This document shows, one piece after another, positions 1-33,176 of a stretch of DNA of 33,176 nt (positions are counted from its first letter, which is position 1; every line of letters begins with the position of its first letter). Source of the stretch: Oscillospiraceae bacterium. Lineage in GTDB: Bacteria > Bacillota > Clostridia > Oscillospirales > CAG-272. The notes below the pieces were generated by a model that had not been told where the DNA came from, did no database searches, and saw only the letters and a list, made by a program, of their open reading frames with translations. The DNA lies in assembly GCA_015064285.1 (NCBI GenBank), contig SVSN01000028.1, positions 1 through 33,176 on the forward strand. Direction: 5' to 3'. A program made the translations under genes and the position numbers.

Positions 1-203
1 CACCGGTGCTGATCAAGAAGGCCTGCGGCATCGAAACCGCTTCCGCTACCCCCAACAAGACCAAGGTTGCCACCATTAAGAAGGATCAGGTTCGCCAGAT
101 CGCAGAACTGAAGATGAAGGACCTGAATGCAGGTTCCATCGAAGCAGCCATGAGCATGATCGCAGGTACTGCACGCTCCATGGGCGTTGTTGTTGAAGAG
201 TGA
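1..203 (+). CDS. rplK: 50S ribosomal protein L11, C-terminal part (5' truncated by window edge)
   Basis: The reading frame is open from the window edge (first full codon at position 3) to the TGA at 201-203. The visible part begins [10 protein letters not shown], the conserved end of the L11 N-terminal domain (PPxSVLLKKAAGI in relatives), and continues through the C-terminal 23S rRNA-binding domain to V-V-V-E-E. L11 forms the GTPase-associated centre on helix 43/44 of 23S rRNA, where EF-G and EF-Tu act and where stringent-response signalling and thiostrepton binding occur. An in-frame GTG at 6 is only an internal valine. The stop codon overlaps the ribosome binding site of rplA, so the two genes are co-transcribed. 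The promoter and N-terminus lie outside the window. Confidence 0.95.
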
Positions 204-218
204 GGAGGACGGTAAAGA

Positions 219-911
219 ATGTTTAAGGGTAAGAAATATAAGGACAGTGTAAAGCTGCTGGAAAAGAGCAAGCTGTACGATCCCGAAGAAGCTCTGGAAC
301 TGGTTTGCCAGACCTCCAAGGCTAAGTTCGACGAAACCATCGAAATCCACGTTCGTCTGGGTGTTGACTCCCGTCACGCTGACCAGCAGGTTCGTGGTGC
401 TATCGTTCTGCCTAACGGTACCGGTAAGACCGCACGCGTTCTGGTATTTGCCAAGGGCGACAGAGCGGAACAGGCTAAGGCAGCCGGCGCTGACTATGTT
501 GGCGACGTAGATCTGGTTGAAAAGATCACCAAGGAAAACTGGTTTGAATTCGACGTTGTAATCGCTACTCCCGACATGATGGGTACCATTGGTCGTCTGG
601 GTCGTGTACTGGGTCCCAAGGGCCTGATGCCTAACCCCAAGGCTGGTACTGTAACCATGGACGTTGCCAAGGCTGTTAACGAAGCCAAGGCCGGTAAGAT
701 CGAATACCGTCTGGACAAGACCAACATCATCCACTGTCCCATCGGCAAGGCTTCCTTCGGTAAGGAAAAGCTGGCTGAAAACTTCAACACTCTGGTTGGT
801 GCTATCATCAAGGCTAAGCCTGCTGCTGCAAAGGGTCAGTACATCAAGTCCTGCGTTGTGGCTTCCACCATGGGCCCTGGTATCAAGGTGAACCAGGCAA
901 AGCTGGGCTGA
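219..911 (+). CDS. rplA: 50S ribosomal protein L1
   Basis: A 230-residue protein of normal length for L1. It has the typical start (G-K-K-Y-x-D-S), the central signature region around [12 protein letters not shown] (about residues 129-140) and the C-terminal G-Q-Y-I-K-S. L1 binds 23S rRNA helices 76-78 (the L1 stalk) and helps release the E-site tRNA; in many bacteria it also represses its own mRNA. ATG 219 is preceded by GAGGAGG (202-208) overlapping the rplK stop, which suggests translational coupling. A strong terminator follows directly, so rplJ and rplL, which normally come next, are absent here. Confidence 0.97.
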
Positions 912-933
912 GTTGGCTGAAATAATTAAAATA

Positions 934-967
934 GAAGGCTGCGGAAATTCCGTGGCCTTTTGTTTTT
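934..967 (+). terminator. Rho-independent terminator of rplK-rplA
   Basis: AAGGCTGCGG pairs with CCGTGGCCTT (10 bp including two G-U pairs) around an AAATT loop and is followed by TTTTGTTTTT. It ends the rplKA transcript 22 nt after rplA. Its 5' arm starts with the same AAGGCTGC as the terminator at 1382. Confidence 0.9.
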
Positions 968-980
968 CGGGAAGTCAAGA

Positions 981-1009
981 TTGATTTATTCATTCATCTG
1001 TGCTATAAT
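981..1009 (+). promoter_or_regulatory. Sigma-A promoter of the small membrane protein gene
   Basis: TTGATT (981-986), 17-nt spacer, TATAAT (1004-1009). It lies just after the rplA terminator and 48 nt before the ATG at 1057, so the small gene is an independent transcription unit. Confidence 0.8.
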
Positions 1010-1056
1010 GATTTTATACATATATGGATTGCTCTGGTGTTGGGGAGGTACTTCCG

Positions 1057-1377
1057 ATGTTTGATATCTGGATCGGAGACATGAATGCAAGTTTTCTGAT
1101 ATATATGATAGCGGTTGTCGTATGGATAGCACAGCTTCTGCTTTGTTTTCTGGTTAAGAATCGGGCTGTAAGGCTGATTCCGGTAATCCTGTGTGGTATA
1201 GCTGCTGCGGCATGTCTGATAATGGCACCTATGGCATCCGGCTGGGATGGCCTGGGATGGATAGTTTTTGCTGCATATGCCGGCTTCCTGCTGTCGGTGT
1301 GCGCACTTGGGTGGGGAATCTGGGGTCTCTGGAAATTGCTGCAACGGATTTGGAAGAAAAAACAGACAAACGCATAG
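1057..1377 (+). CDS. Small hypothetical integral membrane protein
   Basis: A 106-residue protein I do not recognise. Three hydrophobic helices are visible: around residues 9-31 (starting N-A-S-F-L-I-Y-M), 37-58 (A-V-R-L-I-P-V-I-L) and 63-90 (G-L-G-W-I-V-F-A), with a positively charged C-terminus (K-L-L-Q-R-I-W-K-K-K). The start at 1057 is chosen because GGGGAGG at 1042-1048 sits 8 nt upstream; an in-frame ATG at 1024 lacks such a site. It has its own promoter (981-1009) and terminator (1382-1410) and stands alone between rplA and the converging metK. The high tryptophan content and short loops fit a structural or regulatory small membrane protein, but no function can be assigned. Confidence 0.7.
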   Translation: MFDIWIGDMNASFLIYMIAVVVWIAQLLLCFLVKNRAVRLIPVILCGIAAAACLIMAPMASGWDGLGWIVFAAYAGFLLSVCALGWGIWGLWKLLQRIWKKKQTNA

Positions 1378-1381
1378 ATAT

Positions 1382-1410
1382 AAGGCTGCAATACCGCGGC
1401 CTTTTCTGTT
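1382..1410 (+). terminator. Rho-independent terminator of the small membrane protein gene
   Basis: AAGGCTGC pairs with GCGGCCTT (8 bp, one G-U) around AATACC and is followed by TTTTCTGTTT. It begins 4 nt after the TAG stop. Confidence 0.85.
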
Positions 1411-1423
1411 TCCCGGGAGAATA

Positions 1424-1456
1424 AAAAATGACCCGCCGTATGACAGGTCATTTTTC
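1424..1456 (-). terminator. Terminator of metK
   Basis: On the minus strand AAAAATGACC pairs with GGTCATTTTT across a 12-nt loop, 10 nt past the metK stop. The symmetric A/T flanks mean it can also stop rightward transcripts. Confidence 0.85.
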
Positions 1457-1465
1457 TATGTCAGT

Positions 1466-2644
1466 TTATAGTCTGGCTTTGATAGCATCTGCAATGTCCA
1501 GAACTTCCCAGGGGGTGTCCAGATCTTCCCGGCCCATGTGACCGTAGGCAGCCGTGTCACCGTAAATAGGTCTGCGCAGGTCAAAACGGGAAATGATGGC
1601 GGCGGGGCGCATGTCCACCAGTTCCATCAGAATGTCGGCCAGAGCTGTGTCGGCGATCTTGCCGGTGCCGAAGGTGTCCACCATCACGGAAACCGGACGG
1701 GCCACGCCGATGGCATAGGCCAGTTGTACTTCACACTTGGAAGCAGCACCGGAGGCAACTACGTTCTTGGCCAGATAACGGGCCATGTAGGAAGCGGAGC
1801 GGTCAACCTTTGTGGGGTCCTTGCCGGAGAATGCACCGCCGCCGTGACGGGAATACCCACCGTAAGTATCTACAATGATCTTACGGCCGGTAAGACCGCT
1901 GTCACCCATAGGGCCGCCGATAACAAAACGTCCGGTGGGATTTACGTAGATCTTGGTGTCGGCGTCGATCATGCCGGTGGGAACGGTAGGTTCGATTACT
2001 TCCCGGATGATGTCGGCGCGGATCTGTTCCAGGGTAACATTTTCGTCATGCTGTGAGGAAACCACAACGGCATCCAGACGGACAGGCTTGCCGTTATCGT
2101 CGTATTCAACGGTTACCTGGGTCTTTCCGTCGGGACGAAGATAGGGCAGGGTACCGTTTTTCCGAACGGCAGTCAGCTGCAAAGCCATCTTGTGTGCCAG
2201 GGAGATGGGCAGCGGCATCAGTTCGGGGGTGTCATCGCAGGCATAACCGAACATGAGGCCCTGGTCACCGGCGCCGGTGTCAAAAGCATCGGTATCGGTG
2301 CCGTCCTTGGCTTCCTTGGACTTGTCCACGCCCATGGCAATGTCAGGGGACTGCTTGTGGATGGAGTTGATAACAGCACAGGTATGGCCGTCAAAGCCGT
2401 ACTTGGCTCTGTCGTAGCCGATGTTGACTACGGTATTGCGGACGATCTCCTGGAAGTCTACTACTGCGTTGGTGGTAATTTCCCCCATGATCATTACCAT
2501 GCCGGTGGTGCAGCAGGTTTCGCAGGCCACACGGGACATGGGATCGATACGGAGAATTGCATCCAGAATCCGGTCGGAAATCTGGTCACAGATCTTATCG
2601 GGATGTCCTTCGGTTACAGATTCGCTGGTAAATAAACGCTTCAT
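1466..2644 (-). CDS. metK: S-adenosylmethionine synthetase (methionine adenosyltransferase)
   Basis: A 392-residue cytosolic enzyme of normal family length that makes S-adenosylmethionine from ATP and methionine. Visible motifs: G-H-P-D-K near residues 13-17 (ATP and Mg binding), the signature [12 protein letters not shown] at 124-135 and the glycine-rich phosphate loop G-G-G-A-F-S-G-K-D at 268-276. ATG 2644 follows an A-G-A-A-A-G-G-A ribosome binding site (minus strand, about 2652-2659). The gene sits alone behind a SAM-I riboswitch and is followed by its own terminator, so the enzyme's product represses its own synthesis. Confidence 0.98.
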
Positions 2645-2673
2645 ACAGGTTCCTTTCTAATGGCGTGCTGGCA

Positions 2674-2805
2674 CAAAAAAGCGCCCTCGCAGAGAGAACG
2701 CTTTTCGATCGTAAAAAAGTTCTCATCTGTCAGGAATTGGCACCTTGTCTCTCGATAGGTTGCCGGGCATCACAGGGCCAGTCCCTCCGCCTCTCTTGAT
2801 AAGAA
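2674..2805 (-). promoter_or_regulatory. SAM-I (S-box) riboswitch with terminator, upstream of metK
   Basis: Read on the minus strand, the aptamer spans 2805-2720. It carries the S-box landmarks C-T-T-A-T-C-A-A-G-A-G, G-G-A-G-G-G-A-C-T-G-G-C-C-C, G-C-C-C-G-G-C-A-A-C-C and A-A-G-G-T-G-C-C-A-A-T-T-C-C. The P1 helix is TTCTTATC with GATGAGAA (one G-U). The 3' half of P1 (GAGAAC) can instead pair with GTTCTC of the terminator arm, forming the antiterminator. The terminator (2704-2674) has an 11-bp stem, AAAGCGTTCTC with GAGGGCGCTTT, and a U tract. SAM binding stabilises P1, frees the terminator and turns metK off. Confidence 0.95.
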
Positions 2806-2837
2806 TTCAATTATGTTGGACAGCTTTTAACGTGTAT

Positions 2838-2866
2838 AGTATACCATAAAACCAGTCTGATTGCAA
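2838..2866 (-). promoter_or_regulatory. Sigma-A promoter of riboswitch-metK
   Basis: Minus strand: TTGCAA (2866-2861), 17-nt spacer, TATACT (2843-2838). Transcription would start about 25 nt before the aptamer. Confidence 0.85.
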
Positions 2867-2938
2867 GAACGTACATTCCGAAATTCCGACAGAATCCGCT
2901 GTAATCTTTATGGAATATGGCGAAACGCTGAAGCACTG

Positions 2939-3640
2939 TCAGGAAGGAAGATTGGTGAGTGCAAAGGAACCGTTGAGTACCAGGAAGAAATACGCAAGTG
3001 CGGCGGCAGCGATTACCAGTGCTGTGATCATTACGATAAGAGACTGCTTTTTGTGGAACACCCGTACTTCCCCTGCAACCTCTGCCATGCCGTTTTTCAT
3101 GAAGCCGGAAGCCTTCAGTGCATGTGAAACCGGTTTATACAGCAGAAACACCACGGCACTGTTGAAAATAGCTTTTGTCAGGTTGAAAGGGAAGAGAAGT
3201 GTGGGGATCATAGCAGCTACATCTGCGGAGGTGGTACCGTTGCCGATGTAGTGAGGGGTGATCAGCAGATTGGCCAGCAGCATGACGATGATCATGGCGC
3301 AAGATGCGGAAACCATTCCCAGAACTGCGCCGGTCATGCTGCGTTTTTTCGTATAGATCAGACTGCCGAGACAGACAAAGGTGATACTGGCCAGAACATT
3401 CATGATGAGTCCGTATACGCCGGTGCCGCTGATGGTAACAAATTCGATCAGACAGGTGATCACAACGGTAACAAGCCCTGCCAGGGGGCCGAAGAACATG
3501 GCGCCGATGGTCATAACGGCATCTTTCAGTTCAAAAGACAGAAATGCCGCCTTGAAATGGAACAGTACGCAGCATATGTAGGAAAGGGCGACAAAAACAC
3601 CCACAGCGATCATTTTGCGGATTTTGATATTGTTTTGCAT
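2939..3640 (-). CDS. ECF transporter S component, riboflavin-type (RibU-like)
   Basis: A 233-residue membrane protein with about six hydrophobic segments: 12-30, 38-57, 52-75, 80-96, 104-128 and a C-terminal helix at about 201-223. The layout, with a basic N-terminus (N-N-I-K-I-R-K-M) and a K-D-A-V-M-T-I-G-A-M-F-F-G-P region, is that of energy-coupling factor substrate-capture subunits. The FMN riboswitch directly upstream points to riboflavin or another flavin as substrate (inference from regulation; RibU family). The shared ECF energising module (EcfA1, EcfA2, EcfT) is not in the window and is usually encoded elsewhere. The C-terminal helix after a basic stretch (V-F-H-K-K-Q) looks like an addition to the usual fold. 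ATG 3640 has GGGAGGA 7 nt upstream. Confidence 0.85.
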   Translation of the reverse strand: MQNNIKIRKMIAVGVFVALSYICCVLFHFKAAFLSFELKDAVMTIGAMFFGPLAGLVTVVITCLIEFVTISGTGVYGLIMNVLASITFVCLGSLIYTKKRSMTGAVLGMVSASCAMIIVMLLANLLITPHYIGNGTTSADVAAMIPTLLFPFNLTKAIFNSAVVFLLYKPVSHALKASGFMKNGMAEVAGEVRVFHKKQSLIVMITALVIAAAALAYFFLVLNGSFALTNLPS

Positions 3641-3675
3641 AAGAATGTCCTCCCGTCATAAGATATTTCAGGGAG

Positions 3676-3718
3676 AGAAAAAGTCCCCTGTCTCTGCCGG
3701 ATGGCAAAAAAAGGGGAC
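3676..3718 (-). terminator. Expression-platform terminator of the FMN riboswitch
   Basis: Minus strand: GTCCCC (3718-3713) pairs with GGGGAC (3688-3683), enclosing an inner G-C-C/G-G-C hairpin, followed by TTTTTCTCTC. It lies between the FMN aptamer and the S-component start codon and would stop transcription when FMN is bound. Confidence 0.75.
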
Positions 3719-3740
3719 AAGCCGAAAAGACGACTGTTTT

Positions 3741-3952
3741 TCTCTTTTCTCGTCCGGACTATCCCGGATATGCGGCAGAGAATATCTCTGTCAGCATACC
3801 GGAAGAAATATGAGGATATCATATTTCTTCGCAGGTTCATGAAGGATCATGAAACCTGGACCGTCGGCACAGGAATTACACCTGTTCGGCTCATGCGCAC
3901 AGCATAAGTTCGCGGGCTTTACCGCCGGTAAGGAATTTCACCTGTCCCCAAA
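3741..3952 (-). promoter_or_regulatory. FMN riboswitch (RFN element), with expanded variable arm
   Basis: Minus-strand reading from 3952 shows the RFN landmarks in order: CTTTGGGGACAGGTGAAATT, A-C-C-G-G-C-G-G-T, A-G-C-C-C-G-C-G, G-T-G-C-C-G-A-C-G-G-T-C, then A-G-T-C-C-G-G-A-C-G-A-G-A at the 3' end. Between G-C-C-G-A-C-G-G-T and A-G-T-C-C-G-G-A about 97 nt (3762-3858) are inserted, folding into three hairpins; this arm is usually short. FMN binding would favour the terminator at 3676-3718 and reduce the flavin transporter. I do not see a clear consensus promoter in the 42 nt between the aptamer and the upstream gene's stop. Confidence 0.93.
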
Positions 3953-3994
3953 GAATGTACAAAAATCGGTATAAAGGCAGGAAATTGTACGTGT

Positions 3995-5503
3995 TTACTG
4001 CCCGGTTACGTTTTCCACAAACTTCTGCATAGCAGATTCGATGGAAGGTGTGATGGAAGCGTATTTGGATGCGAAATCCGTGTTCTTGCTGGTGGTCATA
4101 GCGGAAAGGGTACTGAAAATGTTACCCCATCCGAAAGCAATCGCCAGATCGATGGTACGGTTTTCCAGAATAATGGCCAGCATACCGCGGCTTTCTTCGT
4201 CACTCATGTACTTACGCTGCAGAGCAACATCGAAATAAGCGGGGGTCAGCGTAGACTGACTTTCATGCGCCAGAGCTTCCAGCATGAAGCCGACAGCATC
4301 AGGATCCTGACAGGAAATCGGCACAGTAACAGTGGAGCAGTTGCCCTGGTTGATGGTCGTGTTGTAGGCCGTCTGTGCTTCATCCAGTTTCGGCAGCGGC
4401 AGCAGACCGTATTCGCTTTCCATTTCCCTCATGAGAGTATATGTCAGCAGACCGGCTACATAGAACAGAGCGAGGTCGTTCCGGAAGTTGGCGCGGATCA
4501 GGTCGCTCCAGGCGTTGCTGTAGGTTTTCTTGGCATTTTCCACCAGCAGAGTCGTGTCGTTGTCACACTGGAAAGCAAAAATGGCTTCCAGTACAGAATA
4601 GGTTCTGTCGGACAGGGGCTTCAGCTGGGGAATGTCGTTCTCGTCTTTTTCAGTGAACTGTTCGCCGGAAGAGAAGAACAGGAAAGTGGTGTTTTCAGCA
4701 GCACCAACAGTACCCCAGAGATCCTGGTCGTCCATGCTGCCGTTACCGTCCAGGTCAGTGGCAACCACTTGAGACATTTCGTGGAACTTTTCATATGTCC
4801 AGGTGCCTTCGTTGACAAGGCTGTAGGGCATATCCATGCCATTGTCCACCAGCAGCTTCTTGTTGAAGAATACAGCCCAGGTAGCGTTGTTATCCATTAT
4901 GTTGATATCGCCCATGGCTGCCAGCTGTTTGCCGCCGATAGTCAGGTCATCCGCGATGGCGCCGTCCCACCAGGACTTGGACATATCAATGTGCGGCATC
5001 TGGGAAAGGTCAGAAAGCATGCCCTTGGTCATCAGATATCCGCCGTTCATCAGATTCAGCATGGCAACCTGATACGTATCGTCACCGGCTGTGACCAGTT
5101 GTTCAACGGTAGCAGCCAGGTCTTCCCCTGCGGCACTGGGGGTCTCAGTAATGGTGAAGTTGTATGTATCTGCCATGGAAAGATTGCGGGAGTAAACGGC
5201 GTCGTTTATAACTTCACCGTTTTGTTCTTCGGAATAAATTTCTACGGAATAGTTGTTGGCGTTGCGTTCGATCCCCATAACGTAGAAATGGAAGTTCTGT
5301 CCGCCAAAATCGCGGTCGGGCAGGTCAAGGGGTTCTTCAGGCTCTGTCTGATCCTCAGAAACAGAAATACCCTCGGCGTTTTCGTTACCGAGGGTATTGT
5401 TATCTGTTGTATCTGCGCCGGAGCCGCTCGGTGAACAGCTCACTATGGAAGGAACCAGTAACAGAAGAGCCAGAAGAGCAGAGAAGCTTCTTCTATACTT
5501 CAT
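3995..5503 (-). CDS. Extracellular solute-binding lipoprotein (ABC sugar-binding type)
   Basis: A 502-residue protein with a lipoprotein signal peptide: basic M-K-Y-R-R, hydrophobic core, lipobox S-I-V-S-C with lipid-modified Cys23. A Ser/Gly/Asp/Glu-rich linker (about 24-63) leads to a domain resembling family 1 extracellular solute-binding proteins. Residues 250-261 (D-L-D-G-N-G-S-M-D-D-Q-D) form an EF-hand-like calcium loop. The C-terminal half (F-A-S-K-Y, final helix) is typical of carbohydrate-binding proteins. No permease or ATPase genes are adjacent. The gene starts 54 nt after tuf with no terminator between them and has GAGG about 8 nt before ATG 5503. Ligand unknown; an oligosaccharide is the family expectation. 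Confidence 0.8.
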   Translation of the reverse strand: MKYRRSFSALLALLLLVPSIVSCSPSGSGADTTDNNTLGNENAEGISVSEDQTEPEEPLDLPDRDFGGQNFHFYVMGIERNANNYSVEIYSEEQNGEVINDAVYSRNLSMADTYNFTITETPSAAGEDLAATVEQLVTAGDDTYQVAMLNLMNGGYLMTKGMLSDLSQMPHIDMSKSWWDGAIADDLTIGGKQLAAMGDINIMDNNATWAVFFNKKLLVDNGMDMPYSLVNEGTWTYEKFHEMSQVVATDLDGNGSMDDQDLWGTVGAAENTTFLFFSSGEQFTEKDENDIPQLKPLSDRTYSVLEAIFAFQCDNDTTLLVENAKKTYSNAWSDLIRANFRNDLALFYVAGLLTYTLMREMESEYGLLPLPKLDEAQTAYNTTINQGNCSTVTVPISCQDPDAVGFMLEALAHESQSTLTPAYFDVALQRKYMSDEESRGMLAIILENRTIDLAIAFGWGNIFSTLSAMTTSKNTDFASKYASITPSIESAMQKFVENVTGQ

Positions 5504-5557
5504 GTGCTACCTCATTCTTTCAAAGATGCAGCGATAGAATGCAAATGTTTTGGGAAA

Positions 5558-6763
5558 TTAGCCTTCGATTTCAGCAACAACGCCGGAACCTACGGTACGG
5601 CCACCTTCACGGATAGCGAAACGCAGACCCTTTTCGATAGCGATGGGGGTGATCAGTTCAACGCCCATATCTACGTTGTCACCAGGACGGCACATTTCAA
5701 CGCCTTCAGGCAGCTTGATGGTACCGGTAACGTCGGTGGTTCTGAAGTAGAACTGAGGTCTGTAACCGGAGAAGAAGGGCTTCTGACGGCCGCCTTCCTT
5801 TTCAGTCAGAACGTAAACCTGACCAATGAACTTGGTGTGGGGGTTGATGGAACCGGGCTTGCACAGAACCTGACCTCTTTCGATGGCCTTCTTGTCGATA
5901 CCACGGAGCAGCAGACCTACGTTGTCACCAGCTTCAGCGGAATCCAGCAGCTTACGGAACATTTCAACACCGGTGATAACGGTGGTCTTCTTTTCATCGG
6001 TCAGACCAACGATTTCTACGGTGTCACCCATCTTAACAGTACCACGTTCTACTCTACCAGTAGCAACGGTACCACGACCGGTGATGGAGAATACGTCTTC
6101 TACAGGCATCAGGAAGTCCAGGTCAGACTTTCTTTCGGGAGTAGGAATGTATTCGTCAACAGCGTCCATCAGTTCCAGGATGGAAGCGTATTCGGGAGCA
6201 TTGGGATCGGTGCTGGAAGATTCCAGAGCGTCACGAGAGGAACCCTTAACGATCGGAATATCGTCGCCCGGGAATTCGTATTCGGACAGCAGTTCACGGA
6301 TTTCCATTTCAACCAGTTCGAGCAGTTCTTCGTCGTCAACCAGGTCAGTCTTGTTCATGTAAACAACGATTGCGGGAACGCCTACCTGACGAGCCAGCAG
6401 GATGTGTTCACGAGTCTGCTGCATGGGACCGTCGGAAGCAGCAACAACCAGGATAGCGCCGTCCATCTGAGCAGCACCGGTGATCATGTTCTTAACATAG
6501 TCAGCGTGGCCAGGGCAGTCAACGTGTGCGTAGTGACGAGAGTCGGTTTCGTATTCAACGTGACGGGTGTTGATTGTGATACCACGAGCCTTTTCTTCGG
6601 GAGCGTTGTCGATCTGGTCGTATGCCATGAATTCAACGTTGCCGTTCTTGAGGCCGAGAACCTTGGTGATAGCAGCAGTGGTAGTGGTCTTACCATGGTC
6701 AACGTGACCGATGGTACCGATGTTAACGTGAGGCTTTGTGCGCTCAAATTTTTCCTTTGCCAT
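5558..6763 (-). CDS. tuf: Translation elongation factor EF-Tu
   Basis: A 401-residue GTPase that delivers aminoacyl-tRNA to the ribosome. Motifs: P-loop G-H-V-D-H-G-K-T (19-26), switch I R-G-I-T-I-N-T, D-C-P-G-H (82-86, with the catalytic histidine) and N-K-T-D (137-140). Domains II and III follow without gaps. Its position after rpsL, rpsG and fusA is the classical str operon order. ATG 6763 has AGGAGG about 10 nt upstream. The 72-nt gap from fusA holds no visible terminator or promoter, so expression is from the rpsL promoter. Confidence 0.98.
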
Positions 6764-6835
6764 TTGGATAGATCCTCCTGATAAATGATTTTAATAGAAT
6801 TATATTAGCTTACGGATTGTATCTCGAAACCGGCA

Positions 6836-8917
6836 TTATTTCACGCCGGTGCGAGCCTTAATGATGGTTTCGTGTACGCTCTTGGGAACCTGTGCGAAGT
6901 GGTCGGGTTCCATAGAATAGGTACCGCGGCCCTGAGAACGGGAACGAAGAACGGTAGCGTAACCAAACATTTCAGACAGCGGGATGAAGGCGTTGATCTG
7001 GTAGGCACCATATACGCTGTCCATGGACTGAATCTGACCACGGCGCTGGTTGATGTCACCGATAACGTCACCCATGTACTCTTCGGGAATCACAACGACA
7101 ACCTTCATAACAGGCTCAGTCAGCACAGGGGCTGCTTTGGCCATAGCTTCCTTGAATGCCATGGAACCGGCAATCTTGAATGCCATTTCGGAGGAGTCAA
7201 CTTCGTGATAAGAACCGTCGTACAGATTGACCTTAACGTCAACTACGTTGTAACCGGCGATAACACCATTCTGCATAGCGCTCCTGATACCGGCTTCAAC
7301 GGCAGGAATATATTCCTTGGGGATCGCACCGCCGACCACGGTGTTTTCGAATACAAATCCGGCACCGGGTTCGTTGGGTTCGATCTTGATCTTACAGTGA
7401 CCGTACTGACCCTTACCACCGGACTGACGTGCGTACTTGCAGTCTACATCAGCAGCCTTGGTGATGGTTTCCTTGTAAGCAACCTGAGGACGACCAACAT
7501 TTGCTTCTACCTTGAATTCTCTCAGCAGACGGTCAACGATGATTTCCAGGTGCAGTTCACCCATACCGGCGATGATGGTCTGACCGGTGTCTTCGTCGGT
7601 GTAGGTTCTGAAGGTCGGGTCTTCTTCAGCCAGCTTGGAAAGGGCGATACCCATCTTTTCTTCGCCGGCCTTGGTCTTGGGTTCGATAGCAACGCGGATA
7701 ACGGGTTCCGGGAATTCCATGGATTCCAGGATAATCGGGTGCTTTTCGTCGCAGAAGGTATCACCGGTGGTGGTGTTCTTTACAGAAACAACAGCAGCGA
7801 TATCACCGGCGTAGCATACATCGATATCTTTCCGGTCGTTGGCGTGCATCTGCAGAATACGGCCAAAACGTTCTCTGGCCTTCTTGGCAGGGTTGTACGC
7901 GGTTTCGCCGGTGGTGATGGAACCGGAATATACACGGAAGAAGCAGAGCTTACCAACGTAGGGGTCGGTCATGATCTTGAAGGCCAGAGCTGCAAACGGT
8001 TCTTCATCGGATGCGGGACGGGCTTCTTCTTCTTCGGTATCCGGGTTGATACCGGTAATTGCGGGAATGTCCAGAGGGGAGGGCATGTAATCAATGATTG
8101 CATCCAGCAGTTTCTGAACACCCTTGTTCTTATAAGAAGTACCGCAGACAACGGGTACGAACTTATTGGCGATGGTTGCGCGGCGGATAGCGGCCTTGAT
8201 ATCATCGGTGGTGTAATCTTCACCTTCGATGTACATTTCGAAGAATTCTTCGTCAACTTCTGCCAGAGATTCCAGCATGGCTGCGCGGTATTCTTCGGCC
8301 TTACCTGCCATATCAGCAGGAATAGCTTCCACACGCATATCCTTACCGAGGTCGTCGTAATATACGTCAGCCTCCATGTTCAGGAGGTCGATGATACCCC
8401 GGAAGGAGTCCTCAGCCCCAATGGGAAGCTGAATCGGAACAGCATTGGCCTTGAGGCGTTCCTTCATCATGTCTACAACATGGTAGAAGTTAGCGCCCAT
8501 GATGTCCATTTTGTTAACGTAAGCCATTCTCGGTACACCGTAGTTCGTGGCCTGTCTCCAAACGGTTTCAGACTGGGGTTCTACACCGCCTTTAGCACAG
8601 AAAACCGTAACAGAACCGTCAAGAACACGGAGAGAACGCTCTACTTCCACAGTGAAGTCCACGTGGCCGGGGGTGTCGATGATGTTGAGTCGCGTATCGT
8701 TCCAGAAGCAAGTGGTAGCTGCAGAGGTGATGGTAATGCCTCTCTCCTGTTCCTGTTCCATCCAGTCCATAGTGGCGGAACCTTCGTGGGTTTCACCGAT
8801 CTTATGAGTCTTCCCGGTGTAGAACAGGATACGCTCCGTGGTAGTGGTCTTACCGGCATCGATGTGAGCCATGATGCCGATGTTCCGTGTACGCTCAAGT
8901 GAATATTCCCTTGGCAT
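6836..8917 (-). CDS. fusA: Translation elongation factor EF-G
   Basis: A 693-residue translocation GTPase of full length. Motifs: P-loop A-H-I-D-A-G-K-T (17-24), [15 protein letters not shown] (81-88) and N-K-M-D (135-138). The C-terminal part has the domain IV/V features H-Y-x-V-D-S-S-E-like ([12 protein letters not shown]), E-P-V-M-K and R-R-G-Q-I. It catalyses tRNA-mRNA translocation and, with RRF, ribosome recycling. ATG 8917 follows AAAAGGAG with about 9 nt spacing. It lies 94 nt after rpsG in the str operon. Confidence 0.98.
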
Positions 8918-9011
8918 GTATTCAATCTCCTTTTAAGATGGGGGCACGGACTTGTCGAAAAGTCGCGATGAAATGCGGAAATGCGATTCAGATAACCGGG
9001 TGGCAGTCCGA

Positions 9012-9482
9012 TTAATATCTGAAGTGTGCGAATGCCTTGTTGGCTTCTGCCATTCTGTGCATTTCTTCTTTCTTCTTGAATGCACCACCGGCGCTGTTCT
9101 TGGCGTCGATGATTTCAGCGGCGAGACGGTCGGCCATGGTCTTTTCGCCTCTGGTTCTGGAAAAATTAACGATCCAGCGCAGACCCAGGGTCTGACGTCT
9201 TTCCGGTCTAACTTCCATAGGAACCTGGTAGTTGGAGCCACCTACACGGCGAGCCTTAACTTCCAGAACGGGCATAACGTTTTCCAGTGCTTCGGTGAAC
9301 ACTTCCAGGGGGTTCTGGCCCACCTTGGATTCAACCTGAGCGAACGCGTCATATACAATCTTCTGTGCAACGCCCTTTTTGCCGTCGTACATAACATTGT
9401 TGATCAGCTTGGTAACCAGCTTAGAATTGTAAAGCGGGTCCGGTAAAACATCTCTCTTAGAAATCTGACCTCTTCTAGACAC
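9012..9482 (-). CDS. rpsG: 30S ribosomal protein S7
   Basis: The start is the GTG at 9482, giving 156 residues, the usual S7 length, and the family's N-terminus (M)-S-R-R-G. The AGGAGG 8 nt upstream supports it. An in-frame ATG 18 nt further upstream (9500) overlaps that ribosome binding site and would add six atypical residues. S7 nucleates assembly of the 30S head, contacts the E-site tRNA and, in E. coli, represses the str operon. The conserved D-P-x-Y-N-S-K-L-V, G-G-S-N-Y-Q-V-P and A-x-A-H-F-R-Y end are all present. Confidence 0.96.
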
Positions 9483-9653
9483 TGTTCTTCCCTCCTTCAT
9501 AAATTTTAAATGATATCACAGGTACTCGAAAGAAATCTTCCGCAAGTGTGTTCCTGGCCAGTATATCTTAAACATCTATTACAGGCAGGTATACACAAAC
9601 GAGGAATGCTGCATTAAGCAGTTAAATCAATAGGGGAGCGCGAAATAAACGAA

Positions 9654-10070
9654 TTATTTCTTCTTTGCTCTCTTTGCGCCGTATTTGGAACGGGACTGGT
9701 TACGGTTGGCAACGCCCTGGGTATCCAGAGTGCCGCGGATGATGTGGTAACGTACACCAGGCAGGTCACGTACACGGCCGCCGCGGATCAGAACTACAGA
9801 GTGTTCCTGCAGGTTGTGACCGATACCGGGAATGTAGCAGGTAGCTTCCATACCGTTGGTCAGACGAACCTTGGCGATCTTACGGATAGCAGAGTTAGGC
9901 TTCTTGGGGGTGGTGGTATGAACCTTGGTGCATACGCCACGCTTCTGAGGTGCGCTCTGTTCGGTGGGAACCTTCTTCAGAGAGTTGAAGCCCTGCTGCA
10001 GTGCGGGAGCCTTGGACTTGTAGGTCTTGTCCGTTCTGCCCTGCTTAACCAGCTGATTAAAAGTAGGCAT
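9654..10070 (-). CDS. rpsL: 30S ribosomal protein S12, with Arg at the streptomycin position K88
   Basis: The 138-residue frame starting [10 protein letters not shown] matches S12 in length and ends. ATG 10070 has GGAGG 9 nt upstream; a longer open frame to 10271 runs through the promoter and is not used. S12 sits at the decoding centre and governs accuracy. The T-P-K-K-P-N-S motif keeps Lys56 (E. coli K43). In G-G-R-V-R-D-L-P-G, residue 101 is Arg (codon CGT, plus-strand 9768-9770), where E. coli and B. subtilis have Lys (K88 in E. coli numbering with Met). Asp102, the RimO methylthiolation site in E. coli, is present. First gene of the str operon. Confidence 0.97.
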
Positions 10071-10203
10071 CTTGGTAATCCTCCATTTCTTCTGTAATAA
10101 ATGTTGCATTTTGCCTTGTTGGCTTCGGAATCCGGCAGAGATGAAACCGTTTCCGGCTGCATTTGGGCATAGAGAAACCTCACTTTCCCAATGCATGCAC
10201 CCC

Positions 10204-10232
10204 ATTATAACAAATTCCTGCATATTTGTCAA
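10204..10232 (-). promoter_or_regulatory. Consensus sigma-A promoter of the rpsL-rpsG-fusA-tuf operon
   Basis: Minus strand: TTGACA (10232-10227), 17-nt spacer, TATAAT (10209-10204), an exact consensus match. It gives a leader of roughly 125 nt before rpsL with GC-rich self-complementary parts (for example G-C-C-G-G-A-A around 10140-10160) that could serve ribosomal-protein feedback; that role is a guess. Confidence 0.93.
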
Positions 10233-10346
10233 GGGGATTCTATCACTGGAATCATATTCTCCCACTTGCACAACATTTATGCAAAACAGGACCGGAATTT
10301 AGCATCATTTTTCAATAAAAAATACGCAAAAACGTAAACAGGATAA

Positions 10347-10387
10347 GAAAAAACGCTCCTGCACCGGTTTCCCGATGCAGAAAGCGT
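10347..10387 (-). terminator. Terminator of rpoB-rpoC
   Basis: Minus strand: ACGCTTTCTGCATCGG pairs with CCGGTGCAGGAGCGT (15 pairs, one bulged T, some G-U) around a GAAA tetraloop, then TTTTTTC. It lies 34 nt past rpoC and separates rpoBC from the str operon. Confidence 0.93.
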
Positions 10388-10420
10388 CAGTTCTTTGTAC
10401 ATTAATATATATACAGGGAA

Positions 10421-13400
10421 TTACAGCAGAGATTCTTCCTCGTCACCGTCATCAAGAATGGTATCGGCGGGAACGGAATCATTCATGCTGTCATCAAAGC
10501 TTTCGTGACCGAACTCGTCTTCATCATCAAAGAAGTCGTCGTCTTCGTGGATATCGTCCTCTTCGAAATCGGACAGATCCAGATCCAGGAACGGAGAGTC
10601 GGGATCGACGGTGTGTTCCACTTCGATGTTTCTGTACTGATCCATACCAGTACCGGCGGGAATCAGCTTACCGATGATAACGTTTTCCTTCAGCGCCAGC
10701 AGGTGGTCGATCTTACCCTTGATCGCAGCTTCGGTCAGAACCTTGGTGGTTTCCTGGAAGGAAGCGGCAGACAGGAAGGATTCGGTCAGCAGGGAAGCTT
10801 TGGTAATACCCAGCAGCACTGCTTCGCCGGTAGCCTTCATCAAATCATATTCACCGGCATCGATCCGTGCCTGGATTTCTTCATTGGCAGCCAGGAATTC
10901 GGATACATTGACCATAGAACCGGAGAGCAGATTGGTGTGGCCTTCGTCACCTACACGGATCTTACGGGTCATCTGACGGGCGATAACTTCGATGTGCTTG
11001 TCGTTGATGTTGATGGACTGAGAACGGTAAACCTTCTGTACTTCCAGGATGATGTAATTGTACACAGCATCGATCCCGTTGATCCGCAGGATATCGGCAG
11101 GATTCTTGTCACCTTCGGTCAGTTCCTTGCCGGGGCCTACATGCTGTCCGTCTTCCACAACGATTCTGGTGCCGAAGGGAATCTGGTAAACCACAGGTTC
11201 CAGTTCAGCAGTATCGGGGGTGATGGTAATGTTGTGGATCTTCTTTACGTCCTGAATGGATACGGTACCGGCACATTCGGCAACGATAGCGGTCTTCTTG
11301 GGCTTTCTGGCTTCGAACAGTTCTTCTACACGGGGAAGACCCTGGGTGATGTTGGCGGCAGCTACACCACCGGTATGGAAGGTTCTCATGGTCAGCTGGG
11401 TGCCGGGTTCACCGATGGACTGAGCAGCGATGATACCTACGGATTCACCAACGTTGACAGGCTTGTCGTTGGCCAGGTCGGAGCCGTAGCAGTGTGCACA
11501 GACGCCATAGCGTGCACGGCACTGGAGAACAGTACGGATCTGTACTTCGGTCACACCGGCTTTTACGATGGCAGAAGCTTCTGCTTCGGAGATCATATGG
11601 TTGTCTTCCACAATGACTTCGCCGGTTTCGGGATGGCATACGGCACCGATGGTGTAACGGCCGACCAGACGGTCTTTCAGGCCTTCCACTACATCGTTGC
11701 CTTCTTTGATATCGGATACCCAGATACCGGCAGTGGCACCGCAGTCGTCTTCACGGATGATAACATCCTGTGCAACGTCAACCAGACGTCTGGTCAGATA
11801 ACCGGAGTCGGCGGTTTTCAGAGCGGTATCGGACAGGGATTTACGGGCACCACGGGCAGCCATGAAGTATTCCAGGATGTTCAGACCTTCACGGAAGTTG
11901 GACTTGATGGGCAGTTCCATGGTCTTACCGTTGGTAGCAAACATCAGACCACGGATACCGGCCAGCTGACGCATCTGTGTCATGGAGCCTCGGGCACCGG
12001 AGTCGGACATCATCTTGATGGAGTTGTACCGGTCGAAGTTGGTCTGCAGAGCAGCAACAACGTCCTTGGTGGTCTGTTCCCAGACTTCGATAACGTTGTT
12101 GTAACGTTCTTCGTCGGTCAGTTCACCGCGGCGGAAGTGCTTGGCGATTTCGTCAACCTTCTTTTCGGCAGCGGCAACCAGAGTATATTTTTCCTTGGGG
12201 ATGATCATATCCGCAGCAGAGATAGAGATGGATGCTCTGGTGGAATATTTGTAACCCATGGACTTGATGTTGTCCAGCATAGCGGAAGTGATGGCAAAAC
12301 CATGGGCGCGGATACACCGGTCGATGATGTTGCCCAGTTCCTTGGAGCCGCAGACGAACATGATTTCCAGATCGAATGCCTTTTCGGGATCGGTTCTGTC
12401 CACATAACCCAGATCCTGGGGGATGGGCTTGTTGAAAATCAGACGGCCCAGGGTGGCGTCGATCAGGCGGGTAACGGGCGTGCCGTCAATTTCTTTGGTG
12501 ACACGAACCTTGATGGGGGCGTGCAGACCCAGCAGACCGTTTTCGTAAGCCATCATGGCTTCATCAAAGTCACGGAATACCTTGCCTTCACCGGGTTCGC
12601 CGGGCTTATCCAGCGTCAGATAGAAGGAACCCAGCACCATGTCCTGAGAAGGAACGGCGATGGCACGACCGTCAACGGGCTTCAGCAGGTTGTTGGCGGA
12701 CAGCATCAGGAAACGTGCTTCGGCCTGTGCTTCTGCAGACAACGGTACGTGAACGGGCATCTGGTCACCGTCAAAGTCGGCGTTGAATGCCTTACAAACC
12801 AGCGGGTGCAGCTTGATGGCCTTGCCTTCTACCAGAACAGGTTCGAATGCCTGGATGGACAGACGGTGCAGGGTAGGCGCACGGTTCAGCAGAACGGGAT
12901 GGGACTTGATGACGTTTTCCAGTGCATCCCATACGTCCGGATTGACCTTTTCTACCTTCTTCTTGGCTTCCTTGATGTTGGAGGCCTTGCCGGTTTCCAC
13001 CAGACGCTTCATAACGAAGGGCTTGAACAGTTCAATCGCCATTTCTTTGGGCAGACCGCACTGATAGATCTTCAGGTCGGGACCTACAACGATTACGGAA
13101 CGGCCGGAATAGTCAACACGCTTACCCAGCAGGTTCTGACGGAAACGACCCTGCTTACCGCGGAGCATTTCGGACAGAGACTTCAGGGGACGGTTGGAAG
13201 GACCGGTTACGGGCTTGCCGCGGCGGCCGTTGTCGATCAGAGCGTCAACAGCTTCCTGCAGCATACGCTTTTCGTTGCGGACAATGATGTCGGGAGCATG
13301 CAGCTCCAGCAGTCTTTTCAGACGGTTGTTACGGTTGATTACCCGACGATACAGGTCGTTCAGGTCGGATGTGGCAAAACGGCCGCCGTCCAGCTGGGTC

Positions 13401-14119
13401 ATGGGACGGATATCCGGCGGCAGAACCGGCACAACGTCCATAACCATCCAGGAGGGCTTGTTGCCGGACTTGCGGAATGCTTCCACCACTTCCAGACGCT
13501 TAACAATGCGTACCTTCTTCTGGCCGGATGCCTTTTCCAGTTCGGCTTTCAGCTGTTCGGACAGGGCTTCGATGTCCAGCTCGTCCAGCAGTTCCTTGAT
13601 GGCCTGTGCACCCATACCTACCCGGAAGGAGTTTTCATACCGTTCCTGTGCGGCGCGGTATTCAGATTCCTTCAGCAGGGAGTACTTTGCCAGCGGGGTG
13701 TCACCGGGATCAATTACGATATAGGAAGCGAAGTACAGTACCTTTTCCAGCAGTCTGGGAGAGATATCCAGCAGCAGACCCATCCGGGAGGGGATGGCGC
13801 GGAAGTACCAGATATGAGAAACGGGAGCTGCCAGTTCAATGTGGCCCATCCGTTCACGTCTTACCTTCTTCTGGGTTACCTGTACGCCGCACTTTTCACA
13901 GATTTTGCCTTTGTGCCGGATCCGCTTGTACTTGCCGCAGAGGCATTCCCAGTCCTTGGTGGGCCCGAAGATGCGTTCGCAGAACAGACCGTCCCGTTCC
14001 GCCTTCAGGGTACGGTAGTTGATCGTTTCCGGCTTCTTTACTTCCCCATAGGACCAGCTGCGGATCATCTCGGGAGAAGCAAGACCAATTTGTATCGAAT
14101 CAAATATATTGCGATCCAT
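10421..14119 (-). CDS. rpoC: RNA polymerase beta' subunit
   Basis: A 1232-residue beta' subunit. Zinc site 1 is Cys59, Cys61, Cys74 and Cys77 (C-L-C-G ... C-E-K-C). The catalytic Mg loop N-A-D-F-D-G-D-Q is at 446-453. The second zinc cluster is visible near the end of the conserved core ([11 protein letters not shown]). The trigger loop region ([18 protein letters not shown]) is intact. The C-terminus is an unusually acidic tail of about 50 residues, rich in Asp/Glu/Phe (about 1180-1232). It follows rpoB after 95 nt; ATG 14119 has AAGG about 10 nt upstream. Confidence 0.98.
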
Positions 14120-14154
14120 TAGCAGTATACCTTCTCTTATATAGTTTCAGCCGG

Positions 14155-14176
14155 GGCAGGAGGAATTCCCCCTGCC
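14155..14176 (-). other. Strong hairpin in the rpoB-rpoC spacer
   Basis: Minus strand GGCAGGGGGAA faces TTCCTCCTGCC, about 9 bp with an AATT loop. There is no U tract after it, so it is unlikely to terminate; it may be an RNA processing or stability element. Confidence 0.5.
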
Positions 14177-14214
14177 ATGGCCTGATCTTTTTTCCGGGAA
14201 TCGGGATGGGAGAA

Positions 14215-17200
14215 TCAGAATTCCTCGTCCATTCCGAAATCGTCGAATCCGTGCTTGTCAGCTGCCAGCAGAGCAGCGTCGTCGGGTTCTTCCTCCATGT
14301 CTTCATCCATGTTTTCTTCAATAAAGGAATTGAAGATGTCATCGGTTTCCACGGAAGCGCCTACGTCATCGGCGGTTACTTCGTTTTCATCGGAGACAAT
14401 GTTGGGTGCATCCAGTTCTTCTTCACCCAGGGTAGCCAGGTCAATTTCCTCGCCGCCGTCGTTCAGTACATGGATGTCCAGACCCAGGGACTGCAGTTCC
14501 TTAACCAGAACCTTGAAGGATTCGGGAACGCCGGGAGTGGGGATGTTGTTGCCCTTGACGATGGCTTCGTAGGTCTTTACACGGCCGATGGTGTCGTCAG
14601 ACTTCACGGTCAGGATTTCCTGCAGGGTGTAAGCGGCACCGTAGGCTTCCAGAGCCCATACTTCCATTTCCCCGAAACGCTGGCCGCCGAACTGTGCTTT
14701 ACCGCCCAGAGGCTGCTGTGTGATCAGGGAGTAAGGACCGGTGGAACGGGCATGGATCTTATCGTCAACCAGATGGTGGAGCTTCAGGTAGTACATGATC
14801 CCCACAGTAACCGGGTTGTCGAAGGGTACGCCGGTACGGCCGTCATACAGGATGGTCTTACCGTCAACAATTTTCAGTCTGCCGTCCAGACGGAGAGATT
14901 CCAGGTATTCCTTGTCTTCTCTCTGTTCGCCGGTAATGGGACGCAGATTCTTTTCACCGGTGGTGGGATCCGTAATTTCTTCGAAGATGTTCTTACCGTT
15001 GGTGTTTTCGTTCGGGAGAACGTCACGTTCCATGCCGGCCAGCTTCATACAGTCGGAGATATCCTTTTCGGATGCGCCGTCGAATACAGGCGTCATGATC
15101 TTCCAGCCCAGCTTTCTGGCGGCGATACCCAGGTGTACTTCCAGCACCTGACCGATGTTCATTCGGGAAGGTACGCCCAGGGGGTTCAGCACGATATCCA
15201 GCGGTGTACCGTCGGGCAGGAAGGGCATATCTTCGGGAGGCAGAATGCGGGATACAACACCCTTGTTACCGTGACGGCCTGCCATCTTGTCCCCGACAGA
15301 GATCTTTCTCTTCTGGGCGATGTAGACACGTACGGACTTGTTTACGCCGGCGGGCAGTTCATCGCCGTTTTCACGGGTGAACACCTTAACGTCAACGATG
15401 ATACCGTTTTCGCCGTGAGGAACACGCAGGGAAGTGTCGCGGACTTCTCTTGCCTTTTCGCCGAAGATGGCGCGCAGCAGTCTTTCTTCCGCCGTCAGTT
15501 CGGTTTCACCCTTGGGAGTAACCTTACCAACCAGAATATCACCGGCGCGAACTTCGGTACCCTTCTTGATGATACCGTCGGCGTTCAGATCCTTCAGTGC
15601 GTCTTCACCGACATTGGGGATTTCGCGGGTGATTTCTTCCGGCCCCAGCTTGGTGTCTCTGGCATCGTGGGTGTATTCTTCGATGTGAATAGAAGTGTAA
15701 ACGTCGTCGCGGACCAGTCTTTCGTTCAGCAGAACGGCGTCTTCGTAGTTGTAGCCTTCCCAAGTCATGAAGCCGATCAGCGCGTTCTTACCCAGTGCGA
15801 TTTCACCCTGAGAGGTGGAGGGACCGTCGGCGATGATCTGGCCGGCTTCCACTCTTTCGCCCTGGCTTACGATGGGACGCTGGTTCACGCAGGTACCCTG
15901 GTTGCTTCTCTTGAACTTGATCAGACGGTAAGTGTCCTTGTGGCCGTCATCGCAGTGTACCACGATTTCGTCAGCCGTAACGCTTTCCGCCCAGCCGCTG
16001 TTTTCGCAGACAACGACTACGCCGGAGTCCACAGCAGCCTTGTATTCCATCCCGGTACCAACGATGGGAGAGTCGGTCACCAGCAGCGGCACAGCCTGCT
16101 TCTGCATGTTGGAACCCATCAGAGCACGGGAGTTGTCGTCGTTTTCCAGGAAGGGGATGCACGCGGTAGCCACGGATACCACCATCTTGGGAGATACGTC
16201 CATGTAGTCAACCTTGGCAGGATCGATTTCCACGATATCTGCCTTGTGACGGCCGGTAACCTTCTTGTTTATGAAATACATATTTTCGTCCAGAGGTTCG
16301 TTGGCCTGGGCTACTACATAATTGTCTTCGATGTCGGCGGTCATGTACTGAACATCATCGGTGACTCTGTGCCGTACGGTGCCGTCTTCCGCAGTTTCGT
16401 GTACAACCTTGCGATAAGGCGCTTCGATGAAACCGTACTTGGAGATGCGTGCGTAGGTGGACAGATAGGAGATCAGACCGATGTTGGGACCTTCGGGGGT
16501 CTCAATGGGGCACATACGGCCGTAGTGGGTATAGTGTACGTCACGCACTTCGAAGGAGGCTCTGTCACGGGACAGACCGCCGGGACCCAGTGCGGACAGA
16601 CGTCTTTTGTGGGTCAGTTCGGCCAGAGGGTTGTTCTGGTCCATGAACTGGGACAGGGGAGAGGAACCGAAGAATTCGCGGATGGCGGTGTCCACAGGTC
16701 TGGGGTTGATCAGAGTCTGGGGAGACAGGGCTTCATTGTCCTGAATGTTCATCCGTTCCTTGATGATCTTGTCCATACGGGCAAAACCGATCCGCAGCTG
16801 GTTCTGCAGCAGTTCGCCTACGCTTCTGACACGACGGTTGCCCAGGTGGTCAATGTCGTCAGTTACGCCCACATCGTGGGACAGCGCCAGCAGGTAGTTA
16901 ATGGAAGAAAGAATATCTTCTCTGGTGATGTGCTTGGGGCACAGATCTGCCAGACGCTTCCGGGCGATGGCCTTGATTTCTTCCGGATCGTCACCGGCTT
17001 CTTCGCGGATTTCCATCAGGACATCCATACGGCACTTTTCCACAACACCTGCATCCACCAGGTCGTAACCCAGTACATCGGCGGGGCGTACGGTACCGTT
17101 GGAGAATACCTTGATTTCTTCGCCTTCTTCGTTCAGCTTCAGATATACTTCGTTGACGCAGGCAGCTTCGATTGCGTCAGCGTCTTCCTGGGTCAGGATC

Positions 17201-18147
17201 ACACCGTCTTCGTACAGCAGTTCGCCGGTGAGGGGGGCGATAACGGGCCGGGACAGAGTGTGGCCTGCCAGACGTGCGCCCAGAGACAGCTTCTTGTCAT
17301 ATTTGTGACGGCCAACGGGCATCAGGTCATACCGCTTGGGATCGAAGAACAGACCGTTCATCAGGATCTCGGCGGATTCCACGATGGCAGGTTCACCGGG
17401 ACGGAGCTTCTTGTAGATTTCCTTCAGAGCTTCGTCACGGATGGAACTCTTGTTGGCGATGGCTTCTGTTTCGCAGGTATCCTTTTCCAGCGTAGCGGTC
17501 AGCTTGACTTCGTTCCCGAATACTTCAGCAATTTCTTCGGGAGATTCAATACCCAGCGCACGGATCAGGATGGTAACGGGCAGCTTGCGGTTCTTGTCGA
17601 TACGTACATAAAATACGTCGTTTGCGTCGGTTTCGTATTCCAGCCATGCACCTCTGTAGGGAATAACGGTAGCGGTATAGGTACGCTTACCGGTCTTGTC
17701 CACAGCAGAATCATAGTAGATCCCGGGGGAGCGGACGATCTGGGAAACGATAACTCTTTCCGCGCCATTGATGACGAAAGTACCTTTTTCGGTCATCAGG
17801 GGGAAGTTGCCCATGAAAATGGAAGACTGCTTGACCTCGCCGGTCAGCTTGTTGGAGAGACGTACATCCACCTTCAGAGGGGCAGCGTAGTTCACGTCCC
17901 GTTCCTTGCATTCTTCCACGGGGTATTTGGGTTTGGAATCCAGGGAATAGCCTACAAAATCGATAAACAGGTTGCCGGAGTAGTCCGTGATGGGGGAAAC
18001 ATCCTCCAGAACCTCCAGAAGCCCTTCCCGCAGGAACCATTCAAAAGATTCCTTCTGTACCTCGATCAGGCTGGGCATTTCCAGTACTTCATCGATTTTG
18101 GAAAAGCTCATACGTATGTTTTTTCCGACTTTCTGCGGTCTAACCAT
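14215..18147 (-). CDS. rpoB: RNA polymerase beta subunit
   Basis: A 1310-residue beta subunit when started at ATG 18147 (GGAG 11 nt upstream). A GTG at 18159 would add four residues but overlaps that ribosome binding site. The rifampicin-binding cluster (about 16,560-16,670) reads [20 protein letters not shown], keeping the equivalents of E. coli D516, H526 and S531, so no classical rifampicin resistance change is seen. The [12 protein letters not shown] motif and C-terminal G-G[13 protein letters not shown] are present. The protein ends in an acidic tail (about the last 60 residues, D/E rich). It is led by its own promoter, not by rplJL. Confidence 0.97.
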
Positions 18148-18239
18148 GTGCGTAATCACTCCATTCTTCAGACTGTGCCGTGCTCACCGGACGGACAAAC
18201 AGGGATTATGATAAAAACGGTGGAAATTCAGGGTATATG

Positions 18240-18264
18240 GCGGGACTGCACAAAAAAATCCCGC
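18240..18264 (-). other. Leader hairpin upstream of rpoB
   Basis: Minus strand GCGGGA pairs with TCCCGC across a 13-nt loop that begins with seven T. It lies in the roughly 145-nt untranslated leader of rpoB. A stem with the U run in its loop is not a terminator; a pausing or protein-binding role is possible. Confidence 0.45.
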
Positions 18265-18300
18265 ACTTCTGCCCGGAGAGCGAATTTAGTTCAGTATAAA

Positions 18301-18329
18301 ATTTTACCATAAAAAGAGTGCAAAGTCAA
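18301..18329 (-). promoter_or_regulatory. Sigma-A promoter of rpoB-rpoC
   Basis: Minus strand: TTGACT (18329-18324), 17-nt spacer, TAAAAT (18306-18301). It explains rpoBC expression in the absence of an upstream rplJL. Confidence 0.85.
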
Positions 18330-18361
18330 CAACTCTTTCAAAAATCAATACGTAAATGCTA

Positions 18362-18522
18362 TAATTTACAATTTGTTCACTAATGTTTACAAAAACTTTA
18401 AATGTAAATAAACTGTAAATAATTTTGGCAAAAACACGGAAATGTGAAAAATGGATGCGGAGAATGATGCTTTTTTTGGTAAAATCCCAAGTGGTGGAGG
18501 CGGAAAAAGAAAATTGTAAACA
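18362..18522. repeat. Cluster of TTTACA/TGTAAA motifs in the rpoB-fba intergenic region
   Basis: This AT-rich stretch holds five copies of TTTACA or its complement (near 18364, 18385, 18402, 18414 and 18516), including TGTAAATAA twice about 12 nt apart and an inverted pair TTTACA-N11-TGTAAA. No gene is seen in the 480-nt gap between the two divergent genes. Confidence 0.4.
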
Positions 18523-18526
18523 AACT

Positions 18527-18568
18527 TTGATTTTTTGGCCGAAACCGTTGATTTTTTGCTTGAAACAG
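18527..18568 (+). repeat. Two tandem 21-bp direct repeats at the fba promoter
   Basis: Copies at 18527-18547 and 18548-18568 share TTGATTTTTTG and GAAAC (17 of 21 positions). The second copy begins with the -35 hexamer of the fba promoter. A 21-bp period equals two helical turns, as expected for two operator units on one DNA face. Confidence 0.6.
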
Positions 18569-18576
18569 AGTAAAAT
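18548..18576 (+). promoter_or_regulatory. Sigma-A promoter of fba
   Basis: TTGATT (18548-18553), 17-nt spacer, TAAAAT (18571-18576), 54 nt before the ATG. Confidence 0.75.
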
Positions 18577-18630
18577 AATATAGTTGAAAAATGTTAATCA
18601 AATCAGCCGTAAGGCACATGGAGGTTTATT

Positions 18631-19590
18631 ATGGCACTGGTAACAACCAAGGAAATGTTCAAGAAGGCCTATGAAGGCGGCTACGCCATCGGTGCTTTCA
18701 ACATCAACAACATGGAAATCGTTCAGGGCATCACCGAAGCTGCTGGCGAACTCCGTTCTCCCGTAGTTCTGCAGGTATCCGCAGGCGCAAGAAAGTATGC
18801 TAAGCAGGAATATCTGCTGGCTCTGGCACACGCTGCCATCAAGGACGCTGATATCGATCTGGCTCTGCATCTGGACCATGGTGCAGACTTCGAAATCTGC
18901 AAGGCCTGCATCGACGGCGGTTTCACTTCCGTTATGATCGACGGTTCCCACCACTCCTATGAAGACAACGTAGCTCTGACCAAGAAGGTTGTGGAATACG
19001 CACACGCACACGGCGTTGTTGTAGAAGGCGAACTGGGTGTTCTGGCCGGCGTGGAAGATGATGTTGTTGCTGAAAAGTCTTCCTACACCCGTCCCGAAGA
19101 AGTTGAAGATTTCGTAACCCGCACCGGTGTTGACTCCCTGGCTATCTCCATCGGTACCAGCCACGGCGCATACAAGTTCACTCCCGCACAGTGCACCAGA
19201 GACGAAAACGGCATCCTGGTTCCCCCTCCGCTGCGTTTCGACATTCTGGAAGAAGTAGGCAAGAGACTGCCCGGTTTCCCGATCGTTCTGCACGGCGCTT
19301 CCTCCGTTCCCCAGAACTACGTTCAGGAAATCAACGCCATCGGCGGCAACCTGCCTGACGCTGTAGGTATTCCGGAAGAACAGCTGCGCAAGGCCGCTTC
19401 CATGGCAGTGTGCAAGATCAACATCGACTCCGACATCCGTCTGGCTCTGACCGCCGGTATCCGCCGCGTTCTGCACGAACAGCCCGGTGTATTCGACCCC
19501 AGAACCTACCTGTCCGTTGCCCGTACCGAAGTGAAGAACATCGTATCCCACAAGATCAAGAACGTTCTGGGCTCCGACAACACTCTGTAA
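18631..19590 (+). CDS. fba: Class II fructose-1,6-bisphosphate aldolase
   Basis: A 319-residue zinc enzyme of glycolysis and gluconeogenesis that splits fructose-1,6-bisphosphate into DHAP and glyceraldehyde-3-phosphate. Asp82 and the zinc ligand His83 sit in L-H-L-D-H-G; further zinc ligands are His178 (G-T-S-H-G) and His221 (L-H-G-A-S-S). The I-D-G-S-H loop and N-I-D-S-D-I-R near the C-terminus, which bind substrate phosphate, are present. Length and motifs place it in the FbaA/GatY-type family; a tagatose-bisphosphate aldolase is the main alternative. ATG 18631 has GGAGG 6 nt upstream. Own promoter and terminator. Confidence 0.93.
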   Translation: MALVTTKEMFKKAYEGGYAIGAFNINNMEIVQGITEAAGELRSPVVLQVSAGARKYAKQEYLLALAHAAIKDADIDLALHLDHGADFEICKACIDGGFTSVMIDGSHHSYEDNVALTKKVVEYAHAHGVVVEGELGVLAGVEDDVVAEKSSYTRPEEVEDFVTRTGVDSLAISIGTSHGAYKFTPAQCTRDENGILVPPPLRFDILEEVGKRLPGFPIVLHGASSVPQNYVQEINAIGGNLPDAVGIPEEQLRKAASMAVCKINIDSDIRLALTAGIRRVLHEQPGVFDPRTYLSVARTEVKNIVSHKIKNVLGSDNTL

Positions 19591-19604
19591 GAAACTGACC
19601 GATT

Positions 19605-19654
19605 ATACATTGGCTGTGCATCCGATATTGCCGGGTGCCGGCCAATGTATTTTT
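19605..19654 (+). terminator. Terminator after fba
   Basis: ATACATTGGC (19605-19614) pairs perfectly with GCCAATGTAT (19641-19650), with TTTT next. It lies 15 nt past fba and 31 nt before the thioesterase gene. Confidence 0.85.
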
Positions 19655-19684
19655 GAATACTCCATCAAAGGAATGGTAAAAAAC

Positions 19685-20407
19685 ATGAAGTGGAGCGGAG
19701 AATATACCGTCAACGCCAATGATATTGATGTAAACCGGGTGGTGACGGCCTCCCAGATCCTGCGGTATATGCAGGACGCCGCCAACTGGCAGATGGAAAC
19801 GGACGGCCTGTCCTATGATGAGCTGTTTGTGAACAGAGGTCTGGCATTCGTGCTGAGCAAGATCAGGGTCAGTATGTACGCCCCCATCTACAGCCACCAG
19901 AAAATCACAGTGGAATCCTGGGCCTGCCCCTCGAAAGGGATGACTTTCCAGCGGTGCTATCGGATTCTCCGGGATGGCATGATCGTGGCAGAAGCCATAT
20001 CCGCCTGGGCGCTGGTGGGCGTGAAGGATAAGAAACTGCACCGTGTTTCCGAATTCGGCGACCAGTACGGTACGGACGAACCACTGGAACTGGATATGCC
20101 CGCACGGATGAAGATTCCGGAAGAAGTGAATCTGGCACTGGTTGGGGAGCGTACCGTGGAATACGCTGACATCGACATGAACGGCCACATGAACAATACC
20201 CGTTATCCGGATATGCTGTGCAGCTATCTGGACTCCATGCTGGGCAAGCGTGTGATTTCCATGACGCTGCATTTCCAGTCGGAAGCCCCCCTGGGAGAAA
20301 CCATCCGGGTATACCATGGGGAAACCGACGGAATCCACTATCTGCGTACCGCAAGAGAAAACGGGAACACCAATGTGGAAGCGGAAATTATTGTAGAAGA
20401 AATATAA
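19685..20407 (+). CDS. Acyl-ACP thioesterase (double hotdog fold)
   Basis: A 240-residue protein of the FatA/FatB-like bacterial acyl-ACP thioesterase family, which releases fatty acids from acyl carrier protein. The first hotdog domain (about 1-130) has N-D-I-D-V-N-R-V-V-T-A. The second (about 145-240) carries the family motif Y-A-D-I-D-M-N-G-H-M-N-N-x-R-Y (160-174) with the catalytic Asp/Asn/His region. ATG 19685 fits the family N-terminus, with A-A-G-G-A about 12 nt upstream; ATG 19674 is an alternative adding M-V-K-N. No promoter of its own is obvious, so it may depend on readthrough of the fba terminator. Chain-length preference cannot be read from sequence. Confidence 0.85.
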   Translation: MKWSGEYTVNANDIDVNRVVTASQILRYMQDAANWQMETDGLSYDELFVNRGLAFVLSKIRVSMYAPIYSHQKITVESWACPSKGMTFQRCYRILRDGMIVAEAISAWALVGVKDKKLHRVSEFGDQYGTDEPLELDMPARMKIPEEVNLALVGERTVEYADIDMNGHMNNTRYPDMLCSYLDSMLGKRVISMTLHFQSEAPLGETIRVYHGETDGIHYLRTARENGNTNVEAEIIVEEI

Positions 20408-20414
20408 GAATACG

Positions 20415-20448
20415 GGAAGTCTGTTCTGCGGGCTTCCTTTTCTGTTTT
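20415..20448 (+). terminator. Terminator after the thioesterase gene
   Basis: GGAAGTCT pairs with GGGCTTCC (8 bp including G-U) around GTTCTGC, followed by TTTTCTGTTTT. Confidence 0.8.
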
Positions 20449-20452
20449 CCGC

Positions 20453-20481
20453 TTTACATTGCCGGCTGGGTATGTTATAAT
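20453..20481 (+). promoter_or_regulatory. Extended -10 sigma-A promoter
   Basis: TTTACA (20453-20458), 17-nt spacer ending in T-G-T, TATAAT (20476-20481). The TG one base before the -10 is the extended -10 element. The start codon is 30 nt downstream. Confidence 0.85.
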
Positions 20482-20510
20482 GATGAAAAATGAGAAAAGG
20501 GGTGTATGAT

Positions 20511-21725
20511 ATGTTCCCGCTTAAGAAAAACAGAATCCGGCTGGGGGGCTGGTGGTCCACGGATCCGGCGCTGATCTCCGATGAATATGTACGAAAGATT
20601 GCCGAAACCGGCTGTGATTTTATCATGTCCTCCCAGCTTCGGGATACAGAAAAGATCAATACACTGCTGACCTGCTGTGATAAGTACGGTGTGGAATGCG
20701 TTGTGTTTGACGAACGGATTTACGATAACGCGGGGGTGGATATCGGACAGATCACCCGGGAATACGCCCATCACCCCAGTTATGTCGGCAATATGGTCAA
20801 GGATGAGCCGGGGGTGACGCAGTTTGATCACCTGCGCCGGGTGTACGACCGGTTCCGGGCACAGACGCCGGGGAAGGATGCCTACATCAACTTGCTGCCC
20901 ATGTACGCCTCCACGGCACAGCTGGAATACGGGGCGGATGTGCAGGCTATTGAATATTACGAAACAAAAGGCACCACTTACGGAGAACATCTGGAGGCAT
21001 ACTGTCAGAAGTTTGACACACCTTACATCTGTGTGGATGTATACCCCTGTCGGACAGCAGAGGACGGAGTGACACGGACAATCTACCCCGGATATCTGGA
21101 GAATCTTTCCCAGATTGCTGCCTGCTGCCGGAAATACGACAGGGAAATGTGGATTATGGTACAGGATCTGGTGTGGTATCAGCCTGCCAGAGAGCCGGAT
21201 GATGTGGATCTGCGCTGGCAGTTCTGGACAGTGCTTTCCTTCGGGGTGAAAGCCATTTTCCATTACTGCCTGGCAACCCCGCCCGGACATACCGACGGAC
21301 TGCTGAATGCGGCCGGGGAAAGATCGCCTCTGTTCTATACCGCCAAAGGGTTCCACCGGTTCCTGAAATCCATGGAGGACATATACCTCAGCTACCGGAA
21401 CACAGGTGCGTTTACTGTGAACGCCAGAGAAGATCTGCCCCATCTGCAGTTTGCGGAACAGAAAACGGATTTTGCACCCATCCGGGAAATCCGGTCGGCG
21501 TCCCCTCTGCTGGTAGGCTGTTTTGAAAAGGAAGACGGCGCCGCCTTTACCGTGGTGAATATGGAACCGCTTTCGGAAGGGAAAGCAGCACAGGTTTCCA
21601 TGACCCTGCAGGGCAGAGAAGCCACCCTGTACACCGACAGCATGACCGTAACTCTGCCGCTGACGGATGGGAAATGCGAGTTTACGCTCCCCTGCGGCGA
21701 AGGCTGCTTTATCACTCTGAAATAA
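20511..21725 (+). CDS. Putative TIM-barrel glycosidase-like protein, cytoplasmic
   Basis: A 404-residue protein without signal peptide. Its pattern of alternating beta strands ending in acidic residues suggests a glycosidase-type TIM barrel: G-G-W-W near 12-15, V-K-D-E-P-G (97-101, Glu99 a candidate acid/base), I-C-V-D-V-Y-P (173-179), W-I-M-V-Q-D and F-H-Y-C. The last 90 residues look like a beta-sandwich (A-F-T-V-V-N-M-E-P). This resembles GH42-like or uncharacterised GH-related families, but I cannot place it in a named family. ATG 20511 is chosen over ATG 20490 because AAGGGG (20497-20502) lies 8 nt upstream of it. Single-gene unit with promoter and terminator; substrate unknown. Confidence 0.7.
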   Translation: MFPLKKNRIRLGGWWSTDPALISDEYVRKIAETGCDFIMSSQLRDTEKINTLLTCCDKYGVECVVFDERIYDNAGVDIGQITREYAHHPSYVGNMVKDEPGVTQFDHLRRVYDRFRAQTPGKDAYINLLPMYASTAQLEYGADVQAIEYYETKGTTYGEHLEAYCQKFDTPYICVDVYPCRTAEDGVTRTIYPGYLENLSQIAACCRKYDREMWIMVQDLVWYQPAREPDDVDLRWQFWTVLSFGVKAIFHYCLATPPGHTDGLLNAAGERSPLFYTAKGFHRFLKSMEDIYLSYRNTGAFTVNAREDLPHLQFAEQKTDFAPIREIRSASPLLVGCFEKEDGAAFTVVNMEPLSEGKAAQVSMTLQGREATLYTDSMTVTLPLTDGKCEFTLPCGEGCFITLK

Positions 21726-21770
21726 AAAGAAATCGGTATCGCTCTCCCGGGAGAACGGTACCGATTTTTG
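21725..21770. terminator. Bidirectional terminator between converging genes
   Basis: AAATCGGTA pairs with TACCGATTT, with an inner C-T-C/G-A-G hairpin, flanked by A-rich and T-rich runs on either side. It serves the + strand glycosidase-like gene and the - strand lipoprotein gene. Confidence 0.85.
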
Positions 21771-21783
21771 TGTTTCTGCGGCA

Positions 21784-22629
21784 TTATTGACCTGCCATCA
21801 TTTTGTATACATCACTGAATTCGTAGGATACAAGTTCGATGGAGCAAAGCCGGGTCAGCTCCTCACCGTAGGAATACCGCTCGCTGTATCCGAAATAACT
21901 TTTTTCCACAAACGCCGCTCCGTCAAATCCTTTGTCCGGGAGGGTGATGATTTTCAGCTGCGCCGTGACCATCAGTGTGCCGTCCAGTTCGTAGCCCTTG
22001 ACCTCAACGGTATATTCTTTTCCGGCAATCACTGCCGGAGAGATCAGAGGGCCGCCCACTCCTTCAAAGCTCAGTTCTTTCCCCACCGGCAGGATATTAA
22101 GATTGGTCGGGCCGAGCTTTTCGATGGTGGTCAGTCCGTTCCACTGGTCGTTTAAGTTGTAGGCAAGCAGAATAGAATTGTCCGCCGGTTCCACTTTGGT
22201 TACCTTAACCACACCGTCAAACTGAATGTGCAGTTTGATATTCTTGCTGTACCACAGAACCCCATCCCTGTGCCCGAGCCCCAGCATAACGGTCAGGGGA
22301 ACTCCTGGCTCCAGCCGTTTTTCCACAAAAACCTTATCCTCTGCGACAGACTGTTCTCCTTTGTTGGGAACCCAGTATCCATGGTATCTGTATGTCCGGT
22401 AATCCTCTGAATACTGCCAGTACCCCTTGCCTTCCAGAGCAGGATCGATGGCAGTCACATAAAACCGCAGAAGATCGTTCATCTGCTGCAGAATGTCGGT
22501 TTTTTCTTCCTCTTCGGCGGCAGTTTTTTCCCGTTTCGGCACAGGACTGCCCATCATCCCCCCATCCGCACAGGAAACAGCAGAGACCAGAAACACAAGT
22601 ATCCATATCAATAAAATGAACCGCTTCAT
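21784..22629 (-). CDS. Hypothetical lipoprotein
   Basis: A 281-residue protein with a clear lipoprotein signal (M-K-R, hydrophobic core, lipobox S-A-V-S-C, Cys20). After a charged linker (K-R-E-K-T-A-A-E-E-E-E-K, about 32-43) comes a predicted beta-rich domain with many aromatic residues, for example G-Y-W-Q-Y and Y-R-Y-H-G-Y-W (about 69-88). Strand-like stretches such as L-H-I-Q-F-D-G-V-V-K-V and K-E-Y-T-V-E-V-K-G-Y suggest an Ig-like or carbohydrate-binding fold. I do not recognise the family. ATG 22629 has AGGAGG 7 nt upstream and its own promoter (22664-22692). Anchored outside the membrane; function unknown. Confidence 0.7.
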   Translation of the reverse strand: MKRFILLIWILVFLVSAVSCADGGMMGSPVPKREKTAAEEEEKTDILQQMNDLLRFYVTAIDPALEGKGYWQYSEDYRTYRYHGYWVPNKGEQSVAEDKVFVEKRLEPGVPLTVMLGLGHRDGVLWYSKNIKLHIQFDGVVKVTKVEPADNSILLAYNLNDQWNGLTTIEKLGPTNLNILPVGKELSFEGVGGPLISPAVIAGKEYTVEVKGYELDGTLMVTAQLKIITLPDKGFDGAAFVEKSYFGYSERYSYGEELTRLCSIELVSYEFSDVYKMMAGQ

Positions 22630-22663
22630 GACGATACCTCCTGGTATTTATTTTTACAGAATT

Positions 22664-22692
22664 AGTATATCATGAAACTGTACTTTTGTCAA
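22664..22692 (-). promoter_or_regulatory. Sigma-A promoter of the lipoprotein gene
   Basis: Minus strand: TTGACA (22692-22687), 17-nt spacer, TATACT (22669-22664). Confidence 0.88.
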
Positions 22693-22700
22693 GTGTAAAC

Positions 22701-22733
22701 AAAAAGAATGCCCTACCGTCAGCAGGACATTCT
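22701..22733 (-). terminator. Terminator of the sulfate activation/glycyl radical enzyme operon
   Basis: Minus strand: GAATGTCCT pairs with AGGGCATTC (9 bp, one G-U), followed by TTTTTG. It is the first clear terminator after the gene run that starts at 29615. Confidence 0.88.
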
Positions 22734-22745
22734 CCGAAAATGTAT

Positions 22746-22778
22746 TTCTTATCTCTGATCTCTTACTTCTTACTTCTC
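22746..22778 (-). repeat. Heptad repeat array A1, after the glycyl radical enzyme gene
   Basis: Minus-strand units GTAAGAA, GTAAGAG, ATCAGAG, ATAAGAA in 7-bp register, beginning next to the TGA stop of the enzyme gene. Confidence 0.75.
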
Positions 22779-24758
22779 TCAGTATTCCGTACGGTCAATG
22801 ACGGTCTGCTTCAGCACGGGGGAGAGGCGGTTGAAGTATTCCGCATAGCCGCCGATACGCACCACCAGATTCTCGTGTTTTTCCGGGTGGGCCAGTGCGT
22901 CCAGCAGCTCCTCACGGGAAGCGCAGGTAATCTGCAGCTGTACACCGCCGTCTGCAAAGAATGCCTGTACCATAGGCTTCAGCAGAACGGGCAGGTTGGC
23001 TTTGCTCATGCGCAGATTGGTGACCGGTGTACCCAGCACCTTGTCCAGCCGGAGAGCAGCAACGCTTTTCAGCATGGCGGTGGGGCCGTTTACGTCTCTG
23101 CCGTGGATGGCACCGCAGGAATCACACAGGGGCTCGTTGGCCGCACGGCCGTCCGGTGTGGCACGGATTCCCCGTCCGGCAGCTTCATAAGTGGTGAACT
23201 GGTTGGAAACTGCGAAATACTTTCCGCCGGGTGTGCAGGTGTGGGTTTCAAAACGTCCGTAAATCCGATCGGACAGCAGGTTGGCAATCCGGTTGGCAGC
23301 AGGATCGTCGTTGCCGTGCTTCGGACAGTTTTTGCACAGTGCCAGAAATGCCGGATCTCTTTCATCCAGCAGCCGGATGAACGCTTCCGCTGTGAACTTG
23401 CGATCCGTGAACACCAGCTTTTCAATGGCAGCCATGGAGTCGATCACATTGATCAGGCCTGCCACGTTGATTACGCTCCAGTTGTACCGGGCACCGCCTG
23501 CGTTGAAGTCGGTCTGCCGGTCGATGCAGTCGTCAATGAACAGGGTACGGATGGGCTGGGGACGGTACAGCGCACGGGTCTTCCGGTGTTCTTCCAGAAT
23601 GGCACAGACTTCGTCGATGGTCTTTTCCGCTTCTGCGGCATAATCGTTCAGAAAAGCGTCAAAGTTGGTGTAGCTGCCCAGCTTTTTCCGGAAGAAACCG
23701 TCGAAAATCAGAGCGGTGTTCAGTCCGGCATCGTCCGAACCTACATTGGACAGACCTTCGATCATGGTTTCCGTGCAGCCGCCGAAGGCCAGATACTGCA
23801 GATCTTCCTCCGTCACTTCCGGAAGCCGCGCGTTAATCTCTTTCTTAAAGGAGTCCCAGTTGTAGAACGCAGGCTGGCCGCAGCTGGAACCGATGGATTC
23901 GTAAGCCGCTTCCCAGACGGCATCCGGCATATCTTCTGTTACCAGAAGCTGGATGGAAGGACGTCTGATGTGGGCGGAGGCTTTGATGCACTGGATGGTC
24001 AGTCCGTTATAGCCCGGGCCGAGAGGCTGGGACCATCCGCTGTTGCAGTCCACATGGGTGTACAGCTCGTGGAGCAGATCCACAATGTCTTCGCCGTCCC
24101 AGTAGGGAACAAGCCCTCTGTCCAGACCGCCGATGTCGTCGCAGCCGTCCACGTAGTAGACAAAATTCCATGCTACCAGCGCTTCATAAATGTTCCGGGG
24201 GGGATGATTGGGTACCCATTCCAGAGCGGCAATCAGCTCCGGCAGGGCATTCAGTTCGGTCAGATACGCGATGCAGCGCTGTCTGAGAACTTCAATCCCC
24301 TCCAGCAGCATGGTCATGGACTGTCTGAATTCCCCATCCGGCAGAGCCGCCACACGGGTACGGTACCCGTCCAGACCGTCCGCCAGAATCCGCCGGAAAT
24401 TGATGAAGGAGTGGGTGTACCCTGCGCCGCCGACGGTGTGCGGTGTGGCGATGGGAGCAACTTTTCCGGCAATGGCGTTCAGCGCAGGAACAGCTTCGGG
24501 AACTTTTTTCTCGATCTCTCCGGCCCAGTACCGCCATGTATAGGAATATTCCGGCACCGCACCCAGAGGATTGCAGTTGGTCAGGGAGAGGCCGCAGGGG
24601 TACAGTCTGCCGCCGTCATAGGCAGGCAGGGCACAGGTCTTGAAAAATTCAGCGGTAGCGTGGGAAAAACACCATAGGGGCGTTTTTTCGGGGCATTCCA
24701 GAAGTCCGGCGGCATAATGCTCACCGGCATCACGCAGTTTCTGTATCATGGATTCCAT
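22779..24758 (-). CDS. Glycyl radical enzyme of unknown substrate (short, single active-site Cys)
   Basis: A 659-residue member of the pyruvate formate-lyase superfamily, shorter than PFL or the diol dehydratases (about 750-850). The C-terminal radical motif V-V-R-I-G-G-Y-A-E-Y-F (632-642) places the radical on Gly637, preceded by the family's G-G-V-Q-L-Q and H-P-E-K. The thiyl site is G-G-C-T-E (Cys328, Glu330): one cysteine in a C-x-E arrangement as in glycerol, propanediol and choline-type enzymes, not the Cys-Cys of PFL. Other cysteines (30, 42, 55, 62) cluster near the N-terminus. It starts 16 nt after the phospholipase C-like gene (AGGAG 7 nt upstream) and is last in the operon. The radical SAM activase it needs is not in the window. 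Strictly anaerobic enzyme; reaction unknown. Confidence 0.88.
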   Translation of the reverse strand: MESMIQKLRDAGEHYAAGLLECPEKTPLWCFSHATAEFFKTCALPAYDGGRLYPCGLSLTNCNPLGAVPEYSYTWRYWAGEIEKKVPEAVPALNAIAGKVAPIATPHTVGGAGYTHSFINFRRILADGLDGYRTRVAALPDGEFRQSMTMLLEGIEVLRQRCIAYLTELNALPELIAALEWVPNHPPRNIYEALVAWNFVYYVDGCDDIGGLDRGLVPYWDGEDIVDLLHELYTHVDCNSGWSQPLGPGYNGLTIQCIKASAHIRRPSIQLLVTEDMPDAVWEAAYESIGSSCGQPAFYNWDSFKKEINARLPEVTEEDLQYLAFGGCTETMIEGLSNVGSDDAGLNTALIFDGFFRKKLGSYTNFDAFLNDYAAEAEKTIDEVCAILEEHRKTRALYRPQPIRTLFIDDCIDRQTDFNAGGARYNWSVINVAGLINVIDSMAAIEKLVFTDRKFTAEAFIRLLDERDPAFLALCKNCPKHGNDDPAANRIANLLSDRIYGRFETHTCTPGGKYFAVSNQFTTYEAAGRGIRATPDGRAANEPLCDSCGAIHGRDVNGPTAMLKSVAALRLDKVLGTPVTNLRMSKANLPVLLKPMVQAFFADGGVQLQITCASREELLDALAHPEKHENLVVRIGGYAEYFNRLSPVLKQTVIDRTEY

Positions 24759-24774
24759 AAGCTGTCTCCTTGAT

Positions 24775-25464
24775 TCATATTATCGCTGCAAAATCAGAGA
24801 GTTGTATGTTTTTTGTAAACCGTTTCAGCAGTTCGTCTTCCTCCGCCGGGGACAGGATCGGATACTCCCGTCTCACACGGGGAAGCCGGGGCAGGATCGC
24901 ATCCGGTGCATACTCTGTCCGCAGAGAGGCCAGACGCACGGTAAACGCATCCGGAGGGAAAAAGTCCAGATACCGGTTGGGAAAATCGGACAGTGCCGTC
25001 AGAATTTCCAGAGGTTCGAAGGCTTCACCGGATTCATACCGTTCCCCGAGCCACAGGATTTCCTGGTCGTACCAGTCCGCCTTCACCAGATCATAAAACG
25101 CTTTTCTGTCCCGGGGATACAGATCGGCAAACTGCTCTTTCTCCGGATTCAGCACGTTCTCTACCCAGAAAACATCCGTCAGCAGGTGAACAAAATACCC
25201 CAGGTAAAACCAGTACGCATCCGAACCGGTGCGGGTTTTTCGCAGATATGCATCCGCAAAAGTATCGGGACAGCTGTGCTTACCCTTTTTGAAATGGGTG
25301 ATATCCTTGGGCGGCACATATTCCGCAAATCCGACCACCACACCGCAGTCCGGCGCCAGATTTCCCATGTACCAGTGGGCAATGGCGGATTCTGTTTCCG
25401 GCTGTTCTGTAAGTTCCGTCAATACCATCTCAGCCGCACGAAGATGAAAAATCCACGCAGCCAT
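24775..25464 (-). CDS. Zinc-dependent phospholipase C-like protein
   Basis: A 229-residue protein that resembles the zinc-dependent phospholipase C/S1-P1 nuclease fold family. Candidate metal ligands are His7, His30, Asp39 (M-G-N-L-A-P-D), His57 (D-I-T-H-F), His93 and Asp97 (H-L-L-T-D). There is no signal peptide, so unlike secreted phospholipases it should act in the cytoplasm. Its ribosome binding site, A-A-G-G-A, is formed by the last unit of heptad array A2. It lies 35 nt after cysN and 16 nt before the glycyl radical enzyme gene, so all three should be on one mRNA. Many such proteins in Firmicutes have no known substrate; a phosphoester of a sulfated or lipid molecule is speculation. Confidence 0.7.
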   Translation of the reverse strand: MAAWIFHLRAAEMVLTELTEQPETESAIAHWYMGNLAPDCGVVVGFAEYVPPKDITHFKKGKHSCPDTFADAYLRKTRTGSDAYWFYLGYFVHLLTDVFWVENVLNPEKEQFADLYPRDRKAFYDLVKADWYDQEILWLGERYESGEAFEPLEILTALSDFPNRYLDFFPPDAFTVRLASLRTEYAPDAILPRLPRVRREYPILSPAEEDELLKRFTKNIQLSDFAAII

Positions 25465-25467
25465 AAT

Positions 25468-25501
25468 TCCTTCTTATCTCTGATATCTTACTTCTTACTT
25501 C
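25468..25501 (-). repeat. Heptad repeat array A2, between cysN and the phospholipase C-like gene
   Basis: Minus-strand units GAAGTAA, GAAGTAA, GATATCA, GAGATAA, GAAGGAA. It overlaps the cysN TGA, and the last unit supplies the Shine-Dalgarno sequence of the next gene. Confidence 0.8.
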
Positions 25502-27089
25502 AGTTGGTGTGGCGCAGTTCGGCCTTGGTGCGGATCAGGATTTCGGTGATGTCCTTTTCGATATCGCCGCAGGTTTCGTAAGCGGGCAGATCCACATCTT
25601 CCGTTACCAGAACCACCAGTCCTGCAGCCAGCAGCGTTTCCGCAGTCTTTGTGTCGATGTTTCCGGCGAAATAGGGCTTTCTGTCTTCATCAAACAGGGC
25701 GCGTTCCAGCATATGGGCGTAGTCATCTCCGGCGCACAGCACCAGCAGAGGTTCCTGCCCCATGAAGCGGACTCTTTCACCGGCGGTGATGGCGTTCCGG
25801 TTCCGTCTGGCCGCACCTTCGCCGGCAATGGCTTCCTTGATGATGCCGCCGCCTGCGATTTCGTAGCCGTCTACCAGAACAAAACGGCCGGTAGCGGGCA
25901 GGGCAGTGCTGATATCAAAGGCGATGTCTCTTTCGCAGGTGAATGTGCAGTCTGCGATGGCGTGCTTCTTCGCTTCCGTGGCAGTCTGATCCTTGTTCAG
26001 ATTGGAGGCGTCCAGTACGCTGTGGATGGCGGTTACTTTACAGGTGGTCTTGGCTGTGCAGGACTTGATGGAGTAGTTCTTGCCCATGACCAGCGGTTCC
26101 TTGCCCAGCCAGAATACGCTGGCACGGAACACACGGCCTACCTTGGGGGCTTCTTCTCCAACCTTGCAGGCGATTTCCCCGCGGCGCACATAAATCTGGG
26201 TCTGGGTTGTGAAGCCGCAGGACTTGCCGCAGGTGACATCGGTGGGGGCTCTGTCGGAATCTTCTTCCATGAACCATTCTTCCAGCCGGTTTACCTTCGT
26301 GGTCTTACCGGAGGGATAGAAGATCAGCTCATCTCCTGCCAGCAGCTTGCCGGATTCGCACATACCGGCCACGATACGGCGGTCGTCCCCGCCTTCGGTG
26401 AATTTATATACGTCCTGTACGGGAATCCGCAGAGGCTTGTTGTCGTTGTGTTCGCCGCCCGCAAACAGATCCAGCTGTTCCAGCACGTTGGGGCCGGTGT
26501 ACCAGGGGGTTCTGTGGGAGTGGTTGGCGATGTTGTCCCCGTCCATGGCGGATACGGGAATGAAGGCGGCAGGGGTAATGCCGATCTGGGACAGGAATTC
26601 GGTGTAGTCACGGCAGATCCGGTCGTATACACCGCGGTCGCAGTCCACCAGGTCGATTTTGTTTACCAGAACCGCAATCTGCCGGATCCCCAGCATTTCC
26701 AGCATATAGCCATGCCGGCGGGAGTTTTCGCAGATTCCTTCGTTGGCATCGATGACCAGCAGTGCGGCATCCGCACGGGATGCACCGGTGATCATGTTTT
26801 TCAGAAATTCGATGTGCCCGGGGGCGTCGATGATGATATACTTCCGCTTTTCGGTTTCAAAGAAGCAGCGTGCGGTGTCAATGGTGATGCCCTGAGCCCG
26901 TTCATCCTTCAGGGCATCCAGCAGGAATGCATATTCAAAAGGCTTGGCATTCCGTTCGCACATGGCACGGATCTGCTCGATCTTGCCGTCCGGCAGGGAA
27001 TGGGTGTCCGCCAGCAGCCGCCCGATGACGGTGCTCTTCCCATGGTCAACATGCCCCGCCACCACGATATTCATATGTAATTTGTCCAT
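25500..27089 (-). CDS. cysN: Sulfate adenylyltransferase subunit 1 (GTPase), with degenerate APS-kinase-like tail
   Basis: A 529-residue GTPase subunit of ATP sulfurylase; with CysD it makes adenosine 5'-phosphosulfate from ATP and sulfate, driven by GTP. P-loop A-G-H-V-D-H-G-K-S-T (11-20), R-A-Q-G-I-T-I-D-T (64-72), D-A-P-G-H (88-92) and N-K-I-D (143-146) are intact, followed by two EF-Tu-like beta barrels to about residue 440. Residues 440-529 are extra compared with E. coli CysN and resemble APS kinase (L-E-R-A-L-F-D-E-x-R-K, L-L-A-A-G-L-V-V-L-V), but the P-loop position reads A-G-D-D-Y-A and lacks the G-x-x-G-K-S/T. ATG 27089 has GGAG 6 nt upstream; the open frame reaching 27131 is not needed. 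Confidence 0.92.
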   Translation of the reverse strand: MDKLHMNIVVAGHVDHGKSTVIGRLLADTHSLPDGKIEQIRAMCERNAKPFEYAFLLDALKDERAQGITIDTARCFFETEKRKYIIIDAPGHIEFLKNMITGASRADAALLVIDANEGICENSRRHGYMLEMLGIRQIAVLVNKIDLVDCDRGVYDRICRDYTEFLSQIGITPAAFIPVSAMDGDNIANHSHRTPWYTGPNVLEQLDLFAGGEHNDNKPLRIPVQDVYKFTEGGDDRRIVAGMCESGKLLAGDELIFYPSGKTTKVNRLEEWFMEEDSDRAPTDVTCGKSCGFTTQTQIYVRRGEIACKVGEEAPKVGRVFRASVFWLGKEPLVMGKNYSIKSCTAKTTCKVTAIHSVLDASNLNKDQTATEAKKHAIADCTFTCERDIAFDISTALPATGRFVLVDGYEIAGGGIIKEAIAGEGAARRNRNAITAGERVRFMGQEPLLVLCAGDDYAHMLERALFDEDRKPYFAGNIDTKTAETLLAAGLVVLVTEDVDLPAYETCGDIEKDITEILIRTKAELRHTN

Positions 27090-27142
27090 GATAATCTCCA
27101 GAAATGAAAGTTGAGAGAATGCAGGAGGCATACGTCTGTATA

Positions 27143-27175
27143 TTTCTGACTTCTTACCTCTTACATCTTATTTTA
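27143..27175 (-). repeat. Heptad repeat array A3, after cysD
   Basis: Minus-strand units AAAATAA, GATGTAA, GAGGTAA, GAAGTCA, GAAATAT; the cysD TAA stop forms the first unit. Confidence 0.8.
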
Positions 27176-28060
27176 CATATAGCCGTTCCGGCGCAGGGAT
27201 TCCAGACCACCGCCGTCTTCCTTGTCCTGTTCCCGGCCACTTCTTTCCGCAATACGGGCGAACTTGCCGGATTTCAGCTCTTCAATGATTTCATCCAGGT
27301 TGGAAGCGGTGGATTCCACAGGGGAAGTGCAGGGCCAGCAGCCCAGAGAACGGTACCGCTTGCCGTCGCCCTGGTTGAAGTACAGGGAAACCACCGGCAC
27401 GCCTTCGCGCTTGATGTATTCCCAGATATCCACTTCCGTCCAGTCCAGCAGGGGATGGATCCGCACATGGGTGCCGGGGGCAAAGTCTGTCTTGTACTGT
27501 CCCCAGAATTCCGGAGGCTGGTCGTCTGCGTCCCAGTCGTTGTGCCGGTCACGGGGAGAGAAGTACCGTTCCTTGGAGCGGGAGCCTTCTTCGTCCGCAC
27601 GGACACCTACGATAACACCGGTGAAGGGTTCGCGGTTTTCGTCCAGCTCGTACTTGCCGGTCTTGTGGTTCAGACGGTACCGGGGCCAGTCGCCCGCCAG
27701 TGTGTGGGTCAGGGCTTCGGTTTTCAGATTTTTGCAGCATTCCAGACGGGTAGCGTTTCCGTCGGGGTAGGTTGCTTTATTCTGCAGAGCTTCCGTGTTT
27801 TCGCCGTATACCATATCCAGATTCCATTCCATGGCAAGACGGTCACGATATTCGATCATTTCCGGAATTTTATAGTGGGTGTCCACGTGTACCAGCGGGA
27901 AGGGAACGTGGCCGAAGAATGCCTTTCTGGCCAGACAGAGCAGTACGGTACTGTCCTTTCCAATGGACCAGAGCATACACAGATTCTTAAATGCCGCATA
28001 GGATTCCCGCAGGATGTGAATACTCCGGGATTCCAGCATATCCAGATGGCTGTAATTCAT
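27173..28060 (-). CDS. cysD: Sulfate adenylyltransferase subunit 2
   Basis: A 295-residue ATP pyrophosphatase-fold subunit (family length about 300) that adenylates sulfate. The PP-loop S-I-G-K-D-S-T is at 32-38; the H-V-D-T-x-x-K-I-P-E-M motif, V-G[13 protein letters not shown] and the L-G-C-W-P-C-T region follow. It works as a complex with CysN. The start at ATG 28060 gives the family N-terminus (N-Y-S-H-L-D-M-L-E); the only nearby Shine-Dalgarno-like AAAGG is about 13 nt away, and ATG 28078 is an alternative. Translation further upstream would run through the heptad array and read S-Y-L-L-H-L-T-S-Y, which is clearly not part of the protein. Confidence 0.95.
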
Positions 28061-28086
28061 AGTTTTGCTTAAACCTTTCATATATA

Positions 28087-28117
28087 GGTAAGAAGTAAGA
28101 TGTAAGAGATAAGATGT
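28087..28117 (+). repeat. Heptad repeat array A4, inverted copy upstream of cysD
   Basis: Plus-strand units GAAGTAA, GATGTAA, GAGATAA, GATGTAC. It faces array A5 across about 32 nt, so the minus-strand RNA contains complementary AAGAAGTAAGAT and ATCTTACTTCTT and can form a hairpin before cysD. Confidence 0.75.
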
Positions 28118-28149
28118 ACGAAAACAGCTTGTCACGGGCAGAACGAAGG

Positions 28150-28183
28150 ACTTCTTATATCTTACTTCTTATTTCTTATTTTA
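28150..28183 (-). repeat. Heptad repeat array A5, after the cysC-cysQ gene
   Basis: Minus-strand units AAAATAA, GAAATAA, GAAGTAA, GATATAA, GAAGTCC; the first unit contains the last Lys codon and TAA stop of the fusion gene. Confidence 0.8.
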
Positions 28184-29615
28184 TATCACTTGTGTCCAGC
28201 GCCGATTCCGGACGGTTGAGGATTCTGAATCCGTTCCGGTTGATGGGATCCGCACGGTTGGCGGCAAGGGGATTTCCGTTTATGTCGGTAAAGGATGCGC
28301 CTGCTTCTCTGCACAGAATTTCCATGCCGGCAGTATCCCATTCTTTCATGAAGGCACCCCAGCGGTAGTGAATGTCGGCTTCCCCTTCGGCAATCAGACA
28401 GCCCTTGAGACAGCTTCCCGCCGTGAGAATATCACCGATCCGGTCCTTGTTGATTTCCAGCAGGGCTTCCGTCTGTTTGTCCCCGTGGGAGCGGCTGGCC
28501 GTAATCCGCAGGTTTTCGGTTCTGGCGGATACATGAATCTGCTCTGCCGGATCAAAGAGGGAAGCGATCCCGTTCTCGCCCATATTTTCCGTAATCACGG
28601 TCTTATAAGCGCCCCGGCCTTCATATGCATAGTACAGCAGACCTCTGGCCGGAACTGCTATAACTCCTCCCACAACCCTATGATGGGCGGCAAAGCCGAT
28701 GGACACGCAGAATTCTCCGTTGCGGTTGATGAATTCCTTGGTGCCGTCCAGGGGGTCGATGATGAAGGTGCCGCAGCCGTTAAGCCGTTTCGGAATGTCG
28801 TGGGGATCTCTGTCGCTGTCGTCCTCTTCTTCCGTGAGGATGTCATATTCCGGGAAAACCGCACGGAAATGCTCCGTGATTACTTTGTTGGAAGCAGTAT
28901 CCGCCGTGGTCAGAGGAGAAGCATCTTCCTTAAAGGAAACCTCGTATGTGCCGTTGTAGATTTCCAGAATTGCCGCTGAAGCCCGGGCAGCCGCCTTCGC
29001 CATTTCGGAAAGCAGAAACGCTGGCCGGCATACACTGTCCATGGCATGATCAAAGAGATGTTTCGCGCATTCTTCCACCGAACTGTTCACGGTGTCCAGG
29101 GTAATATCCGGGCTCACAGGCACTTCGTAAGGCGCGCTGACGCCGGTGAAAGCGGGGATTTCACCCGCATAGGCTTTTTTGTATAGTCCCTTGGGATCCC
29201 GTCTGGCGCATTCCTCCACCGGTGTGGATACGTACACTTCGTAAAAATCCGCGGCAGGAGAGATGATAGCGCGTGCCCTGTCTCTGGAAGCCTGATCAGG
29301 AGAGATAGCGCAGACCACTACGATCTGTCCGGAGGACGCAACGATTTTTGCCGTTTCCGCAATGCGGCGCAGATTCTCACTCCGGTCTTCCGGGGAAAAA
29401 CCAAGTCCGGCACAGAGACCGGTGCGTACTGTATCGCCGTCCAGCATGAATGCGGCATACCCTTCCGATACACAAAGCGCTTCAAAAGCGGATGCAATGG
29501 TGGATTTACCGGAACCGGAAAGACCGGTCATCCAGAAAACCACGGGACGGCTGTGTGTGATCCGCAGTCTGTCCCTGCCTTCAACCCGGGAAAGATACGG
29601 TGTAATATTTGCCAT
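28176..29615 (-). CDS. APS kinase-PAP phosphatase fusion (CysC-CysQ)
   Basis: A 479-residue bifunctional protein. Residues 1 to about 192 are APS kinase, which phosphorylates APS to PAPS: P-loop G-L-S-G-S-G-K-S-T (31-39), M-L-D-G-D-T-V-R (57-64) and the lid K-G-L-Y-K-K-A-Y-A-G-E-I (142-153). Residues from about 200 are a CysQ-type 3'(2'),5'-bisphosphate nucleotidase that removes PAP: T-E-E-E (261-264), D-P-L-D-G-T (287-292) and W-D-T-A-G (426-430), all metal-binding inositol monophosphatase family motifs. ATG 29615 has GGAGG 5 nt upstream and matches the kinase N-terminus; the open frame continuing to 30137 is not coding. First gene of the operon behind a consensus promoter. Both active sites appear intact. 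Confidence 0.94.
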   Translation of the reverse strand: MANITPYLSRVEGRDRLRITHSRPVVFWMTGLSGSGKSTIASAFEALCVSEGYAAFMLDGDTVRTGLCAGLGFSPEDRSENLRRIAETAKIVASSGQIVVVCAISPDQASRDRARAIISPAADFYEVYVSTPVEECARRDPKGLYKKAYAGEIPAFTGVSAPYEVPVSPDITLDTVNSSVEECAKHLFDHAMDSVCRPAFLLSEMAKAAARASAAILEIYNGTYEVSFKEDASPLTTADTASNKVITEHFRAVFPEYDILTEEEDDSDRDPHDIPKRLNGCGTFIIDPLDGTKEFINRNGEFCVSIGFAAHHRVVGGVIAVPARGLLYYAYEGRGAYKTVITENMGENGIASLFDPAEQIHVSARTENLRITASRSHGDKQTEALLEINKDRIGDILTAGSCLKGCLIAEGEADIHYRWGAFMKEWDTAGMEILCREAGASFTDINGNPLAANRADPINRNGFRILNRPESALDTSDIK

Positions 29616-29691
29616 GGGCACCTCCAACGGAAACAGGGCTCGCCGGATCAAAAACGGGAACGGTTTCCTGACGGTATATTTATACAGATAC

Positions 29692-29720
29692 ATTATAGAT
29701 GTTAACACGGGGGATGTCAA
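29692..29720 (-). promoter_or_regulatory. Consensus sigma-A promoter of the sulfate activation operon
   Basis: Minus strand: TTGACA (29720-29715), 17-nt spacer, TATAAT (29697-29692), 77 nt before the cysC-cysQ ATG. No terminator is seen until 22701, so it may drive all five genes. Confidence 0.92.
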
Positions 29721-29791
29721 CCATACAGCGGAAATTCCATCGGAAAAAATCAAATTTTGACGATACCTGCGGAAAGGGAAGGAGAGCACAT

Positions 29792-30148
29792 ATGACCCAT
29801 TACGGCAGACCTGCTGCTGAAAACAATCCAAAATCCCCATCCCCTCAAATCCTGCATACTGCCGCCGGACGAATTCTGGCTCTGGGCTGCGCCATGATCG
29901 CCGGATTCTTTCTGACAACAATACTCCCTGCAGAAGAGGTGGAAAAAACTGCTTTCCCGGAGGGAAAAATGCCTGCAGAAGGGGTGACGGCAGTGATGCA
30001 GATGACAGTGCCGGAGCGGGAAATGCTGGCGGTACAGACCGGGGAGGAGAATACCGCCGGAACGGGAGCGGAACCATTTGGCTATCTGGACGGCACATGG
30101 AATCTCTGGGAATACATCGGAGATCTGATGTGGTCACTGCTGTCCTGA
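29792..30148 (+). CDS. Small single-pass membrane protein, partner of the M50 protease
   Basis: A 118-residue protein with a cytoplasmic N-terminus (about 1-24), one transmembrane helix (about 25-46, R-I-L-A-L-G-C-A-M-I) and a short outer part with Glu-rich and hydrophobic stretches. It overlaps the next gene, an M50 protease, by 19 nt. By position and topology it could play the role of SpoIVFA, the membrane regulator encoded directly before SpoIVFB in Bacillus, but the LytM domain of SpoIVFA is missing, so this is an inference from context. ATG 29792 has AAGGAG 8 nt upstream. No clear sigma-A promoter is seen before it. Confidence 0.65.
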   Translation: MTHYGRPAAENNPKSPSPQILHTAAGRILALGCAMIAGFFLTTILPAEEVEKTAFPEGKMPAEGVTAVMQMTVPEREMLAVQTGEENTAGTGAEPFGYLDGTWNLWEYIGDLMWSLLS

Positions 30149-30669
30149 AAAGTCCCGCGGCAGTTCTGCTGCTGGCGGTGTTTCTGACGGGCGGGCCATG
30201 GAAGGCCTTTTTCGCGGCACTGTTTTTTCATGAACTGGGGCACTGTATCGGCGCGCGGCTGGTCGGAATTCCGCTGCGGCGGCTGGCTGTCGGAACCGGC
30301 GGTCTGCATCTGGATTTTGCCATGGAGACAGCATCCTATAAAAAAGAGCTGCTGGTACTTCTTTCCGGCAGCGGACTGGGACTTCTCACTTTATGCTTCC
30401 TGCGGGATCCGGCCTGCCGTGCCTGTACACTGTGCCTGAACCTGGCAAACCTGCTGCCTCTGCCCGGACTGGACGGCGGCGGCATTCTGGCCTGTCTGCT
30501 GCAGCAGCGTCTGGATGCCGACCGGGCTGACCGGATCTGCAGAGGGGTATTCACAGCAGCGGCGGTTCTGCTGTGGACCTGCGGTATGTGGATTGTCCTG
30601 CGGGTAGGGCCGAATCCGATGTGGATGCTCTGCGGCATGGCGGCGCTGTTCCAATTAAGCAGTAAGTAG
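30130..30669 (+). CDS. M50 family intramembrane metalloprotease (SpoIVFB-like, minimal)
   Basis: A 179-residue membrane protein made almost wholly of hydrophobic helices. The zinc motif H-E-L-G-H is at 34-38 and the second site N-L-L-P-L-P-G-L-D-G-G at 107-117 (Asp115). This is the site-2 protease pattern; SpoIVFB of Bacillus cleaves pro-sigma-K in the mother cell. It lacks the C-terminal CBS domain of Bacillus SpoIVFB and is about 110 residues shorter. The start is the GTG at 30130 (GGAG at 30119-30122, 7 nt spacing), which overlaps the upstream gene by 19 nt, suggesting coupled translation; ATG 30097 lies deeper in the upstream gene and lacks support. The stop sits inside heptad array A6. 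Confidence 0.8.
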   Translation: MVTAVLKSPAAVLLLAVFLTGGPWKAFFAALFFHELGHCIGARLVGIPLRRLAVGTGGLHLDFAMETASYKKELLVLLSGSGLGLLTLCFLRDPACRACTLCLNLANLLPLPGLDGGGILACLLQQRLDADRADRICRGVFTAAAVLLWTCGMWIVLRVGPNPMWMLCGMAALFQLSSK

Positions 30670-30684
30670 TGAGAGATAAGAATT
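30655..30684 (+). repeat. Heptad repeat array A6, at the end of the M50 protease gene
   Basis: Plus-strand units near AGCAGTAA, GTAGTGA, GAGATAA, GAATTA. The last codons and TAG stop of the protease gene are part of the array, which is more degenerate than A1-A5. Confidence 0.6.
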
Positions 30685-30703
30685 ATTTTGTTCGGCGGAA
30701 AAT

Positions 30704-30739
30704 AAAAATACTGCCACTTTCCCGGGTGACAGTATTTTA
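30704..30739. terminator. Bidirectional terminator between the M50 gene and the regulator gene
   Basis: AAAATACTG (30705-30713) pairs with CAGTATTTT (30730-30738), with an inner C-A-C/G-T-G pairing. The symmetric A and T runs suit both converging genes. Confidence 0.82.
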
Positions 30740-30742
30740 AGT

Positions 30743-31930
30743 TCAGTCTTCGTCGTCAATATCTACTTCCACGTCAACATCTATGTCAATATCAATATCA
30801 TCATTGCTGTCCTCGTCAATATCAATGTCGTCTGTCTCGTCATATTCCGGGGCATTGCCGAGAATTTTTACGGTATCCGCGATGATGTCACCGTTGGCAT
30901 CCCCATTGATTTGGACAGTTTCGGCGTCGTCGATGTCGCCTTCCATGTTGCCTGCGATCTGTACCGAACAGGATGCGGTAATGTCTCCGGAAACATCGCC
31001 GCCGACCGTACAGTCGGAACAGTCTATATCTCCGTTGATATCTCCTTCGACCGTACAACTGCTGCAGTCCGCATCACCGTTGATATCTCCCCCAATGGTC
31101 AGTTCACGGCAGTCTATATCACCGTTTACATCTCCCTGTACGGTTACGGTTTCGGCACTGTTGATATCGCCTTCCACATTGCCGCCGATGGAGAGAGGAC
31201 TGTCTGTCGTTACATCACCGCCGTTGACCGAGCCGTTTATGGCTGCCTGCCCGGAGAAAGTGGCATCTCCGTTTATGGAACCGCTGATCGTGGCGCCTCC
31301 CGAGAGGGTGAGATCCCCATTGACGGAACCGGTAATGCTGGCGCCGCCGGAAATACCGCAGTCTCCGTTGATTTCTCCGTTTATAGTGGCACCGCCGGAG
31401 ATGGCGACATCCCCGCCGATCCATTGGCCGATATTCGCGCCTCCTGAGATCGCTGCATCGCCTTCCACATTCCCCCGGATTTCCGTGGTGAAGGCACTGG
31501 ACAGGTTATGGCAGTTTCCTTCCAGTACAATGATGATCTGCTGCCGGATATCCGCCGGAATCTCCTGCATTCTGACACCGTTTTTCTCCAGTACAATGGT
31601 ATAGTCACAGTTTTCCGACAGGTCTGTGATCCGATACTCTGTCTGTATTCCGGTGCAGGCAGATTTGTCTCCGGCACGGGATTGATGTCTGTATTCCGGC
31701 TGGGTTTCCAAAGAATCTTTTTCTTCCGTTCCCAGCAGTACGCCTGCGGTCTGACCGAAGATTTCCGCCAGGGCAGGCAGGGTCAGTATATCCGGCAGGG
31801 TCTCGCCCCGTTCCCATTGGGAGATGGCCTGATGGCTTACATGAAGTCTGTCTGCCAGTTCTGTCTGGGTCAGTCCCGCTTCCTTACGCAAAGCGGCGAT
31901 GTTCTGGCCGATGGTATATCTGTCTGTCAT
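30743..31930 (-). CDS. XRE-type regulator fused to a bactofilin-like beta-helix and acidic tail
   Basis: A 395-residue three-part protein. Residues about 6-60 are a helix-turn-helix of the XRE/Cro-C1 type (I-A-A-L-R-K-E-A-G-L-T-Q ... S-H-Q-A-I-S-Q-W-E-R-G). A linker (about 65-148) follows. Residues 150-358 are about 13 imperfect 15-16-residue repeats of the type G-D-x-x-x-S-G-G-A-T-I-x-G-x-I-N and later G-D-I-N-G-D-x-D-C-S-x-C-T-V, as in bactofilin or other polymer-forming beta-helices; four late turns carry Cys. Residues 364-395 are almost only Asp, Ile, Val and Glu. No membrane segment, so it should bind DNA and perhaps polymerise in the cytoplasm. ATG 31930 has AAAGG about 9 nt upstream. 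Target genes unknown; autoregulation is plausible. Confidence 0.85.
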   Translation of the reverse strand: MTDRYTIGQNIAALRKEAGLTQTELADRLHVSHQAISQWERGETLPDILTLPALAEIFGQTAGVLLGTEEKDSLETQPEYRHQSRAGDKSACTGIQTEYRITDLSENCDYTIVLEKNGVRMQEIPADIRQQIIIVLEGNCHNLSSAFTTEIRGNVEGDAAISGGANIGQWIGGDVAISGGATINGEINGDCGISGGASITGSVNGDLTLSGGATISGSINGDATFSGQAAINGSVNGGDVTTDSPLSIGGNVEGDINSAETVTVQGDVNGDIDCRELTIGGDINGDADCSSCTVEGDINGDIDCSDCTVGGDVSGDITASCSVQIAGNMEGDIDDAETVQINGDANGDIIADTVKILGNAPEYDETDDIDIDEDSNDDIDIDIDVDVEVDIDDED

Positions 31931-31980
31931 GGTATGTATCCTTTCCGAATTGGATGTTCCGCAGCGCTTCCGGTGATTTC

Positions 31981-32009
31981 AGTATACAGGACGCCGTGTA
32001 ATTTGTCAA
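31981..32009 (-). promoter_or_regulatory. Sigma-A promoter P1 of the regulator gene
   Basis: Minus strand: TTGACA (32009-32004), 17-nt spacer, TATACT (31986-31981), 50 nt before the ATG. Confidence 0.88.
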
Positions 32010-32040
32010 TCAAGCATTTGTTGCACGTTTGTTCTCCTTT

Positions 32041-32069
32041 ATTATACCGCCGGATAACCGGTTTTGCAA
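32041..32069 (-). promoter_or_regulatory. Upstream promoter P2 with AACCGGTT palindrome in the spacer
   Basis: Minus strand: TTGCAA (32069-32064), 17-nt spacer, TATAAT (32046-32041). The spacer contains the palindrome AACCGGTT (32056-32063), a possible operator. It gives a second, longer transcript for the regulator gene. Confidence 0.7.
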
Positions 32070-32090
32070 GTGTTGCTTGCAGAAAGGAGC

Positions 32091-32102
32091 AGAACCGGTT
32101 CT
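32091..32102. promoter_or_regulatory. 12-bp palindrome AGAACCGGTTCT, candidate operator
   Basis: A perfect palindrome containing the same AACCGGTT core as the P2 spacer, with centres 37 bp apart. It lies between the regulator's promoters and the divergent gene at 32148. Confidence 0.5.
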
Positions 32103-32147
32103 GGCTGCATATGCTGTAGGGAAGTCATCAGAATCATCGGAGGGCTT

Positions 32148-32699
32148 ATGAACGAAATGCCTGGAAAAGGACAACTGAGAATCTGGACAACGGAAGCGGG
32201 GGGCTCCCTGCCGGTACGTGGTGTGCCGGTGCAGATCCGGAATGAAGGCGGGGAACTGCTCCATGTACTGCGAACCGGGGAAAGCGGTCTGACGCCAACG
32301 GTTGCACTGCCCGCCCCGGCTGCCGCAGAAAGTCAAAGACCGGGAAGTGCGGCAAGACCGTATGCAGCCTACATTGTGTCTGTGGAAATGTCGGGATATC
32401 AGCCGGTCAGGGAACTGACAGTCCCCATTTTCGATGGAATTACTTCTCTCCAGCCCATTACCCTGCTGCCCGCTGCTGCCGGGAGTGCACCGCAGGGACA
32501 GCCGTATCTGGTCTATCCGGAGGTGCCCTACATCCGACTGCGTCAGGGCAGTGTTACCCCGGAAGATCCGATAAACGAAAGAGACGGCAGACGTCCTCTG
32601 ACCAATACGCTGGACAGCGAGGACATACCGGATTTTGACGAAGGAGAAGCATTTCTGGACGACAACGATCTGCCGGAGTATGGGAGGGACATAGAGTGA
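32148..32699 (+). CDS. Hypothetical protein with transthyretin-like domain, upstream of the SpoIID-like gene
   Basis: A 183-residue protein I cannot name. Residues about 6-110 have the strand pattern of a carboxypeptidase regulatory/transthyretin-like beta-sandwich: G-Q-L-R-I-W-T, L-P-V-R-G-V-P-V-Q-I and the later Y-I-V-S-V-E-M-S-G-Y-Q-P-V. The remainder is extended and rich in Pro, Asp and Glu (D-S-E-D-I-P-D-F-D-E-G-E). There is no signal peptide or membrane helix. ATG 32148 has GGAGGG 3-4 nt upstream; ATG 32157 is an alternative. Its stop overlaps the next start (GTGA), so it is translationally coupled to the SpoIID-like gene and probably works with it. Confidence 0.65.
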   Translation: MNEMPGKGQLRIWTTEAGGSLPVRGVPVQIRNEGGELLHVLRTGESGLTPTVALPAPAAAESQRPGSAARPYAAYIVSVEMSGYQPVRELTVPIFDGITSLQPITLLPAAAGSAPQGQPYLVYPEVPYIRLRQGSVTPEDPINERDGRRPLTNTLDSEDIPDFDEGEAFLDDNDLPEYGRDIE

Positions 32700-33176
32700 A
32701 CAGCGGCGCACTGCTTCCATACATTCCGGAAACGGTGACAGTGCATCTGGGGCCGCCCGGCTCTGACGCACCCAATGTGACCGTGCCGTTTACGGACTAC
32801 ATCAAAAATGTGGCATCCAGCGAAATCTATCCCACCTGGCCGGACGCCGCCATCCGTGCCAATATCCTTGCCCAGATCAGCTTTACCCTGAACCGGATTT
32901 ACACCGAATACTACCGGAGCCGCGGGTATGCTTTCGATATCACCAACTCTACCGCCTACGACCAGTCTTTTGTAAACGGCAGGGATATTTTTGACAATAT
33001 CTCCCAGACTGTGGATGAGATTTTCAACACCTATATCCGTCGGGAAAACTCCGTAGTGCCCCTGTTTGCCGCCTACTGTGACGGGGTGGAAGTGCAGTGC
33101 AATGGACTGTCCCAGTGGGGAACCGTGCCGCTGGCAGAGGCCGGGCTGACGCCTTTTGAGATTCTGACCCGGTTTT
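32696..33176 (+). CDS. SpoIID/LytB-like protein, N-terminal part (runs off the window)
   Basis: The frame is open for 160 codons to the window edge. Residues 29 to about 160 match the SpoIID fold: Y-I-K-N-V-A-S-S-E-I-Y-P-T-W (35-48, Glu43 at the catalytic glutamate position), two cysteines (128 and 135) in Y-C-D-G-V-E-V-Q-C, and G-L-S-Q-W-G ... A-G-L-T-P-F-E-I-L at the end. SpoIID is a lytic transglycosylase of the sporulation engulfment machine; in C. difficile SpoIID two cysteines bind zinc. No signal peptide is present, so this may be one of the clostridial relatives with a C-terminal peptidoglycan-binding domain. GTG 32696 has GGAGGG 7 nt upstream and overlaps the previous stop. Confidence 0.75.
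   Translation, partial: MNSGALLPYIPETVTVHLGPPGSDAPNVTVPFTDYIKNVASSEIYPTWPDAAIRANILAQISFTLNRIYTEYYRSRGYAFDITNSTAYDQSFVNGRDIFDNISQTVDEIFNTYIRRENSVVPLFAAYCDGVEVQCNGLSQWGTVPLAEAGLTPFEILTRF

Follow-up and report, generated by a model that had tools for sequence, protein, structure and literature searches.

Described systems close to the locus analyzed here tie a helix-turn-helix (HTH) protein to a bactofilin-like protein, as in the Cap0037-Cap0036 pair of Clostridium acetobutylicum and the yhbD-yhbE-yhbF operon of Bacillus subtilis. In the available excerpts of the respective sources, Cap0037 binds the promoter of its own operon, mutation relieves the repression of that operon, and Cap0037 and Cap0036 are abundant at a 1:1 ratio (PMC5050335); yhbD is a suspected regulator of its own operon (PMC12837462). 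Bactofilins themselves have a core of ~110 residues and a conserved phenylalanine at the C-terminal polymerization interface (PMC12448750, as excerpted). A further point of comparison is the Toastrack domain (DUF4097/DUF2154/DUF2807) of PSP and Lia systems, a beta-helix found on varied N-terminal domains and thought to be regulatory; it is coupled there to membrane, HAAS or SHOCT-like domains, the DNA-binding domains being encoded by genes of their own (PMC11237479, in the parts available).

The window considered here, the whole 33,176-nucleotide stretch of Oscillospiraceae DNA that was analyzed, contains a single gene whose product joins an XRE-type HTH to a bactofilin-like beta-helix (Table 1).

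Table 1. Positions of features in and around the HTH/beta-helix gene
Feature	Position	Strand	Remarks
Coding sequence, 395 aa, ATG start	30743..31930	-	XRE HTH, module, bactofilin-like beta-helix and acidic tail
HTH_3 DNA-binding domain, residues 1-70	31721..31930	-	Recognition helix HVSHQAISQWE
Variable linker, residues 71-104	31619..31720	-	Low identity, high dN/dS, low pLDDT
Conserved module, residues 105-157	31460..31618	-	YTIVLEKNGV...IIIVLEGNC...FTTEIRGNV; alignment A3
Beta-helix, residues 158-358	30857..31459	-	About 13 turns (predicted)
Turns with Cys 274, 289, 292, 304, 307, 321	30968..31111	-	Probably alternate with core residues
Asp/Ile/Val tail, 32 residues (364-395)	30746..30841	-	Predicted disordered, not conserved
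Sigma-A-type promoter P1 (putative)	31981..32009	-	TTGACA-17-TATACT
Operator-like site O1, weaker	32009..32025	.	Matrix score 8.7; abuts P1 -35, one base shared
Promoter-like match P2	32041..32069	-	TTGCAA-17-TATAAT; 5/6 bases of -35 within O2
Operator O2 (predicted)	32065..32081	.	Perfect palindrome TGCAAG-N5-CTTGCA; only exact copy in genome assembly
-10-like CATATGCT of divergent operon	32108..32115	+	Next to O2 region; regulation putative
Divergent CNA-like protein gene	32148-32699	+	Label coined in this analysis; no Pfam match
Divergent SpoIID/peptidoglycan-binding protein gene	32696 on	+	Cut at 33176 by window end

Two features of the gene's surroundings are noted in passing. An ORF at 28176-30137 (minus strand), whose true start is probably internal, combines an APS kinase with an inositol-monophosphatase domain that is presumably CysQ-like; with the adjoining PAPS-reductase-type and EF-Tu-like GTPase genes it makes up a sulfate-activation cluster. 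At 29699-30669 (plus strand), convergent with the HTH gene, a gene for a short membrane-type protein overlaps one for an M50 peptidase, and this pair stays near the HTH gene in L087-L090; L088, whose contig ends there, retains just the M50 gene.

Architecture and constraint of the fused protein

The protein matches Pfam HTH_3 at residues 11-60 with 58.3 bits (cut-off 23) and Bactofilin PF04519 with 67.6 bits (cut-off 27.9), bearing out the first-pass annotation, which had placed an XRE HTH and about 13 bactofilin-like turns in one chain and had located them correctly. The HTH domain has a lambda-repressor-like fold; PF04519 is matched at E 0.01 by six of the eight proteins in alignment A1. Along residues 149-360 the autocorrelation of identity is highest at lags of 16 (0.32), 32 (0.28) and 15 (0.20); in 500 shuffles of the residues it never rose above 0.185, whatever the lag. 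At the DNA level just a weak 6-base tandem repeat is present, in the tail, suggesting that the helix is an old protein repeat.

The predicted structure is a series of short strands up to residue 356, with a mean pLDDT of at least 90 in every 10-residue block from 181 to 330, and it superposes on the Thermus thermophilus bactofilin subunit (6rib) at 1.8 Å over 91 residues. The predicted fold is the right-handed beta-helix of solved bactofilins, and the same fold is predicted for a member from Bacilli, L014 (87 residues at 1.9 Å against bactofilin). Predicted confidence drops below a pLDDT of 50 in the linker (residues 72-96) and in the tail (residues 364-391, predicted disorder). The tail (16 D, 4 E, 6 I, 3 V, and one each of T, S and N in the final 32 residues) is short in L010 and has no counterpart in L009 or L011; a functional role for it is not supported.

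Simple counting on one pair, the window copy and the 70%-identical L009 copy, gives dN/dS values of 0.03 for the HTH (the part under strongest constraint), 0.44 for the linker (37% identical to that of L009), 0.13 for the module and, within the helix, 0.12 for its first half and 0.40 for its second, this last being the least sure value, since repeat alignments can slip. The faster late turns, together with chain lengths that span 192 to 824 aa across 38 members (the long ones with helical or proline-rich linkers, as judged by eye), could be explained if the beta-helix were a passive, fast-changing rod or spacer, the HTH alone mattering and the repeat growing and shrinking without specific function. 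The constraint on the module and on the first half of the helix argues against this, as do the retention of the HTH with the helix in 17 of 17 loci examined from the wider family and the spread of the fusion to a Bacilli member with the same predicted fold (see below), and we regard a passive rod as unlikely.

The cysteines of the late turns had been proposed to stack into a ladder sensing metal or redox state. They occur in the contexts D-C-R-E-L, D-C-S-S-C, D-C-S-D-C and A-S-C, and a 15-residue spacing recurs in the window protein, L087 (= L009), L088 (= L010), L014, L015 and L106; repeat proteins, however, tend to space any residue in this way. In the predicted strands C274, C289 and C304 lie two residues after I272, A287 and I302, and C292 and C307 two before V294 and V309: alternating with core residues, the cysteines should face the core. 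They also lie in the faster-evolving second half of the helix, and two of the 38 members (L101, L156) lack Cys altogether beyond residue 100. A metal or redox sensor of this kind is therefore extremely improbable.

Distribution of the fusion

The fusion of HTH and beta-helix is widespread, not a one-off, and extends from Clostridia to Bacilli. A scan of genome contigs returned 13 matching loci: seven have the HTH in the same frame (L009-L015, recorded under Clostridia, Bacillota, Clostridiales and Bacilli), and the remaining six have a beta-helix match without HTH. Within the genus, the module is present in 16 of 25 genomes, as a single full-length copy in each; the five genomes with completeness of 90% or more and contamination of no more than 5% all have it; in a 17th genus genome (G211) the HTH part is cut by a contig end. 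The genome containing the window has one HTH/beta-helix gene.

PF04519 was found in 42 of 196 family genomes, above cut-off in 31. In a family sample the A3 model matched 44 of 395 genomes, 13 belonging to the genus and 31 lying outside it; 17 loci from these 31 (L142-L158) have the HTH in frame without exception (17/17; shortened in L145), and several match the later part of the model alone, i.e., the first helix turns. In a phylum sample the model matched four of 398 genomes, the window's own included, and the other three frames were without an HTH match; since the A3 model may miss members such as L014 and L015, the number of class members beyond the family is to be read as a minimum. As to a phage origin, the module plus helix had no match in 50,697 phage records, and none of 14 pattern matches in viral contigs was confirmed as a relative. 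Among plasmid records 127 matched, none over more than 80% of the query, and the best 20 of the 127 cover only residues 1-98. In L073 and L016, a similar glycine-rich beta-helix carries, in place of the HTH, an N-terminal domain that by eye looks SHOCT-like.

One possibility is that the protein is a one-component signal sensor: module and beta-helix would dock at a membrane or envelope component, much as Toastrack may do, stress would release or capture the HTH, and the gene's own promoter would be the read-out. The constraint on the module (dN/dS 0.13) and the occurrence of a similar beta-helix on the short SHOCT-like domain of L073 and L016 are consistent with this; the available portion of a PSP survey proposes for SHOCT-like domains an anchoring role at the inner membrane face and for Toastrack the role of an assembly platform beneath the membrane (PMC11237479). 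Against it, no membrane segment is apparent by eye in the 395-aa protein, none of the neighboring genes is constant across all 16 genus loci, and no Toastrack domain (DUF4097 and kin) is among the Pfam matches listed with E up to 10, a result with which a distant member is still compatible. A sensor of this type is conceivable, if somewhat unlikely.

A conserved palindrome and its probable recognition

In the 450 bases upstream of 17 genes (that of the window and L087-L102), 33 AAG-N5-CTT palindromes were found, with a site before every gene (17/17); 200 dinucleotide shuffles gave a mean of 0.85 and a maximum of 3. One palindrome, in L090, is probably due to chance and was dropped, leaving 32 in the matrix. 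When perfect 6-base arms with spacers of 0-12 were compared, a spacer of 5 was commonest (20), followed by 7 (13, a count that partly re-counts spacer-5 palindromes). Sites were also found after the matrix had been built, in L199 and in L012, L013, L014, L015 and L157; the family locus L145, whose start codon is uncertain, was excluded from upstream scans. An Rfam scan of 31900-32200 returned nothing above gathering score. These comparisons establish a conserved palindrome, the predicted operator, at the gene's own putative promoters.

The sequence of the palindrome varies with that of the recognition helix, which is the strongest check on the predicted operator. Where the helix contains HQA, CAAG-N5-CTTG is found upstream in 18 of 18 loci from Clostridia to Bacilli, including the Bacilli loci L014 and L015. 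Loci with SQWE (n = 22) have CAAG-N5-CTTG 22 times, in 18 loci, and CAAC-N5-GTTG not at all; those with SKWE (n = 14) have CAAC-N5-GTTG nine times, in nine loci, and no CAAG-N5-CTTG, the exact CAAC form being absent upstream of the other five (shuffle means for these counts, 0.085-0.095). Where SQWE goes together with PQA or AQA (four loci), CTAAAG-type variants stand in place of an exact site, and two of the 38 loci (L103, L143) fall outside both groups, with neither site upstream. Both motifs were picked after inspection of the upstream regions, and close kinship among many of the loci makes the counts non-independent. From this co-variation of recognition helix and half-site we infer that the XRE domain binds the palindrome; the DNA binding put forward in the first-pass annotation draws its support from this phylogenetic footprint.

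Among the XRE paralogues in the same genome (L002-L008), three of the four SKWE ones, all without beta-helix, also have CAAC-N5-GTTG upstream. Because these paralogues share the site, the footprint informs on the HTH and is silent on the beta-helix, and it suggests that the code may be a property of the HTH subfamily, a recognition-helix-to-operator code readable at large.

Targets of the predicted operator

Allowing one mismatch, TGCAAGN5CTTGCA occurs in the window's own genome at one perfect and four one-mismatch places, the latter equal in number to those for the reversed control pattern (4); a genome-wide regulon was accordingly rejected. The assembly is ~73% complete, so some targets can be missing. 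Across 17 genus genomes, 15 of 19 exact TKCAAGN5CTTGMA sites lie before the HTH/beta-helix gene and four elsewhere (G099, G196, G202, G203); an exact match is missing from five of the 17 genomes. The reversed control gave 34 places, more than the 19 true ones (24 of the 34 in G199, G204 and G214), and it is therefore the location of the sites, not their count, that serves as evidence.

The divergent operon encoding the CNA-like and SpoIID/peptidoglycan-binding proteins was read at first as a co-regulated target, an idea that failed a split-genome test. The corresponding alternative, that the fused protein regulates this operon and is perhaps a keeper of sporulation genes, has the genomic arrangement in its favor: 13 of the 16 genus loci have the operon as divergent neighbor, as do L102 and L199, the intergenic region is shared, and Spo0A is encoded in the same genome. 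A -10-like CATAnnnT precedes the operon in most of the regions scanned (window, L087-L102), often with AC ~16 bases 5' of it, an arrangement that we take to resemble a late mother-cell sporulation promoter; the window's own copy, CATATGCT, is presumably sigma-K/E-like by consensus. Where the operon is separated from an HTH protein present in the genome, however, no site scores above 12.5 (0/3; L193, L194, L195), nor does any in four genomes that have the SpoIID gene and in which the HTH/beta-helix gene went undetected (L196, with another HTH gene without beta-helix nearby; L197; L198; and L200, in which the CNA-like gene was not found). Conversely, L100 retains three operators without the operon as neighbor. 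Since the operon is site-less when apart and L100 keeps its sites, the HTH/beta-helix gene itself is the sole supported target, and control of the operon appears very unlikely.

Operator spacing offers a further hint. Three sites above threshold are present in 11 of the 17 loci (the window has a strong site and a weak one). O1-O2 distances (n = 14; L087, L089 and L090, with one site above threshold each, are left out) are 35-36, 45-46 and 56, in steps of ~10, with L102 an outlier at 33; O2-O3 distances (n = 11) are 121-123, 131-134 and 142-144, i.e., bands ~10.5 bases apart. One extra weak site in L091 was removed by hand. Phase R is 0.90 and 0.86 for these spacings and 0.12, or no phase, for the spacing of O1 and the start codon. 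L199, found afterwards, agrees (36 and 143), and, when loci are compared, the stretch from O3 to O2 shows 41-65% identity. On a tree of the SpoIID-like protein, with a spacing label on 12 of 20 rows, the O2-O3 classes need just two changes, and for this reason the phasing is counted as a hint. A third site above 12 is confined to proteins of at least 468 aa, in which length and ancestry are inseparable because these proteins are related. The phased arrays may thus fit cooperative or looped binding in long-form relatives; the clustering of operators envisaged in the first-pass annotation keeps slight support locally, from these three-site arrays, and loses it genome-wide, where one perfect site was found.

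The reading we favor, and consider probable, is autoregulation: an XRE dimer would bind TGCAAG-N5-CTTGCA at its own promoters and limit its own synthesis, with the beta-helix as the working or self-association part of the chain. It is favored because the perfect site occurs once in the genome, before the HTH/beta-helix gene. Binding would repress, since O2 covers one -35 and O1 abuts another. By joining dimers laterally, at their ends or on the surface of a partner, the beta-helix might make binding cooperative; long-form relatives, which have three operators in phase, might also bind with looping. The simplest use would be for a polymer- or scaffold-type protein to gauge its own free pool: free protein would repress, and assembled or docked protein would not. 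A more elaborate version, which we think quite unlikely, has the filament-forming and gene-control parts of a cytoskeletal-type protein working in one chain, such that assembly of the beta-helix withdraws the HTH (or joins it on DNA), the polymer reports its own mass to the promoter, and long forms bridge phased operators.

Comparison with known systems

The HTH domain has the fold of XRE/Cro-CI regulators, and P22 c2, SinR and ImmR are among its best matches; the C-terminal parts of these proteins are not known to be beta-helices. The likeness to bactofilins (PF04519; 6rib, Caulobacter BacA) lies in the predicted right-handed beta-helix and a Pfam score far above cut-off. The helix of the 395-aa protein, however, has ~200 residues in 13 turns, well over the bactofilin core; there is no Phe in residues 226-395 to match that of the bactofilin interface, nor in the last 60 residues of 33 of the 38 members; and, by eye, an HTH (MTDRYTIGQN) occupies the N-terminus, where bactofilins have a membrane-targeting peptide. 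As it differs in these three tested features, the protein is not filed as a canonical bactofilin: its way of working reads instead as that of an XRE autoregulator to which a bactofilin-like helix has been joined.

The pairing had been called little described, and the available parts of the literature searched, on bactofilin architecture, distribution and transcription and on XRE plus beta-helix, hold no description of a fused HTH/bactofilin protein. The analysis supplies a function hypothesis for a protein class without a description in that literature. If it is right, many gut Clostridia and some Bacilli would have a DNA-binding switch and a filament-type beta-helix in one chain, with its own gene as chief target, and this would be a clean test case for direct transcriptional read-out of the assembly of a cytoskeletal-type protein.

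Both Cap0037-Cap0036 and yhbD-yhbE-yhbF differ from the present case in being divided between two genes and in having another HTH class, in place of a single chain with an XRE domain. From their motifs, Cap0037 and YhbD would belong to the DUF4004 HTH class, and the genome containing the window has a gene of that class as well, overlapping a 238-aa bactofilin gene (contig C44, 968-2100). The occupation by Cap0037, the HTH partner of a bactofilin-like protein, of its own operon promoter supports autoregulation here, and the self-regulated Cap0037-Cap0036 operon is, by analogy, the nearest precedent, of which the fused protein would be the one-chain counterpart.
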